A DNA stretch of 64,000 bases from the NCBI RefSeq assembly GCF_021228795.1, contig NZ_CP089309.1, positions 5,391,501 to 5,455,500 of the forward strand, given 5' to 3'. Below are positions 1-64,000 of the stretch, piece after piece. The notes beneath the pieces were generated by a model. It was given only the letters and a program-made list of their open reading frames with translations, had not been told where the DNA came from and did not search any database. Source of the DNA: Thiocapsa bogorovii (GTDB lineage Bacteria > Pseudomonadota > Gammaproteobacteria > Chromatiales > Chromatiaceae). The position numbers and the translations under genes are program-made. Each line of letters begins with the position of its first letter. Position 1 is the stretch's first letter.

Positions 1-1
1 G

Positions 2-40
2 GGCATCGACGAGGCGCGTGCAATGCTTGATTCGGAGTGA
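2..40 (+). CDS. C-terminal end of an upstream gene (partial)
   Basis: The window opens in an open frame that reads GIDEARAMLDSE and stops at a TGA. It could be the tail of a gene that starts outside the window, but only 12 residues are visible, so the product cannot be named and the frame could be chance. Confidence 0.25.
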   Translation, partial: GIDEARAMLDSE

Positions 41-72
41 GCGTGCGCAGCGGGTCAAGTTCGACAGGGACT

Positions 73-221
73 GGCAAAAGGGGGACGGCCCCTGGCTAGA
101 ATTCCTGAAAGATGGGGGAGACGCTGGATCCGACCCGGCTGTCCGCCTGGATGCAGCCCCCCATCATGAGGTCCGCCACGAGTACCTTGAAACGGGAAAA
201 GGGGACGGATTTATTTCTGCC
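73..221. repeat. Intergenic repeat cluster, left part
   Basis: Two copies of a motif close to AAAAGGGGACGG lie at 73-90 and 194-221, around a 63-bp repeat at 124-186. That repeat recurs at 1336-1398 with 57 of 63 bases identical. Motifs of this type are widespread between genes in proteobacteria, often near REP-associated transposase remnants. No transposase is visible here. The stretch 41-332 holds no supported gene. Confidence 0.6.
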
Positions 222-332
222 CCCGCGTCTGCCTGCATCTCCTTGCACGCGGTCGACTGCGTGGAAAGATGGGTCTGGATCCCTCAGTAACAGACCACGA
301 TGTTCGCCTAACAGGAGCAGGGTTCGGAAGGC

Positions 333-674
333 TCAAAAATCGTCGTCATCCCCACTGGCCTCTTGCAAGTTCGTAGGGATGTCTCGACGGCCGTGCAGGA
401 TGCGCAGCACATCGATCCGATCCGGGAACTCGATATAGAAGACCAGGTATGGGAATCGCTTTGCCTGGAAGCAACGCAGATCGCTGCGTTGCAGTGCGTG
501 GGCGTAGCGAAGCGAACCGATTGCGGGCCTGTCGGCGATGAGATTCAGTGTGTGCTCGATGGCGTCGATGAACCGCAACTCCAAGGCCTCGCCGCCCTCG
601 GCGAAATAGTCGTCGGCGGCTTCCTCCAGATCCCTTCGGGCTCGCTTGCGGCGGATGAGTGGTTTTCCCGTCAC
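333..674 (-). CDS. parE: ParE-family toxin of a type II toxin-antitoxin module
   Basis: A 113-residue basic protein with the RelE/ParE fold signature. It has an N-terminal RRKRARRDLEEAADDY helix, a central AIEHTLNLIADRP segment, and the C-terminal strand pattern FPYLVFYIE...DVLRILHGRRD that is typical of ParE. ParE toxins poison DNA gyrase, while RelE relatives cut mRNA; the sequence fits ParE better because of its partner. The gene overlaps the upstream antitoxin by 4 bases, so the two are translationally coupled. Nothing suggests that it is broken. Confidence 0.9.
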   Translation of the reverse strand: MTGKPLIRRKRARRDLEEAADDYFAEGGEALELRFIDAIEHTLNLIADRPAIGSLRYAHALQRSDLRCFQAKRFPYLVFYIEFPDRIDVLRILHGRRDIPTNLQEASGDDDDF

Positions 675-913
675 TCTTGGTTCGTCCGGCCTTTTGCGCG
701 GACACGTAGGTCGTCAAAGTAGCCCTTGTCGAAGATGCCTTCGATCGGCGAACCGGCGCCCTCGTCGATGAGCTTGCGAAACATCACCACCTCGCGGTGC
801 TCGCGGATCAGCTGGCGAAGGTATTCACTGGTGCTGGTGTAACTGGACTCGGCGACCTGTTCATTCACGAAGTCGCGCAGTTCGTCCGGCAGGGAGATGT
901 TCATCGTGGCCAT
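671..913 (-). CDS. parD: ParD-family antitoxin
   Basis: An 80-residue protein beginning MATMNISLPDELRDFV, the ribbon-helix-helix DNA-binding motif of ParD/CC2985-type antitoxins, followed by SSYTSTSEYLRQLIREH. The C-terminal half, after about residue 45, is the expected toxin-binding tail. It lies directly upstream of parE with a 4-base overlap. Antitoxins of this family repress their own operon, so the operator should lie just upstream, around 914-960. The family call is firm; the cellular target of the pair is inferred. Confidence 0.92.
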   Translation of the reverse strand: MATMNISLPDELRDFVNEQVAESSYTSTSEYLRQLIREHREVVMFRKLIDEGAGSPIEGIFDKGYFDDLRVRAKGRTNQE

Positions 914-990
914 TGTGTTCGCTCCAGATTAGCAAAATTTGCCAAAGTATAGCGCTACTGTCGCTCACGGTGCTGCAACCCAACGAAACC

Positions 991-1059
991 AAAAAGGGAC
1001 GGATTTGTTTCTGCCGCGACTGATCTCTGAGTGGGAAAAGGGGACGGTTTTTTTTAGGC
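991..1059. repeat. Two tandem copies of the AAAAGGGGACGG motif
   Basis: Two further copies of the motif seen at 73-90 and 194-221 lie in the same orientation at 991-1017 and 1033-1059. The second runs into eight T residues. With the left cluster they flank the parDE module, which suggests that the module sits inside repeat-rich, rearranged DNA. Confidence 0.55.
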
Positions 1060-1230
1060 ACCCGGCCGTGCCGAGGATCGTCCATCCGCGGCACACCTTG
1101 CGTTGATCCACTGGCCACGCTTCGGCTGCCCTGGCGTGCAGCCGGGTCGGCACGGGGATGCCGACCGACGCTTGCGACGGAGTTCGGTGCCCGCCTTCTC
1201 AATGCCCCGGTCGACCAATACACTCTTCGT

Positions 1231-1323
1231 ATGCACCGCCCCATCGATCCGAAGGTCGACTGCGTCTTCAAGACCCTGTTCGGGTCCGACGACCATCGCG
1301 ACCTGCTGATCCGCTTCCTCAAG
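1231..1323 (+). pseudogene. N-terminal stub of an Rpn/PD-(D/E)XK transposase-like nuclease
   Basis: The frame starting at 1231 reads MHRPIDPKVDCVFKTLFG and continues to about residue 31. This is the conserved N-terminus of Rpn-type recombination-promoting nucleases, which are normally near 300 residues long. The similarity ends where the 63-bp repeat (1336-1398) begins, and the frame stops at 1485 without any catalytic region. It is a truncated remnant. The rest of the stretch 914-1652 holds repeats and no other supported gene. Confidence 0.65.
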
Positions 1324-1335
1324 GTCGGAGCGAGC

Positions 1336-1398
1336 CTGGATCCGACTCGGCTGCCCGCCTGGATGCAGCCCCCCATCGCGAGGTCCGCCATGAGCACC
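1336..1398. repeat. Second copy of the 63-bp repeat
   Basis: This copy matches 124-186 at 57 of 63 positions and sits exactly at the break of the Rpn-type nuclease stub. Position and conservation suggest that the repeat was involved in the truncation. Confidence 0.6.
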
Positions 1399-1574
1399 AT
1401 CCGCTTTCGCTTGCTGGGTGTTCGGCCTACCCGAGATCCAGGGTATCCTTGCCGGGGGATGTCGGCGACGCGCGCGATCGGCTGAACGTGAGGGGGTCTC
1501 GGATCCGATCGGCCGACCTCGTCACGGTTCAGAAACCACTTAGCTATCCCGGTTCGTTCTCCCCCTCTCCCCAA

Positions 1575-1599
1575 CCCCTCTCCCGCGATGGGAGAGGGG
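1575..1599. repeat. Palindromic intergenic repeat
   Basis: CCCCTCTCCC and GGGAGAGGGG form a perfect 10-bp inverted repeat with a 5-base loop. Elements of this wording are common genomic repeats in high-GC bacteria. It lies about 50 bases upstream of rlmD. Confidence 0.6.
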
Positions 1600-1652
1600 C
1601 TAAGATGGATCACTTGTTATCCAGCGGTTGCCTACGCAATCGAATCTGTCGG

Positions 1653-2993
1653 ATGGAGACGCAGTCCGTGTCGAGAAAACGCAAACCACTTCCGCAGGAG
1701 GCTGTCGAGGCCGAGATCGAGGGTCTCACGCACGAGGGGCGCGGATTGGCGCGCTTCGACGGCAAGGCGGTCTTTATCGACGGTGCGCTGGCGGGAGAGC
1801 GTGTGCGTTTCCGCTATACGCGGATCCAGCGGCGCTTCGACGAAGGTGTCGTTGTCGAGGTGCTAAGGGCGTCGCCGGAGCGCGTGCTGCCCAAGTGTGC
1901 CCATTTCGGCGTCTGCGGGGGGTGCAGCCTGCAGCACATGGAGGCGAGCGCCCAGATTCGCGCCAAGCAGGACAGTCTTGCGGACGTGCTCGCGCGCATC
2001 GGGAAGGTCACCCCGCAGACTTGGCTCGCGCCCTTGACGGCGGGTGCTTGGGGGTACCGGCGCAAGGCGCGGCTCGGTGTGCGCCATGTGGCGAAGAAGG
2101 GCCGAACGCTGGTGGGTTTTCGCGAGCGGGGCAATGCCTTCATCACCGACATCGGCCGCTGCGAGGTGCTCCACCCGAGTGTGGGAGCGCATCTGCAGGC
2201 GATCGGGGCTGCGGTGGATGCCCTGAGCATCCGCGAGCAGGTACCCCAGATCGAGGTGGCGATGGGCGACACACCGCCGGTCTTGGTGTTCCGCGCCTTG
2301 AGCCCGCCGAGTGCGGCGGACTTGGGCGTGCTCGAGGCGCTCGGGGAGAGCGAGGGTTTCCACATCTATCTTCAGGAGGCCGGACCGGAGAGCATCCGGC
2401 CGCTGCCGGGTCAGGGGATCAGCCTGCATTACGAGCTGCCGCGCTACGATCTTCGGATTGAGTTCGAGCCGACCGACTTTACCCAGGTCAACCTGGAGCT
2501 GAATCGAGCAATGCTGGACCAGGCGCTCGCACTCCTGGATGTCCAGTCAGACGAGCGGGTGTTGGACCTCTTCTGCGGCGTGGGCAACTTCACCTTGCCG
2601 CTCGCCCGTCAGGCCCAAGCCGTTGTCGGTGTTGAAGGTGATGCCGGATTGGTGGCGCGTGCAGAGGCGAACGCGATCTTGAACAAGATCGGGAACGCAC
2701 GTTTCTATACGGCTGATCTTTATGGCGCTCTCGATCAGGAGCCTTGGTCGCGCGAGGGTTACACCAAGGCCCTGCTGGATCCGCCCCGCAGCGGCGCCCT
2801 TGAGGTGCTCGACTGGCTGCCGAGGCTCGGGGTGGAGAGGGTGCTCTATGTGTCTTGCTATCCGACGACCCTTGCACGCGACGCCGACCGACTCGTGAAT
2901 GCGCTTGGATATCGGCTGGTGTCGGCGGGCGTGATGGATATGTTCCCGCAGACGGCGCATGTGGAGTCGATGGCCCTGTTCGAGCGTTGCTGA
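1653..2993 (+). CDS. rlmD: 23S rRNA (uracil(1939)-C5)-methyltransferase
   Basis: A 446-residue RumA/RlmD-type enzyme that methylates U1939 of 23S rRNA with S-adenosylmethionine. An N-terminal TRAM domain (about 15-70) precedes the [4Fe-4S] motif C-x5-C-x2-C at residues 82-91, with a fourth cysteine near 170 (DIGRCEVLHP). The SAM-binding motif LDLFCGVGNF is near 305, and the catalytic SCYPTTLARD is near 400, where Tyr replaces the more usual Asn after the Cys. The ATG at 1653 is chosen because its length fits the E. coli protein (433 residues) and the sequence upstream is repeat DNA. It is a single gene with no operon partner. Confidence 0.95.
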   Translation: METQSVSRKRKPLPQEAVEAEIEGLTHEGRGLARFDGKAVFIDGALAGERVRFRYTRIQRRFDEGVVVEVLRASPERVLPKCAHFGVCGGCSLQHMEASAQIRAKQDSLADVLARIGKVTPQTWLAPLTAGAWGYRRKARLGVRHVAKKGRTLVGFRERGNAFITDIGRCEVLHPSVGAHLQAIGAAVDALSIREQVPQIEVAMGDTPPVLVFRALSPPSAADLGVLEALGESEGFHIYLQEAGPESIRPLPGQGISLHYELPRYDLRIEFEPTDFTQVNLELNRAMLDQALALLDVQSDERVLDLFCGVGNFTLPLARQAQAVVGVEGDAGLVARAEANAILNKIGNARFYTADLYGALDQEPWSREGYTKALLDPPRSGALEVLDWLPRLGVERVLYVSCYPTTLARDADRLVNALGYRLVSAGVMDMFPQTAHVESMALFERC

Positions 2994-3116
2994 ATCGCGT
3001 CTTCGGCGCGACCTGTGAGGCTGCTGGCTCGGTGCGCATGGGCGGCCGGCCATGGCTCGTCGGAGCTGACGCGATTCAGGAGTTTTTTAGCAGGATCAAT
3101 GCGGTCATCCCGCGCC

Positions 3117-3143
3117 GGTGGACGAGCGAAAGCGAAGTCCACC
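3117..3143. repeat. REP-like palindrome
   Basis: GGTGGAC and GTCCACC face each other across 13 bases. A second element with the same arms is at 41838-41863. Downstream, three CGCTTGTCCA/CGCTTATCCA units lie in tandem between about 3170 and 3222. The stretch 2994-3307 holds these repeats and a TTAAACCGCGCC motif (3224-3235), but no supported gene. Confidence 0.55.
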
Positions 3144-3307
3144 GAGCCCTGCGTTGGGGCTGGACTGCGCTGCGCTTGTCCAACCTGCCGCGCTTGTCCA
3201 TTACCGTACGGCGCTTATCCATATTAAACCGCGCCGACGAAGAGGCTTATGGTTGCTCGGGGCCTGCGAGCCCTGACTATTTTCATGTTTCACTCCGGGC
3301 ACGGTTT

Positions 3308-3775
3308 ATGGGCCTTGAAATCGAGCGTAAGTTTCTGGTGAAGAATGCGTCTTGGCGCGACAGCGTGGAGGACCGCGAGTCGATCCTCCAGGGGTATCTG
3401 GCGCAAGCGGATCGCGCCACGGTTCGGGTTAGGGTCAAGGGTGATCGCGGATTCCTGACCATCAAGGGCAGGACGACCGGCGTGACCCGCTCCGAATTCG
3501 AGTACGAGATCCCGATCGACGACGCTCGGGTCATGCTCGAGACCTTGAGCAGTCTGCCGGTCATCGACAAGGTGCGCCATCGGGTGCGGTGCGGCGGCCA
3601 TCTCTGGGAGGTCGATGTCTTCGCCGGCGAGAACGCCGGACTGGTGCTCGCGGAGATCGAGCTGGCGTCCGAGGACGAGCCGTTCGAGTTGCCGGATTGG
3701 GCGGGTGTAGAGGTCTCCCACGACCCGCGCTACTACAACTCGAACCTGGCGCGCCATCCGTTCAGCCATTGGTAA
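3308..3775 (+). CDS. CYTH-domain protein (inorganic triphosphatase/ThTPase-like)
   Basis: A 155-residue single-domain protein of the CYTH superfamily. It starts MGLEIERKFLV, which carries the defining E-x-E-x-K metal- and phosphate-binding signature. Alternating charged strands follow (RVRVKGDRGFLTIKGR, FEYEIPIDDARVML). Bacterial proteins of this size, such as NeuTTM, hydrolyse tripolyphosphate; some relatives act on thiamine triphosphate, and a few are adenylate cyclases. The ATG at 3308 places the signature at the N-terminus, as usual. The substrate cannot be read from sequence. The L,D-transpeptidase gene follows after 6 bases. Confidence 0.88.
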   Translation: MGLEIERKFLVKNASWRDSVEDRESILQGYLAQADRATVRVRVKGDRGFLTIKGRTTGVTRSEFEYEIPIDDARVMLETLSSLPVIDKVRHRVRCGGHLWEVDVFAGENAGLVLAEIELASEDEPFELPDWAGVEVSHDPRYYNSNLARHPFSHW

Positions 3776-3781
3776 AGAGGC

Positions 3782-4342
3782 GTGCAGCTCAACGACGACA
3801 TGTGGTGGCGCTCGAGACACATCCTGATCGATATCGATCGCCAAGCCCTCGGTCTGTATGAGGGTGCGCGGCGACTGGGCGAGTATCGGGTATCGACCGG
3901 GCTGAATGGCGTGGGGGAGCAGCACGGCAGCGGCTGTACGCCCCGGGGTTTGCATCGGGTGCGCCTCCGTATCGGGGAGGGATGCCCGATCGGGACCGTC
4001 TTCCGCGGGCGTCGACCGACCGGCGAGATCTATAACCAGGCGTTCGCCGCGCAGCATCCGGGGCGCGATTGGATCCTGACCCGAATCCTCTGGTTGACCG
4101 GGTGCGAGTCCGGCCGCAATCGCGGTGGCTGCGTGGATACCCTGCGCCGGTTCATCTATATCCACGGCTGCCCGGAGACCGAGCCGATGAGCGTCGCCCG
4201 CTCTCACGGTTGCATCCGCATGCACGGCCTCGAGCTGATCGAGTTGTTCGATCGCACGCCTGTCGGAACGCATGTCCTGCTTCTCGGGACGGGTGAGGGG
4301 GAGCCCGACGGCTCGGAGCGCTTGGCAGGTGTCCCGTCGTAG
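3782..4342 (+). CDS. L,D-transpeptidase (YkuD family)
   Basis: A 186-residue YkuD-domain protein that would make 3-3 crosslinks in peptidoglycan or attach lipoproteins to it. The active-site motif is present: YIHG near residue 130 and S-H-G-C-I-R-M with the catalytic Cys near 144. No signal peptide is visible, so either it is exported by an unusual route or it acts on internal substrates, as proposed for short YkuD proteins in Chromatiales. GTG 3782 has an AAGAGG directly in front; ATG 3800 is an alternative start. It is probably co-transcribed with the CYTH gene. Confidence 0.85.
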   Translation: MQLNDDMWWRSRHILIDIDRQALGLYEGARRLGEYRVSTGLNGVGEQHGSGCTPRGLHRVRLRIGEGCPIGTVFRGRRPTGEIYNQAFAAQHPGRDWILTRILWLTGCESGRNRGGCVDTLRRFIYIHGCPETEPMSVARSHGCIRMHGLELIELFDRTPVGTHVLLLGTGEGEPDGSERLAGVPS

Positions 4343-4422
4343 GCGGGACGGGTCGATTCAAGCCGGCTTTGGAGCAAGGGCACGAAGTTGGCCCTATCCA
4401 TCTGTTTCTGGATTCGTCGGTT

Positions 4423-4890
4423 TTATCGGGGAGCGCCGGACCCTCTCCGCCTTCGACGCCCTCGGTAGGCCGCGATCTGCTGCATGATCTGCGGGAAGGG
4501 CAGATGCTCTAGAGCGCCGAAACGCGCGATGGCGGCAAGGAGCAGGTCACGCACATCGGCGATCTCGGCTGGGGCAGGCGCCTCCGGATCCAGTGCGACG
4601 GCGATGCCCCGCAGCCCCCCGATCTGCAGGCGCATCGCCTTTGCATGCGGCAGAGCGCGCTGCTGTTCGTTGACTTTGAGGGCGAATCTGGCCTGTTGGC
4701 GCAGTAGATCGAGCAGGGCGACGCAGGTTTCCTGTGCCTCGTCGGAGCCGCAGTGCACGCCCTCGCGCTCGGCGATACAGAACTTCTGGGCCTCCGAGCA
4801 GCTGCACTGATTGGTCAGGATACCCTTCTCGAACGCGCAGTAGCGCTCGTTGATGGCACGATAGGTCCGACGAAAGGCATCGCTGTCCAA
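4423..4890 (-). CDS. Conserved Cys-containing protein of unknown function
   Basis: A 155-residue soluble protein that I do not recognise. Five cysteines cluster near the N-terminus in the order C-x10-C-x-C-x6-C-x8-C (segments ERYCAFEKG, QCSCSEAQKFC, GVHC), which suggests bound metal or an iron-sulfur cluster. The rest is helical, and the C-terminus is strongly basic (RGRRRRRG). It begins at TTG 4890, 7 bases after hslR ends, and no ATG or GTG lies upstream in frame. It is thus the third gene of a grxC-hslR-unknown unit, and that neighbourhood (thiol and heat-shock proteins) is the only functional hint. Confidence 0.7.
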   Translation of the reverse strand: MDSDAFRRTYRAINERYCAFEKGILTNQCSCSEAQKFCIAEREGVHCGSDEAQETCVALLDLLRQQARFALKVNEQQRALPHAKAMRLQIGGLRGIAVALDPEAPAPAEIADVRDLLLAAIARFGALEHLPFPQIMQQIAAYRGRRRRRGSGAPR

Positions 4891-4897
4891 ATGGCTT

Positions 4898-5311
4898 TCA
4901 ACCCCCTGAATCGGTAGGAATCTTAAAGCGCTGAATCAGGCGGCGATCGCGCTTTGTGGGTCGCCCGGAGCCGTCGCCCGCACCGACGCCGGTGTCGCGG
5001 CGCTCGCGCACGATCTCTTGGCGTTTGAGTCGACTTGACTCGTCCTCGCGGTAGAGCAAGCCCGCTTCGGTGGCCGAGCGGCGTTGCTTGCTCAGGCCGA
5101 GAACCTCGATGTCCCAGACCAGCCCGCCTTTTTGGATCTCGATACGGTTTCCGATCGCAATCGCCCGCGCTGGCTTGGCGCGTAGTGCGTTGACCTTGAT
5201 CTTGCCGCCGTTGATCGCCTCGACAGCAAGATGACGGGTCTTGAAGAAACGTGCCGCCCAGAGCCATTTATCCAGACGAACGCTATCCGGCGAGCCGGAA
5301 TCCTCACTCAT
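4898..5311 (-). CDS. hslR: Heat-shock protein Hsp15, S4-domain RNA binding
   Basis: A 137-residue protein with an S4 RNA-binding domain at residues 10-60 (SVRLDKWLWAARFFKTR, then AINGGKIKVNALRAKP) and a basic tail (RPTKRDRRLIQRFK). Hsp15 recognises stalled 50S subunits that carry nascent chains and helps to recycle them. The ATG at 5311 is chosen because the S4 domain begins just after it. It overlaps the end of grxC by 8 bases, so it is translated from the same message. Length and motif fit the E. coli protein (133 residues). Confidence 0.93.
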   Translation of the reverse strand: MSEDSGSPDSVRLDKWLWAARFFKTRHLAVEAINGGKIKVNALRAKPARAIAIGNRIEIQKGGLVWDIEVLGLSKQRRSATEAGLLYREDESSRLKRQEIVRERRDTGVGAGDGSGRPTKRDRRLIQRFKIPTDSGG

Positions 5312-5597
5312 CGGCGGCTCGCGCGTCGGTCTCTTGCGCATCGCTCGGGACGAGCAGGGGATCGAGCTCGCCGCGTGCATCGAGCATCGCGAGGTCGTCG
5401 TAACCGCCGATGTGGCGATCGTCGATGAAGATCTGAGGCACTGTATGCCGGCGACTGCGCCGGCGCATGATCGCCATCTGCTCGCGATCGCGGTCGACCG
5501 AGATCTCCTCGAAGAAGACACCTTTACGCTGGAATAAGTGCCGCGCACGAGAGCAGTAGGGGCAGATCATCGTGGTGTACATAGTGATATGAGGCAT
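5304..5597 (-). CDS. grxC: Glutaredoxin 3 (GrxC-like)
   Basis: A 97-residue dithiol glutaredoxin with the CPYC active site at residues 12-15 and the cis-proline strand TVPQIFIDDRHIGGYDDL that binds glutathione. It reduces protein disulfides and mixed disulfides in the cytoplasm. The start at 5597 gives the standard family length; the frame extends upstream only with non-conserved sequence. It is the first gene of the grxC-hslR-unknown unit and is divergent from pepN, whose start lies 117 bases away. Confidence 0.95.
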   Translation of the reverse strand: MPHITMYTTMICPYCSRARHLFQRKGVFFEEISVDRDREQMAIMRRRSRRHTVPQIFIDDRHIGGYDDLAMLDARGELDPLLVPSDAQETDARAADE

Positions 5598-5714
5598 CGC
5601 GGTCTTCAACTGAGTCGGCGGTGGACGTTCAACGACGGTTTGGAGATGATGGCGAAGCTTCGCCGTCCGGGGCACCGGCCGTCAACCCGACCTTGAACCT
5701 GGAGCAGCACCATC

Positions 5715-8372
5715 ATGTACCGTGACACGCCGCACCCGATCCATCGCAGAGACTATCGCCCGCCCGAGTTCCTGATCGACCATGTCGACCTCAGATTCGA
5801 GCTGGATCCGGATCGAACCCACGTCGAGGCGACCTTGCAAGTTCGCCGTAATCCCGCAGCAACCCGCGGCGACGGCACGCTCAGGCTTGACGGCGAGCAA
5901 CTGGACCTGGAGGACGTGGCGATCGACGGGCACAAACTCTCGTCTGCAGAGTATCGCGTGGAGCCGGATTCGCTCACGCTTCATCGTGTGCCCGATCGTT
6001 TCCGCCTCGAGACGCGTGTTCGGATCCATCCCAACCTCAACACCGCCCTGGAGGGGCTTTACCAATCCGGCGATATGCTCTGCACGCAGTGCGAGGCGGA
6101 GGGGTTCCGGCGCATCACCTATTTTCTGGATCGCCCCGATGTCATGGCCCGCTATCGGACGACCCTCGTTGCCGACCGAAGGCGCTTCCCGGTGCTGCTG
6201 TCCAACGGCAACCGGATCGAGGAGCGCGTGCTCGACGATGGCCGACATCTCGTTTCCTGGGAGGACCCCTTTCCCAAGCCCAGCTACCTCTTCGCGTTGA
6301 TCGCGGGCGACCTGAGTGCGATCGAGGACCGCTTCACGACGGAATCCGGCCGCGACGTCTCGCTGCAGATCTTCGTCGAGCCGCACAATCTGGACCGATG
6401 CGACCACGCAATGCAGTCGCTGAAGAAGGCGATGCGGTGGGACGAGGAACGCTTCGGTCGGGAATATGATCTCGACAACTACATGATCGTCGCGGTGAGT
6501 CATTTCAACATGGGCGCGATGGAGAACAAGGGGCTTAACGTCTTCAACGACAAGTTCGTGCTGGCGCGCGCCGACACCGCCACGGACGACGATTTCCAGG
6601 GCATCGAGGGCGTCATCGCGCACGAATACTTTCACAACTGGAGCGGCAACCGCGTCACCTGCCGCGACTGGTTCCAGCTCAGTCTCAAGGAAGGCTTCAC
6701 CGTCTATCGCGATCAGGAGTTCTCGGCCGATGTCGGCTCGCGCGGGGTGAAACGTGTGTCAGACGTGCGCCTGCTCCAGGCCCATCAGTTCCCGGAGGAC
6801 AGCGGTCCGATGGCGCACCCGGTGCGGCCCGACTCTTATGTCGAGATCAATAATTTCTACACCGCGACCGTCTACAACAAGGGTGCAGAGTTGGTGCGGA
6901 TGCAGGCGACCTTGCTCGGCCCGGAGCTGTTCCGCAAGGCCACCGACCTGTATTTCACGCGTCATGACGGGCAGGCCGTGACAACGGATGATTTCGTGTG
7001 CTGTATGGAGGATGCGAGCGGGCGCGATCTGATGCAGTTCCGCCGCTGGTACTCCCAAGCCGGGACCCCGTGTCTTCACATCGAGGCCACGTACGATGCG
7101 CAGCGTGCGACCTACAGTCTCCTGATTCGACAAGACATCGCGCCGACGCCGGGCGAGCCCGAGAAGGATCCGCTGCACTTTCCGCTCGCGATTGCCCTGC
7201 TGGATCCGCAGGGACAGGAGCTGGCGCTGCGCCTCGAGGGCGAGCAGAACGCAGGGGATCCGGGGACGCGCGTTCTGGAGCTGCGCGATTGGGAGACCCG
7301 TCTATGCTTCGTGGATGTTCCCGTTCGGCCCGTGCCCTCTCTGCTGCGCGGATTCTCCGCTCCGGTGCAGCCGAGATTTGACTACGGCGACGAGGACCTG
7401 CTCCTTCTCCTGCGGCACGACAGCGATGGTTACTCGCGCTGGAATGCCGCACGCATCCTGATGCAGCGTGTCCTCTCGACGATGACGGCGGATCCTACCG
7501 CCGAGGTTCCGGGTCGTTTCATCGAGGCCTTTCGAGGCGCGCTGACGAGCCCTGAAACCGACAAGGCCCTGCTGGCCGAGGTGCTGACGCTGCCCTCCGA
7601 ATCGTCTCTGGGAGACCAGATGGAGACCGTCGATGTGGAGGGGATTCACCGGGCACGGACAGCGCTCGCCCGCATGCTCGGCGAAAGGCTTGCCCGGGAG
7701 TTCTCGCGCGTGTATTGCGACAACGCCGACACGGAGCCCTATGCACCGACACCCGATGCGATCGGACGACGTGCGCTCAAGAACCTCGCCCTCGGATACC
7801 TCATGGCTACGGGCAATGCCCAGGGTCTAGCCCTGTGTCGCGCCCAATTCGCCGATGCCGGAAACATGACTGACGCCATCGCCGCGCTGCGTCTGCTCGT
7901 GGATCACGGCGGCGAGGAGGGACCGCCCGCACTCGATGCGTTCTACCGTCGCTGGGCCAAGGAGCCGCTGGTGATCGATAAGTGGTTCAGTGTCCAGGCG
8001 ACCAGCAGCCGCGAGGAGACCCTGCGCGTCGTGAACGGACTCCTGCAGCACCCGGATTTTTCGCTGCGCAATCCGAATCGGGTGCGCAGCCTCGTCGGTG
8101 CCTTCTGCACCGCCAATCCGGCCCATTTCCATTCCCGCGACGGCGGCGGATATCGATTCCTCGCCGACCGCGTCCTGGAGCTGGATCCGCTCAATCCGCA
8201 GATCGCGGCACGGCTGCTCAAGGCGCTCATCCGTTGGCGCCGATACGATGCGGACCGTCAGGCGCTGATGCGCGCCGAGATCGAGCGCATTCTCGCGGCC
8301 GAGGAGCTCTCTGCCGATACCTTCGAGGTCGCCTCGAAGGCGCTGGAGGACCCCGAGCATCCCGTTCGATGA
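5715..8372 (+). CDS. pepN: Aminopeptidase N (M1 family)
   Basis: An 885-residue zinc aminopeptidase that removes N-terminal residues from peptides in the cytoplasm. The exopeptidase motif GAMEN starts at residue 267. The zinc motif HEYFH is at 303-307, with the third ligand Glu at 326 (LKEGFT). A beta-rich domain and a large helical C-terminal cap follow, as in E. coli PepN (870 residues), so the protein is full length. ATG 5715 has GGAG upstream. It is followed after 38 bases by lptF and may share its message. Confidence 0.96.
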   Translation: MYRDTPHPIHRRDYRPPEFLIDHVDLRFELDPDRTHVEATLQVRRNPAATRGDGTLRLDGEQLDLEDVAIDGHKLSSAEYRVEPDSLTLHRVPDRFRLETRVRIHPNLNTALEGLYQSGDMLCTQCEAEGFRRITYFLDRPDVMARYRTTLVADRRRFPVLLSNGNRIEERVLDDGRHLVSWEDPFPKPSYLFALIAGDLSAIEDRFTTESGRDVSLQIFVEPHNLDRCDHAMQSLKKAMRWDEERFGREYDLDNYMIVAVSHFNMGAMENKGLNVFNDKFVLARADTATDDDFQGIEGVIAHEYFHNWSGNRVTCRDWFQLSLKEGFTVYRDQEFSADVGSRGVKRVSDVRLLQAHQFPEDSGPMAHPVRPDSYVEINNFYTATVYNKGAELVRMQATLLGPELFRKATDLYFTRHDGQAVTTDDFVCCMEDASGRDLMQFRRWYSQAGTPCLHIEATYDAQRATYSLLIRQDIAPTPGEPEKDPLHFPLAIALLDPQGQELALRLEGEQNAGDPGTRVLELRDWETRLCFVDVPVRPVPSLLRGFSAPVQPRFDYGDEDLLLLLRHDSDGYSRWNAARILMQRVLSTMTADPTAEVPGRFIEAFRGALTSPETDKALLAEVLTLPSESSLGDQMETVDVEGIHRARTALARMLGERLAREFSRVYCDNADTEPYAPTPDAIGRRALKNLALGYLMATGNAQGLALCRAQFADAGNMTDAIAALRLLVDHGGEEGPPALDAFYRRWAKEPLVIDKWFSVQATSSREETLRVVNGLLQHPDFSLRNPNRVRSLVGAFCTANPAHFHSRDGGGYRFLADRVLELDPLNPQIAARLLKALIRWRRYDADRQALMRAEIERILAAEELSADTFEVASKALEDPEHPVR

Positions 8373-8410
8373 CGCCTCGATAAACCCCGGATGACACCTT
8401 AAGGAATCCC

Positions 8411-9541
8411 ATGCTCGGCATTGTCGATCGCTATCTGCTCTCGGAAGCGGCCAAGGTGTTCTCCGCCATCGTGGCGATCTTGGTGCTGGTGGTTGCGAGC
8501 ATGCTCTTCCTGCGCACGCTCGAGGAGGTGAACGTCGGGGCGCTGAGCGCGCACCTGGTGATCAACTTCCTGGCCTTTCAGGTCATTCGCGATATGCCGA
8601 ACCTGTTGCCGCCGGCCTTTTTTTTGGCGCTGCTGGTGACCTTGAGCCGCTTCTCCCGCGACAGCGAGCTGATTGCGATGAGTGCCTGCGGCATCGGACC
8701 GCGACGGGTGTTTCGGGCCTTGCTGATCCTCGCCGTGCCCGTTGCCTTCGTCACCGCCTGGATCTCCTTGCTCCTGCAGCCCTGGGCCGCAGCCGGAATC
8801 CATCAGATCCGGATGCAGCAGAAGGAACAGGCCGCACAAATCGCGGGCCTTCAACCCGGTCGGTTCTATCTCGAGCAAGGTGGAGAGTTGGTGCTCTATA
8901 TCGGAGACATCGATCGCCAGCAGTCGCTCGGGGATGTCTTTATCCTTGACCGTCGCGAGGATGTCGCCCGTTTGGTGGTGAGCCAGGGGGGGCGGCATCG
9001 GATCGAGGAGGACACGGGCGACCACATCGTGACCCTGTCAAGAGGGCACCGCTTCGACGGCGATCCGGGCTCGGCCGCCTTCATGATCGGGGAGTTCGAC
9101 GAGTATCGGATTCGTATCCGGTCGTCCGGCGCCGCGCCGGGCGCGATCTCCAAACGCTCGACCACGCCGTCTCGCGACCTCTTGGCGTCCCCAGAGCCTG
9201 CCGACCGCGCCGAGCTCGAGCACCGCCTGGCGGCGCCCCTGGCGATCCTCATTCTCACCATCGTTGCGATTCCGCTGGTGGCGCTCTCACCTCGGCAGCG
9301 CAGCTCGGGCCGTCTCTTCCTCGCCTTCTTGGCCTATTTCAGCTTCTTCAACCTGCAGCGTCTGGCTGAGAATTGGCTCGCGACAGGCGTGACCCCGATC
9401 TGGTTGACGAGCTTCTGGTACCAGGCCGTGATCCTCTGCGTCGTCTATCTCGTCTTGCTCCCCGAGAGTCTTTGGCTCAAGCGCCTGGTCGCACGCATTC
9501 CGGGCGGGCCGACAGGGAGGCTGCGTGAGCAGGCGAGCTAG
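8411..9541 (+). CDS. lptF: LPS export ABC transporter permease LptF
   Basis: A 376-residue YjgP/YjgQ-family membrane protein. Two or three N-terminal helices (from VDRYLLSEAAKVF, residues 5-120) are followed by a periplasmic beta-jellyroll of about 150 residues and three C-terminal helices (PLAILILTIVAIPLVAL and on). In the Lpt complex LptB2FG, it pulls lipopolysaccharide from the inner membrane. The partner lptG, normally the next gene, is absent; a convergent hemerythrin gene follows after only 12 bases. Assignment to LptF rather than LptG rests on the N-terminal wording and is less certain than the family. Confidence 0.88.
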   Translation: MLGIVDRYLLSEAAKVFSAIVAILVLVVASMLFLRTLEEVNVGALSAHLVINFLAFQVIRDMPNLLPPAFFLALLVTLSRFSRDSELIAMSACGIGPRRVFRALLILAVPVAFVTAWISLLLQPWAAAGIHQIRMQQKEQAAQIAGLQPGRFYLEQGGELVLYIGDIDRQQSLGDVFILDRREDVARLVVSQGGRHRIEEDTGDHIVTLSRGHRFDGDPGSAAFMIGEFDEYRIRIRSSGAAPGAISKRSTTPSRDLLASPEPADRAELEHRLAAPLAILILTIVAIPLVALSPRQRSSGRLFLAFLAYFSFFNLQRLAENWLATGVTPIWLTSFWYQAVILCVVYLVLLPESLWLKRLVARIPGGPTGRLREQAS

Positions 9542-9553
9542 CCCGCGACGCTT

Positions 9554-10132
9554 TCATGGTCGCGTCGCCTCCGCGTATGCCCGGGAAAGACGCCTGTCCT
9601 CGGCGATGAAATGGTCGAAGCACCAACGCTTGACCCATTGCAACGACTCGTGGCTGAAGGCACCGCCGCGCTCGCGCGACACCTGCCGACGGAGTTCAGT
9701 GAGCTCTGCGAGCTGCAGGCTGTGCTCGCATTTGTGGGTCTGAAAGTCGTCGTAATCGATCGACAGCATAAGCGCTTCCTCGCGCTCGAAATGATGCCGA
9801 AGATGATCCAAGAGGGCCTCGAAACGCGCGAGGGGCTCGCTTTCGGCGGTGTCCGGCTCCCGGTCATCGCCGGTCCCGCCTGACGTCTGATCCGAGCGGG
9901 GTCGACTGGCGAGCAAGGCATTCACCAGTATGACGAGCCGGCGGTGGTCGGCATCCAATGCGGGGATGCCCATGCACCATTCATCTCGCCACACCAGCGG
10001 GGTCTGCACGGGGCGCTCGAGCATGCTCGATGGCTGGGTTTCTCGCAACGCGACCGGCGCCTCGAGCCGATCCGACCGAGCCTTGCCGACGCTCAGCGAG
10101 CCGGTGGCGTCATGCGTGTGCCGATTCATCAT
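9554..10132 (-). CDS. Bacteriohemerythrin
   Basis: A 192-residue non-heme diiron oxygen-binding protein. The hemerythrin signature is complete: W...MGIPALDADHRRLV, then HLRHHFEREEALM, then H-x-C-E-H, then WCFDHFIAEDRRL. An N-terminal extension of about 45 residues is poorly conserved, and a 20-residue insert (SDQTSGGTGDDREPD region) follows the first helix. In phototrophs such proteins carry O2 to enzymes or sense it. ATG 10132 (a second ATG adjoins it) is chosen because GAGG stands 5 bases in front. It is convergent with lptF. Confidence 0.9.
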   Translation of the reverse strand: MMNRHTHDATGSLSVGKARSDRLEAPVALRETQPSSMLERPVQTPLVWRDEWCMGIPALDADHRRLVILVNALLASRPRSDQTSGGTGDDREPDTAESEPLARFEALLDHLRHHFEREEALMLSIDYDDFQTHKCEHSLQLAELTELRRQVSRERGGAFSHESLQWVKRWCFDHFIAEDRRLSRAYAEATRP

Positions 10133-10538
10133 GATGTCCTCGACTGCGGCCGATGGATTCGAGGAGTCGCTTAAGGGCGCGCGCGGGCGGCGCCCGTTCA
10201 GACGGATCCGTGTGGCCGTCGTGATCAAACCTTCGACCGGACGGCGCCTCACGCACGTCCCGATCGTCTTTCCCCCGCACCCACTCCGGATCGACCCATC
10301 CAGCTCAACCTCTCCCGCCGGGCCAAGGTCTCGACTCCTCGAGAGACCCGTGAGTACCGGCGATACCATAGGCCGGCCGCCGGGATCGATCCTTATCCTG
10401 AATCAATTCGCCGACGGGACTGGCTGGATCCGCTTGATCCGATGAACCTTCGAGCCGCCGCGCGGGCGGTCCCCATGACTTGAAGCCGACGGCATTTCCG
10501 GCACCGGATTTCTAGCACAGCCCTCGGAGGAAACCAAC
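10133..10538. other. Intergenic stretch
   Basis: About 400 bases lie between the hemerythrin start and the end of the pot operon. I see no conserved reading frame, repeat or strong terminator. It must hold the hemerythrin promoter. Confidence 0.4.
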
Positions 10539-11342
10539 TCACCGTGCCTCGGGACCTCGGCGCATCGAGATTCCCGCGATCACGACAGCCAGCGTAACGA
10601 CCGCGACAACGATGGTCGCTAAGGCGTTGATCTGTGGCGAAACCCCCATACGCACGCTCGAATAGATCACCATCGGCAGCGTCGTCGAGCCGGGACCGGC
10701 AACGAAGCTGGCGATGACCAGGTCGTCGAGCGAGAGCGTGAAGGCGAGCAGCCAACCCGAGAGCAGGGCGGGCGCGATCAGGGGGAGCGTGATCGTCAGA
10801 TAGACGCGCAGCGGGCGGGCGCCCAGATCCATGGCCGCCTCCTCGAGCGAGCGGTCCATCTGGGAGAGACGCGCGCGCACCACCACGGCCACATAGGCCA
10901 TGCTGAAGGTGACATGTGCGATGGTGATGGTCGTAAAGCCGCGACCGTCCGGCCATCCGATCGTTTGCTGCATCGCGACGAAGAGCAGAAGCAGCGACAG
11001 CCCGATAATCACATCCGGCATCACCAGAGGGGCGGTGAGCAGCAGCTCGAATCCGGTGCGTCCGCGAAACTTGCGATGGCGCACCAGCGCGTTGGCGGCC
11101 AGGGTCCCGAGCACGACCGCCAGGGTGGCATTCACGGCGGCAATGCGCACGCTCAACCAGGCGGCATCGAGCAGTTGCTGATTCCGAAAGAGCTCGACAT
11201 ACCACTTGATCGAGAACCCGGTCCAAACGGTCACCAAGCGCGACTCGTTGAATGAATAGAGGATCAGCAGCAGGATCGGCACATACAAAAAGGCGTAGCC
11301 GAAGGCGAGCAGGGTCAGCAGCGACCAGCGTCGACGCCTCAT
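10539..11342 (-). CDS. potI: Putrescine ABC transporter permease, PotI-type
   Basis: A 267-residue inner-membrane permease with six predicted helices and the binding-protein-dependent transport loop EEAAMDLGARPLRVYLTITLPLI, which contacts the ATPase. It is the second permease and last gene of the operon potF-potG-potH-potI, with a 4-base overlap with potH. The start at 11342 removes an unconserved extension and begins at MRRRRWSLLTLLAFGYAF. Gene order and the PotG-type ATPase favour putrescine over spermidine as substrate, but substrate choice depends on the binding protein. Confidence 0.9.
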   Translation of the reverse strand: MRRRRWSLLTLLAFGYAFLYVPILLLILYSFNESRLVTVWTGFSIKWYVELFRNQQLLDAAWLSVRIAAVNATLAVVLGTLAANALVRHRKFRGRTGFELLLTAPLVMPDVIIGLSLLLLFVAMQQTIGWPDGRGFTTITIAHVTFSMAYVAVVVRARLSQMDRSLEEAAMDLGARPLRVYLTITLPLIAPALLSGWLLAFTLSLDDLVIASFVAGPGSTTLPMVIYSSVRMGVSPQINALATIVVAVVTLAVVIAGISMRRGPEAR

Positions 11343-12259
11343 CCGCGGCTGCCCTCCATGCGCTGCTGCAGACGTTGCATCATGACGAAGGGCACGACCA
11401 GCAGCGCAAGCAGTAGGATCGCCAGCGCCGAGGCAAGCGGCCAATCCTTGTTGGAGAAGAACTCGGTCCAGAGCAGCTTACCGACCATGAGGCTTTGGGG
11501 TCCGCCGAGCAAATCCGGGATCACGAATTCGCCCACGACCGGGATGAAGACCAGCATGCTGCCGGCGACGATACCGGCCATCGAAAGCGGCAGCGTGACC
11601 CGCAGGAAGGCCCGCATGGGGCGGCAGCCCAGATCTGCCGCGGCCTCGAGCAGACTCGGGTCGAGCCGCGTGAGATTGGCGTAGAGCGGCAGGATCATGA
11701 AGGGCAGATAGGAGTAAACGACGCCGATGTAGATCGCCGTCTGGGTGTGAAGGATCGCCAATGGCGTGTCGATCAGGCCCAGCCAGATCAGCGCGTCGTT
11801 CAATAGACCGTTGGGCTTGAGGATCCCGATCCAGGCGTAGACGCGGATCAGGAAGGACGTCCAGAAGGGCAGGACGATCAACATCAGCAGGATGATCCGC
11901 CAACGTTCGGGAGCGGTGGCGATGGCATAGGCCATCGGATAACCCAGGAGCAGACAGAGCAGGGTGCAGATGAAGGCGACTTGGAGCGAGTTGAGCAAGG
12001 CGCTCAGATAGAGGTCGTCCTCCGCGACCATCATGAAGTTGCGCAGATTGATCTCGATGCGCAGCAGACCCTCGTCGACCCACTGCCAGAGCGCCGTGTA
12101 GGGCGGCTGGGCGAGCGCCGGCTCGGCCAGGCTGATCTGCAGCACGATCGCGAAGGGCAGCAGGAAGAAGAGCCCCAACCACAGGTAGGGGATGCCGATG
12201 TTGACCCATCGGCTTGTGCGATGCTCGTACGTGGAGCGATTCGGGGGCGGTGCAGGCAT
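11339..12259 (-). CDS. potH: Putrescine ABC transporter permease, PotH-type
   Basis: A 306-residue permease with six predicted membrane helices; the first (YLWLGLFFLLPFAIVLQISL) follows a short cytoplasmic N-terminus. It has the EAA loop LEAAADLGCRPMRAFLRVTLPLS that couples to PotG. Together with PotI it forms the membrane channel. It overlaps potI by 4 bases and lies 21 bases after potG. The insertion after helix 1 (PPYTALWQWVDEGLLRIEI) is the periplasmic loop usual in PotB/PotH proteins. Confidence 0.92.
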   Translation of the reverse strand: MPAPPPNRSTYEHRTSRWVNIGIPYLWLGLFFLLPFAIVLQISLAEPALAQPPYTALWQWVDEGLLRIEINLRNFMMVAEDDLYLSALLNSLQVAFICTLLCLLLGYPMAYAIATAPERWRIILLMLIVLPFWTSFLIRVYAWIGILKPNGLLNDALIWLGLIDTPLAILHTQTAIYIGVVYSYLPFMILPLYANLTRLDPSLLEAAADLGCRPMRAFLRVTLPLSMAGIVAGSMLVFIPVVGEFVIPDLLGGPQSLMVGKLLWTEFFSNKDWPLASALAILLLALLVVPFVMMQRLQQRMEGSRG

Positions 12260-12280
12260 GATGCTCGATCGCTCCGAGGA

Positions 12281-13417
12281 CTACTCGGTCAGGACCACGC
12301 CGCTGGTCGGCGACCATTCGATAGCGACCTCTTGTTCCCAGGTCAGGGCCTGCTCGGTGCGCGGTTGGACGTTGGTCAGCGTCATCTCGACCAGTGCCCC
12401 GTCGCCAACACGGATGCGATAGATGGACACGTCTCCGAGATAGGCGATGTCCTCGACCCGACCCTTGAGCTGATTGACCCCGTCGTCTCGGAAGTCCGCG
12501 CAGAGCCGCATCTTCTCGGGTCGTACCGCGACCGTGACCGGGGTGCCGAGCACCATCGGATGGAAGCTACGCATGCGCATGGGTCGGCCGACCCGGGTCT
12601 CGACCAGGACGTGCTCGCCCTCGGTGGCGACGACCTTGCCTTCGAACAGGTTGATCGACCCGATGAACTCGGCGACCAGACGGCAGGTGGGGAACTCGTA
12701 AATGGCGGTCGGGGTGTCGACCTGCATGATCTGTCCGGCATCCATGACGGCGATTCGGGTGGACATGGTCATGGCCTCTTCCTGATCGTGCGTGACGGTC
12801 ACGAAGGTGATGCCGAGTCGCTCCTGCAGATTGACCAGCTCGAACTGGGTGTTTTCGCGGAGCCGCTTGTCGAGCGCACCGAGCGGCTCGTCGAGCAGCA
12901 GGAGCTTCGGGTGTTTGGCCAGACTGCGGGCGAGCGCGACGCGCTGGCGCTGTCCGCCCGAGAGCTGATCGGGCCGCCGTTTGCGCAGCTCGGTGATCTT
13001 CAGCAGCTCCAGCATCTCGCCGACCCGTTCGCTGCGCTCGCGCCTGTGCAGCCGATCCTGCTTGAGCCCAAACTCCACGTTCTGCTCCACGCTCATGTGC
13101 GGGAAAAGGGCGTAGGACTGGAACATCATGTTCACCGGCCGCGAGTAGGCCGGGACATCCGTGACATCCACCCCGTCGATGTAGATCCGTCCGGCGCTCG
13201 GATACTCGAGCCCCGCAAGCATACGCAGCAGCGTGGATTTGCCGCAGCCCGAGCTTCCGAGCAGGGAGAAGAACTCGCCCTGGAAGATCTCGAGACTGAC
13301 GTCGTCTACGGCATAGACGTCGCCGAACTTTTTGGTGACCCGGTCGATGCGCAGATAGGGAATCGCCTTGGGATCCTGCCAAGGCTCGAGCGAGCGCCGC
13401 TCGGCGAGTGTAGCCAT
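12281..13417 (-). CDS. potG: Polyamine ABC transporter ATP-binding protein PotG
   Basis: A 378-residue ATPase with Walker A GSSGCGKST (54-62), Q-loop at FQSYALFPHMSVEQN, signature LSGGQRQ (152-158), Walker B LLLLDEP (172-178) and the switch His in VTHDQEEAMTM. The C-terminal TOBE domain (about 290-378) is typical of the PotA/PotG subfamily. The sequence is closer to E. coli PotG (for example RPVNMMFQSYALFPHM and the C-terminal VVLT ending) than to PotA. It powers putrescine import through PotH and PotI. It lies 21 bases downstream of potF. Confidence 0.93.
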   Translation of the reverse strand: MATLAERRSLEPWQDPKAIPYLRIDRVTKKFGDVYAVDDVSLEIFQGEFFSLLGSSGCGKSTLLRMLAGLEYPSAGRIYIDGVDVTDVPAYSRPVNMMFQSYALFPHMSVEQNVEFGLKQDRLHRRERSERVGEMLELLKITELRKRRPDQLSGGQRQRVALARSLAKHPKLLLLDEPLGALDKRLRENTQFELVNLQERLGITFVTVTHDQEEAMTMSTRIAVMDAGQIMQVDTPTAIYEFPTCRLVAEFIGSINLFEGKVVATEGEHVLVETRVGRPMRMRSFHPMVLGTPVTVAVRPEKMRLCADFRDDGVNQLKGRVEDIAYLGDVSIYRIRVGDGALVEMTLTNVQPRTEQALTWEQEVAIEWSPTSGVVLTE

Positions 13418-13438
13418 CGGCGAGGCCCCCGATCCCGG

Positions 13439-14542
13439 TCAGCGGTTCGCCTTGAGGCGCGTCCAGAGACGGTTCAGATCCCGGATCTCCCGATCGCTGC
13501 GCTCGGAGGGCACGAACAGACGTTCCTTGACCTCGGTGGGCGGATAGATTGCCGGATCCTCCCGAACCGCATCGTCCAAGAGCGGCGTGGCCGCGAGGTT
13601 GGGATTGGCGTAGTAAACCGCGTTCGAGACCGCGGCGATGGCGGCGGGTTGCAACATGTAGGCGATAAAGGCATGCGCCGCGGCCGGGTTGGGCGCATCC
13701 TTCGGGATCGCCATGACGTCGGTCCAGACCGCGGCGCCTTCGCGCGGGATCACGTAGTCGATCACCACGCCTTTGCCGGCCTCTTCGGCGCGCGACTGCG
13801 CCTGAAAGACATCGCCGGAGTAGCCCATGGCGACACAGAGATCGCCGTTGGCCAGGTCACTCATGTACTGCGAGGAGTGAAAGTAGCGCACGTGCGGATA
13901 GATCGCCTTGATCAGCGCCGAGGCAGCGTCGAGATCGGCCTTGTCGAGGCTGTTCGGATCCTTGCCTAGATAGGCGAGGGCGGCGGAGTACACCTCGGTC
14001 GGGTCGTCCAACAGACTGATGCCGCAATTGCCGAGCTTGGCCGCCGTGTCGGGATCGAAGACCAATGCCCAAGTGTCCAGATCGGCGGTCTCGCCCAAGG
14101 CGGCCTGAACCTTGTCGCGATTGATGCCCAAGCCCGAGGTTCCCCACATGTAGGGCACCAGGTGGGCGTTGTCGGGGTCGATGTTCGCCAGCTGGCTCAT
14201 GATCGACGGATCGAGGCGGTCCAAACCCGGGAGCTTGGCTTTGTCCAGCGGCAGGTAGAGATCGGCCTTGATATGGCGTGCGGCAAAGGGTCTCGCGGTC
14301 GGAAAGACCAGATCATAGCCGCTGCTCCCGGCGAAGAGCTTCGCCTCGAGAACCTCGTTGGAGTCGTAGACATCCAAGCGCGGCTTGATCCCGGTCTCGG
14401 ACTCGAACCCCGAGAGCGTGTCCTCGGCGACGTAATCGCTCCAGTTGTAGAGATGCAGGGTCTCGTCTGCGTAGGTGACCGAGGAGATCGTCAGCAGTAC
14501 GAGTGTCGAGGCAAGCGCGAGGGCGGTGGAGGTCCGTTGCAT
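13439..14542 (-). CDS. potF: Putrescine-binding periplasmic protein PotF
   Basis: A 367-residue periplasmic binding protein with a Sec signal peptide (MQRTSTALALASTLVLLTIS, cleavage after about residue 25, ...VTYA-DE). The mature protein starts with the family motif LHLYNWSDYVAEDTL and has the polyamine-pocket wording SNEVLEAKLFAGSSGYDLVFP. It is the first gene of the potFGHI operon, so the promoter should lie in 14543-14760. Putrescine rather than spermidine is inferred from operon order. Confidence 0.93.
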   Translation of the reverse strand: MQRTSTALALASTLVLLTISSVTYADETLHLYNWSDYVAEDTLSGFESETGIKPRLDVYDSNEVLEAKLFAGSSGYDLVFPTARPFAARHIKADLYLPLDKAKLPGLDRLDPSIMSQLANIDPDNAHLVPYMWGTSGLGINRDKVQAALGETADLDTWALVFDPDTAAKLGNCGISLLDDPTEVYSAALAYLGKDPNSLDKADLDAASALIKAIYPHVRYFHSSQYMSDLANGDLCVAMGYSGDVFQAQSRAEEAGKGVVIDYVIPREGAAVWTDVMAIPKDAPNPAAAHAFIAYMLQPAAIAAVSNAVYYANPNLAATPLLDDAVREDPAIYPPTEVKERLFVPSERSDREIRDLNRLWTRLKANR

Positions 14543-14760
14543 ACAGTCCCCGGGAGAGATGACGTGGAGATTGAGCCGAAGGTCGGCATCGACAGGGCTG
14601 CAATGCTACTTCAGATTCGTGCAATGGGTCTTGGTTTTCCGCTCAACCGGGCGGGGTTCGGCATGTGCCGATCCCCGCCGAATGTGTCGCCGGCGTATCA
14701 CGAGGCCGACGGGAACGCCTTGTCCGGTCAGGCTGAATAGACCGGGTTGATCGCCGCGGG

Positions 14761-15051
14761 CTAGGAGCGCACCGACGCACTCTCGACCGAAAGTCCTTGC
14801 AACTCGATCCGCAAGCCGGATCCGTAGCGTTCGTTCGCTTGGCCCTTGGCCATCTGTACCGCGGTCGCAATCGAAAGCGCCTGAAGCACGTCGCCTTGGG
14901 CCAAGCCTTGCGCGTCTCGACGATAACTGTCGATGCTGTTCAGGAATTCTTCTACCAGCGTCGCGACGTCCTCGTAAGAGCGAGTGTCCGGGTGGAGCGG
15001 AATGTCCACGTCAAAGGTATTTCGGAGGGCTCGGGTCTGCTGAAGATGCAT
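14761..15051 (-). CDS. Small conserved protein of unknown function
   Basis: A 96-residue acidic soluble protein with no recognised domain. It starts MHLQQTRALRNTFDVDIPLH, and a long helix carries SYEDVATLVEEFLNSIDSYRRDAQ, then QALSIATAVQMAKGQANERYG. The ATG at 15051 is chosen because AGGAG lies 7 bases upstream; the frame continues further up but loses conservation-like character. It stands alone between the pot operon and the MerR-type regulator. Coding is inferred from length, ribosome site and composition only. Confidence 0.6.
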   Translation of the reverse strand: MHLQQTRALRNTFDVDIPLHPDTRSYEDVATLVEEFLNSIDSYRRDAQGLAQGDVLQALSIATAVQMAKGQANERYGSGLRIELQGLSVESASVRS

Positions 15052-15255
15052 GGCGTTTTCTCCTGGTTGTCGACATGGAAATGATGGATTAAATCGTTCG
15101 TTTCGTCGGGTTCGGGCGGCCGATACCGCTATCCCGACGCTGACGATGTTCGTATCGAACATGGACAAGACTTGGACGGTGGCACGTAAACTCCCACTAT
15201 GTTCCTACTGCCAGACGTGTTCCGGCATGGAGAAGCACCGCCGCGAACACTGCAG

Positions 15256-15266
15256 TTGACATTCAA
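15256..15266 (+). promoter_or_regulatory. TTGACATTCAA element upstream of the MerR-type gene
   Basis: TTGACA at 15256-15261 is a perfect -35 hexamer and is part of the palindrome TTGA-CAT-TCAA. The same 11 bases occur at 19079-19089 in front of rnfB. A clear -10 box at standard spacing is not obvious, so this could be an activator or repressor site instead. The gap 15052-15391 holds nothing else I can support. Confidence 0.4.
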
Positions 15267-15391
15267 CGTCAGAGTGACCGGCTTATGACCAACTTTCAAG
15301 CTCAACATTAGTCGCCACTCTGGGTCATGTCAAGGGCATAACATAAACAAAATATGAACACCCGTTTCCCGCTCACCATGAGGAGATCGCA

Positions 15392-16381
15392 TTGACCGAC
15401 CAGGACGCAGCCTTACCGGGTCATACCTATCGCATCGGCGCCGTATCGCGGCTGACCGGAGTCCCCGCCGACACGTTGCGCGTCTGGGAGCGTCGCTACG
15501 GCGTCGTCTCCCCGCTTCGGACGGAGTCGGGTACCCGCCTCTATGGGCCGGACGACGTGAGTCGATTGACCCTCATCAAGCGATTGGTCGATCGAGGCGA
15601 CGCGATCAGCAGTGTCGCGAACCTAAGCCTCGAGCAACTGCGCGAGCGGATCCGCGGATCGGACCTACCCGAGGCGACAGGCGCGCCGCAACGCCCGTGC
15701 CGCGTGTTGGTGATCGGGTCGTCGCTCGCAGAGCGTTTCAGGCGCGAGAACCCGATCTCGGGCGACATCGAGATCGTGGGGCTCTACCCGTCGCGCCGGG
15801 CGTTTCTTGCCGCGGAGCCAGCGCCAATGAAGCCGGACGTTGCCGTGATCGAGTACCCCACCATTCAAGGCGACCAAGTGCGCGAGATCGGCGAGCTGGT
15901 CGCACAATGCGGCGCGGCTCGCGCGATCCTGGTCTACGGCTTCGCCACTCGGTCTACGATCGAGCGACTCGATGCCCGCAGATTGATTCCGAAACGCGCG
16001 CCGGTCGATCTGCAGGAGCTGCGTCACCTGTGCACGGGCGATTTTGGAAAGACGCCCGCACAGGCCGTCGAGGAGCCCGCCCTCGACCTCTCCTTGCCGA
16101 TCCCGCAGCGGCGCTTCGCCGACGCGGATCTGCTGCGGATCGCCACCGCCTCGCCCAGCGTGCGCTGCGAGTGCCCCCATCACCTGGTGGATTTGGTGCT
16201 CTCCCTGAACGCCTTCGAGAGCTACAGCGCGGAATGCGAGGATCGCAACGCAGAGGATGCGGCCCTGCACGCCTACCTGCACGCGGCGACGGCGCAGGCG
16301 CGCGCCATGATGGAGGTCGCGTTGGCGCGGGTGGTGGCGGCCGAAGGGATCGAGCTCCACACACCGGACGGAGAAATCTGA
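15392..16381 (+). CDS. MerR-family transcriptional regulator with a CxCPxH C-terminal domain
   Basis: A 329-residue regulator. Residues 12-80 are a MerR winged helix ([25 protein letters not shown]). The middle part (about 100-200) resembles a Rossmann-like B12-binding fold in length, but the cobalamin motif D-x-H-x-x-G is missing. The C-terminus has [18 protein letters not shown] followed by [15 protein letters not shown], a conserved helical domain whose ligand is unknown. The start is TTG 15392, forced by the AGGAG 7 bases upstream and the lack of any other start. It is probably a sensor-type regulator related in architecture to LitR/CarH but not light-sensing through B12. Confidence 0.85.
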
Positions 16382-16476
16382 ATCCGAACGCCCGATAGCG
16401 CTAAGATAGCCGTTTCGTCCGCGGGTCCAACCACCCGCGTATCCGATATCAACAGGACCGCTTCGGATTCAGACCC

Positions 16477-18066
16477 ATGATTTCCCTGCTCGACTACGGC
16501 GCCGGCAATGTACGTAGCCTCCGCAATGCCATCCATGCCCTGGGCTTCGATCTGACCGAGATCGAGCACCCGGCGGACATCCTCAAGGCGGAGCGTCTCA
16601 TCTTCCCCGGCGTCGGTTCCTTCGGGGCAGCGATGCAGCGTCTGCAGGCACTCGGTTATCTGGAACCCTTGCGCGAGTATCTCGCCGCGGGGCGCCCCTA
16701 TCTCGGGATCTGCATCGGCCTGCAGGCACTTTTCGAAGGCAGCGAGGAGTCCCCCGACGTGCCTGGACTCGGGATCATCCCGGGTCGGATACGCCGTTTC
16801 GAAGCGGGCACGCTCGCCGTCCCGCACATGGGGTGGAACGACGTTCGCGTGGAGCGCGACTCCCCCTTGTTCGCCGACTACGCCGGCGAGAAGCTCTACT
16901 TCGTGCACTCCTACTACGCCGAGCCTACCGCCGAGAACCGCGACTGGCAGCTCGCCAAGACGGACTACGGCCGGTCGTTTCTGAGCGCCGTCGAACGAGG
17001 ACGGATCTCCGCGGTTCAGTTTCACCCCGAGAAGAGTGCAAGCGCCGGGTTGCGGCTGCTCCGACGCTTTCTCGGCGGCGACGATCAGCCGCTGCACAAG
17101 ACGACCCCCTCGACCGATCGCAGTCCGACGCGTCTGGCCAAACGCATCATTGCCTGTCTGGACGTGCGCACCAACGACGCGGGTGATCTGGTCGTGACCA
17201 AGGGCGATCAATACGACGTGCGCGAGGCCGGCGAGGTCCGCAATCTCGGCAAACCGGTCGAGCTCGCGCAGCGCTATTACGAGGAGGGCGCCGACGAGAT
17301 CACCTTCCTCAATATCACCGCCTTCCGTGATTTCCCGCTTGCCGATCAGCCGATGCTCGAGGTCCTCGAACGGACCTCGGAGCGCGTCTTCGTGCCCCTC
17401 ACCATCGGCGGCGGGATCCGAGCCTTTCGCGACGCGCAAGGAACGGCGTATTCGGCACTCGATGTCGCCGACGCCTATTTCCGCGCCGGGGCGGACAAGA
17501 TCTCGATCGGCTCGGATGCGGTCGAGGCCGTCGAAGGTTATTTGCAACGCGGCGCCAAAGACGGCAGCACGGCGATCGAGCAGATCGCCCGGGTCTACGG
17601 TAACCAGGCGGTGGTCATCTCCATCGACCCGCGTCGCGTCTATATTCGCGCAACGGAGGAGACGCACCATCACACGGTCGAGACATCCACACCCGGACCC
17701 GATGGCGAGCGCTATTGTTGGTTTCAATGCACGGTGAAGGGTGGACGCGAAGGTCGCGACGTCGATGCCGTGGAGCTTGCCCGGGTTTGCGAGATCCTGG
17801 GAGCCGGCGAGATCCTGCTCAATTCGATCGATCGCGACGGGACGGGTGCAGGCTTCGACCTCGAGCTGGTCCATGCCGTGAGGTCGGCCGTCGGTATTCC
17901 CGTGATTGCCTCGAGCGGTGCAGGCTGTGTCGAGCACTTCGCGGAGGTGTTCGCAGCGACGGATGTCGAGGCCGCACTGGCTGCGGGGATCTTTCACCGG
18001 CGCGAGGTGCCGATTCAGGCCGTCAAATCGTATCTCCTCGCCCGGGGGATCGAGATTCGGGCCTGA
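16477..18066 (+). CDS. hisHF: Bifunctional imidazole glycerol phosphate synthase HisHF (fused)
   Basis: A 529-residue fusion of glutaminase HisH (1-200) and cyclase HisF (about 222-529), which converts PRFAR plus glutamine to IGP and AICAR in histidine synthesis. HisH has catalytic Cys79 (GICIGLQ), His183 and Glu185 (FHPEK). A 20-residue linker leads to HisF with the catalytic [10 protein letters not shown] D229 (ACLDVR) and D384 (ISIDPRR). The HisF part contains the long inserts and wording of yeast HIS7 and plant HISN4 (DVRTNDAGDLVVTKGDQYDV, LNITAFRDFPL, HFAEVF) rather than of short bacterial HisF. All key residues are intact. The clpP-like gene follows at once. Confidence 0.93.
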   Translation: MISLLDYGAGNVRSLRNAIHALGFDLTEIEHPADILKAERLIFPGVGSFGAAMQRLQALGYLEPLREYLAAGRPYLGICIGLQALFEGSEESPDVPGLGIIPGRIRRFEAGTLAVPHMGWNDVRVERDSPLFADYAGEKLYFVHSYYAEPTAENRDWQLAKTDYGRSFLSAVERGRISAVQFHPEKSASAGLRLLRRFLGGDDQPLHKTTPSTDRSPTRLAKRIIACLDVRTNDAGDLVVTKGDQYDVREAGEVRNLGKPVELAQRYYEEGADEITFLNITAFRDFPLADQPMLEVLERTSERVFVPLTIGGGIRAFRDAQGTAYSALDVADAYFRAGADKISIGSDAVEAVEGYLQRGAKDGSTAIEQIARVYGNQAVVISIDPRRVYIRATEETHHHTVETSTPGPDGERYCWFQCTVKGGREGRDVDAVELARVCEILGAGEILLNSIDRDGTGAGFDLELVHAVRSAVGIPVIASSGAGCVEHFAEVFAATDVEAALAAGIFHRREVPIQAVKSYLLARGIEIRA

Positions 18067-18089
18067 TGGGAAGGGGGCAGCACAGCCCG

Positions 18090-18995
18090 ATGTTCCGAAC
18101 GCTGGCGTTTCTCTTTTTGGGCGTTTCGATCGCCACTCTTGTCGGCTGCGCCGTGCCCGGCCCGATGACCGACCAGACGTCGGATCGCCGCTCGGACCGG
18201 AGCGGCGGCCCGATCTCGGGCTCGACCCGCGCCCCGCAAGGCATGAGCCGAGACGATTGGTTGCGTCGGGTCGCGGCCTGTCATCTGCTGCGTGTCGGTC
18301 AGAATCTAGACGTGGCCGTGACCGACTCGGCGGTGATCTCCGCCGCCGACAAGTACGGCTTCCGTGTCGACGCGATCATCGAACGATCCAATCAGCTGGT
18401 CGTCGAGTATGGTTCCCGTGGACCGGCCCTGCTCGAATTCGCGACCGAATCCTGTCGGGAAGTTTCCGAAGCCACCGGCGTGACATCCACCCTGGTCCGG
18501 TTCGAGCCGGACGGGACCCTGCGATCGAACTGGCTGCGCATCGACGGTGTCGAGATATCCGATGGATTCGCCGAGAAGACGATCGGCGAGCTGCGCAGGC
18601 GCAGAGTCGTCGGCCTGGTGATCAACAGCCCCGGGGGCTCGGTCTTCGAAGCGCGCAAGCTCGGACGCTACCTGCGGACCATGGGTCTGCGCACGGCGGT
18701 TGATCAGGCCTGTACCTCGGCCTGCATTGATGTACTCGCGGGCGGCGCCGAACGCTACGTCACGCCCAATGCGAAACTGGGGATCCATCAGAGCAAGGTC
18801 CCGAGGCGGTTCAGCAGCCATGAGGGCGGGCAGCGCTACGTCGCCGACGCCTTCCTCTATCTCCGCGAGATGGGCATCGATCCGGATGTCGCCATCGCCG
18901 CCGCCGCCGTGCCCAACAACAAGATTCTTCTGATCTCGCTGTCCGACGCACTGCAGACCGGTCTGGTCACGGACGTGATCGAGCGCGTGGAGTAG
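18090..18995 (+). CDS. ClpP/crotonase-fold putative lipoprotein
   Basis: A 301-residue protein with an N-terminal signal (MFRTLAFLFLGVSIATLVGC) whose LVGC lipobox predicts a lipoprotein. Residues 150-300 have the ClpP-like fold: VINSPGGSVFEARKLGRYLR, then TACTSACIDVLAGG-type wording with Ser flanked by Cys residues (CTSACIDV), then KLGIHQSKV. The middle part (about 50-140) is a unique domain with two cysteines. It may be a membrane-anchored serine protease or protease-like protein. ATG 18090 is preferred over ATG 18066, which overlaps the hisHF stop, because it starts the signal peptide cleanly. The function is not known. Confidence 0.75.
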   Translation: MFRTLAFLFLGVSIATLVGCAVPGPMTDQTSDRRSDRSGGPISGSTRAPQGMSRDDWLRRVAACHLLRVGQNLDVAVTDSAVISAADKYGFRVDAIIERSNQLVVEYGSRGPALLEFATESCREVSEATGVTSTLVRFEPDGTLRSNWLRIDGVEISDGFAEKTIGELRRRRVVGLVINSPGGSVFEARKLGRYLRTMGLRTAVDQACTSACIDVLAGGAERYVTPNAKLGIHQSKVPRRFSSHEGGQRYVADAFLYLREMGIDPDVAIAAAAVPNNKILLISLSDALQTGLVTDVIERVE

Positions 18996-19078
18996 CGCCA
19001 GTAGCGCCGTACACCTTCGGAAGAGTTCGTCACTTCCATGCCCTGGATCAAAAAAAACATCTGGATCAGAGTCTTCTA

Positions 19079-19137
19079 TTGACATTCAATAGTAACGATT
19101 TACAGAATTATGAAAATTAATAAATCATAATTCCGTA
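19079..19137 (+). promoter_or_regulatory. Promoter and AT-rich dyad in front of the rnf operon
   Basis: TTGACA (19079-19084) and CAGAAT (19103-19108) at 18-base spacing could be a sigma-70 promoter. Overlapping the -10 is a 13-bp inverted repeat, TACAGAATTATGA (19101-19113) and TCATAATTCCGTA (19125-19137), with one mismatch and an AT-only 11-base spacer. In this GC-rich sequence the patch is striking. It could be a regulator site or a terminator of the gene upstream. No NifA or sigma-54 signature was seen. Confidence 0.5.
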
Positions 19138-19287
19138 AAATTAGCAGAGTCTTTAAGCGGGCCGAAGCCATGCCCGCAACCAAGTGCGAACGGTCTCGAG
19201 GCCCGCTTCGCGAGAACCATGACATCGTTTGGTTCATCATGCGGTCTTCGTCCGCCCCGTCCGACCTTTGCCTGATTTGAGTTGTTT

Positions 19288-20154
19288 ATGGCATCCATCT
19301 TGACCGCTGTGGGTTTCATGGCCGCACTCGGCGTGCTGCTCGCCCTGATCCTGATCCTGGCGAATCGGCGGCTGTACGTCTACGAAGACCCGCGTATCGA
19401 TCAGGTCGAAGACTTGCTGCCGCGCGCGAACTGCGGTGCCTGCGGTACGGCGGGGTGTCGACCGTTCGCCGAGATGCTGGTCAAGGGTGAGATTGCGCCC
19501 GGCCGGTGCACCGTGAACTCGCCCGCGATGAACACGCTCATCGCCGATTTTTTGGGTGTGGACCTCGGCGCCGAAGAAAAGCGTGTGGCACGCCTGGCCT
19601 GCGCCGGCGGGGCCCACGTCGCCTTCCTGCGGGCCTCCTACGGCGGTCTGGAATCCTGCCGCGCAGCCGCCTTGGTCTCCGGCGGCGGGAAGGGTTGCTC
19701 ATGGGGCTGCCTGGGCATGGGCGATTGCGCCGAGGTCTGCGACTTCGATGCGATCCGACTCGATCGTCACGGCCTGCCGATCGTCGATGCCTCCAAGTGC
19801 ACCGCCTGCGGTGATTGCGTCACCGTCTGTCCGAAAGATCTCTTCAGCCTGCATGCGATCAGCCATCGCCTGTGGGTTGCGTGCAAGAACCTGGACCCGG
19901 GAGACGAGGGCGAGCATGAATGCGATGTCGTCTGCACCGCGTGCGGACGCTGCGCTCAGGATTCGCCCGAGGGTTTGATCGAGATTTGCGACAACCTGGC
20001 CGTCGTGGATTACGCCAAGAACGCGCTCGCCTCGAAGGTCGCGATCGAGCGCTGCCCGACCGGCGCCATTGTTTGGCTTGAACCCGACGGTCGGATCGTC
20101 AAAGGGAAGGACGCCAGAAAGGTGTTCCGCAAAGAGGCGTTGCCGTTGGCTTGA
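19288..20154 (+). CDS. rnfB: Ion-translocating electron transport complex subunit RnfB
   Basis: A 288-residue iron-sulfur protein. An N-terminal membrane helix (MASILTAVGFMAALGVLLAL) is followed by the RnfB four-Cys motif NCGACGTAGCRPFAEM plus a later Cys (residues 45-75), a Cys-rich segment (GCSWGCLGMGDCAEVC) and ferredoxin-like motifs CTACGDCVTVC and CTACGRCAQD. It passes electrons from ferredoxin to the membrane arm. At 288 residues it is longer than E. coli RsxB (192), like the long RnfB of acetogens. ATG 19288 is chosen over the TTG 6 bases upstream. It is the first gene of the operon. Confidence 0.92.
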   Translation: MASILTAVGFMAALGVLLALILILANRRLYVYEDPRIDQVEDLLPRANCGACGTAGCRPFAEMLVKGEIAPGRCTVNSPAMNTLIADFLGVDLGAEEKRVARLACAGGAHVAFLRASYGGLESCRAAALVSGGGKGCSWGCLGMGDCAEVCDFDAIRLDRHGLPIVDASKCTACGDCVTVCPKDLFSLHAISHRLWVACKNLDPGDEGEHECDVVCTACGRCAQDSPEGLIEICDNLAVVDYAKNALASKVAIERCPTGAIVWLEPDGRIVKGKDARKVFRKEALPLA

Positions 20155-20298
20155 CGCCTCGGCCGGGATCGACAACCGCCGCAATCGGCATCCTCCGGAA
20201 TCGGTCGTTTGAAGAGTCGAAGCATCCACCCTGTCGCGCCCTCGAGCCCCGGCTTATCGCCGGCGGCCGGGCCGCCGGGTCAACCATAGAGAAGCCCC

Positions 20299-23200
20299 AT
20301 GTTCGGAAAGCCCAAGTTCGCAAATAAGGACGAGAAGCAGGTCAAGTATCCCGGAACACGGATGGCGATGGACGGCAACACCGCCGTGATCATGTGCGAG
20401 CGCGAAGCCTCGGACGCTGCCGGTGCCTATCCCATCACGCCTTCGACCCAGATGGGCGAGTATTGGTCCGAAGAGGTTGCCAAAGGTCACCTCAACGTGT
20501 CGGGAAACCCGCTGATCTTCGTCGAGCCCGAATCCGAGCACGCCGCAGCGGCGGTCACCGCCGGCATGTCCATGACCGGCCTGCGCGCGGTGAACTTCTC
20601 CTCGGCTCAGGGCGTGGCCTTCATGCACGAGTCGCTCTACGCGGCGGTCGGCAAGCGTCTGCCCTATGTGCTCAACATCGGCGCGCGCGCCATCACCAAG
20701 TCGAGCCTGAACGTGCATTGCGCGCACGACGATTATCACTGCATCGACGACACCGGTTTCACCCAGGTCTACGGCAAGAGCGCGCAAGAGGCGGCGGATC
20801 TGAACCTGATCGCCCGCAAGATCGCCGAGCTGACCTTGACGCCCGCCGCGGTGGGTCAAGACGGCTTTCTAACCACCCATCTGATCGAGCCGTTGCTCGT
20901 CCCCGAGCGTGAGTTGATCGCCGAGTTTTGCGGTCGCCCCGACGACATCATCGCCTGCCCGACCCCGGCCCAAAAGTTGGTCTACGGACCGACCCGGCGC
21001 CGCGTCCCCATGGTTTGGGACGTCGACAACCCGGTGACATCGGGCTCCGTGCAAAACCAAGACGCCTACATGCAGGCCGTCGCCGCCCAGCGCCCTTACT
21101 TCTTCGATCACATCGAGCCGATTGCCGAGCAGGTGATGGACGAATTCCATGCACTGACCGGGCGGCGCTATCAGCGTGTCGGCGGATACCGCACCGAGGA
21201 TGCCGACTACCTCATCCTCGGCCAAGGCAGCATGATCACCCAGGCCGAGGCGGTGACCGATTACCTGCGCGAGACCCGCAAGCTCAAGGTCGGCGTCGTC
21301 AACCTGACGATGTACCGGCCTTTTCCGGGCGATCTCATCGGGCAAATGCTCAAAGGCAGAAAGGGCGTGGCCGTGCTCGAACGCACCGACCAGCCGCTCG
21401 CGGAAGACCTTCCGGTGATGCGTGAGGTCCGCTCCGCCCTCACCAAGTGTCTGGAGAACGGCAGCGTCGAGAAGGGCGAGCGCATGCCCTATCCGGACTA
21501 CGCCGTCTATCGCCAGGGCGACATGCCGCGACTCTATTCGGGGTGCTACGGGCTGGGCTCGCGCGATCTTCAGCCCGAGGGCCTGATCGCCGCGATCGAG
21601 AACATGCTTCCCGGTGGCGCGCACCGTAAATTCTTCTACCTGTCGGTCGACTTCATCCGCAAACCCTTCGACCCCAAGGACGAGATCCGCATCCAGGCCC
21701 TCAAGGACGCCTATCCGCACATCGGCGAGCTCGCCTTGCGCGGCAGCGAGAACCCGAACCTCCTGCCCAAGGGCGCCATCACGGTGCGCATGCACTCTGT
21801 CGGCGGCTGGGGTGCGGTCACGACCGGGAAAAACCTGGCGATGACCCTTTATGACTTGCTGGGTTTCGATATCCGCGCCAATCCCAAGTACGGCTCGGAG
21901 AAGAAGGGTCAGCCGACCACCTATTTCCTCTCTGCCGCACCCGAGCCGATTCGGCTCAACTGCGAATACACCTATGTCGACGTGGTTCTGAGCCCGGACC
22001 CGAACGTCTTCACGCACTCCAATCCGCTCGCCGGACTGGATCGGGGAGGGCGCTTCATCGTCCAGTCGAGCCTCGACAACCCGGAGCAGGTCTGGGCCAG
22101 CTTCCCGCCGGCCGCGCGCAAATACATCGTCGAGCACGAGATTCGCGTCTACTACATCGACGGCTTCAAGATCGCCCGTGAAGAGGCGTCCGATCCGGAG
22201 CTGCAGATCCGCATGCAGGGCAACACCTTCCAGGGAGCCTTCTTCGCCGCTTCCCCTCTGATGGAGCGCGCAGGGCTCGACGAGGCCGGACTCTTCTCCG
22301 CCATGGAGGAGCAGATCCGTCACAAGTTCGGCGCCAAGGGCGAGCGTGTCGTGCAGGACAACCTGCGCATCGTGCGCCGCGGCTTCGACGAGATCGTCGA
22401 GATCGTCGACAAGCCGCTGATCAGCGGTCAGCTGCTGCCCCGCAAGGAGGTCGGCCTGCCGGTCATGCTCAAACAGTTGCCCGAAGGCGACGGCGGCGTG
22501 ACCGACGTGCATCGCTTCTGGGAGCAGACCGGCGCCTTCTACGCGAGCGGTCGCGGCAGCGACAATCTGGCCGATCCGCACATGGCCCTGTCGCTGATGC
22601 CCGCCTCCAGCGGCGTCTATCGCGACATGACGCAGATCCGCTTTACCTATCCCAAGTACGTCCCCGAGAACTGCACCGCCTGCGGCAACTGCTTCTCGGT
22701 CTGTCCCGACAGCGCCATCCCGGGTCTGGTCAACAGGGTCTCCGACATCTTTGCAGCCGCGATCGCCCGGGTGGAGCGCGGCATGCCCACCCAGCACCTG
22801 CGCCGCGAGACCCGCAACGTCGAGAAGCGTCTGCGCAAACTCATCGATGCGGCCGGGGATGCCCCCGACATGCGCGAGCTGATGGACCGCGCGGTGCTCG
22901 AGACCCTGGCCGCCTATCAGGGCGAGCCCGAGCAAAAGGCCGCGATGGAGCAGGAATTCGGCCTCATGATGCAGGCCCTCGGCGACTATCAATTCGCCGT
23001 CACCAAACCCTACTGGAACAACCGCGAGAAGAAGCAGAAAGGCAGCGGCGGACTCTTCAGCATCACCGTCAACCCCTATACCTGCAAGGGCTGCAACGAG
23101 TGTATCGAGGTCTGCGACGACGGCGCCCTTGTCTCCGAGCCCCAGACCACGGAAACCATCGAGCAGATGCGCGCCAAGTGGGACTTCTGGCTCGACCTGC

Positions 23201-25242
23201 CGACGACAGGTCCGGAGTTCATCCGCATCGATGATCTGGACGACAAGATCGGCGCGCTCGAGACCTTGCTGCTCGACAAGTCGAACTACCAATCGATGGT
23301 CTCGGGCGACGGCTCCTGCATGGGCTGCGGCGAGAAGACCGTCATTCACCTCTTCACCGCCACCGTCGCGGCGTTGATGCAACCCCGTGTCAAGCGTCAC
23401 CTCGCCGATCTCGACGACCTGATCAACCGACTCGAGACCCATGTCCGGTTGAAGCTCGCCGCCAAGATCGACCTGACCAATTCGGCAGCGATCAGTAAAG
23501 CGGTCAACGCACACAAGGACGCGGACCTGCGCCTGTCCGACCTATCCGCCGAGCTGGATCATGACCGCAGCGCCGAGCCGGTCGATCCCGAGTGGCTGAC
23601 CTGGGTGACGGGTGTTCTCGACAAGCTGCGTCATCTCAAGTCGCAGTACACCGCCGTCCAACCACGCTCATCCATGGGGATCGTCAACGCCACCGGCTGC
23701 TCCTCGGTCTGGGGCGCAACCTTCCCCTTCAATCCTTATCCCTTTCCCTGGTCGAATCATCTCTTCCAGGATTCGCCCTCGATCGCACTCGGTCTCTTCG
23801 AAGGCCACATGCGCAAGATGGGCGAGGGCTTCAAGGCGATCCGCATGGCGCGTCTGGAGCTCGAGCGGGGCTACAACCCGGCCGAGCACGGCGAGGCACT
23901 GACCTATTTCGGCTGGAAAGACTTCTCCGACGAAGAGTGGCTGCTCTGTCCGCCGGTCGTCGCGGTCGGCGGCGACGGGGCTATGTACGACATCGGCTTC
24001 CAAAACCTCTCGCGTGCGCTCATGTCCGGCCACCCGGTCAAGATCATGGTGCTCGACACCCAGGTCTACTCCAATACGGGTGGTCAGTCCTGCACCTCCG
24101 GCTTCATCGGCCAGGTCGCCGACATGGCCCCCTACGGCAAAGTCGGCAAAGGCAAGACCGAGATCCGCAAGGAGATGGGCCTGATCGGTATGGCTCACCG
24201 CACCAGCTTCGTGCTCAACGGCGCGGCCGGCAATCTCACGCATCTGCTCGAGGGCTTCATCGACGGACTCAATGCCCGTCACCCGGCGCTGTTCAACATC
24301 TACACCAGCTGCCAACCCGAGCACGGCATCGGCGACGAGATGTCCACGCATCAAAGCCGGATGGCCATCGAGTCCCGCGCCTATCCGCTCTTCCGCTTCG
24401 ACCCGGATGCCGGCACCAGCTTCGAGGAATGCTGCTCCATCGAGGGCAACCGGAACATCGACCAGGACTGGATCAGCTGGACGCTGAAGTACACCGACGA
24501 GAAGGGCGAGCCGGCCGAGATGACCGTCCCCTTTACCTTCGCGGACTTTGCGATGACCGAGGGCCGGTTCCGCAAACACTTCCGCAAGGCCCCGCCCGAG
24601 ACCTGGAACGACGCCATGATCCCCATGGCCGAGTTCCTGGAGATGGACGAGGACGCACGCATCGGGCACTTCCCCTACGTCTGGGGCGTGGACGGCAAGA
24701 ACCGTTTGATGCGTGTCCTGGTTTCCCAAGAGCTGGTTGCCTCCTGCGAAGAGCGCCGTGCCTTCTGGACACAGCTGCGCGGCATCTGCGGCCATCTCAA
24801 TAAGGTCGACGTCGAGCAGGTGCGCAACCAGGCCAAGGCCGAGATGGCGCAAAAGCTCACCAGCAGCCTGCTCGCCATGGCCGGCGGCGACGTCGGAGCA
24901 TTGGCATCCTTCGCGGGCGGCGGCAACGGCCACGGCGGCAACGGTGCCTCGGCAGCGAGCGGCAATGGCGCCGGCAACGGCGTAGCGACCGACTGGGAGC
25001 CGGTCTGGGTCGAGACCCCGGAATGCACCGCCTGCGATGAGTGCATCACGATCAACCCGAAGATCTTCAAATACAACGCCGAGAAAAAGGTCGAGGTGAT
25101 CGATCCCAAGGGCGGCTCCTACCAGGACATCGTGAAGGCCGCCGAGAAGTGCACCGCCGGCTGCATCCACCCGGGGACCCCCTGGAACCCGGCCGAGGCC
25201 GGCCTGGAGAAGCTGCTTAAGCGTGCGGCGAAGTACCAGTAG
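20299..25242 (+). CDS. Giant PFOR/NifJ-like 2-oxoacid:ferredoxin oxidoreductase
   Basis: A 1647-residue thiamine-diphosphate enzyme, versus about 1170-1200 for normal PFOR. Domain order follows NifJ: domain I (GAYPITPSTQMGEYW), domain III, and two [4Fe-4S] motifs at about 792 (CTACGNCFSVCP) and 928 (CKGCNECIEVCD). Then come the proximal cluster CMGCGE at about 1006, NATGCSSVWG near 1130 and the TPP motif GDGAMYDIGF near 1225. Extra parts are about 80 residues between the ferredoxin clusters, about 100 helical residues at 1020-1120, and a Gly/Asn-rich linker (1538-1560) leading to a C-terminal single-cluster ferredoxin (CTACDEC...CTAGC). It sits between rnfB and rnfC. Pyruvate is the likely but unproven substrate. 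Confidence 0.88.
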   Translation: MFGKPKFANKDEKQVKYPGTRMAMDGNTAVIMCEREASDAAGAYPITPSTQMGEYWSEEVAKGHLNVSGNPLIFVEPESEHAAAAVTAGMSMTGLRAVNFSSAQGVAFMHESLYAAVGKRLPYVLNIGARAITKSSLNVHCAHDDYHCIDDTGFTQVYGKSAQEAADLNLIARKIAELTLTPAAVGQDGFLTTHLIEPLLVPERELIAEFCGRPDDIIACPTPAQKLVYGPTRRRVPMVWDVDNPVTSGSVQNQDAYMQAVAAQRPYFFDHIEPIAEQVMDEFHALTGRRYQRVGGYRTEDADYLILGQGSMITQAEAVTDYLRETRKLKVGVVNLTMYRPFPGDLIGQMLKGRKGVAVLERTDQPLAEDLPVMREVRSALTKCLENGSVEKGERMPYPDYAVYRQGDMPRLYSGCYGLGSRDLQPEGLIAAIENMLPGGAHRKFFYLSVDFIRKPFDPKDEIRIQALKDAYPHIGELALRGSENPNLLPKGAITVRMHSVGGWGAVTTGKNLAMTLYDLLGFDIRANPKYGSEKKGQPTTYFLSAAPEPIRLNCEYTYVDVVLSPDPNVFTHSNPLAGLDRGGRFIVQSSLDNPEQVWASFPPAARKYIVEHEIRVYYIDGFKIAREEASDPELQIRMQGNTFQGAFFAASPLMERAGLDEAGLFSAMEEQIRHKFGAKGERVVQDNLRIVRRGFDEIVEIVDKPLISGQLLPRKEVGLPVMLKQLPEGDGGVTDVHRFWEQTGAFYASGRGSDNLADPHMALSLMPASSGVYRDMTQIRFTYPKYVPENCTACGNCFSVCPDSAIPGLVNRVSDIFAAAIARVERGMPTQHLRRETRNVEKRLRKLIDAAGDAPDMRELMDRAVLETLAAYQGEPEQKAAMEQEFGLMMQALGDYQFAVTKPYWNNREKKQKGSGGLFSITVNPYTCKGCNECIEVCDDGALVSEPQTTETIEQMRAKWDFWLDLPTTGPEFIRIDDLDDKIGALETLLLDKSNYQSMVSGDGSCMGCGEKTVIHLFTATVAALMQPRVKRHLADLDDLINRLETHVRLKLAAKIDLTNSAAISKAVNAHKDADLRLSDLSAELDHDRSAEPVDPEWLTWVTGVLDKLRHLKSQYTAVQPRSSMGIVNATGCSSVWGATFPFNPYPFPWSNHLFQDSPSIALGLFEGHMRKMGEGFKAIRMARLELERGYNPAEHGEALTYFGWKDFSDEEWLLCPPVVAVGGDGAMYDIGFQNLSRALMSGHPVKIMVLDTQVYSNTGGQSCTSGFIGQVADMAPYGKVGKGKTEIRKEMGLIGMAHRTSFVLNGAAGNLTHLLEGFIDGLNARHPALFNIYTSCQPEHGIGDEMSTHQSRMAIESRAYPLFRFDPDAGTSFEECCSIEGNRNIDQDWISWTLKYTDEKGEPAEMTVPFTFADFAMTEGRFRKHFRKAPPETWNDAMIPMAEFLEMDEDARIGHFPYVWGVDGKNRLMRVLVSQELVASCEERRAFWTQLRGICGHLNKVDVEQVRNQAKAEMAQKLTSSLLAMAGGDVGALASFAGGGNGHGGNGASAASGNGAGNGVATDWEPVWVETPECTACDECITINPKIFKYNAEKKVEVIDPKGGSYQDIVKAAEKCTAGCIHPGTPWNPAEAGLEKLLKRAAKYQ

Positions 25243-25300
25243 GCGCACCGAGACGCGCGATCGCGCCGGTGCCGTCAGGCGCGGCGTGCCGCAGCGCAGC

Positions 25301-25325
25301 GTGCCGGGCCCGACGGGCCCGGTGC
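25301..25325 (+). promoter_or_regulatory. GC-rich hairpin between the PFOR-like gene and rnfC
   Basis: CCGGGCCC and GGGCCCGG form a perfect 8-bp stem with a 3-base loop, which can extend to 11 pairs with G-U pairs. No T-run follows, so it is more likely a message-processing or differential-expression hairpin than a terminator. It lies in the 123-base gap before rnfC. Confidence 0.5.
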
Positions 25326-25365
25326 GAAGCGCGATCCCGATCCCAACCCAACACAGCAGTCACGC

Positions 25366-26712
25366 ATGGGTCTTTTCAGTCTCTTCCAACGCCATCGCAC
25401 CTTCGACCACGGCATCTACCCGGTCGAGCACAAGGAGCTGACGGCGGACAAGCCGATCCGGCGGCTCCCCTTTGCGCCCGAGCTGGTCATCCCGCTCGCC
25501 CAGCATAAGGGGGCGCCGGCCGTGCCCTTGGTCAAGGTCGGCCAGGAGGTTGTGCGGGGCGAGCCGATCGCCCGCGCCGAGGGCTTCGTGTCGGTCCCCA
25601 TGCATGCCCCGGCGACCGGGGTGATCCGGGCGATCGCGCTGACACCCACAGCCGACGGACCCAAGACGCAAGCGATCTTCCTCAAGGTCTACGAGGCCGC
25701 GAGCCAAGAGGTACTCTATGACCTGGAGCGCGACCTCGACACGATGACGTCCGAGGAGATCGTCGCGGCCGTGCAGGATGCCGGGTTGGTCGGACTCGGC
25801 GGCGCGGCCTTCCCGAGCCATGTCAAGCTGAAGCCACCGGCGGGGAAGGTGATCGAGACGGTCGTCGTCAACGGCTGCGAATGCGAGCCCTACCTGACCT
25901 GCGACCATCGGATCATGCTCGAGCAGAGCGATGCCTTGATCCGCGGCATCAAGCTCGCGCTCAAGGCGACCGGCGCCAAGCGGGCCATCATCGGTGTCGA
26001 GGACAACAAGCTCGACGCGGTCGCGCACCTGCGGGCGGTCTTGCCGAAGGATCTGCCGATCACCGCCGAAGCCGTCGAGACCAAATATCCGCAAGGCGCG
26101 GAGAAGATGCTCATCAAGAGCCTCCTGCGAAAAGAGGTTCCGGTCGGCGGCCTGCCGGCGGATATCGGCGTGGCGGTCTACAACGTCGGCACACTCGCCC
26201 AAATGGGCGATCTCTTGCCCAGGGGCAGGGGACTGATCGAGCGCGTTGTTACCGTAAGCGGTCCGGCGGTTGCCAACCCGGGCAACTTCATGGTCCCGAT
26301 CGGTACACCCTTGCGGTTCCTGCTCGAGCAGGTCGGGCTCGCGGCGGACCGGGTCGGCGAGGTCATCCTCGGGGGCCCCATGATGGGCATGGCGGTCGCC
26401 TCGCTCGATGTGCCGGTAACGAAGGCCGTCTCGGGCGTCGTGGCACTGGAACGTGAAGACCCTGACCTGGACAGGCGTAAGGTCTATCCCTGTATCAAGT
26501 GTGCAGAATGTCTCAAGGCGTGCCCGGTCTCGCTCAATCCATCCATGCTCGGCGAGCTGGCGCTGGCCCGTCAGTACGAGCGCATGGCCGAGGAATTCAA
26601 CCTGAACCAATGCTTCGAATGCGGTTGCTGCGCCTATGTGTGCCCCTCCAACATCCCGCTGACGCAGTATTTCCGGATCGCCAAATCGATCAATCGAGAT
26701 CGCAATGCCTAA
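25366..26712 (+). CDS. rnfC: Rnf complex subunit RnfC
   Basis: A 448-residue peripheral subunit that binds NADH and FMN and carries two [4Fe-4S] clusters. The Rossmann-like segment GLVGLGGAAFPSHVKL (about 135-150) and the SLBB region precede the ferredoxin motifs CIKCAECLKACP (near 375) and CFECGCCAYVCP (near 415). It lacks the long Ala-rich C-terminal repeat region of E. coli RsxC, so it matches the short form of Rhodobacter. ATG 25366 starts MGLFSLFQRHRTFDHG, the usual beginning. It overlaps rnfD by 8 bases. Confidence 0.95.
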   Translation: MGLFSLFQRHRTFDHGIYPVEHKELTADKPIRRLPFAPELVIPLAQHKGAPAVPLVKVGQEVVRGEPIARAEGFVSVPMHAPATGVIRAIALTPTADGPKTQAIFLKVYEAASQEVLYDLERDLDTMTSEEIVAAVQDAGLVGLGGAAFPSHVKLKPPAGKVIETVVVNGCECEPYLTCDHRIMLEQSDALIRGIKLALKATGAKRAIIGVEDNKLDAVAHLRAVLPKDLPITAEAVETKYPQGAEKMLIKSLLRKEVPVGGLPADIGVAVYNVGTLAQMGDLLPRGRGLIERVVTVSGPAVANPGNFMVPIGTPLRFLLEQVGLAADRVGEVILGGPMMGMAVASLDVPVTKAVSGVVALEREDPDLDRRKVYPCIKCAECLKACPVSLNPSMLGELALARQYERMAEEFNLNQCFECGCCAYVCPSNIPLTQYFRIAKSINRDRNA

Positions 26713-27754
26713 GCCCATCGAGATCAGAACCTCCCCGCATCTGAAGCGGGCGATCAGCGTCGACCGGATCATGCGCAACGTGGTCTTTGCGCTCTTACCG
26801 ATCTGTGCCTTCGCGGTCTTTCAATTCGGACTGAGTGCGCTGCTCTTGATCCTCACCACGACAGGCGCGGCGATCGCGACCGAGTGGTTTTTCGCGCGGG
26901 CGAGCGGGCAGGGCAATACCGTCTCGGATTGGTCCGTCGTCATCACGGGGATCCTGCTCGCGCTGACCTTGCCCCCGGGCTTTCCGCTCTGGATGGCGGC
27001 GGTCGCCGCCTTCGTCGGCGTGGCCTTGGGCAAGGCGCTGTTCGGCGGGCTGGGATACAACGTCATGAATCCGGCCCTGGTCGGGCGCGCCTTTGTGCAG
27101 GCGGCCTTCCCGGTCGCGATCACGACCTGGACCCCCGCGTTCGCGCCCGGTCGCTTCACCGAGGTCATCCCCTCGACCTTCACGCTGCCCTTCATGCAGC
27201 CGACCCCGGTCAAGGACTGGATCATGGGTCTCCAGCTCGACGCCTGGACCGGTGCCACGCCGCTTGCACTGCAGAAGTTCCAGCAGATCGAGCCGCCGGT
27301 CACCGAGGTCTTCACCGGGATGATCGCCGGTTCCGCCGGCGAGACCTCCGCTCTCCTGATCCTGATCTGCGGACTCTGGCTCGCCTTCAAACGCATGCTG
27401 GACTGGCGCATCCCCGTCGCCGTAATGGCCGGTGCGGCGCTCACGGCGCTGCCCTTTTGGTTGATGGACAGCAGTGTCTATCCGAGCCCCTGGTTCGTGC
27501 TCTTCTCGGGCGGACTCATGCTCGGGGCCTGGTTCATGGCCAGCGACATGGTCGCCTCGCCGGTTACCACCAGCGGCGTCATCCTCTACGGACTCTTCAT
27601 CGGCATCGTGACGGTCGTGATCCGTCTGTTCGGCGGCCTCGTGGAGGGCGTGATGTACGCGATCCTGCTCGCCAATGCCGCCGGACCCTTGATCTCGAGC
27701 TGGACACAGCCGCGGGTCTACGGCGCGATCAAGAAGACGCGGGAGGTCGAGTAG
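26705..27754 (+). CDS. rnfD: Rnf complex subunit RnfD
   Basis: A 349-residue integral membrane subunit homologous to NqrB. It has about nine helices, from RNVVFALLPICAFAVFQFG to the C-terminal VEGVMYAILLANAAGPLI. The covalent FMN site is the Thr in DAWTGATPLALQ (near 180). It belongs to the ion-translocating core with RnfA, E and G. It overlaps rnfC by 8 bases and is followed after 3 bases by rnfG, so these three are tightly coupled. Confidence 0.94.
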   Translation: MPKPIEIRTSPHLKRAISVDRIMRNVVFALLPICAFAVFQFGLSALLLILTTTGAAIATEWFFARASGQGNTVSDWSVVITGILLALTLPPGFPLWMAAVAAFVGVALGKALFGGLGYNVMNPALVGRAFVQAAFPVAITTWTPAFAPGRFTEVIPSTFTLPFMQPTPVKDWIMGLQLDAWTGATPLALQKFQQIEPPVTEVFTGMIAGSAGETSALLILICGLWLAFKRMLDWRIPVAVMAGAALTALPFWLMDSSVYPSPWFVLFSGGLMLGAWFMASDMVASPVTTSGVILYGLFIGIVTVVIRLFGGLVEGVMYAILLANAAGPLISSWTQPRVYGAIKKTREVE

Positions 27755-27757
27755 GAG

Positions 27758-28462
27758 ATGAGCATCAAGGTTGAGGTTCAACCCGGGGGTCCGACGGGGC
27801 CGGGTGCGCAGATCGCACCCAGCTGGCCGATGCTGCGCACCCTGGCCGGCATCGCGATCCTCTCGGGCCTCCTGGTGGTCCTGGTCTATCAGGCGACCAA
27901 GCCGATCATCGCCGAGAACGAGCGAATCCTGACCGAGCAGGCGGTCTTCGAAGTACTGCCGGGCGCCGTTTCGAAGGTCGACTTCGTGCTGACCGATCAA
28001 GGTTTGGCGCCGGCGGGCGAGGGTGCGGTCGGCGTGACCGTGTTCGCCGGATTCGGAGCCGACGGACGTCTGCGCGGCATCGCTTTTCCCGGCGCCGCGC
28101 GCGGCTATCAAGACGTGATCCAGTTCCTCTTCGGCTACGATCCCGCGTGCGAGTGCATCATCGGCAGCAAGGTCTTGCGATCGACCGAAACACCGGGGCT
28201 GGGGGATAAGATCGACTCGGATCCGGCCTTTCTCGAGAACTTCGTGTCGCTCGACGCCAGCCTGAACCCCGAAGGCACGGGCCTGGCCAATCCGATTGTC
28301 CTGGTCGCGCACGGCACCAAGACTGACCCCTGGCAGATCGACGGCATCTCGGGTGCAACCATCTCGGGCAAGGCGATGGCTCGGGCGGCAAACGATGCCG
28401 CGGAGCGCTTTGTGCCAAATATTCGCCGAGATCTCGCCAAGCTCGCCGCGGCAGCGCCGTGA
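27758..28462 (+). CDS. rnfG: Rnf complex subunit RnfG
   Basis: A 234-residue subunit homologous to NqrC. One N-terminal helix (LRTLAGIAILSGLLVVLVYQ, about 28-47) anchors a periplasmic FMN-binding domain. The covalent FMN attachment motif ISGATISGKAM is near residue 200, with Thr as the acceptor. The flavin is normally attached by ApbE, whose gene is not in this window. It sits between rnfD and rnfE with 33 bases before the latter. Confidence 0.94.
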   Translation: MSIKVEVQPGGPTGPGAQIAPSWPMLRTLAGIAILSGLLVVLVYQATKPIIAENERILTEQAVFEVLPGAVSKVDFVLTDQGLAPAGEGAVGVTVFAGFGADGRLRGIAFPGAARGYQDVIQFLFGYDPACECIIGSKVLRSTETPGLGDKIDSDPAFLENFVSLDASLNPEGTGLANPIVLVAHGTKTDPWQIDGISGATISGKAMARAANDAAERFVPNIRRDLAKLAAAAP

Positions 28463-28495
28463 TCAGCACCCTATTCGCGCTAAGAGGGACGACCC

Positions 28496-29158
28496 ATGGC
28501 TGAATTGCCCAATCCGCAGGAAACGTTGAGCCTAGATACCTTCCTAAGGGGGCTCTGGCAAGAGAATCCGGTCTTTGCGATGCTGCTCGGCATGTGTCCG
28601 GTCCTGGCCGTCACCAACTCGACCATGAACGCGATCGCGATGGGGCTGGCGACGACCTTCGTGCTGGTGTGCTCAAGCCTGCTGATCTCGCTCCTGCGCA
28701 ACTGGATCCCCAAACAGGTTCGCATCGCCAGCTACATCATCATCATCGCGACCTTCGTCACCATCGTCGACTACGGGATTCAGGCGATCAGTCTGGAACT
28801 CTATGCCGCACTCGGCGCCTTCATTCAGCTGATCGTGGTGAACTGCGTCATCCTCGGGCGTGCCGAGGCCTATGCCTCGAAACAGCGCCTGCACACGACC
28901 TTGGTCAACAGTCTCGGAATGGGCGCGGGATTCACCATTGCACTGCTCGCACTCGGTACCGTTCGGGAGATCCTCGGCAGCGGAAGCATCCTCGGGATCG
29001 CCTTGTTCGGCGAAGGCTTCCAACCCTGGGTGGTGATGATTCTTCCGCCGGGCGGCTTCTTCGTGCTCGGGACTTGGCTGCTGCTCTTCAACTGGCTACG
29101 TCAGCGTAAGGAACGCAAGGTCATGGACCAATCCGGAGTCGCCGCCAATGCAGGATGA
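28496..29158 (+). CDS. rnfE: Rnf complex subunit RnfE
   Basis: A 220-residue membrane protein with six helices, homologous to NqrD. The inverted-topology core includes MLLGMCPVLAVTNSTMNAIAMG and VNCVILGRAEAYA; in this family conserved cysteines, such as those in GMCPVLAV and VNCVILGRA, help to hold an iron centre at the RnfA-RnfE interface. AGAGGGACGACCC upstream of ATG 28496 serves as the ribosome site. It overlaps rnfA by 11 bases. Confidence 0.95.
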   Translation: MAELPNPQETLSLDTFLRGLWQENPVFAMLLGMCPVLAVTNSTMNAIAMGLATTFVLVCSSLLISLLRNWIPKQVRIASYIIIIATFVTIVDYGIQAISLELYAALGAFIQLIVVNCVILGRAEAYASKQRLHTTLVNSLGMGAGFTIALLALGTVREILGSGSILGIALFGEGFQPWVVMILPPGGFFVLGTWLLLFNWLRQRKERKVMDQSGVAANAG

Positions 29159-29738
29159 ATCGCTCTATTTCATCTTTTTGAATGCAGCTGTCGTCAACAA
29201 CTTCGTACTGGCGCTCTTTCTCGGCATTTGTCCCTTCCTGGGTGTCTCGGCGAAGAAAGACACCGCGTGGAACATGGGCCTGGCGGTTATCTTCGTCATG
29301 CTGGTCAGCTCGATGAGCGCCTACGGGATCAATTGGCTGCTGACGGAGCTCGATCTGCTCTTCCTGCGGCTTATCTGCTATATCGCGGTGATCGCCTCCG
29401 CGGTGCAGTTGGTCGAGATGTTCGTCAAACGCTACAGCCCCGCGCTCTTTCGCTCGCTCGGTATCTTTCTGCCCTTGATCACGACCAACTGCGCCATCCT
29501 GGGCCTCGCGCTCTTTCAGACCGCGAAGGAGTACGACTTCGTGCAGAGCCTGGTCTATGCCCTCGGGGCGGGTGGCGGCTTCATGCTGGCCTTGATGCTG
29601 ATGGCCGGGCTGCGCGAGAAGCTAGAGCTTGCCCGCGTGCCCAGCGTCAGCCAGGGCGCGGCCATGAGCCTCATGCTGGCGGGGCTTCTGTCGCTCGCCT
29701 TCATGGGCTTCGCCGGGCTCGGGGGCTCGCATGGTTAA
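29148..29738 (+). CDS. rnfA: Rnf complex subunit RnfA
   Basis: A 196-residue membrane protein homologous to NqrE, the inverted-topology partner of RnfE. The core motifs LALFLGICPFLGVSAK and LITTNCAILGLALF carry the two cysteines that help to bind the intramembrane iron centre. Six helices are predicted. It overlaps the end of rnfE by 11 bases, and the small Cys-rich gene starts inside its last codons (8-base overlap), so all three are coupled. Confidence 0.96.
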   Translation: MQDESLYFIFLNAAVVNNFVLALFLGICPFLGVSAKKDTAWNMGLAVIFVMLVSSMSAYGINWLLTELDLLFLRLICYIAVIASAVQLVEMFVKRYSPALFRSLGIFLPLITTNCAILGLALFQTAKEYDFVQSLVYALGAGGGFMLALMLMAGLREKLELARVPSVSQGAAMSLMLAGLLSLAFMGFAGLGGSHG

Positions 29739-29898
29739 GGTGCTCTCGGCCTCGCTGGTCATCTTTCTGGTGCTCGCGGCTTGGGTCCTGGTGGAGCGCA
29801 TCTATGCCGCTTTCGCCGCCCGACATCCGGAGCTCGGACCCTTCCGGCGCAACGACGGCGGTTGTTCATGCGGCAGCGGGAGTTGCGAGCGTCGCTAA
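29731..29898 (+). CDS. Small single-helix Cys-rich membrane protein
   Basis: A 55-residue protein starting MVKVLSASLVIFLVLAAWVL, a single membrane helix, followed by a short charged stretch and the tail GGCSCGSGSCERR with three cysteines. Its ATG lies inside the end of rnfA, which supports real translation. Layout recalls NqrM (DUF539), the one-helix Cys protein that delivers iron to the NqrD/NqrE centre of Na+-NQR, although the wording differs. I infer a maturation role for the RnfA/RnfE iron centre. Alternatives are a FeoB-associated type Cys-rich peptide or an assembly factor. Confidence 0.7.
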   Translation: MVKVLSASLVIFLVLAAWVLVERIYAAFAARHPELGPFRRNDGGCSCGSGSCERR

Positions 29899-30036
29899 GC
29901 AGCGGCCTTACGAGCGGGACCGGCGCGGAAGAAGGCATGATTTTCAGCTTCGTCGTCGCGCGTGCGGCGCCGACACATTATATCCATCTCGTCTCGGCTC
30001 CAATGGGGCCGGCAAGATCAAAGGAGCACCTAAAAC

Positions 30037-30897
30037 ATGAGTGAAGCCACGGCCGAATTGGGTCCTACGACTCAGGCATTCATCAAGGATTCCAGGCGAA
30101 TCACACCGGAGAAATCCGACGAGGTCCGCCATATCACCCTCCAGGTGCCCGATCCCGCTTTTCAGTTCGTCGAGGGCCAAAGCATCGGCGTGATCGTTCC
30201 CGGACCGCATCCGTTCGGCAATCCGTACCATCTCCGGCGTTATTCGATTGCAAACGCGCGCAGTCTTCCGGTCGACACCGGGGTTGAGATCGATCTTCTG
30301 GTACGCCGCTGCTTCTATATCGACGAGGTCAGCGGAGAGCGCTATCCGGGTATCGCCTCGAACTATCTTTGCGATGCGAAGGCGGGTGCCTCGTTGACGA
30401 TCAGTGGCCCCTATCTCAGTCCCTTCAAGATGCCGTTGGACAATCGGGCCAACCTACTCATGATCGGGACCGGGACCGGCATTGCGCCGTTTCGGGCCTT
30501 TGCACAACTGATCTACGAGCGGCGCGGTGATTGGAAGGGACAGGTTCGGCTTTATTACGGCGGCCGCAGCGGTCTGGATCTCATGTACACCAACGACGAG
30601 ACCACCGATCTTGCCAACTATTACGACGAGAAGACCTTCAAGGCGTTCCGGGCCCTCGGCACGCGTCCCTTGATGACCTCATCGCAGGCCTTGGAGCACG
30701 GTTTAGCCGACAACGCCGACGATGCATTGCACCTCATCAACGAACCCAACACGCACGTCTTCCTGTCGGGACTGGGCAAGATCGCGGTGGTCTTCGACAA
30801 GGTGATGGCCGAACGCGTAGGGTCATCCGAAGAGTGGAAAGCGATCAAGGAGAGGATGATCGACGAGGGACGTTGGTCCGAGCTGATCTACGATTGA
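30037..30897 (+). CDS. Ferredoxin-NADP+ reductase-like flavoprotein
   Basis: A 286-residue plant-type FNR. The FAD site is RRYSIANAR (about 68-76) with GIASNYLCDAKAG; the NADP site is GTGTGIAPFRAF (about 148-159), then LYYGGRSG and FLSGLGKIA. It lacks its own ferredoxin domain, so it needs a separate iron-sulfur partner. Sequence style resembles the reductase part of BoxA and other FNR-like proteins of anaerobes. It lies 138 bases after the small Cys-rich gene in the same direction as the rnf operon and could exchange electrons between ferredoxin and NADP(H). Confidence 0.88.
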   Translation: MSEATAELGPTTQAFIKDSRRITPEKSDEVRHITLQVPDPAFQFVEGQSIGVIVPGPHPFGNPYHLRRYSIANARSLPVDTGVEIDLLVRRCFYIDEVSGERYPGIASNYLCDAKAGASLTISGPYLSPFKMPLDNRANLLMIGTGTGIAPFRAFAQLIYERRGDWKGQVRLYYGGRSGLDLMYTNDETTDLANYYDEKTFKAFRALGTRPLMTSSQALEHGLADNADDALHLINEPNTHVFLSGLGKIAVVFDKVMAERVGSSEEWKAIKERMIDEGRWSELIYD

Positions 30898-30962
30898 GGC
30901 CGAAGCAAAGGATAGGGGGAAGCCGCCGAGTGAGCCGCGTCACCCACAGGCTCGGACGCAGC

Positions 30963-31466
30963 TCAGTTCGGCGGATTCCTGCGAGATTTCGAGGGACCGT
31001 CTGTGCGTGAGAGCGCATTGAGGTCCAGGCTCACCCGCGCCTGCGTCTGCGGCTTTGGACCTTCCGGGCGCGTTCCGATCCACAGCGCCACCAAACCGAG
31101 AATGGCCGCGACGGACAGCGCCAGCACGGGCCCCGGGGTGGCAAGCCCGTACCAAACCGACCAACTGATCGCCATGCTGCCGATGGCGGCGGTCTTGCCG
31201 GTCCGACACATCTCGCCGCGCTCGAGAAAAACACGAATCGACGCGCCGAAGCGCGGATGCTCGACCAGGAAACGTACCCGCTTGGGCGAGCTGCGCAGCC
31301 ACAGCCACGTCGCACAGATCCAGAACACCGTTGTGGGCATCAACGGCAACACCATCCCCAAAAAGCCCAATCCGAAACACAGCCAGCCCAACAGGTTGTA
31401 GAGCCGGCGCCGACGCCGACCAACACTTGCCACAAGGGGATCTTGCTCCGGGATATTGCCGTGCAT
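30963..31466 (-). CDS. YbaN/DUF454 inner-membrane protein
   Basis: A 167-residue membrane protein of the DUF454 family. The conserved core is RRLYNLLGWLCFGLGFLGMVLPLMPTTVF-like (two helices; P-L-M-P-T-T is diagnostic), then WLRSSPKR, followed by two more helices (AIGSMAISWSVWYGLA, VLALSVAAILGLVAL). The function of the family is unknown. ATG 31466 has GGAG 6 bases upstream and is preferred over an upstream GTG at 31505. The last 35 residues are hydrophilic and unconserved. Confidence 0.85.
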   Translation of the reverse strand: MHGNIPEQDPLVASVGRRRRRLYNLLGWLCFGLGFLGMVLPLMPTTVFWICATWLWLRSSPKRVRFLVEHPRFGASIRVFLERGEMCRTGKTAAIGSMAISWSVWYGLATPGPVLALSVAAILGLVALWIGTRPEGPKPQTQARVSLDLNALSRTDGPSKSRRNPPN

Positions 31467-31713
31467 CGGGTGCTCCAGGCTGAGGGTCGACTTCCGAAGG
31501 GACACCGAGGTTCGACTGCCGGAATCCGTGATAGATTCACCTGCGGCTCCGCTCCATCCAGAAGGACCTCACAACGGTCCAACTGACTGCGAGGCCAAGA
31601 GTATAGCGGCTCCGGCCGGTTACGCACATTGGCGGAAAAGGGAAGAGGCGCGCGCGGGACACGCCCGGCTTTCCGAGGACACCCCACGCGCGTTCAGCCT
31701 GGACACGGCAATG

Positions 31714-32142
31714 TCACGGCGTGGGCGAGACGGAAATTCCACGCGCCGCGAGCCACTGAGTATCCAGCTCCCACTCAACGGATTCGACCTGCGGTTGCGC
31801 CAGAATCAGGCCTTGGGCACGCTTCTGGTGATCGATCAAATCCTGCTGAGCGGCGATGACCTGCGGATCATTGTCCGCCTTGTTGGTCAGATTCGGGTGG
31901 ATGATGGCGAGAAAACGGTACGCGGGCACGTCGAACGAGCGAGGTGTCGAAATCGTTGCGACGCCGTTATCGAACGAGACCACCCGGAAGCGATAGGGGT
32001 AGGACGAGACCAGCGGGTCGGCCTCCAGCACCTGATCGAGCTCCCAAACCTGCGGCTTCCAGGCCGAGCTGATCCAAACGGCCAAAGCGCCGATGACGAT
32101 GATGCCGATAGCGATACTGTAGATGCGGGTAAAGCGATCCAT
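31714..32142 (-). CDS. Membrane-anchored protein of unknown function
   Basis: A 142-residue protein that I do not recognise. One N-terminal helix (IYSIAIGIIVIGALAVWISS) is followed by a mostly beta domain of about 110 residues outside the membrane (LVSSYPYRFRVVSFDNGVAT, FDVPAYRFLAIIHPNL). It has no cysteines after the helix. It stands alone between a DUF454 gene and the cyclase gene. Coding potential is good, but the function is open. Confidence 0.65.
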   Translation of the reverse strand: MDRFTRIYSIAIGIIVIGALAVWISSAWKPQVWELDQVLEADPLVSSYPYRFRVVSFDNGVATISTPRSFDVPAYRFLAIIHPNLTNKADNDPQVIAAQQDLIDHQKRAQGLILAQPQVESVEWELDTQWLAARGISVSPTP

Positions 32143-32450
32143 TCCGAGGAAGTCTCCTGAGATCGGTGCATGGTGTGAACCGGGGACGGGTCGCGACATC
32201 CCCGAAAAACACCAGATTGCTCCGTTCGGAACAATTCTCCCATGAAAAAAGTCAATCACTTCCGACGAATTGTGATGCCGCGCGAGGTCAATGCGCCGAT
32301 GGGACGCGCCGAACCTGCGCGGACAATTAGGATCCCGGGGCAAGGACTGGTGCGCGACGGATCGAACCGATTGCGGCGGGCTTTTTTTGTCCCACCTTCG
32401 TTCAACCTGTGCCATTCTTGGTGACAGGGATCTAGAAGCAGTCTCGTCCA
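32143..32450. other. Intergenic stretch upstream of the cyclase gene
   Basis: This is a divergent gap of about 300 bases between the membrane-anchored protein and the cyclase-PilZ gene, so it should contain both promoters. No repeat, hairpin with T-run, or small conserved frame was seen. Confidence 0.35.
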
Positions 32451-33533
32451 ATGCAGCACAGAGACAGACAGTCGTTGGTTGCGCGCATCTCCAGCCTGGC
32501 GCAACAGGTCTACGACACCGAAGCGCCGAACCGACAAGACGAGGCGATGATCGAGCGGCTCAATCCGCTGCTCGACGCCTTCTTGCTCGAATCTCAGCCG
32601 ATCGAAGCGGTCGAGGCGACCATCCTGATCGCCGATATTCGCGGGTTCACGTCGCTGACCGAATCCCAACCCCCTGAAACCATCATCAGACTTCTCAATC
32701 GATACTTCGCCCGGATGGTGGAGCTGGTCCACCGGCACGGCGGCGTCGTGGACAAGTTCATGGGCGATGCAGTGATGGCGCTCTTCGGCGCGCCGTTTCG
32801 CCGTGATGATCACCTCAAACGCGCGCTGTCCTGTGCGGTCGAAATGCAGCAGGCGATGCTCGATCTCAACCGCGAGAGCCAACTGATCGGAGAGCCCAAT
32901 ATCTATGCCGGAATCGCCGTGAACAGCGGCAGCGTCATGGCGGGCAGCTTCGGCTCACGGGCCTACAACGAGTACACCGTGATCGGAGACACCGTGAACC
33001 TCACCGCGCGGATGGAGGGCTACAGCCTGCGCGGGCAGGTGCTGCTCAGCGATGCCAGTTACGCATCCGCACGCGACTACATCGACATCGGCAGCGCCAA
33101 CTCGCTCTTCGTGAAGGGCAAGGCCCGCGAGATCACCCTCTACGAGCTGCTCGCTGTCGATGGCCCGCAGCGACTGGTGGTCCCGCAGGTCGAGATCCGC
33201 CGCTCGCCGCGAGTCCTGGTGGACTTCCCGGTCGCCTTCCGTCGGGTCGAGTCCAAGTGCATCCTGGCGCAACGCTTCATGGGCAAGGCAAACGATCTCG
33301 GCTATTACGGGATGAACGCCGACCTACCCCTGATTCTTCCGCCCTATTCGGAGGTGATCCTCACCTTCGTCCCCGAATTCGGTGCCGACCCGGCAACCGA
33401 GGTCTATGCGCGGGTCCTGCGAACCCAGCCGAGCGACGGCCTCCACCGCACCAACCTCGAGTTCACGACGATCGACACACCCGGACATCGGCTGGTGAAA
33501 CGCTATGTCGACCAGCTCCTTTGGAGACGTTGA
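32451..33533 (+). CDS. Class III nucleotide cyclase with a C-terminal PilZ domain
   Basis: A 360-residue protein. Residues 50-240 are a class III adenylate/guanylate cyclase domain: ILIADIRGFTSLTE (first metal Asp), VDKFMGDAVMALFGAP (second metal Asp) and YTVIGDTVNLTARME (Asn and downstream transition-state region). Residues 245-360 look like PilZ: RRSPRVLVDFPVAFR supplies the R-x3-R motif, and NDLGYYG stands where D/N-x-S-x-x-G is expected, with Gly replacing Ser. It could link cAMP synthesis to c-di-GMP. There is no membrane segment. Whether c-di-GMP still binds is uncertain. Confidence 0.87.
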   Translation: MQHRDRQSLVARISSLAQQVYDTEAPNRQDEAMIERLNPLLDAFLLESQPIEAVEATILIADIRGFTSLTESQPPETIIRLLNRYFARMVELVHRHGGVVDKFMGDAVMALFGAPFRRDDHLKRALSCAVEMQQAMLDLNRESQLIGEPNIYAGIAVNSGSVMAGSFGSRAYNEYTVIGDTVNLTARMEGYSLRGQVLLSDASYASARDYIDIGSANSLFVKGKAREITLYELLAVDGPQRLVVPQVEIRRSPRVLVDFPVAFRRVESKCILAQRFMGKANDLGYYGMNADLPLILPPYSEVILTFVPEFGADPATEVYARVLRTQPSDGLHRTNLEFTTIDTPGHRLVKRYVDQLLWRR

Positions 33534-33611
33534 TCGACCGGAGACATTTGTCGACCGCTACGCCGAGATCGAGGCCCTCCATCCCGTAGCCCTGAAGCCG
33601 GTCGAGGTCTC

Positions 33612-33992
33612 ATGAACCCGAGCCTCGTGGCAGACGGCCTCGTCCTCCTGCACGCCCTCTTCATCGCCTTCGTCGCGCTTGGCGGACTCTTGACGTTGCG
33701 CTGGCCGGTGATGGCCTACCTGCACCTACCGTGTCTCCTCTGGGGTATCGCCATCGAGCTCGGCGGCTTCATCTGTCCGCTCACGCCGCTTGAGATCCAA
33801 TGGCGGCTTACAGCAGGGGAGGGCGGTTACAGCGGCGGCTTCATCGACCACTACATCATGCCTCTGATCTACCCGCCGGGACTGACCCGCGGGACCCAAA
33901 TCCTGCTCGGTCTCGCCCTCTTGGTCGGCAACGGACTCCTCTACGCCCACCTGTGGCGCACGCGCGGTCGCCGCAGCAGACGACTTGGGTAG
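33612..33992 (+). CDS. DUF2784 membrane protein
   Basis: A 126-residue protein with four helices and the DUF2784 signature: ADGLVLLHALFIAFVALGGLL, then LPCLLWGIAIELGGFICPLTPLE and GGFIDHYIMPLIYPPGL. The function of the family is not known. It lies 78 bases after the cyclase-PilZ gene, in the same direction. Nothing suggests damage. The 135 bases that follow hold no supported feature. Confidence 0.88.
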   Translation: MNPSLVADGLVLLHALFIAFVALGGLLTLRWPVMAYLHLPCLLWGIAIELGGFICPLTPLEIQWRLTAGEGGYSGGFIDHYIMPLIYPPGLTRGTQILLGLALLVGNGLLYAHLWRTRGRRSRRLG

Positions 33993-34127
33993 TGGGTTGC
34001 CGCAGCGAGAAGGCGATCCGTGCGATGCTCCAACTTCCCCTCACCACTCAACTCGACAAGATGCAACAGAGCCTGTCGCGTCATCAGTGCACTCCAGGCC
34101 CATCGCGCACACCTGCCGCCAAGCCCG

Positions 34128-34655
34128 TCATGTTCGTTGGCGACCGATCAGCTGATCCAGAGAGATGCGCCCTGGCCCGCGCGCCATAAGGTACAGCAGG
34201 ACGGCGGCCCAGACCCCATGGGTCGCATAGGCGCCGGGATAGACCAAGAACTGGATCACCGCGGTCATGATCAGCAGGCCCAGGGCCGCAAAGCGCGTGC
34301 CCAAGCCCAGCAGCAGCAAAACCGGCAGCACGTGCTCGCCGAGGGCCGCGAGCACGGCGCCCAGCTCCGGGGATAGCAGGGGCAGGTCATACTCATACTG
34401 AAACAGCGCCACCGCGGAGTCCGAGAGTCGCGGCCAACCGAGCTGGACGCTACCCTCGACGAGATCGACGGCGAAGCCCTCGATTTTGGTCTGGCCCGAC
34501 TTCCAAAACACGGCGGCAATGGAAAAGCGTCCGAGCAATGCGATCAGGTCGTCCGGAATGCGGGCCATGGCCCGGTTGCCGGCCGTGATCAGCGAGGCCG
34601 GGGCGAGACGAGAGGTGCCGCGTTGGGTCGGCTCGGCGGTGAGCGTCGTGTTCAT
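34128..34655 (-). CDS. DoxX-family membrane protein of the bufferin operon
   Basis: A 175-residue DoxX-like protein with four helices (LLGRFSIAAVFWKSGQTKI, LGEHVLPVLLLLGLGTRFAALG, TAVIQFLVYPGAY, WAAVLLYLMARGPG). DoxX proteins often close bufferin operons, where they may handle membrane redox steps or help copper tolerance. ATG 34655 has AGGAG 10 bases upstream. It overlaps bufC by 4 bases and is the last gene of the operon. Confidence 0.88.
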   Translation of the reverse strand: MNTTLTAEPTQRGTSRLAPASLITAGNRAMARIPDDLIALLGRFSIAAVFWKSGQTKIEGFAVDLVEGSVQLGWPRLSDSAVALFQYEYDLPLLSPELGAVLAALGEHVLPVLLLLGLGTRFAALGLLIMTAVIQFLVYPGAYATHGVWAAVLLYLMARGPGRISLDQLIGRQRT

Positions 34656-35440
34656 GTTGTCGGTTCTCCTGAGGGTTGCCAGGCAGCGATGCCGCCATGA
34701 TGGATGAGCAGTGCCAGGGCCCGGGCCAGGTCGAAATCCGCAGCCGTCGCCGCGGCGACCTCGGCGGCCTCGCTCAGCGGTGCGCCCGCCGCAAGCGCTG
34801 CAAAAAAGTGGTCGATTCCCGGCGACAGCGGCCATATCAGCACCTCGTCGCCGTCGCGCAGCACCAACGCCGACTCCGATCGGCAAAGGTCCACGTCCTC
34901 GATCCGTCCTTGGCCCTGATGCGCCGCCCACAAGGAGACGACGGCGTGCTCGGAGACAAGTAGGGTGCAAGCCGGATGCAGCGCCAGACGGGCCGCTGGC
35001 AGCCGTTGCGGATCGGCGAGATGATGGGCCAGGTCCTGGACCGTCAGAGCGCGGACGTCGGCGGCGTGGTAGGCCTTCACGCGTGCCCGTTCCAGCCGCG
35101 CCAAGTCCGACAGGTAGGGAAGTCCATGGGCGGGCGGGAAGGCTGCGATAAAGTCCGGCAACGCATCGCCGTAGTCGGTCAGGATCGGCGAGCAGGGTAA
35201 GTACTCGGAAGCGAAGCAACGTGCCATGGCCGCGAAGAAGGTCTCGCCCACCAGCGCGCGGGTGACCGGAAACCCGTCCGACAGTGCCTCTGTCAGGGAC
35301 ACCACGACGTTGTTGCGGTAAACGTCGAAACGCACCGACGGATTTGAGCCATTCCAGGTGATCAACCCCGGCGGCAGGGATTGCTCCGGGGCCAGCAAAG
35401 CGTCGGCAAATCCCGCTTGGATCGGGTCGTGCGTGATCAT
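34652..35440 (-). CDS. bufC: MNIO partner protein BufC (DUF2063/HvfC family)
   Basis: A 262-residue protein. The N-terminal half is the DUF2063 putative DNA-binding/recognition domain (SVRFDVYRNNVVVSLTEALSDGFPVTRALVG), and the C-terminal half is a beta-helical domain. It is the partner that delivers the precursor peptide to the MNIO enzyme BufB. Its ATG at 35440 overlaps the last base of bufB and its end overlaps doxX by 4 bases, so the operon is tightly packed. Confidence 0.9.
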   Translation of the reverse strand: MITHDPIQAGFADALLAPEQSLPPGLITWNGSNPSVRFDVYRNNVVVSLTEALSDGFPVTRALVGETFFAAMARCFASEYLPCSPILTDYGDALPDFIAAFPPAHGLPYLSDLARLERARVKAYHAADVRALTVQDLAHHLADPQRLPAARLALHPACTLLVSEHAVVSLWAAHQGQGRIEDVDLCRSESALVLRDGDEVLIWPLSPGIDHFFAALAAGAPLSEAAEVAAATAADFDLARALALLIHHGGIAAWQPSGEPTT

Positions 35441-36300
35441 CACGCGGCCTCCGGCCAAGCGGCAGTGCCGACCAATGCCGACCGGGCACGCTCCGCCTCC
35501 GCGACCAAGATCGCCAGCGGCGGGATCGCCTGGTCGCGCTCGATCAGGGTAGGCCGCGGACCGAGATGCCGCAACGTGCGGCGGTAGAGGTCCCAGACCG
35601 CTTCGGCCACCGGCGCGCCGTGGGTATCGATGAGGAGTCGATCGCCGGCGCCATCGCAGTCCTCGGCGAAACCGGCCAGGTGGAACTCGCCGACGGCCGC
35701 GACCGGGAGCGCAGCGATCAGATCCCAAGGGTCGCGGCCGTGGTTCACCGCGCTGATGTAGGCATTGTTCACGTCCAGCAGTAGGCCGCAGCCGGTCCGC
35801 GCCGCCACCTCGGCCAGGAAGCGGCCCTCGTCCATGGTCGACGCGGCGAACTCGACATAGGTGCTGGGGTTCTCCAGCAGCAGAGGTCGGCCGAGGCGTT
35901 CCTGCACCGCGTCGATATGGTCGCAAACGCGCGCCAGGGTTTCGGTGTTGTAGGGCAGCGGCAGCAGGTCGTTATAGAATGCGCCGCCGTGGCTGGACCA
36001 GGCGAGATGTTCCGAGAACCAGACCGGTTCAAAGCGTTGCAGGAGGGTGGCCAGCCGATCGAGATGTCCCCGGTCGAGGGGCGCCGCGCCGCCGATGGAT
36101 AATCCCACGCCGTGGATGGACAGAGGGAAATGTTCGCGGACCTCAGTCAGCTGTCGCAGCGCGGGTCCGCCGGCAACCATGTAGTTCTCGGCATGCACTT
36201 CGAAGAAGTCCAATGTCGGTTTGAGATCGATGACCTCCGGGACATGCCGGGTCTTGAGGCCGATGCCGACGGCGGCAGCCGGGGGAGCGATGGTCGTCAC
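35440..36300 (-). CDS. bufB: MNIO-family peptide-modifying oxidase BufB (DUF692)
   Basis: A 286-residue multinuclear non-heme iron oxidase with a TIM-barrel fold. Metal-ligand wording typical of DUF692 is visible: [49 protein letters not shown] and IDTHG. In Caulobacter, the homologue converts precursor cysteines to thiooxazole-type groups that bind copper. It lies 88 bases after bufA and is followed by bufC with a 1-base overlap. The family is certain; the exact modification is inferred. Confidence 0.93.
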
Positions 36301-36388
36301 GGTCGTTCCTCGTTGAATCGCATGAGGTGAGCGATCGGGCCGGCGCCCGGACCTCGCGAGGTCGGCGCCGGCCCCCTGGCGGCTGGGC

Positions 36389-36697
36389 CTACATTGCCTT
36401 GAAGGCCGCGAGCTGGCCTTGTCCAGTCGGGGACGTCGGAGAGGCCGTCTTCTCGCAGGTGCCGGCAGGGACGTACTTCCAAGCGTTGCCCTGATAGTCC
36501 ACCTTCGAGGTTCCGGCGCAACTGGTGCCGGGGCCGGCGGCGCAGTCGTTCTTGCCCTTGAGCGCGATGCCGTAACACTTTTCCTTGGCGGCCCCTTCGC
36601 CGGCGACGGCGGTGTTGCCGAGGGTCAGCGCGGTCCCCAAGGCCAGGGCGAGTGCAGCGGCGGTGGTGGTGGTCTGGATGGCACGGGATTGAGTCAT
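36389..36697 (-). CDS. bufA: Bufferin-type precursor (DUF2282), BufA
   Basis: A 102-residue secreted peptide precursor. An N-terminal signal (residues 1-32, [19 protein letters not shown]) precedes a core with four cysteines: [22 protein letters not shown] and AGTCEK, plus the DUF2282 block [11 protein letters not shown]. These cysteines are the expected targets of BufB. Modified bufferins are exported and sequester copper. ATG 36697 is chosen for the signal peptide. It heads the bufA-bufB-bufC-doxX operon; the promoter is at 36827-36852. Confidence 0.93.
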
Positions 36698-36826
36698 GAT
36701 GATTGCTCCGAAATGTAGTGCAGCGGGAGGTTGATGTGAGAACCGGACGACCAGCTCGATGGCGGAACCCATTCGGATCGAATGGGCTGGGCCTGCTGAC
36801 CTTGACATTGCGTCCTCGATGATCCA

Positions 36827-36852
36827 GTCGCCCGGGCACCGCTTTCGGTTAC
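36827..36852 (-). promoter_or_regulatory. ECF-type promoter of the bufA operon
   Basis: On the minus strand, GTAACC (36852-36847) and CGAC (36830-36827) are separated by exactly 16 bases. The GTAACC-N16-CGA pattern fits the promoter described for SigF-type (ECF16) sigma factors. Transcription would begin about 120 bases upstream of bufA. Confidence 0.7.
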
Positions 36853-36896
36853 AGCCGAGGGGTAATCTTTTTCGCCGGGCCGATTTCCGGCGCGCT

Positions 36897-36922
36897 GTAA
36901 CCTTTAATGCCCGAGCAGCGAC
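36897..36922 (+). promoter_or_regulatory. ECF-type promoter of the sigma factor gene
   Basis: On the plus strand, GTAACC (36897-36902) and CGAC (36919-36922) are also 16 bases apart, the same pattern as the bufA promoter. The sigma gene begins 25 bases downstream, so this predicts autoregulation. Confidence 0.7.
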
Positions 36923-36946
36923 TGGATCGATAGCGATGGCGATGCG

Positions 36947-37513
36947 ATGACCACACACACTCCGCCCATGGATGATTTCGAGACCAAGCTGCGTCCACTG
37001 TGGGTCCGAGCGCAGGCCGGAGACGAAGCCGCCTATCGAGAGGCCCTGAGCTGCCTAGCCGATCGCCTACGGGGCTTCTTGAGGCGACGCATGCAGTCGC
37101 TGCCGGATGAACTGGAGGACTTGGTGCAGGAGACGCTGCTCGCGATCCATCTGCAACGCGGCAGTTATGACGCGGCCGTCCCGGTCAGCCGCTGGGCGCT
37201 CGCCATCGCACGCCACAAGCTCATCGACCTGTGGCGACGCCGCGGTCGCCGCGAGGCCTTGCACGAACCCTTCGATGAACTGGCGGAGCGCGACCAGCCC
37301 GCGGTGCATGAGGAGCCGACGGCGCAGCGCGACCTGACGACGTTGCTGGCCGAGTTGCCGCAGGCGCAGCAACACGCGATTTCCCTGATCAAACTGGAAG
37401 GGTTGTCCATCGCGGAGGCGTCGCAACGCACCGGCATCTCCGCCTCGGCCCTGAAGGTACAGGTCCACCGAGGCCTCAAACGGCTTGCTGAACTGGTGCG
37501 CCGGACAGGGTGA
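36947..37513 (+). CDS. ECF RNA polymerase sigma factor (SigF-like)
   Basis: A 188-residue ECF sigma factor. Region 2 (about 25-95) contains [16 protein letters not shown] for core binding and [20 protein letters not shown] for the -10 element. Region 4 (about 130-185) is [20 protein letters not shown] followed by [19 protein letters not shown]. It is paired with an NrsF-type anti-sigma gene 10 bases downstream. Divergent orientation to bufA and the shared promoter pattern make it the likely regulator of the bufferin operon, as SigF is in Caulobacter. Confidence 0.92.
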
Positions 37514-37523
37514 GGAAGACAGT

Positions 37524-38159
37524 ATGAAGACCAACGAATTGATCGACCTCCTGGCCACCGGCGCTGGTCCGGCCCCGCGCTGGGTCGAGGCGCGCCGGTT
37601 GCTGCCGATGATGGCGCTCGGCGTCGTCGCGAGCGCGGCAGGCGCATTGGCAATCTTCGGCCCGATCCCGGCTGAACTCTTCGCGACCCCGGCCCCCTGG
37701 ATCAAGTTTGCCTACGCCGGCGGCTTGGCGGCGGCGACGGCCTGGCTCGCCGCGCGGCTGGGTCGGCCGGTGCCGCGCACCCGTGCGCCGCTGAGTGCCC
37801 TGCTGCTGGTGTTGACGGCCATGGGTCTGCTTGCTTTGGGGGCCTTACTGGTCACCCCGGCGGGAGAGCGCCTGGCGTTCGTCCTTGGCCATTCCTGGTC
37901 GCGCTGCCCCGTCAACGTGCTCGCCCTGTCGTTGCCGGCACTGGCCGGTGCGCTCTGGGCCTTGCGCGGGTTGGCGCCCACACGACCGAGGGCCGCCGGC
38001 CTGGCGGCTGGCCTGCTGGCCGGCGCTCTCGGCGCACTCGGCTACAGCCTATCCTGCACCGAGCTGTCGCCGGCCTTCGTCGCCATCTGGTATAGCCTCG
38101 GTATCGGTCTGACAGGCACCCTTGGTGCCGTCCTCGGACCCTGGGCGCTGCGTTGGTAG
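37524..38159 (+). CDS. nrsF: NrsF-family anti-sigma factor (DUF1109)
   Basis: A 211-residue membrane protein with six predicted helices. A short cytoplasmic N-terminus (MKTNELIDLLATGAGPAPRW) is the expected sigma-binding part. Two cysteines facing the periplasmic side, in GHSWSRCPVN and GYSLSCTELS, match the paired cysteines through which NrsF senses copper or oxidants in Caulobacter. It follows the sigma gene by 10 bases with GAGGAAGA as ribosome site. The operon ends here. Confidence 0.9.
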   Translation: MKTNELIDLLATGAGPAPRWVEARRLLPMMALGVVASAAGALAIFGPIPAELFATPAPWIKFAYAGGLAAATAWLAARLGRPVPRTRAPLSALLLVLTAMGLLALGALLVTPAGERLAFVLGHSWSRCPVNVLALSLPALAGALWALRGLAPTRPRAAGLAAGLLAGALGALGYSLSCTELSPAFVAIWYSLGIGLTGTLGAVLGPWALRW

Positions 38160-38297
38160 CCGTCGAACGTGCATAAGGCCGGCCTCCGGCCAGACGGCGA
38201 AGCGCACAACGCTATCGCGGTCGATAACATAGGTGGCCGGGACCGGCAGCACCTCGCGTTCGGAACCGTTGTACGCCGACAACTGGACGAGCCCAAC
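38160..38297 (-). pseudogene. C-terminal remnant of an AhpC/TSA-type peroxiredoxin-like gene
   Basis: The minus strand reads VQLSAYNGSEREVLPVPATY and continues VIDRDSVVRFA. This is the C-terminal part of peroxiredoxin-like proteins, in which the wording is close to AYNGDDSWELPVPATYVIDR. The catalytic thioredoxin-fold half is missing and no start or ribosome site fits. It is a decayed fragment. Confidence 0.65.
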
Positions 38298-38324
38298 AGA
38301 TACCGGTCGAGAAAGACCTGGTAG

Positions 38325-38468
38325 TACCGGGCGGACTATGTCGGCTTCGATTGGGACGGTGCCAACCATCGGGCGATCAACGATTGCCAGGCAACGCGGG
38401 CAGTTTGGCGGTATCTGCGCGACCTGACGGGGCGGTCCAGGGTTGATGCGATGCTCCGAGCGGATTAA
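38325..38468 (+). pseudogene. C-terminal remnant of a DEDD-type 3'-5' exonuclease gene
   Basis: The plus strand reads YRADYVGFDWDGANHRAIND, then CQATRAVWRYLRDL, and stops at TAA. HRA-x2-D-x2-A-TRAVW-x-YL is the last motif of DnaQ-like exonucleases. A TAG lies directly upstream in frame, so only this tail remains. The stretch 38469-38678 holds the promoter region of the next gene and nothing else supported. Confidence 0.6.
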
Positions 38469-38678
38469 CGCGGCTTATCCGAATCTTAGATCCGGACTCG
38501 AGGTCTGCCGGCGTCGGATGCAATTGGCGGACGCCGACACGGTTTGATGTTTGACGGCCCTGCTGGGACAGATCGCGGCCGAGGCCGGCTATCGTCTTTG
38601 CCTGCACCTTGCCGTGGAATCGTCGTAGCGTTGGATAATTGTGCTACGCTTTCTATGCACTTTCTTGAGGAATCCAAC

Positions 38679-39011
38679 ATGGAAAATCTGGAGGTATTCA
38701 CGGCCCGCGATCTGCGTCAGCGTTCCGGTGAACTCTTCTCAGACGCGGAACGAGGCCAACTCTCGCTCATCACAAAGAACGGCCGTCCCGCGATGGTTGC
38801 CGTTCCGTTCGATCGGCGGCTACTCGAGAGCGGCGTACACCGCGCGCTGGCCCTCAACCTGTTCGAGACGGGACAACTGTCCCTTGCTCAAGCCGCGAAG
38901 GTTGCCGGCCTGTCCCAAGAGGCCTTCATGGAAGTCCTGGTGGAAGTCGGCATCCCAGCGGTCGACTATCCGCCGCAAGAGCTTGAGGGAGAGTTGGATG
39001 CGGCCCGATGA
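38679..39011 (+). CDS. Antitoxin: Phd-like N-terminus fused to UPF0175 domain
   Basis: A 110-residue protein. Residues 1-45 resemble a Phd/YefM antitoxin (EVFTARDLRQRSGELFSDAERGQLSLITKNGRPAMVAVPF); residues 60-110 are UPF0175-like (ALNLFETGQLSLAQAAKVAG, then SQEAFMEVLVEVGIPAVDYP). UPF0175 proteins pair with DUF3368 PIN-domain toxins. GAGG lies 10 bases before ATG 38679. An inverted repeat CGTAGC-N13-GCTACG (38624-38648) upstream could be the autoregulatory operator. It overlaps the toxin frame by 4 bases. Confidence 0.85.
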   Translation: MENLEVFTARDLRQRSGELFSDAERGQLSLITKNGRPAMVAVPFDRRLLESGVHRALALNLFETGQLSLAQAAKVAGLSQEAFMEVLVEVGIPAVDYPPQELEGELDAAR

Positions 39012-39238
39012 GCCGGATTGTCATCGCCTGCCGCTTCCTGCTCATCGACGAACGCCGTGGCCGCGCCATTGCCCGCCACCGAGGCATTCCGGTGGTTGGA
39101 ACCGCAGGCTTGTTGCTGAACGTCAAACGCAAGGAGCGGATTGAGGCCGTCACACCGGAGTTGGAGCGTCTCACTCAGAACGGCTATCGCTTGGCGCCGG
39201 CGCTGGCCGAAGAAATCCGTCGCCTGGCCGGGGAGTAA
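39008..39238 (+). pseudogene. DUF3368 PIN-type toxin with an internal in-frame deletion
   Basis: The 76-residue frame starts MSRIVIA, like intact DUF3368 proteins, but jumps directly to CRFLLIDERRGRAIARHRG, which belongs to the second half. About 80 residues are missing, including the N-terminal catalytic Asp of the PIN fold (normally in a DTSPL motif just after the first strand). The C-terminus (TPELERLTQNGYRLAPALAE) is intact. The reading frame is preserved, so a short protein may still be made and may still bind the antitoxin, but nuclease activity is unlikely. Confidence 0.75.
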
Positions 39239-39272
39239 CCATCGGGAACGACCGCACGACTGTGCCGGAACG

Positions 39273-39300
39273 ACTTTACATAATATACATTATGCGAAAT
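39273..39300 (-). other. dif: Candidate XerC/XerD dif recombination site
   Basis: On the plus strand ACTTTACATAA is followed by TATACA and then TTATGCGAAAT. On the minus strand this is an 11-base XerC arm ATTTCGCATAA, a 6-base centre TGTATA and an 11-base XerD arm TTATGTAAAGT. The E. coli dif has arms ending CGCATAA and TTATGTTAAAT around the identical centre TGTATA. This is the site where chromosome dimers are resolved at the terminus. An integrated Xer-using element is the main alternative. Confidence 0.85.
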
Positions 39301-39436
39301 AAGCCAAACCCGGCTCAGGGGTTCCGGCGCCGCCAGGACCGACCGATCTCACCTCTGACCGGAACGCCCCTGAGCCCCTCGGCTAGGCGTCCGGCTCCTT
39401 TGGCACCGCATTCTATCGGGCAGTCCAGCGTGTCGA

Positions 39437-41017
<1,581 letters not shown>

Positions 41018-41089
41018 GTGGGATTGGTGCGACCTGGGCTACGTGCGGCTAAACCGTCGAATTATAGACTTGAACGGCCCGCTATTCAC

Positions 41090-41175
41090 CTAAACCGCGT
41101 CCAGAGCAAGATGCTCACTCTTGGGTCAGCTCGACGTTTGCTGCATCCTTGGCCCTTAGCGGGGACGCGGTTTAG
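41090..41175. repeat. Inverted-repeat element with TAAACCGCG ends
   Basis: CTAAACCGCGTCC (41090-41102) and GGACGCGGTTTAG (41163-41175) are perfect 13-bp inverted ends of an 86-bp element that also contains the hairpin GAGCA-AGA-TGCTC. A second element with TTAAACCGCGCC ends is at 47501-47592, and a lone end is at 3224-3235. Confidence 0.6.
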
Positions 41176-41308
41176 AGCACGCGTTCGCGGTTCAGTCGAA
41201 CGCTCCGGCCGGTATACTGTCGGGCCGAGGTGCACGGCACGGCGCCGCACCAATGACCTGAAAAAGACGATTCGAGCCTTTCCGACGATGCAAGAAGCCC
41301 GTTCGACG

Positions 41309-41785
41309 ATGCAAAGCGCCCCCAACGAGTCCGCCCTCCCCCTCGCCCTCCGCCTCAGGGCGATGACCGAGCGGGATGTCGAGACCGTCTGCGCAGCGGA
41401 TCGCGCAGCGTACGAGTATCCGTGGACGGAGGGCATCTTTCGAGACTGTCTGCGGGTCGGCTACTCCTGCTGGGTAGGCGAGCTCGAGGGAGAGATCGTC
41501 GCCCATGCCGCAATGGCGGTCGCCGTCGGCGAGTGTCACATCCTCAACCTCTGCATTCATCCCGATTGGCAAGGCCGAGGGCTCGGCCGTCGCCTGCTCC
41601 GCCATCTGATGACCTTCGCACGCACGAGACGGGCGGACAGCGCCTTCCTTGAGGTACGTGCATCCAACAGCCGTGCCCGCGCCCTGTACGCCTCCGAAGG
41701 ATTCTGCGAGATCGGTCAGCGGCCGGGCTATTACCCCGCCACCAAGGGACGCGAGGACGCGGTCGTGCTGGCGCGCGCACTGTAG
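41309..41785 (+). CDS. rimI: Ribosomal protein bS18 N-alanine acetyltransferase
   Basis: A 158-residue GNAT acetyltransferase that acetylates the N-terminus of ribosomal protein S18. The acetyl-CoA loop is IHPDWQGRGLGRRLLRHL (V/I-x-P-x-x-Q-G-x-G-x-G/R), and the RimI-specific end is LEVRASNSRARALYASEGF followed by RPGYYPATKGREDAVVL. The start is uncertain: ATG 41309 gives a length close to E. coli RimI (148), while ATG 41288 would add 7 residues. No tsaB neighbour is present. Confidence 0.9.
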   Translation: MQSAPNESALPLALRLRAMTERDVETVCAADRAAYEYPWTEGIFRDCLRVGYSCWVGELEGEIVAHAAMAVAVGECHILNLCIHPDWQGRGLGRRLLRHLMTFARTRRADSAFLEVRASNSRARALYASEGFCEIGQRPGYYPATKGREDAVVLARAL

Positions 41786-41837
41786 GTTGCGCCGACGCCG
41801 GTAAGCACGCCGCCACCGAGCCCTGCGCGCAGGCCTT

Positions 41838-41863
41838 GGTGGACTGCGCCGCGCTTGTCCACC
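41838..41863. repeat. REP-like palindrome, second copy
   Basis: GGTGGAC and GTCCACC enclose 12 bases, and the loop side reads GCGCTTGTCC as in the repeats at 3117-3222. It lies between the convergent rimI and pit genes and may act in termination. Confidence 0.55.
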
Positions 41864-41951
41864 CTGCCCTTCCGGTTATCGGCTCAGTGCCGTGGCCGGG
41901 TTCATGCGCACGCAAGGTCTGTCGCCCGGATGATCGCCCGTCCCGCTCGCC

Positions 41952-43541
41952 TCAACCCGTCAGCATCCCCTTGATGGTGAAAAACAGCATCGCCGCCATG
42001 AACGCGGACGCGGGCACCGTCACGACCCAAGCGGCAACGATCTTGAGCACCTGCGAGCGTTTCACCAGCTCATGGCGATAGACCTTGCGTAGGCTTTGGC
42101 GCTCGAGCTTGGAGAAATGGGCCGGGTCCATGCTGCGTTTGGCTTTGCGTTTGAGCTCGCGCAGCATGCGCCCCTTCTCGTCGATCGATGCCTTGGCAAA
42201 CTTCGCCAGAAAGGCGTCGATGGCGGCTTGATCGCCCTCCGGGTGATGCGACTTGATGGTCTCGAGCATCCGGGCGTATTGACTCTTGAGGTATTCACGC
42301 AGAAAACCCACGCCGAAGACCGCGCCGACGGCCACATGCGTCGTGCTGACCGGTAGCCCCAGTTGGCTGGCGAGGATGACGGTGAGGGTCGCCGCCATGG
42401 CGATGCAATAGGCTCGCATCTGGTCGAGCTCGGTGATCTCGGAGCCGACCGTGCGAATCACCCTTGGTCCGTAAAGCCAGAGCCCGACCGCGATCCCGAG
42501 CGCACCCACGATCATCACCCACAATGGGACCGGCGCCGCAGCCGTGATCGTGCCGCTGCCCGATCCGACGACCTCGACGATCGCGGCCAGCGGTCCGACG
42601 GCGTTGGCGACGTCGTTCGAACCGTGGGCGAAGCTCAGCAAGGCCGCTGCAAAGATCAAAGGCACCGTGAAAAGCCGATTGACACCCTCCTTGGAGTTCC
42701 CGATCAGCCGTGCCTGACGATCGATGATCGGGCGTGCGCCCCAGAAAACCAAAATCGCGAGAACGAGACCGACGCCTAGGGCCTGGACGATGCTCACGCT
42801 CCAGATCCGATTGAGCCCCTTGATCATCAGGTAGGTGCCGAAGGCGAACGCCATGGCAGCGACCAGATAGGGCACAGCCCGACGCGACGAGGCGATCAAG
42901 TCGGTCCGATAGGTGATGCTGCGTTTGATCAGATACAGAAAGCCGGCCCCGATCGCCCCGCCCATGAGGGGCGAGACCACCCAGCTCGCGACGATCTTTG
43001 CCACGGTGTCCCAGTCGGCGATCCCAAGCCCGCTCGAGGCGATCCCGGCGCCCAGCACGGCACCGACGATCGAATGCGTCGTCGATACCGGGGCACCCAT
43101 GACGGTGGCGATATTGAGCCAAACCGCGGCGGCCAAGAGCGCTGCCATCATGATCCAGACGAAGGTGTCGGCGCTTTGGATGAGGTTCGGATCGATGATG
43201 CCGCTGCGGATGGTCCCGACTACCTCGCCGCCCGCGATAATCGCCCCGGCCGCCTCGAAGATGGCCGCGATGATCAGCGCACCGCCCAAGGTCAATGCCC
43301 TGGAGCCGACCGCCGGACCGACGTTGTTGGCGACATCGTTCGCGCCGATGTTCATCGCCATGTAGCCGCCGATCATGGCGGCAATCACGATGAAGAGGCT
43401 GCCGCCGTGCGTCGCATCGACCCTGACGACGGTGTAGAGCATGACCCCGATGATGAAGAGCAAGCCGATACCGAGGCGAAAGAGCTGCGCCCGACCTTTT
43501 TTGGTCGCCTTCTCCAGCTCGTTGAGGTGTGTTAGCTCCAT
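41952..43541 (-). CDS. pit: Inorganic phosphate transporter, PiT family
   Basis: A 529-residue membrane protein with the two inverted PiT repeats: GYMAMNIGANDVANNVGPAVG near 60 and ALLSFAHGSNDVANAVGPLA near 320, each with the G-A/S-N-D-V-A-N signature. STTHSIVGAVLGAG and STTHVAVGAVFGVG are the second signature pair. It takes up phosphate by symport. The C-terminal 100 residues form a hydrophilic helical region ending in one more helix (VTVPASAFMAAMLFFTI). ATG 43541 is chosen because the upstream extension is not conserved. Confidence 0.92.
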   Translation of the reverse strand: MELTHLNELEKATKKGRAQLFRLGIGLLFIIGVMLYTVVRVDATHGGSLFIVIAAMIGGYMAMNIGANDVANNVGPAVGSRALTLGGALIIAAIFEAAGAIIAGGEVVGTIRSGIIDPNLIQSADTFVWIMMAALLAAAVWLNIATVMGAPVSTTHSIVGAVLGAGIASSGLGIADWDTVAKIVASWVVSPLMGGAIGAGFLYLIKRSITYRTDLIASSRRAVPYLVAAMAFAFGTYLMIKGLNRIWSVSIVQALGVGLVLAILVFWGARPIIDRQARLIGNSKEGVNRLFTVPLIFAAALLSFAHGSNDVANAVGPLAAIVEVVGSGSGTITAAAPVPLWVMIVGALGIAVGLWLYGPRVIRTVGSEITELDQMRAYCIAMAATLTVILASQLGLPVSTTHVAVGAVFGVGFLREYLKSQYARMLETIKSHHPEGDQAAIDAFLAKFAKASIDEKGRMLRELKRKAKRSMDPAHFSKLERQSLRKVYRHELVKRSQVLKIVAAWVVTVPASAFMAAMLFFTIKGMLTG

Positions 43542-43702
43542 ATCCGATCCGCATGCCGATGAGTCGCGGGGTATTGTTCCAGAAACACAACCGTAACCCA
43601 ATCGTCATGATCATGCGTAAGCGAGGATCCTGCACTCGGATGGACGGCGGTGCTCACGCGGATCCCGAGATAGGCACCATAAGGGTGCAAAAAATACCGA
43701 CC

Positions 43703-43714
43703 TGATCCGGATCA
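43703..43714. promoter_or_regulatory. Possible FNR-type site upstream of nifJ
   Basis: TGAT-CCGG-ATCA is a perfect 12-base palindrome with the core of the FNR/CRP-family consensus TTGAT-N4-ATCAA. It lies 184 bases before nifJ in the divergent gap between pit and nifJ (43542-43897), which holds nothing else I can support. Oxygen control would suit PFOR, but one short palindrome is weak evidence. Confidence 0.35.
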
Positions 43715-43897
43715 TGCCGAAGTCGATTCGCTTGAAAGCACTCGAAAACGACCGTCAATCGAACAGCGTTTCGGGCTATAGTTGAGGCCGTTACTCGGCT
43801 CCCGCCTCGCTTCGGGCTGCGCCAGCCGCCGAGTCGGAGTAAGGCGCAGCTCGGCCGCGTTGCCGGCCTCCTCTACCCACCAATCCGGGAAAGCTCG

Positions 43898-47500
<3,603 letters not shown>

Positions 47501-47506
<6 letters not shown>

Positions 47507-47592
47507 ACCGCGCCCGGTGAGATCTGCGTCGTGTGTTGGATTGGCTTGACCGCGCCAGCTCCAAGAACTGTCGGAGCTGGCGCGGTTTAAGG
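47501..47592 (+). terminator. Nested hairpin after nifJ, TAAACCGCG-type element
   Basis: An inner stem of 13 perfect pairs (47550-47562 with 47573-47585, GGAGCTGGCGCGG side) has a 10-base loop and is followed by TTTAA. Outer ends CCTTAAACCGCGCC (47501-47514) and GGCGCGGTTTAAGG (47579-47592) are also perfect inverted repeats, so two alternative structures compete. The left end covers the nifJ stop codon. A related element is at 41090-41175. Confidence 0.65.
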
Positions 47593-47750
47593 AATTAAAG
47601 GAGATTTGTTTTGAACCGCATCTTCACAAAGGGCGGACAGACGATGAAGCCAGACACAACATGAAAATGACGCATTTCACTCTGGACGCGTTTCAGATGT
47701 TCACCGGGAGCCGCGTATCGCGCGAGCGGGGGCATCGGGCCCCGCCACAA

Positions 47751-47769
47751 CCGGGGCGGAACGCCCCGG
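47751..47769 (+). promoter_or_regulatory. Hairpin in the leader of the dihydroorotate dehydrogenase-like gene
   Basis: CCGGGGCG and CGCCCCGG form an 8-bp stem with a 3-base loop, about 70 bases upstream of ATG 47837. The rest of the gap 47593-47836 shows no supported gene. Confidence 0.4.
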
Positions 47770-47836
47770 CCCTTGTCGCGACCACTCCCCTCGATCACCG
47801 TCGGGTGACCCCTTATTCTTTGCCGGAGCAATCGCT

Positions 47837-48853
47837 ATGGATCTCACGACCAACTATCTCGGGCTGACGATCAAGAATCCCCTGGTTCCTTCCGCCTCGC
47901 CGCTGTCCAAGAGCGTCGCCATCGCGCGCGAGCTCGAAGACCACGGCGCCGCGGCCATCATCATGTGGTCACTCTTCGAAGAGGCCGTCACCGCCGAGTC
48001 CGAGAGCATGGTGCGCTTTCTGCACCACCAGGACATCGGCTTCGGCGAGGCCGAGAGCGGCTTTCTGCCCGCTCATCAGGACTTCGAGGGCGCACTCGAG
48101 CGCTATCTGGACAACATCCGCAAGCTCAAGGACGCACTCGACATCCCCGTCATCGCCAGCCTCAACGGCGTCACGCCCGGCGGTTGGATCAAGCACGCAA
48201 CCGAGCTGCAGCAGGCCGGGGCCGACGCCCTCGAGCTCAATGTCTACTATGTCGCCGGCGATGTGACCCAAACCGGGCTTCAGGTCGAGGAGCGTTACCT
48301 CGACCTCCTGCGCGCGCTTCGCGGGCACATCCAGATCCCGATCAACATGAAGCTCTCCCCGAGCTTCAGCTCGATCGGCAACTTCGTCGGCCAGGTCGCG
48401 GCAGCAGGCGCCAACGGAGTGGCCCTCTTCAATCGCTTCTATCAGCCCGACATCAACATCGACAGCCTGCGTCTGCAATCGAGCCTGCACCCCTCGACCT
48501 CCGCCGAGGCCCTGCTCGCCATGCGCTGGATCGCCATCCTTTACGGACGTTTCGACGGCCTCTCGCTCGGCGCGACCGGCGGCGTACACACCTCGGCGGA
48601 CGCCATCAAGCTCCTGCTCGCAGGCGCCGACGTCGTGCACCTGTGCAGCGCGCTCCTCGGCAAAGGACCGGCTTATACGGCGCAGATCCTCGCGGGGATC
48701 CAAGACTGGATGGAGGAACAGGGATTCGAGTCAGTGGAAGACTTCCGCGGCCGCGTCAGCGCCATCTCGGTCCCGAACCCGGCGGAGCTCGAGCGCGCCA
48801 ACTACGTCAACATCCTGGACAGCTACAGCTTCTCGCCGGGTGTGATGGTTTAG
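47837..48853 (+). CDS. Dihydroorotate dehydrogenase-like FMN protein
   Basis: A 338-residue TIM-barrel flavoprotein of the DHOD-like group that often neighbours nifJ in cyanobacteria and phototrophs. It has MDLTTNYLGLTIKNPLVPSA, VIASLNGVTPGGWIKHATEL, LELNVYY, PINMKLSPSFSSIGNF and the phosphate-binding GATGGVHTSADAIKLLLAGA. It lacks the usual loop wording of true PyrD, so dihydroorotate may not be the substrate. Its link with PFOR suggests a redox or pyruvate-related role, which is not established. Confidence 0.88.
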   Translation: MDLTTNYLGLTIKNPLVPSASPLSKSVAIARELEDHGAAAIIMWSLFEEAVTAESESMVRFLHHQDIGFGEAESGFLPAHQDFEGALERYLDNIRKLKDALDIPVIASLNGVTPGGWIKHATELQQAGADALELNVYYVAGDVTQTGLQVEERYLDLLRALRGHIQIPINMKLSPSFSSIGNFVGQVAAAGANGVALFNRFYQPDINIDSLRLQSSLHPSTSAEALLAMRWIAILYGRFDGLSLGATGGVHTSADAIKLLLAGADVVHLCSALLGKGPAYTAQILAGIQDWMEEQGFESVEDFRGRVSAISVPNPAELERANYVNILDSYSFSPGVMV

Positions 48854-48877
48854 CCAAGCTGGCTTAACGCGAGACTC

Positions 48878-48901
48878 GTGACACCCTCTCCGCGGTGTCA
48901 C
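48878..48901 (+). terminator. Hairpin downstream of the DHOD-like gene
   Basis: GTGACACC and GGTGTCAC form an 8-bp stem with an 8-base loop, 25 bases after the stop. No T-run follows, so it may end transcription weakly or protect the message. Confidence 0.5.
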
Positions 48902-49039
48902 GCATGTCCTATGGCGCTCTGCGCCACGTAAGACGATGGCCGGAGTCAGGAGCAAGGCTAAACTGGGACCAAGGGTCGGCTGCGATTGGTCTACCCTTGA
49001 GACTGAATAACGATAGATTCATCCTGCCTGGCGACGCAG

Positions 49040-49843
49040 ATGCCGCACCGACCAAGCACCGATCCACAGGGTCCGTTTCACGTCGACCAACTCCGTGAGG
49101 GGGATCGCTACGAGCTCTCCAATGGCCATCCGATCTATTGCGCCCCGTCCGATCGCGACCATGCAGGATCGAATCTGATCGGCGCAGCGGCGCTGGAGAC
49201 CGATCCGGATGTCGAATGGGCCGGTGTCGATGCCGGTTTCGCGCCGGATTCGGGCACACTGCGGGCGCCCGACGTGGCGATCGGCCCCGCGGGCACGGAA
49301 CGAGGTTGGATCCCGGGCGCGCCGCCATTGGCGGTCGAGTATGCCGCGCGCGGGCAGGACGAGCAGGAGTTGCAAGACAAGGTCGCTGAGTTGTTGCAGA
49401 GTGGCACGCAGCAGGTCTGGGTCGTGCGTCTGATCGGTCCGCGACGGGTCGAGGTCTATCGCCCCGGCGAAGCAATGCGCGTCGTCGGTCCCGGTGAAAT
49501 CCTGAGCGCGCCGGGCCTATTGCGCAACCCGGTCCCGGTCGAGGCCCTCTACGACCGCGATGCCGCGCATCGCGCCGCACTTCGCAATCTGCTGCAGCGC
49601 GAGGGGTACGAGAGTCTGGACGCCGTGCGTCAAGCCGGCGTAGCGGATGGAATCAACCAAGGCATTAACCAGGGCATCAATCAAGGCACCGCCGAGTCGA
49701 TCCTCGCCCTGCTCGCCGAGCGTGGGCTCGTCGTCGATCCACCGACACGCGAACGCATCCTCGGCGAGCAAGATCCGGGGCAGTTGAGACGTTGGCTCAT
49801 CGCTGCAACGCAGGTCCAGGAGGCGACGAGGCTGTTCGAATAG
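49040..49843 (+). CDS. Uma2-family endonuclease-like protein with INQG repeats
   Basis: A 267-residue protein with a Uma2-type PD-(D/E)XK fold: APDVAIG supplies the Asp, LAVEYAARGQDEQELQDKVAEL supplies Glu and Lys, and GTQQVWVV is the closing strand. The C-terminal third is helical and contains three exact GINQ units (nucleotides 49649-49684), a short tandem repeat with varying third bases. Uma2 proteins are very common in cyanobacteria and Chromatiaceae; their biology is unsettled. It is convergent with the methyltransferase gene across the 26-bp inverted repeat. Confidence 0.85.
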   Translation: MPHRPSTDPQGPFHVDQLREGDRYELSNGHPIYCAPSDRDHAGSNLIGAAALETDPDVEWAGVDAGFAPDSGTLRAPDVAIGPAGTERGWIPGAPPLAVEYAARGQDEQELQDKVAELLQSGTQQVWVVRLIGPRRVEVYRPGEAMRVVGPGEILSAPGLLRNPVPVEALYDRDAAHRAALRNLLQREGYESLDAVRQAGVADGINQGINQGINQGTAESILALLAERGLVVDPPTRERILGEQDPGQLRRWLIAATQVQEATRLFE

Positions 49844-49923
49844 CCAGCGCTCGGGAACCAATGTAAACACAGCCGCCTTTGCGGTTGGAATGCTCCGTTT
49901 CCGCGTCCGGTCGAGAGGCCGCA

Positions 49924-50023
49924 CCCGGGATAGTCGACTTGCAGTCGACCCCGCTGGCCGTCAGACCGGCGGTGGAAGGAAACGATGCCGGGAAGATGTC
50001 GACTGCAAGTCGACTATCCCGGG
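49924..50023. repeat. Perfect 26-bp inverted repeat element
   Basis: The arms at 49924-49949 and 49998-50023 are exact reverse complements (each contains GTCGACT, a TGC or GCA centre, and AGTCGAC, plus ATCCCGGG). They enclose 48 bases. Each arm is itself nearly palindromic. The element lies between convergent genes, and the right arm covers the last codons and stop of the methyltransferase gene. It may be a MITE or a two-way terminator. Confidence 0.75.
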
Positions 50024-52656
50024 AGGGCGTCGAGAAACCGCTCGACCGGCACGCACTTGGGTACGAGCCGACCGGTTGGGCCCGGCAGCATCAACACCAC
50101 CTGACGGCTCTGATCCGGCCCATAACTCACATGGATCGGCTTGTCGTTGCCGTAGAAGTACAGTCGATCGAACGGCGTCTCCGCGACAACCCAACGGGCC
50201 ACTTCGAGCATATCCTCGTCCTCGACCAGAAAATCCACCGCGGCGCCCAGCCGCGAACAGATGGGATGACCCAGCCGATTGCGCTCGTGCGCGGCGTGCT
50301 GATCGCGCTTCGGATCGATCCGCCCTGGGATCGCCTTCGCCAGCGGCGCCGAGCAGAATCCATACGTCAGGCGGATCATCCCGAAATACTCGATCACCGG
50401 GTCCAGGACCTGCGTGGCTAGATCGCACAGCGCCGTGTAGGACTCGGGTTGCTCGGGACGGTTGACCTGCCCAGTGGCGGCCTGCGTCTCGCCGCATTCG
50501 ATCAATTGACGGTAGGTGAGCGAACGCCCGCAGGGTGCGTCCGGCTCGGGGATCGTCCGCGAGCGCACCAGTGCGTTGTCCGCGATCGTCCAACGCTGTC
50601 GCTCCAGCAACGCATCAAAAGCACCCGGCGCCGGCCCATAGCCCGACTCCGGCAGCACACCGAGCGCATCGAGCGCCTCGTCGAATGCGAGCTGCTCCGG
50701 ATACCCGTCGCATTCCTCGTTGATATAGCGTGACTTGCGATACAGATACGGCGGCTCGAAGTCCTCGCCGTAGGCGAAATAATCGATGTCCTGCTCCCGC
50801 AGCTTGATCTTCACCCGCTCGACCATCCGCGGCAGCACCCGCCCATCGAAATCGTCATACCGCATCAGGCTCAGCTTGCCCGAGCCAATATGGATCTTCA
50901 CCAAATCCGCCTCGCGGATATCGCCGTAGAGCATGGACGCGGCGCCGACATAGACCCGCAAGAGCGCCGGGAGCTGCTCGACCAACCGGCTATGCAGTTG
51001 CAGCGAGGCGCCCGGATCGAGCCAGCCCAACCCGTGCTCGGCGGCCGCTCGGCAGGCGTCGGCGATCGCCTCGGTGTCCGCAATCCGAAAGAGCTGTGTG
51101 CGACCGGCCTCCAATGCGGCCGGGTAATCGCCGAAGAAGGCCTTGATGTCGCGCTGCAAGCCGGCGTCCAAATGCCTGTAGGCGCGCCGCCGACTGAACT
51201 GCTGAAGCGCGAAATAGACCTCCAGGTCGGCGATGCGCGCCTGCTCGGCCTGCGCCAGTGCGGCTTGCGCACCAACCGGTCCCTTCTGCTCGGCAAGGAA
51301 ACGCAGCGCCTTGCCGAGACTGCCGAAACCCTCGATCAGGGGCAGCAGATCATCGACCTCGCTCTTATCCGGCGTGCGTCCCAGATGCAGCCAGGTCTCC
51401 CAAAGGCGCTCCAACGGCTCGCGATAGGCGTCGTAGCGCTCCGCCGCACGATCGCGCCGAGCCGGCCGATCGCGCGGCGTCGGCGCGGGGCGCGTGCTCG
51501 GCACCCGAAGCGGATTGCGCCGGCGGCTGTAGCGCTCCACAAGAAACCGCTGCTCCGCGTCCTTGTCTCGAAACACATAGAGCACGCCCGGCGCGACCGG
51601 GATCGGTTCCTCGTCCAGCACCTGCTCCAGATACGCCTTGATCTCGGACTGGGTGTAGTAGCGCTGGAAGGTGCCGCGCTGCGTCATCACACCGTCGCGA
51701 AACCGTTCCCCGCGCGGGTCGTTTTGGTTGGTCAGCATGACCGACACCACCATCAGCCGCTCGGCGAGCGACCAGGCCCGGGTCAAGGCCACCAGCCGCT
51801 CGTCGAAGTCTTCGATAACGTTGATCACGAAGCCGAGATTGACGATATCGGCCGCGGCGATCGGCTCGTCCGGCGCGAAATAGGGATCCCATCCGGAGGC
51901 GTCCAGTCCGTTCTCGCGCAAGCCGCGAACATCGTCGCCGCGTCCGCAGCCGTAGTCGAACAGCCGATAGCGGCCATTCAAGAAGCCATGCCGCGCGAGT
52001 GTCTGCACCGGCGCCGAGAAACCGTAGCGGACCATCGCGGTGCGGTGTCGCGCCGCCTCCCAATCGAGCGCACCGCCCAGTCCGACGACGTCGCGAGACA
52101 AGACCCCGCCCTCCCCCGCCTCGACCCCGGCCAAGTCCCCCTCGACCGCGTCGCCCGCAACACCGTCGAGATTGCCGATCGGGATCAGCGTATGCCCTTC
52201 GATCCGGTACCCGGCATCCGCGACCAGCGCCTCCCACTGACGCCGATAGCCGATGCGTTTGGGATCATCGAACAGCCCGATCGATTCGGCTTGCTCGGTC
52301 AGGGCGACATACTCTGCACGGCCGGGATAATCGCCCGGCAGCAAAAGCTCCTTGCGATGCAGGATGGGTGGATTCAGCGAGTCTTCGTAAGTGCGATAGC
52401 CCGTCTCGCCGGTGGTAAGATCCACCCGCCAGCTCTCCTTCAGGGCCGGGAAGGGGGTCTCGAAAAAATCCGGATAGTTGAGAAATGCCACCTCGGAGCC
52501 GTCCTCGGCAACGCGCACGACATTGAATGCGGGCTCGACCGACGCCCGAAGCATCTCCAAGGCCGCGGCCACGCCGCTCGTCAACGCGGGCTCGGCGCTG
52601 TCGAGCAGCGTTCGATGCAGGTAACGCCGTCCCGCGACCGCCTTTCCGGAACCCAT
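50014..52656 (-). CDS. DNA phosphorothioation-associated methyltransferase with C-terminal M15-like domain
   Basis: An 880-residue protein of the Dnd-associated putative methyltransferase group. The N-terminal part has GRRYLHRTLLDS and HRTAMVRYGFSAPVQ. A SAM-binding fold lies near 230-260 (LFDYGCGRGDDVRGLRENGL, then GWDPYF). A long helical middle part (400-700) follows. The end (about 700-870) resembles peptidase M15/hedgehog-type domains (GHPICSRLGAAVDFLVED, then PIHVSYGP), though the first zinc His is not at the canonical place. No dndBCDE genes are in the window. Its start is 7 bases after a Uma2 gene. The biochemical activity is unproven. Confidence 0.8.
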   Translation of the reverse strand: MGSGKAVAGRRYLHRTLLDSAEPALTSGVAAALEMLRASVEPAFNVVRVAEDGSEVAFLNYPDFFETPFPALKESWRVDLTTGETGYRTYEDSLNPPILHRKELLLPGDYPGRAEYVALTEQAESIGLFDDPKRIGYRRQWEALVADAGYRIEGHTLIPIGNLDGVAGDAVEGDLAGVEAGEGGVLSRDVVGLGGALDWEAARHRTAMVRYGFSAPVQTLARHGFLNGRYRLFDYGCGRGDDVRGLRENGLDASGWDPYFAPDEPIAAADIVNLGFVINVIEDFDERLVALTRAWSLAERLMVVSVMLTNQNDPRGERFRDGVMTQRGTFQRYYTQSEIKAYLEQVLDEEPIPVAPGVLYVFRDKDAEQRFLVERYSRRRNPLRVPSTRPAPTPRDRPARRDRAAERYDAYREPLERLWETWLHLGRTPDKSEVDDLLPLIEGFGSLGKALRFLAEQKGPVGAQAALAQAEQARIADLEVYFALQQFSRRRAYRHLDAGLQRDIKAFFGDYPAALEAGRTQLFRIADTEAIADACRAAAEHGLGWLDPGASLQLHSRLVEQLPALLRVYVGAASMLYGDIREADLVKIHIGSGKLSLMRYDDFDGRVLPRMVERVKIKLREQDIDYFAYGEDFEPPYLYRKSRYINEECDGYPEQLAFDEALDALGVLPESGYGPAPGAFDALLERQRWTIADNALVRSRTIPEPDAPCGRSLTYRQLIECGETQAATGQVNRPEQPESYTALCDLATQVLDPVIEYFGMIRLTYGFCSAPLAKAIPGRIDPKRDQHAAHERNRLGHPICSRLGAAVDFLVEDEDMLEVARWVVAETPFDRLYFYGNDKPIHVSYGPDQSRQVVLMLPGPTGRLVPKCVPVERFLDALPG

Positions 52657-52663
52657 CGGTTCG

Positions 52664-53263
52664 TCAGTCTCCCGTGCTCATCAACGGATCCGTCTCGGGA
52701 GCCGGCCAGTGGATCTCCAGACCATCGACCACGCCGACAGAGGTCTGTCCTTCCAAAGCCTGCACGTCCGGCTTTCCGTAAGCGCCGTCCGCACCGAGCC
52801 GATAGATGGTCAGCACGCGATCCGTCGGGTGCAACAGCCAGTATTCGCGGACGCCATGACGCTCGTAGAGTGCCCGCTTACGGACCTGATCATGGACTGC
52901 GCTCGACGGCGAGAGGATCTCGACGATCCAATCCGGCGCCCCGCGGCATCCCTTCACGTCGAGTTTATGCGGATCGCAGATCACGGCGAGATCGGGCTGC
53001 ACCACCGTGTCGACCCGAGCGTCGGACTCGTCGTGTTTCGGCAGACGCACGTCGAAGGGGGCGACATAGACCCGACAGCCGCTGCCCGCGAGTTTAGGGT
53101 GGATCTGCGCGGCCAGTTCGACCACAAACTCCTGATGCATTCGCGTCGGCGCAGGCGCCATGGCGAATGCTTCACCGTCGATCAGCTCCCAACGTTCATC
53201 CTCGGACCAGAGGCAATAGTCGCCGTAGGTGAAAGAACCGGTTTTGAGTGAGCTGTGAGGCAT
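52664..53263 (-). CDS. Uma2-family restriction-endonuclease-like protein
   Basis: A 199-residue protein of typical Uma2 length. It begins SFTYGDYCLWSEDERWELIDGEAFAM. The nuclease core has QPDLAVICDP (Asp), PDWIVEILSPSSAVHDQVRKRALYERHGVREYW (Glu, then Lys) and the final strand LTIYRL. It is complete, unlike many neighbours to its left. The methyltransferase gene begins 7 bases after its stop, so the two form one operon. Whether it cuts DNA in a modification-dependent way is a guess. Confidence 0.9.
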   Translation of the reverse strand: MPHSSLKTGSFTYGDYCLWSEDERWELIDGEAFAMAPAPTRMHQEFVVELAAQIHPKLAGSGCRVYVAPFDVRLPKHDESDARVDTVVQPDLAVICDPHKLDVKGCRGAPDWIVEILSPSSAVHDQVRKRALYERHGVREYWLLHPTDRVLTIYRLGADGAYGKPDVQALEGQTSVGVVDGLEIHWPAPETDPLMSTGD

Positions 53264-53382
53264 GACAGTCTCTCGGTTGCAACCTCGTCAACATAGAAAC
53301 AACTTGAGCATAGCGCCGGCCGGAAGGTTGGACGAGCCGGCGTGAAGTGCAACAAACCCTTGCGCCATCGCATCGGCAGCCA

Positions 53383-53523
53383 TCAACAGGGCGCCAATTG
53401 CAGGGCAAGCCACGCGAGCAGTTCCTGCCGGCGCTCCGTTCCCAATTGCTCGATCCGGGCCATGATCTCGTCCATGCTCATCTGATCGTAATGCGCGTTC
53501 AGCGCCTCGGACGGTCTCGGCAT
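53383..53523 (-). CDS. Possible small protein of 46 residues
   Basis: The frame reads MPRPSEALNAHYDQMSMDEI, then MARIEQLGTERRQELLAWLALQLAPC, with an amphipathic helix of the kind seen at the end of small antitoxins. No ribosome site was checked as strong, and its start overlaps the truncated TRAP gene on the other strand. It could be a real small gene or a remnant. The rest of 53264-53521 shows nothing. Confidence 0.35.
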   Translation of the reverse strand: MPRPSEALNAHYDQMSMDEIMARIEQLGTERRQELLAWLALQLAPC

Positions 53524-54178
53524 GCTCGACATGGCGCGCGAGATCTACCGCAAGTTCGGCCTGGTCTACGTCGCCCCGATCCAGCACGACGCGAACATCA
53601 TTCACTCCAAGAAGCCGGTCAATTCGCTGGCGGATCTGCAGGGTATGAAGATCCGCCTGCCGGGCGGCATGGTGGCTGAGGTGTATCAGAAATTCGGGGT
53701 TTCCACGGTGTCGCTGCCGGGCTCGAACATCTTCCCGGCGCTTGAGAAGGGCACCATCGATGCGGCGGATTATGTTGGCCCCGCGGTGAACTGGGACCTC
53801 GGGTTCGGCCAGGTGACCAAGTACATCCTGTTCGGCCCTCCGGGCACCATGTCCCTCTACCAGCCGGTCGACCTGATGGATCTCACGGTCAACGCCCGTG
53901 CCTGGGATCGGCTGACGCCGCAAATGCAGCAGTTCGTCGAGGAACAGGTCCACGCCTATTCGCTGCATCACTACGTCACCATCCAGAAGCGCAACATGGC
54001 CGCGATGGACGAGTTCCTGAAGAGCGGCAGCGAGGTCTCGCGCTTGAGCGGCGCGGACGTGATCGAGTTCCGCAAGGCGGCCATCCCGATCTGGTTCGAA
54101 TGGGCCAACAAGGATGCGGATGCCAAGCGGGTGTTCGACTTGCAGCTCAACGACATGAAGAACGACATCATGGTGTAA
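53522..54178 (+). pseudogene. TRAP transporter substrate-binding protein DctP, N-terminally truncated
   Basis: The frame of 218 residues is the C-terminal two thirds of a DctP/TakP-type protein: MLDMAREIYRKFGLVYVAPI, SLADLQGMKIRLPGGM, STVSLPGSNIFPALEKGTID and RLTPQMQQFVEEQ. Intact proteins have about 360 residues with a signal peptide. Here the first 130-140 residues and the export signal are missing, so it cannot reach the periplasm. It opens a wrecked dctPQM operon. A strong hairpin follows at 54237-54274. Confidence 0.85.
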
Positions 54179-54236
54179 GTCACGGAGGCGGATCTGAAGG
54201 GACTCGTCTGATCCGTCGACCGCAACGCGAACCGAT

Positions 54237-54274
54237 CCGGCTGTCGGGGCGACGGTATTCGCCCCGACAGCCGG
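54237..54274 (+). terminator. Hairpin after the dctP remnant
   Basis: A perfect 15-bp stem (CCGGCTGTCGGGGCG and its complement) with an 8-base loop lies 58 bases after the dctP stop. There is no T-run. The rest of the gap 54275-54651 shows no supported gene. Confidence 0.6.
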
Positions 54275-54651
54275 CATCGGGGCCGATGCCGGCATGACCA
54301 ACACAAGAGCTGGTTCGGGCCAAGCCCCGCAAATCGGCCGGAGAGTCGCGCGTCCCTCGTGATACCTCGCGGGGGCATCCTGCTGCCGCGAGGACTCGGT
54401 CCTTGGCGACCGCCTTTTGTGCCCGGGTTCGCCCTGCGGTCGCAGCCGTGCCCGACTCCCCGTTGGTCCGCCGGGCACGACAGCGCCCTCAAATGGCTTG
54501 ACGGCGTGTGGGATGCGCTCTGCATGTTGCCTCCGCGGCGTCGGGACTCCCGCCCCTTCGCCACTGCGGCAACACGCTCGCGCCCACGCCTACCCAAGAC
54601 TACGCGCCTTCGCTTCGCTCTCCATGGCGCGCAGCGCCGGAGGAGGAGTTC

Positions 54652-55159
54652 ATGTCCAATCCAGAGGGTTTCGGTTTCGTTGTCCCGCACTGGGGCTACT
54701 GGGGCTGGCTGATGCTGATGCCGCCGGTGTTGATGCTGTGGTCTGCGTACAGCGAGCGGCGCACCAAGAGCCGCTCCGAGCGCGGGGACGAAGAGGAGCA
54801 CGATCCTCTGGAGGTGCTCGCCGACGAGGATCCAACGGTCCATTCCGAGGGCAACGCCTTCACCCGCGTCATCGACTGGGTCTCGGAGCATTCAGGCATC
54901 TTCGTCGCGTTTTGGACCATCAACGCGGTGGTCGCCTACTTTTACGAGGTGGTCGCACGCTACCTGTTCAACGCGCCCACCATCTTCGAGTCCGCCGTTC
55001 GGCTATGCCCTCTTCTACATCAAGGGTGTCTGTCCACCCGAGGTGACCATAGCGACCATCTTCAAGTCGTCGCTGGTGTTCCTGGTGTTGCAGACCCTCG
55101 GATTGGTGCTGTGCATCCTGTTGCCGGGATTGATCCTCTGGCTGCCCGATGCGGTGTAA
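54652..55159 (+). pseudogene. dctQ-dctM deletion chimera
   Basis: From 54652 (GGAGGAG in front) the frame gives the N-terminal half of a TRAP small permease DctQ: GYWGWLMLMPPVLMLWSAYS, then VFAFWTINAV-like helices and FYEVVARYLFNAPTIFE. At about 54991 the homology jumps into a different frame that reads PPFGYALFYIKGVCPPEVTI and continues LVFLVLQTLGLVLCILLPGL to a TAA at 55157-55159. That is the C-terminus of the large permease DctM. The end of dctQ and most of dctM (over 1 kb) have been lost. Confidence 0.8.
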
Positions 55160-55186
55160 CCCTAAGCGGCCCGTAGCCCGTAGGGT

Positions 55187-55261
55187 GCGGTGAGGGACGA
55201 ACCGCACCGGGCGACGAAGGAACCGCACATCGGTGCGGTTCCTTCGTCACCACACCCTACA
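55187..55261. repeat. Palindromic MITE-like element
   Basis: An inner perfect 16-bp inverted repeat (GACGAAGGAACCGCAC and its complement, 4-base loop) is flanked by outer arms GTAGGGTGCGGTG and CACCACACCCTAC with one mismatch. It separates the dctM remnant from the truncated cysteine desulfurase gene and may have mediated the rearrangement. Confidence 0.7.
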
Positions 55262-55808
55262 GCACGTGTATATCAAGGGTGTCTGTCAATCGCCCGCGCG
55301 CAGGATAAGGCCGACCGCCTGCCTCGGCGATCGGCTGCATGACGCCTGTCTCGTTGTTGGTGTGCATCAGCGAAACCACGAGGGTATCGGGCCGCAGTGC
55401 CGCGAGGATGGGCTCGGGTGTCACCCAGCCGCCGCGGTTCGGCTTCACATAGGTGGTTTCCACAGCGTCGGATTCCAGACCTCGACAACATGCGAGCACG
55501 GCCTTGTGCTCGATCGCGGAGGTGACGACGTGTCGCCCCTGCGCGCGATGGGCCAAGGCGATACCACGCAGCGCGAGGTTGTTCGCCTCCGTCGCACCGG
55601 CCGTGAAAACGATCTCATCCGCATCACATCCGAGCTCCGCAGCGACCGCTGCGCGCGCGGCCTCGAGACGTTGCGCCGCCTCCCGGCCTTGCGGGTGGTT
55701 TGTCGAGGAGGGATTCCCTGGGACGTTGCGCAGGACATCGATCATGTCCTCGATGACGTTCGGATTGACCGCGGTGGTCGCGGCGGTATCGAAATAGAGC
55801 GGCTGCAT
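55257..55808 (-). pseudogene. Truncated NifS/IscS-like cysteine desulfurase
   Basis: The 183-residue frame is the N-terminal half of a class V aminotransferase cysteine desulfurase: MQPLYFDTAATTAVNPNVIE, FTAGATEANNLALRGIA, SAIEHKAVL (His that stacks on PLP) and VSLMHTNNETGVMQPIAE. Then it runs into foreign sequence (YPARGRLTDTLDIHVL). The PLP lysine and the catalytic Cys are missing, so it is inactive. IscS/NifS wording fits better than DndA. The truncation lies beside the MITE-like element and a copied piece of dctM. Confidence 0.82.
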
Positions 55809-55888
55809 GGCTTATGGTGCGTTGGGTGTCGACATCGGACGGTCGTCCGTGAATGGCAGCCAACTTATCTGCAGTCTCAACCAATAAG

Positions 55889-55947
55889 CAAGGCGCGGGG
55901 CGCCCATTGACCTGCCCTCGGCAAGTGAACGGGCGCCCCGCGCCTTG
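55889..55947 (-). terminator. Terminator-like hairpin of the actP operon
   Basis: A perfect 17-bp stem (55889-55905 with 55931-55947, CAAGGCGCGGGGCGCCC side) with a 25-base loop lies 46 bases beyond the end of actP on its strand. It could serve both directions. Confidence 0.65.
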
Positions 55948-55993
55948 TAAACCGACTCCCCCGTAACGCGGGGGATTGCAGCGATTTCGCGCC

Positions 55994-57727
55994 TCAGTGG
56001 CTTGCCGCACCCTCCGCACCGATGCCGGTTTCGCATCGGATCCGCTGGGCGAAGTAGGCCGCCCGATCGATCTTGGCTCGCTCGGAGTTGTCGAGGATCG
56101 AGAAGAGCCAGATGCAGAAGAAGGCGATCGGGATCGAGATGATCGCCGGATTGTCGAGCGGGATCAGCCCGACCGGAACGGCAACACCATCTGCATTGAC
56201 CGCCGTGAAGCCGAGTACGTCGCCCCACACCGCCTTGGAGACGATCGTGAGGCCGACCGCGCTGAAGAGCCCGGCGAAACCGCCGATCATCGCACCGCGC
56301 GTCGTCATCTTGCCCCAGAAGATCGAGGCTACGAGCACGGGGAAGTTTGCGCTCGCCGCAATCGCGAAGGCCAGACCGACCATGAAGGCCACGTTCTGGG
56401 ATTCGAACGCGATGCCCAGACCGATCGCGAGCACGCCGAGGCATAGAGTTGCGATACGCGAGACGCGGATCTCGGTCGTCTCGTTGCTGCGACCGCGCGC
56501 GATGACGTTGGCGTAGAGGTCATGCGAGATCGCCGACGCGCCGGCCAGGGTGAGACCCGCGACTACGGCGAGGATGGTCGCGAAGGCAACCGCCGAGATG
56601 AAGCCGAGGAAGAGATTTCCGCCGACCGCTTCGGCCAGGTTGATGGCAACCATGTTGGTGCCGCCCGACAGTCCGCTGATCAACTGATCCCGAATGACCG
56701 AGCCGTCTGCCGCGAGCGCTTCGGGTTTGAAGAACTGCGGATTCTGCGACAGCAGTACGATCGCGGCGAAGCCGATGATGAAGGTCAGGATGTAGAAGTA
56801 GCCGATGAAGCCCGTGGCGTAGAAGACCGACTTGCGGGCCTCTTTGGCATTCGGGACGGTGAAGAACCGCATCAGGATGTGCGGCAGACCGGCGGTCCCG
56901 AACATGAGGGCCAGCCCCAATGAGATCGCGTTGATCGGATCCTTCACCAGAGAGCCGGGGCCCATGATGGCGTCGCCCTTGGGACTGACCTCCACGGCCT
57001 GTCTGAACATCTCCTCCGGGGAGAAGTCGAAGGCGGCAAGTGCAGCTACGGCCATGAAGGTCGCGCCCGACAGCAGCAAGACGGCCTTGATGATCTGCAC
57101 CCAGGTCGTGGCGGTCATGCCGCCGAAGATGACGTAGGTCATCATCAGGAGCCCGACGGACACCACCGCGATCCAATAGTCCAGCCCGAACAGCAACTGA
57201 ATCAGCTTGCCTGCACCGACCATCTGAGCGATCAGGTAGAAGGCGACGACGACCAACGACGAGATGGCCGCCATGGTGCGGATCTGGGTCTGACCGAAGC
57301 GGTACGAGGTGACGTCGGCAAAGGTGAATTTGCCGAGGTTGCGGATCTGCTCGGCCATGAGGAACATGATCACCGGCCAGCCGACCAGGAAGCCGATGGA
57401 ATAGATCAGGCCGTCGTAACCGGAGGCAAACACCAGGCCGGAAATACCCAGGAAAGATGCGGCGGACATGAAGTCGCCGGCGATGGCCAGGCCGTTCTGC
57501 ATGCCGGTAATGCCGCCACCGGCGGTGTAGAAGTCACTCGCGGTGCGGGTCCGCTTGGACGCCCAATAGGTGATACCCAGGGTCGCGCCCACGAAGATGA
57601 CAAACATGACGATCGCCGTCACGTTCACGCTGCTCTGAACGACCGTTCCGGTCAAGGCGGGGGCGGCGGCCAGCCCGAAGGGCACTAAGAGGGCGGCAAG
57701 CACGCCCCACATTCCGAGACGTGTCAT
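55994..57727 (-). CDS. actP: Acetate/cation symporter ActP (SSS family)
   Basis: A 577-residue sodium:solute symporter with about 13 helices after an N-terminal signal-like segment ([22 protein letters not shown]). Typical ActP wording includes [49 protein letters not shown] and [18 protein letters not shown]. It imports acetate or other short carboxylates, useful for photoassimilation. ATG 57727 overlaps the upstream yjcH stop by 4 bases. The upstream frame extension is not conserved. Confidence 0.94.
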
Positions 57728-58032
57728 TCGAAATCCTCCTGGATCTCTTTGGTGAGACGATCGAACTGCCCGTTCGCGCGGGCCACGTAGACGCCCGTGA
57801 GGATGAAGGCGCTCAAAATGATCAGGATGCCGACCGGCATGCCGACGGTCATGGTCCAGCCTTCGGCGACGGGAACGGCCAGCCATGCCGGCTCGAAGGC
57901 GATGACGAGAATGAAGCCGTAATAGATGATTAGGATGGCGGCGGTCAGGGTCCAAGCGAAGCGCTTACGCGCGCCGATCAGCTCCCGATAACGCGGATGT
58001 GCCGTGATGGCATCGACCGTGTGTTGCTTCAT
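57724..58032 (-). CDS. yjcH: DUF485 membrane protein YjcH
   Basis: A 102-residue protein with two helices ([22 protein letters not shown] and [20 protein letters not shown]) and a charged tail ([17 protein letters not shown]). DUF485 proteins nearly always precede actP and are thought to assist the symporter. It overlaps actP by 4 bases. The ATG at 58032 gives the usual [19 protein letters not shown] start. Confidence 0.93.
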
Positions 58033-58410
58033 AAGGGTACCTTTGGAGGCGGTTGTTTTTGATCGTCCGACGCGCGCCAGACGGGACACCATCGATCGGC
58101 ATCGAAGAACGGCACGTGAGGTCCGGGCCTGCGGCACCCGGGAGGTCTCGGCGGACAGGGGCGCAGTGTCCCCGATGGGATGATTCGATCAGGCGATCGC
58201 CGGGCTCTGGGAGCGCGCGATTGTGTGGGTCGTGGGAAGCTGCGTCAACGATACAAGCATTCTTTCTATCTATCCGAAGAATTGTTAGATCGGAAGGTGC
58301 GGCGCGGGGCACGCGTGGCTCGCGGGAGGGGCTGCGACGGAGACCTGAACGAAGCAATCCCCCGCGGGCCGGGGTGGAATCGGCGGCGCTGAGCCGCCGA
58401 CCCCGCTGAG
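58033..58410. other. Intergenic stretch with a hairpin after soxB
   Basis: This gap of 378 bases holds the yjcH-actP promoter region. Near its right end CGGCGGC (58381-58387) and GCCGCCG (58393-58399) form a hairpin just past the soxB stop on the minus strand. I see no gene here; the open frames present have no recognisable features. Confidence 0.5.
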
Positions 58411-60189
58411 TTACATGAACGGGTAATCCGCGATACCCGGATTGCCTGTGACGTTCTTGAGCTTAGGCGTGTTGAGCTTCTCGATCTTGACCGTCTTGAT
58501 ATCGCGCAGATAAGTCGCGACCGTCTCCCAGATGGGCTCGCCCGGCGATTGACTGCCGACCGTCGCCCAACCGGCGACCACATAGGTCTTGTCGGCCTCG
58601 ATCTTGGTGCCGTCGTCAAGCGCCATGTCCAGGATACGCTCGCCCATCGATGCGGTCGGATCGCAGACATAATCCAGCCCGCCGAGCCGCACCATGTCGC
58701 CGCCCTGCTGGACGTAGGGATCCGGGTTGAAGAGGTTGTCGCAGACGTCCTCGAGGATCAGCTTGATGTCGGCGCCGGTCATCTCGCGTCGGTAAGTCTC
58801 CGGGTAGGTAATGCAGGTCTGATCCATGACGTTGTCCATGGTGATCTTCTGACCGGGCAGTACCGTCGTACCCCATCGGAAGCCCGGCGAGAGACTGATC
58901 TGGGCGTCGTTGACCTTGCGCAGCGCGTCGCAGATGACCTGGTCGAAGGTACCGTTGAAGTTGCCGCGGCGGAAAAGCGTCTCCTCGGCGGTCGCCAGCT
59001 CCTCTTCCAGCTGTGCCTTATAGGGTGCACGCACGCCCGCGATGTACTCGACCATCTCCGCGTCCGGGGCGAGCAGATTGGAAAACACCGGCAGCAGGCG
59101 ATAGCGGTAATCCTGCAGCTTGCCGTCCTTGACCTCCATGTCCATGACGCCGAGGAACTTGCCGTTGGAGCCGGCGTTGGTCACCAGGGTCTTGCCCGAG
59201 GCGTTCTCGACGATGGTCGGCGCCGGCATCCCGTCGTGGGTGTGACCGCCGAAGATGACGTCGATCCCGGTTACGCGCGAGGCCATCTTGAGGTCGACGT
59301 CCATCCCGTTGTGCGAGATGACGACAACCAGATCCGGCTTCTCGTCCTCACGCACCCGGTCGACGACCTCCTGCATCGAGCTGTCGTCGATTCCGAAGGT
59401 CCAGTCCGGCATGAAGCGTTGCGGGTTCGCGATCGGCGTGTACGGGAAGGCCTGCCCGACCACGGCGACCTTGACCCCGCCGACCTCTTTGATCGTGTAG
59501 GGCTTGAAGGCGCGCCCCAGATCCTCGTCGAAACCCGGGAAATCGGCGAAGCGGTAGTCGAAGAGCGCCTCTTCGCGCACCTTGACGTTCTGGGCCACGA
59601 AATCGCCCTTAAACTCGGCGATGTTCTTGATCACCTCCTCGTCGAGATAGGTGAACTCCCAGTGACCCGTCATGACATCGACGCCGAGCAGGTTACATGC
59701 GCCGACCATGTCCATACCACGGGTCCAGTAGGCGGTCCCCGAACCCTGCCAGGTGTCGCCGCCGTCGAGCAGCAGACTGTTGCCGTCGCCGCGCTCGGCA
59801 CGGACTCGATCGACCAACGTCTTGAGATGTGCAAAGCCACCGACCGCGCCGTATTTCTCCGCACCGGCGTCGAAATCGAGGAAGGTGAAGGCATGCGCTT
59901 CGATGCCGCCGGGATCCACTCCGAAGTGCTTCAGAAACGCCTCGCCCACCACATGCGGTGCCTGCCCGAAGGCCGGGCCGATACCGAGGTTGACGTTCGG
60001 CTCGCGGAAGTACACAGGGTTCAACTGGGCGTGCGTATCGGTGATATGCAGGAGGGTCACGTTGCCGAACTTCGGCACCTCGTAGAGGTCCGCCGGCATC
60101 CGCTTTGCCGCGAAGACCGACGAGGGGAACATCCCGGCAGCGCCGGCGATTCCCATGAGTCGCATGAATTCTCTTCTTGATAGTGACAT
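58411..60189 (-). CDS. soxB: Thiosulfohydrolase SoxB
   Basis: A 592-residue periplasmic di-manganese enzyme that releases sulfate from the SoxY-bound sulfonate group. A Tat signal (SLSRREFMRLMGIAGAAGMF, residues 2-21) opens the protein. Metal motifs are HITDTHAQLNPVYF, DGGDTWQGSG, VMTGHWEFTY (SoxB variant of GNHE), VISHNGMDVD and FGGHTHDGMP. The DQTCITYPETYRREMTG block lies in the C-terminal domain. Start 60189 follows GGAGG at 12 bases. It is divergent from soxXAKL, as described for Allochromatium vinosum. Confidence 0.96.
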   Translation of the reverse strand: MSLSRREFMRLMGIAGAAGMFPSSVFAAKRMPADLYEVPKFGNVTLLHITDTHAQLNPVYFREPNVNLGIGPAFGQAPHVVGEAFLKHFGVDPGGIEAHAFTFLDFDAGAEKYGAVGGFAHLKTLVDRVRAERGDGNSLLLDGGDTWQGSGTAYWTRGMDMVGACNLLGVDVMTGHWEFTYLDEEVIKNIAEFKGDFVAQNVKVREEALFDYRFADFPGFDEDLGRAFKPYTIKEVGGVKVAVVGQAFPYTPIANPQRFMPDWTFGIDDSSMQEVVDRVREDEKPDLVVVISHNGMDVDLKMASRVTGIDVIFGGHTHDGMPAPTIVENASGKTLVTNAGSNGKFLGVMDMEVKDGKLQDYRYRLLPVFSNLLAPDAEMVEYIAGVRAPYKAQLEEELATAEETLFRRGNFNGTFDQVICDALRKVNDAQISLSPGFRWGTTVLPGQKITMDNVMDQTCITYPETYRREMTGADIKLILEDVCDNLFNPDPYVQQGGDMVRLGGLDYVCDPTASMGERILDMALDDGTKIEADKTYVVAGWATVGSQSPGEPIWETVATYLRDIKTVKIEKLNTPKLKNVTGNPGIADYPFM

Positions 60190-60526
60190 TGCTTTTAGAG
60201 TCCTCCGTTTGGCTGCAAGTACGCCCCCTGCCACTGGGGCCGGCGGCGTGATGAATCCCGACTAGTATGCCCGGTCATCGGTCCCGAATGCCATCTCCGG
60301 GCACGCCGTGGATCGGAGCCGCGTGCGCGAAATCTCGTTATCCGTCGCACTTTGGGAGTCGGACATTTTCAATTCGACGTGATAGGATTCGTCCGACAGA
60401 ACATCGCGGCGTCACCGAACGACCGCGGGATGACCGCGCGACGACGCGGAGATCAGACAAGAAATCAGGCTCCGGAGCAACTCCGAGCCCATGTCGTTAC
60501 AGCAGAGACCTCAGGAGGCTACACGC
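60190..60526. other. Divergent soxB / soxX control region
   Basis: This 337-base gap must hold promoters for both sox transcripts. I found no sigma hexamer pair or operator palindrome strong enough to list, and no small gene. Confidence 0.5.
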
Positions 60527-60907
60527 ATGCTGTCCCAACGCCCGATCCGAGCGAGCGCTATCGCTCTTGGCCTTGGATTATCCACACTCGCCGTCGTCGC
60601 AGCAGCGACCGACATGCCTCAACTCGATCTCAACGGTGATGCCGCTGCGGGCAAAGCCGTTGCCGAGGACCGCGGCAAAGGCAACTGTATCGCCTGTCAC
60701 ATGATCGTCGGCGCCGAAAGCCCCGGTGCCATCGGTCCCGCCTTGATCGCGATGCAGACTCGTTACCCGACGAAGGAAGCCCTCGCCCGTCAGATCTGGG
60801 ACGCGACCGTCAAGACCCCCGAGGCCGCCATGCCGCCGTTCGGCAAGCACGAGATCCTGACCAATCAGGAATTCGTCGACGTCGTCGAGTACGTCTGGAC
60901 ACTCTAA
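60527..60907 (+). CDS. soxX: Sulfur oxidation c-type cytochrome SoxX
   Basis: A 126-residue periplasmic cytochrome with a Sec signal (residues 1-27, ASAIALGLGLSTLAVVAAA). The heme motif CIACH is at 54-58 and the distal Met is probably Met102 (AAMPPFGKHEIL). With SoxA it oxidatively couples thiosulfate to the SoxY swinging arm. ATG 60527 has AGGAGG 9 bases upstream and is preferred over ATG 60491. soxA follows after 26 bases. Confidence 0.94.
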   Translation: MLSQRPIRASAIALGLGLSTLAVVAAATDMPQLDLNGDAAAGKAVAEDRGKGNCIACHMIVGAESPGAIGPALIAMQTRYPTKEALARQIWDATVKTPEAAMPPFGKHEILTNQEFVDVVEYVWTL

Positions 60908-60933
60908 GAGCGATCCCCGGAGGCAAATCAACA

Positions 60934-61773
60934 ATGTCAAAGCTATTGCTGTCGTTCACCGCTGTCGGTCTTGCTTACTCGCTCGCCGCCCCGGCCCTCG
61001 CATCGACACCCGAGGAAGACAAGGCGACTTTCCAAGCCTATTTCACCGAGCGTTTCCCGACCGTACCCGTGCAGGAGTTCGCCAACGGTGTCTATTCCAT
61101 CGATGCAGTCGGGCGCGAGAACTGGGAGGCGATCGAGGAATTCCCCCCTTACGAGAACGCACTGACCAACGGCGAGGAGATGTGGAACACGCCGTTCGCC
61201 AACGGCAAGACCTACGCGGACTGCTTCCCGGAAGGCCCTGCGATTGTCGGCAAGTATCCTTACTGGGATAAGGATCGCGGGATGGTCATCACCCTGCCGC
61301 TCGCCATCAACGAGTGCCTCGAGGCCAATGGTGAGAAGCCGCTGGACTACTCAAAGGGTCCGATGGCGGACATCACGGCCTACATGGCCTACGAGTCCCG
61401 TGGTCAAGTCACGAACGTGGAGATACCGGAGGACGATCCCCGTGCGCTGGCGGCCTACGAGGCGGGTAAAGAGTTCTACTTCGCACGGCGCGGCCAGTTC
61501 AACTTCTCGTGCAGCCATTGCCACTTCGGTAACTCGGGAACGACGCTGCGCACCGAGATACTGAGCCCCGCCTACGGACACACCACGCACTGGCCGGTGT
61601 ATCGCTCCAAGTGGGGCGAGATGGGCACGCTGCACCGCCGCTACAAAGGCTGCAACGAGCAGGTTCGGGCGGCAGCATTCCCTATGCAGGGCGATGAATA
61701 TCGCAACCTTGAGTATTTCATGACCTACATGAATAACGGGCTGGAGCTCAACGGGCCCAGGGCACGGAAATAA
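60934..61773 (+). CDS. soxA: Sulfur oxidation c-type cytochrome SoxA (monoheme form)
   Basis: A 279-residue periplasmic cytochrome, the catalytic partner of SoxX. The signal peptide is residues 1-22 (LLLSFTAVGLAYSLAAPALA). Only one heme motif is present, CSHCH at 193-197; the N-terminal heme site of diheme SoxA is replaced by a Cys pair (ADCFPEG, NECLEAN). The Cys ligand that becomes a persulfide is Cys240 (YKGCNEQVR). A hairpin at 61806-61832 separates it from soxK. Confidence 0.95.
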   Translation: MSKLLLSFTAVGLAYSLAAPALASTPEEDKATFQAYFTERFPTVPVQEFANGVYSIDAVGRENWEAIEEFPPYENALTNGEEMWNTPFANGKTYADCFPEGPAIVGKYPYWDKDRGMVITLPLAINECLEANGEKPLDYSKGPMADITAYMAYESRGQVTNVEIPEDDPRALAAYEAGKEFYFARRGQFNFSCSHCHFGNSGTTLRTEILSPAYGHTTHWPVYRSKWGEMGTLHRRYKGCNEQVRAAAFPMQGDEYRNLEYFMTYMNNGLELNGPRARK

Positions 61774-61805
61774 AGCACGCCGATAACGCCGACCGCTAAA
61801 GGCAC

Positions 61806-61832
61806 GAGGGCGCCCGCCTGCGGCGCGCCCTC
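61806..61832 (+). promoter_or_regulatory. Hairpin between soxA and soxK
   Basis: GAGGGCGC and GCGCCCTC form an 8-bp stem with an 11-base loop, followed by TTGG. It could lower expression of soxKL relative to soxXA or stabilise the soxXA message. Confidence 0.5.
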
Positions 61833-61863
61833 TTGGAGAGCGCACGAGAGGAGTTCCAATAAG

Positions 61864-62415
61864 ATGTCGATTCGCAGTGTATTCAAAACGATCCTGGTCG
61901 GAGGACTGTTGTTCGCTTTGCCGATGACCAGCGCATGGGCGACCCACAGGTCCGAAGCCGAGCAGGCGATCGAAGAGGCCCAGGCCGCATACGCGGCCGC
62001 CGTAAAAGCCGGTGTCGCCTCCGAGGAGACGGCATCGCTGATCAAAGAGGCAGAGGCGATCATGCCCGATCGCCAATTCACCAAGGCAAAAGAACTGGCC
62101 CTCAAGGCGATGAAGCAAGACACCTTCGCCGTCGAGCAGGCCCAAGGCGCCACCGTCGACGGCGGCGCGGCAAAGCAAGCCGAAGCGGCGATCGCCGCAG
62201 CCGAGGCTGCGCGCAAGAAGGCGAGCTCCGTCGGGGGCGAGTGGCGTGACACCGGCAAGATGATCAAAGAGGCGCAGGACCTCGCCAATTCCGGCGACTT
62301 CGCCGCCGCAATTGCTCTGGCCGACAGCGCAAGGCGTCAAGGCGAGATGGGCTACGAACAAGCCATCGGCCAGCAAGGCGCGACCTTCCCTACCTACGTG
62401 AAAAAACCGCAGTGA
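61864..62415 (+). CDS. soxK: SoxAX-binding protein SoxK (SAXB)
   Basis: A 183-residue periplasmic helical protein. The signal peptide (LVGGLLFALPMTSAWA) ends near residue 26. The mature part is Ala-rich helix: AEQAIEEAQAAYAAAVKAG, AEAIMPDRQFTKAKELALKA, QAEAAIAAAEAARKKASSVG. It ends with YEQAIGQQGATFPTYVKK. SoxK holds SoxA and SoxX together and raises their activity in A. vinosum. Assignment rests on position after soxA and on this composition. It has no cysteines and no cofactor motif. Confidence 0.85.
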   Translation: MSIRSVFKTILVGGLLFALPMTSAWATHRSEAEQAIEEAQAAYAAAVKAGVASEETASLIKEAEAIMPDRQFTKAKELALKAMKQDTFAVEQAQGATVDGGAAKQAEAAIAAAEAARKKASSVGGEWRDTGKMIKEAQDLANSGDFAAAIALADSARRQGEMGYEQAIGQQGATFPTYVKKPQ

Positions 62416-62482
62416 CGGGATGACCGGGTCGCAGCAGACCCGCGACGGCCGCCCTTCTCAAATCGGAACAAGGAGACCAACG

Positions 62483-63157
62483 ATGCCGAAACAGACCACC
62501 ACAACGATGCTCTTGATCGTCCTCGCGAGCACCCTAGCTGGCTCCGTGCTCGCTGCCGACAATCGGATCTCGGCCGACCTCGAGAGCGTGGATGTCATCC
62601 ACAACGGCCAAACCGTGACCATTCAGCGCGGGCATGACCGTGACGCAACACTTCCCGCGATGTTCCAAAAGACCGATCGCGGCTGCCCGCCCTTCTGCGT
62701 CCAGCCCATCGTCGCCCTTCCCGGCATCGGTACCATCGGCGAATTGGAAGTTTTGGACTATTTGCGCCGCAAGTCCCAAGGTGACGACAGCATCCTGGTC
62801 GTCGACTCGCGTACACCCGATTGGGTCATGCGCGGGACGATCCCGGGCGCGATCAACATTCCCTGGAACAGGATCAGCTCAGATGCCGCCGGGACCTTCG
62901 AAACGCCCGAGCAAGCGGATGCCTTCCGGCAGATCCTTGCGGACGAGTTCGACGGCACCTACGACGCCGAAAGCGATTCGTGGGATTTCACCGACGCGAA
63001 GACCCTCGTGCTCTTCTGCAACGGCCTTTGGTGCGGACAGTCCACCGAAAACATCAAGACCCTCGTCGATCTCGGCTACCCACTTCATAAGCTCAAGTGG
63101 TATCGCGGCGGCATGCAGGATTGGGTCAGTGTCGGCCTGACAACCGTCAAGCCCTGA
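62483..63157 (+). CDS. soxL: Rhodanese-like periplasmic protein SoxL
   Basis: A 224-residue exported sulfurtransferase. The signal peptide is residues 1-24 (MLLIVLASTLAGSVLAA). The rhodanese domain (about 85-220) has VVDSRTPDWVMRGTIPGAIN, and the active-site loop CNGLWCGQSTENI with cysteines at 179 and 184. A second pair, CPPFC, lies near residues 70-75. It probably carries sulfur from or to the Sox system. It is the last gene of soxXAKL; the terminator is at 63209-63229. Confidence 0.92.
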   Translation: MPKQTTTTMLLIVLASTLAGSVLAADNRISADLESVDVIHNGQTVTIQRGHDRDATLPAMFQKTDRGCPPFCVQPIVALPGIGTIGELEVLDYLRRKSQGDDSILVVDSRTPDWVMRGTIPGAINIPWNRISSDAAGTFETPEQADAFRQILADEFDGTYDAESDSWDFTDAKTLVLFCNGLWCGQSTENIKTLVDLGYPLHKLKWYRGGMQDWVSVGLTTVKP

Positions 63158-63208
63158 TCGATAATGCCGGTTGGCTCTTGAGGAGCCGATCGGCAACATC
63201 TCGCGGTG

Positions 63209-63229
63209 AGGCGCCCTCCGGGCGCCTTT
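63209..63229 (+). terminator. Rho-independent terminator of soxXAKL
   Basis: AGGCGCC (63209-63215) and GGCGCCT (63221-63227) form a 7-bp stem with a 5-base loop, followed by a T-rich run (TTTCTTCG). It lies 52 bases after the soxL stop. Confidence 0.75.
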
Positions 63230-63284
63230 CTTCGTCTCGTCCAAAACTAACCCTTTCCTCGGATCCGCAGTAGAATAGCGGCGC

Positions 63285-63369
63285 GCGCGGGTGGCGGAAC
63301 TGGTAGACGCACTGGATTTAGGTTCCAGCGGAGCAATCCGTGGGGGTTCGAGTCCCCCCTCGCGCACCA
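63285..63369 (+). tRNA. tRNA-Leu (anticodon UAG)
   Basis: An 85-base class II tRNA. The acceptor GCGCGGG pairs with CTCGCGC (one G-U pair), and A and an encoded CCA follow. The anticodon arm CTGGA-TTTAGGT-TCCAG gives UAG for CUA codons. A long variable arm follows, and the T arm is GGGGG-TTCGAGT-CCCCC. It is the likely attachment site for the neighbouring integrase. Confidence 0.95.
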
Positions 63370-63388
63370 ATACTTTCAAAGGCTTGGG

Positions 63389-64000
63389 TCATCCGATCCG
63401 CGCCAATTCGGTAGCTTCGTCCGGAGCGTGACTAAAACGTGACATATCGAGCCTGCCGACGGTCGTCCTGAGATTTTCCGGGGCGAGGTGGGCGTAACGT
63501 TCGGTCATCATGATCGTGCTGTGTCCCAACAGATCCCGGATCTCGGCGAGCGGTGCACCACCGGTCACCAGCCAAGCCGCGCAAGTGTGGCGTAGGTCAT
63601 GGAAGGTAAAGTCGGCAAGGTTTGCCGCCCGGCAGGCGGAGTAGAAAGCACCGCGAATATCCTTCGCCTGATGGCCGTCACGATACGCAAACACCCACTG
63701 GCTGTCGGGGCAATGCTCGGCGCGAAACCGAGCACGGCGCAGAATCGCCGCGCGTGCGGTTTCGCACAGTGGGACGCTGCGTCGCTTACCCGACTTGGTA
63801 TGGCGTCCTTCAAGGTGGATCAGATTCTGCTTGAGATCCACGCGGGCCCAATCGAGACCGAGCAATTCCCCTCGCCGACATCCCGTATAAAGAGCAACCG
63901 TGATGAGATCCGCCATGAACGGGGCTCGCGGGGCTCTCCCTGCAGCCGCGATCAAGGCAACCGACTCCTCGCGGGTAATCCAGCGCACCCGCCCCTCCGG
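63389..64000 (-). CDS. Tyrosine recombinase/phage-type integrase (partial, runs off the window)
   Basis: The visible 204 residues are the catalytic domain of a tyrosine integrase. They show the first Arg in TGCRRGELLGLDW, Lys in HTKSGKRRSVPL, H-x-x-R in FHDLRHTCAAWL, the second His in LLGHSTIMMTERYAHL, and the nucleophile Tyr in the same motif. The frame stays open to the window edge (PEGR before the apparent GTG 63988), so the N-terminal DNA-binding part lies outside. It sits 19 bases past tRNA-Leu and points towards it, typical of an integrated island. Confidence 0.93.
   Translation of the reverse strand, partial: PEGRVRWITREESVALIAAAGRAPRAPFMADLITVALYTGCRRGELLGLDWARVDLKQNLIHLEGRHTKSGKRRSVPLCETARAAILRRARFRAEHCPDSQWVFAYRDGHQAKDIRGAFYSACRAANLADFTFHDLRHTCAAWLVTGGAPLAEIRDLLGHSTIMMTERYAHLAPENLRTTVGRLDMSRFSHAPDEATELARIG

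Follow-up and report, generated by a model that had tools for sequence, protein, structure and literature searches.

A 1647-residue PFOR-like protein with a tethered ferredoxin, encoded inside an rnf cluster of Thiocapsa bogorovii, is a candidate dedicated partner of a distinct Rnf lineage

The window analysed here is a 64,000-nucleotide stretch of the genome of Thiocapsa bogorovii. According to the list of open reading frames, it carries rnfB, a PFOR-like gene, rnfC, rnfD, rnfG, rnfE, rnfA and an FNR-like gene in this order, on the + strand throughout (as are all features given below), with successive gaps of 144, 123, −8, 3, 33, −11 and 298 nt. The position of the PFOR-like gene between rnfB and rnfC, in the same direction and with short gaps (144 and 123 nt), was thereby confirmed as given in the preliminary description. 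Five of the six Rnf subunits passed their curated cut-offs: the electron-input subunit RnfB (19282..20154, 290 aa; TIGR01944, 79.1 bits against 68.7), RnfC (25366..26712, 448 aa; TIGR01945, 501.7 against 246), RnfD (26705..27754; TIGR01946, 298 against 207), RnfE (28496..29158; TIGR01948, 232.8 against 213) and RnfA (29148..29738; TIGR01943, 238.7 against 229). RnfG (27758..28462) scored below its cut-off (TIGR01947, 86.8 of 102 bits) and matched the FMN-binding domain (PF04205 FMN_bind). The FNR-like flavoprotein (30037..30897, 286 aa, PetH/BoxA-like) matched PF00175 (36.9 bits, cut-off 22), lay just under the cut-off of PF00970 (19.5 against 21.1) and was below the NCBIfam FNR cut-off (NF045929, 137 of 600 bits). 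The stretch between the PFOR-like gene and rnfC (25243..25365) contains a strong predicted hairpin (−65.8 kcal/mol, z −2.74, equalled by 2 of 200 shuffles), and the gaps of 123-144 nt, one of them with this hairpin, may mark a split between transcripts. Promoter-like sites (3, shuffle mean 2.1) and terminator-like sites (7, shuffle mean 7.9) were near the numbers in shuffled sequences. The gene order is not a matter of chance, because relatives keep the same order.

The PFOR-like gene (20299..25242) encodes a protein of 1647 aa with the Pfam domains POR_N, PFOR_II, POR, TPP_enzyme_C and Fer4_13, annotated as a PFOR-like 2-oxoacid:ferredoxin oxidoreductase and here called type I. The canonical NifJ encoded in the same window (43898-47506) has 1202 aa; the difference of 445 residues bears out the earlier estimate of about 450. 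Relative to this NifJ, the spacing of motifs was increased by 79 residues between YPITP and the first ferredoxin motif, an expansion missed by the preliminary description, by 80 residues between the two ferredoxin motifs and by 99 residues ahead of NATGCSS, and was decreased by 31 residues between NATGCSS and GGDG. Beyond SNTGGQ there are 389 residues, versus 190 in NifJ. The insert between the ferredoxin clusters and the helical insert of about 100 residues before NATGCSS, both read earlier from the sequence, also appeared in an AlphaFold2 model (single chain, residues 450-1647 only; mean pLDDT 72, pTM 0.65). The model placed four helices in residues 814-894 (22738..22980), and the second insert, residues 1011-1118 (23329..23652), was helical, with main helices at 1011-1055 and 1097-1118.

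Toward the C-terminus, the model contained a predicted disordered linker of Gly, Ala and Asn (residues 1522-1564, 24862..24990; pLDDT <50), followed by a folded single-cluster ferredoxin (residues 1571-1647, 25009..25239; Pfam Fer4_13 at 1572-1624). A linker ending in an extra ferredoxin had been proposed before and is indeed present, but its composition is more Gly/Ala than the Gly/Asn first described (14 Gly, 9 Ala and 4 Asn in the 41 residues 1528-1568). Cysteines 1576, 1579, 1582 and 1618 were invariant in an alignment of six sequences, namely the window protein and five relatives. By Foldseek, this tethered ferredoxin resembled ferredoxin I of D. africanus (1fxr; E 0.012, 58 columns, rmsd 0.9, target TM 0.84).

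The protein shares with canonical PFOR/NifJ (D. africanus, Moorella thermoacetica) the domain order, the TPP motif, the proximal set of four cysteines and the two-cluster ferredoxin domain. Chains of PFOR, among them 6cin, 7plm and 1b0p, were its best Foldseek matches, with E values reaching 7e-30 and a global TM of about 0.3, and it was 29% identical to the NifJ of its own genome over residues 22-811. The YPITPS, Arg and SNTGGQ of PFOR are kept, and the TPP motif is found as GDG and SNTGGQ at positions 1224 and 1258. Four cysteines are present (C1007, C1010, C1134 and C1338) that we take, from PFOR structures, to be the proximal-cluster ligands. The two 4Fe-4S motifs of the ferredoxin domain (C792-802 and C929-939) were invariant across the aligned rows. 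Unlike canonical PFOR, the protein has the two helical inserts and the tethered ferredoxin, falls on a separate branch, lacks the EKR domain (PF10371, absent at E 0.01 and present in NifJ) and does not reach the PFOR equivalog TIGR02176 (404.2 bits against a cut-off of 911; NifJ control 1740.6). An elongated NifJ was therefore rejected on the separate branch in the trees and on the score far under the NifJ cut-off. As judged from its sequence, the protein is a separate PFOR lineage with catalytic and cluster motifs retained. An assembly or frame artefact was likewise rejected, since a near full-length match occurred in ten of ten genomes of the same genus, in one of which (G008) the match was split in two pieces.

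The best 80 relatives came from seven phyla, a spread in which some phylum labels may be wrong because many loci are metagenome bins. rnfC lay next to the PFOR-like gene, on its 3′ side, in all 66 loci with enough downstream sequence, rnfB was adjacent upstream in 63 of the 71 with room to show it, and rnfCDGEA was complete in 48 of 49 loci. The tethered ferredoxin was found in all 77 loci with a complete C-terminus (out of 82), 75 by pattern and two by eye. The expectation that homologues longer than 1600 residues always accompany rnf held within the window protein's own family (66/66); it failed in one other genome (G058), where the order is broken and the PFOR-like gene lies away from an Rnf cluster of the same kind, and in a lineage of tethered-ferredoxin PFORs of 1677-1710 aa, here called type III, which adjoin an Nfn-like gene in nine of nine cases. 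Type III, with its Nfn-like fused reductase (NF009415), resembles type I loci in pairing a tethered-ferredoxin PFOR with a flavoprotein gene; it differs in its deeper PFOR branch and in having no rnf within the stretches fetched. Downstream of rnfA (65 loci), FNR was found in 34, PEP synthase in 10, in some cases with the PEP synthase regulator PpsR, and neither in 21, a count that includes L093, where FNR is present but another rnfA was taken. The FNR-like flavoprotein, initially suggested as an NADPH branch, is therefore not general, and FNR was rejected as a constant component of the module. KorAB adjoins some type I clusters.

A sister arrangement, type II, comprises KorAB, a half-PFOR with a tethered ferredoxin, rnfB, a dead PFOR, sometimes sucCD (5 of 13 clusters), and then rnfC. 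The dead PFOR has lost the thiamine-diphosphate and proximal-cluster motifs; in 12 of 12 cases NTGGQ is missing while both ferredoxin-type 4-Cys motifs are kept, and in all 12 it adjoins rnfB. KorAB is a separate, small 2-oxoacid:ferredoxin oxidoreductase; in type II it occurs together with Rnf and with degenerate pieces of PFOR. Here KorAB may have taken over catalysis, the PFOR body being retained as an electron-transfer adaptor, although the dead PFOR could have some other role. Its position beside rnfB would amount to a natural experiment in which catalysis is split from electron transfer. The existence of this sister cluster makes a wiring role likelier than the preliminary description could know.

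The six Rnf subunits (rnfABCDGE) are common to these and ordinary Rnf clusters; the RnfC of the window groups with that of type II and not with ordinary RnfC. In a midpoint-rooted tree, the PFOR-linked RnfC of types I and II formed one group (SH-aLRT 100, branch 0.67) apart from 22 ordinary RnfC rows. In the two PFOR trees, types I and II were sisters (support 98 and 97), a joining flagged by the tree program and involving long type II branches. Type I formed a single group with support of 98 in one PFOR tree and 68 in the other; it is not one group in the RnfC tree, where the row from Gemmatirosa, a type I locus, groups with type II (87). Seven rows (Myxococcota, Calditrichota, Bacteroidota and Woeseiaceae) formed one starred group in both PFOR and RnfC trees, as if the cluster travelled as a unit.

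Both PFOR and Rnf are familiar systems, and the usual view is that soluble ferredoxin connects them. The gene order, the phylogeny and the protein anatomy suggest that here, quite probably, 2-oxoacid chemistry is wired directly to a dedicated Rnf lineage as one unit, with the PFOR-like protein as the dedicated partner. The interpretation in the preliminary description, a putative physical PFOR-Rnf supercomplex in which the tethered ferredoxin would hand electrons to RnfB or RnfC, is thereby supported in part. The reaction would be that of a 2-oxoacid, most likely pyruvate + CoA ⇌ acetyl-CoA + CO2, in keeping with the catalytic motifs observed. Electrons would travel through the three clusters of the PFOR body to a fourth one, carried by the ferredoxin domain, which would swing on the linker. 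The tethered ferredoxin would take the place of a diffusible one and exchange electrons with RnfB, which is the ferredoxin-accepting subunit; in this way the ion-pumping, NAD-linked Rnf would act together with the oxidoreductase as one unit. The reaction is probably reversible, and for Thiocapsa we slightly favour a direction in which the ion gradient drives pyruvate synthesis. The genome also holds aceE, isocitrate lyase, the canonical nifJ and two further Rnf clusters, and thus gene content fixes neither need nor direction. It is somewhat probable that an Rnf lineage with a covalently tethered ferredoxin, bound to a 2-oxoacid oxidoreductase, constitutes an unrecognised class of energy-converting complex, coupling the chemistry of pyruvate in type I, or of 2-oxoglutarate in type II (with the dead PFOR as adaptor for KorAB), directly to an ion gradient in bacteria of several phyla. 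If true, carboxylation or decarboxylation of 2-oxoacids would feed into, or draw on, the ion circuit directly.

A functional coupling only, in which Rnf and the enzyme draw on one pool of soluble ferredoxin, the tethered domain relays electrons internally so that the enzyme can serve many partners, and clustering serves co-regulation, is in our view unlikely yet worth weighing. It would accommodate type III, where the tethered ferredoxin occurs without adjacent rnf, the FNR-like partners in 34 of 65 operons, and the separation of the PFOR-like gene from rnfC in G058; it is harder to reconcile with the near absolute adjacency in type I, the specific Rnf lineage in the RnfC tree and the retention beside rnfB, in type II, of a PFOR without catalytic motifs. 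Supply of electrons to nitrogenase, in the manner of classical Rnf1 or NifJ, appears very improbable. Rnf and NifJ have known roles in nitrogen fixation, and the canonical nifJ is about 19 kb away, but this NifJ and the genome's two further Rnf clusters could fill that role.

Direct wiring to Rnf overlaps with a mainly oxidative direction, in which pyruvate oxidation feeds Rnf, yielding NADH and an ion gradient as an energy-saving alternative to pyruvate dehydrogenase; we regard this direction as a serious possibility that stops somewhat short of probable. It has been put forward for the S. velum symbiont (PMC4287430), and the 2-oxoacid oxidoreductase with succinyl-CoA synthetase in type II (5/13) agrees with it, though oxidative and reductive flow fit alike. 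aceE in the genome speaks against it, as does PEP synthase after rnfA (10/65), a neighbour consistent with the production of pyruvate and its use. Those PEP synthase neighbours, together with the retained YPITPS, Arg and SNTGGQ, also make a 2-oxoacid other than pyruvate rather unlikely as substrate, despite the 404 of 911 bits at the PFOR equivalog and the missing EKR domain.

A PFOR gene between rnfB2 and rnfC2 was printed in 2014 for the rnf2 cluster of the S. velum symbiont, with pyruvate proposed as the electron donor (PMC4287430). That gene order is common to our loci, and a contig of this symbiont is in our set (L049); the account, in the part concerning this cluster, does not give length, tethered ferredoxin, spread or lineage. 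In the open-access literature we found gene order alone, in the same part of PMC4287430, and came upon no description of the architecture, of how widely it occurs or of the dead-PFOR variant; the type II sister cluster with its predicted dead PFOR is new here. The Allochromatium vinosum genome has three rnf clusters, and the role of its Rnf complexes was called ‘entirely unclear’ in the section of that genome paper describing them (PMC3368242). Two other Allochromatium species are in our set (L030 and L031), and one Allochromatium Rnf cluster would thus gain a concrete, testable job.

The preliminary description of a PFOR-like gene built into an rnf operon was borne out, in coordinates and content, by ORF calls, Pfam and NCBIfam models and motif spacing. 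All the genes lie on the forward strand, in the order rnfB, the PFOR-like gene (20299-25242), rnfC, rnfD, rnfG, rnfE, rnfA and an FNR-like gene (FNR; 30037-30897). In a motif alignment, the 1647-residue protein retained the catalytic motifs of PFOR together with all twelve of its cluster cysteines; the roles of individual residues are those described for PFOR. Compared with the canonical NifJ of the same window, it has 80 more residues between the two ferredoxin motifs, 99 more before NATGCSS, 79 more upstream of the first ferredoxin motif and 199 extra residues after SNTGGQ. An AlphaFold2 model of residues 450-1647 (50-row alignment; mean pLDDT 72, pTM 0.65) rendered both inserts as helices, the linker as unstructured and the C-terminal 77 residues as a ferredoxin fold. 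The top Foldseek matches of the model were PFOR structures (6cin, E 7e-30) at a global TM of about 0.3, and the relative placement of domains is therefore unreliable. The tail matched D. africanus ferredoxin I at rank 50 (E 0.012; rmsd 0.9 across 58 columns). Between the PFOR-like gene and rnfC, the intergenic stretch (25243-25365, forward strand) is predicted to fold into a hairpin of -65.8 kcal/mol, a value that beat 198 of 200 shuffles, and no T run was seen there. Such a hairpin could cause the PFOR-like gene and the rnfC part to be expressed differently.

A scan of species genomes returned at least 581 relatives of all kinds, and the best 80 were retained for gene-order counts. These 80 belong to Pseudomonadota (59), Bacteroidota (8), Acidobacteriota (4), Verrucomicrobiota (2), Hydrogenedentota (2), Myxococcota (2) and Calditrichota (1), with two unassigned. 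Among these best 80 of at least 581, rnfC was directly downstream of the gene (type I, as in the window) in all 66 loci that extend 1 kb or more downstream, and rnfCDGEA was complete in 48 of the 49 loci with 6 kb downstream. Upstream, rnfB was found in 63 of 71 loci with at least 1 kb of sequence; of the other eight, three (L094, L103 and L104) have rnfB after FNR, and the remaining five showed none. The same order recurs at two further loci, in Persicobacter and Gemmatirosa, on replicons that are listed as plasmids. Because the 80 relatives were the best-scoring ones, genomes were also sampled irrespective of gene context. In the class sample, 32 of 369 genomes had a match, read from the table as 21 type I, 9 type II (three with both) and 5 type IV. 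Flanks were retrieved for 20 of the 21 type I genes, the remaining one being the window itself; at least two of the 20 (L051 and L079) overlap with the best 80. The gene was adjoined by rnfC in 17 of these flanks, and in two only rnfB was visible because the contigs end. In the last (genome G058), the C-terminal part of the gene was seen and the 8 kb that follow lacked rnf; a type I-like rnfC stands at the start of another of its contigs, with rnfDGEA and FNR. The phylum sample gave matches in 47 of 398 genomes, including two type I genes besides that of the window's own genome, both with rnf.

In type II (13 loci: L107, L108, L109, L111, L142-L149 and L237), the common genes are korA, korB, a half-PFOR gene and rnfB. 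Here the tethered ferredoxin is on the half-PFOR (about 810-860 residues; 750 in one ORF call), by pattern in 11 of 12; at L142 the pattern missed it as the ORF call ended early, yet tblastn covers the end. CxxCxxC was also present in the L237 half-PFOR. Both half-PFORs tested contained Fer4_13 (Pfam), and no NCBIfam model matched that of L107. KorB retained CxxC, GIGC and GDG in the 12 loci examined. The 12 loci whose contig extends far enough also encode a PFOR relative of 1143-1573 residues, with rnfC downstream in 11; at L145 no rnfC was found within 3.6 kb up to the contig start. NTGGQ was absent from all 12 relatives, and two CxxCxxCxxxC motifs were present in all. None of the eight relatives taken into the motif alignment, which left out three short ones and L237, kept GDG, SNTGGQ, YPITPS or even one of the four cysteines of the proximal cluster. 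The catalytic-Glu position was lost in seven of the eight (Glu is present in L108), and the substrate Arg was retained in seven. In five of the 13 loci, sucC and sucD lie between this dead PFOR and rnfC, and the two pairs checked were both over NCBIfam cut-offs; neither gene was found in 82 type I loci searched. These neighbours point to 2-oxoglutarate and succinyl-CoA as the putative type II reaction. Type II KorA passed only the general 2-oxoacid model, and the KorB tested (L107) was under its own cut-off. One Calditrichota contig carries a type II (L237) and a type I (L093) cluster close together and in the same orientation.

Nine loci (type III; L110 and L185-L192) carry a tethered-ferredoxin PFOR adjoined in every case by a fused GltD/PyrK (Nfn-like) gene, which passed NF009415 in the single case tested. 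In addition to SNTGGQ, GGDG, NATGC(S/T)S, the proximal CxxC and a pair of ferredoxin motifs, all nine PFORs (1677-1710 residues) have a C-terminal CxxCxxC domain. Eight of the nine are from one genus, so they represent few independent cases; the four of these genomes that were covered by an rnfC search (G402, G408, G411 and G430) all have an rnfC on another contig. The short two-gene PFORs of type IV (six loci: L150-L152 and L195-L197), a count that leaves out type IV-like matches in 33 phylum-sample and two class-sample genomes, showed no rnf in the stretches fetched and no CxxCxxC in the last 150 residues, L150 being cut by a contig end.

In the PFOR tree rooted on NifJ, type IV (three of the six loci, between NifJ and the long PFORs) branches first, followed by type III and finally by types I and II as sister groups (98 and 97). 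The RnfC tree places types I and II in a single group (100, branch 0.67), separate from 22 ordinary RnfC rows. One row initially labelled ordinary, the first rnfC in L093, falls inside this group, and the DNA upstream of it is a type II cluster. Seven rows from four phyla grouped together in both trees. The simplest history would be that the tethered ferredoxin came first, that the partnership with Rnf arose before types I and II split, and that catalysis was lost in type II.

The RnfB subunit is described as the acceptor of ferredoxin electrons in a review (PMC12174285), and RnfB is therefore a likelier partner of the tethered ferredoxin than RnfC. The PFOR body itself may also matter to Rnf, the strongest hint being that a dead PFOR has been maintained between rnfB and rnfC. 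All of these arguments are drawn from sequence, including those on PFOR-Rnf contact, on the direction and substrate of the reaction and on co-transcription. As prior art, an open-access library yielded a single case, the symbiont of Solemya velum (PMC4287430). The genome paper on Thiocapsa bogorovii gives two K03737 genes, LT988_24065 and nifJ (LT988_24180), and a term search found no occurrence of Rnf in its main text. LT988_24065 is likely the PFOR-like gene of the window.

Neighbours of type I clusters often include a divergent LysR-type regulator upstream. FNR follows rnfA in 34 of 65 loci, PEP synthase (above the NCBIfam cut-off; PpsR regulator alongside in some) in 10, and neither in 21. 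The two never occur together (0/65; hypergeometric chance of no overlap 0.0002, related loci being counted as independent). Five Sedimenticola-type loci (L034-L036, L038 and L070) have a thiol peroxidase gene between the PFOR-like gene and rnfC, over the cut-off in L036, the one tested; its role is perhaps oxygen protection. ApbE-like genes are near a few clusters, and the one tested was below the NCBIfam cut-off. In Algoriphagus (L103), KorA/KorB-like genes adjoin the cluster, the alpha subunit over and the beta subunit under the subfamily cut-off; in Gemmatirosa (L021), Pfam identifies at least an adjacent alpha subunit.

The Thiocapsa genome encodes two further rnf clusters, another set of 2-oxoacid oxidoreductase matches at 2.99 Mb, aceE and isocitrate lyase, besides the canonical nifJ inside the window. 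Downstream of this nifJ, at 47837, lies a dihydroorotate-dehydrogenase-like gene (pair at 43898-48853, forward strand), and the same pair is annotated on plasmids of Methylovirgula and Phenylobacterium. The window also encodes, at 16477-18066 on the forward strand, a HisH-HisF fusion as one 529-residue protein (GATase and His_biosynth), a fusion known mainly from eukaryotes.
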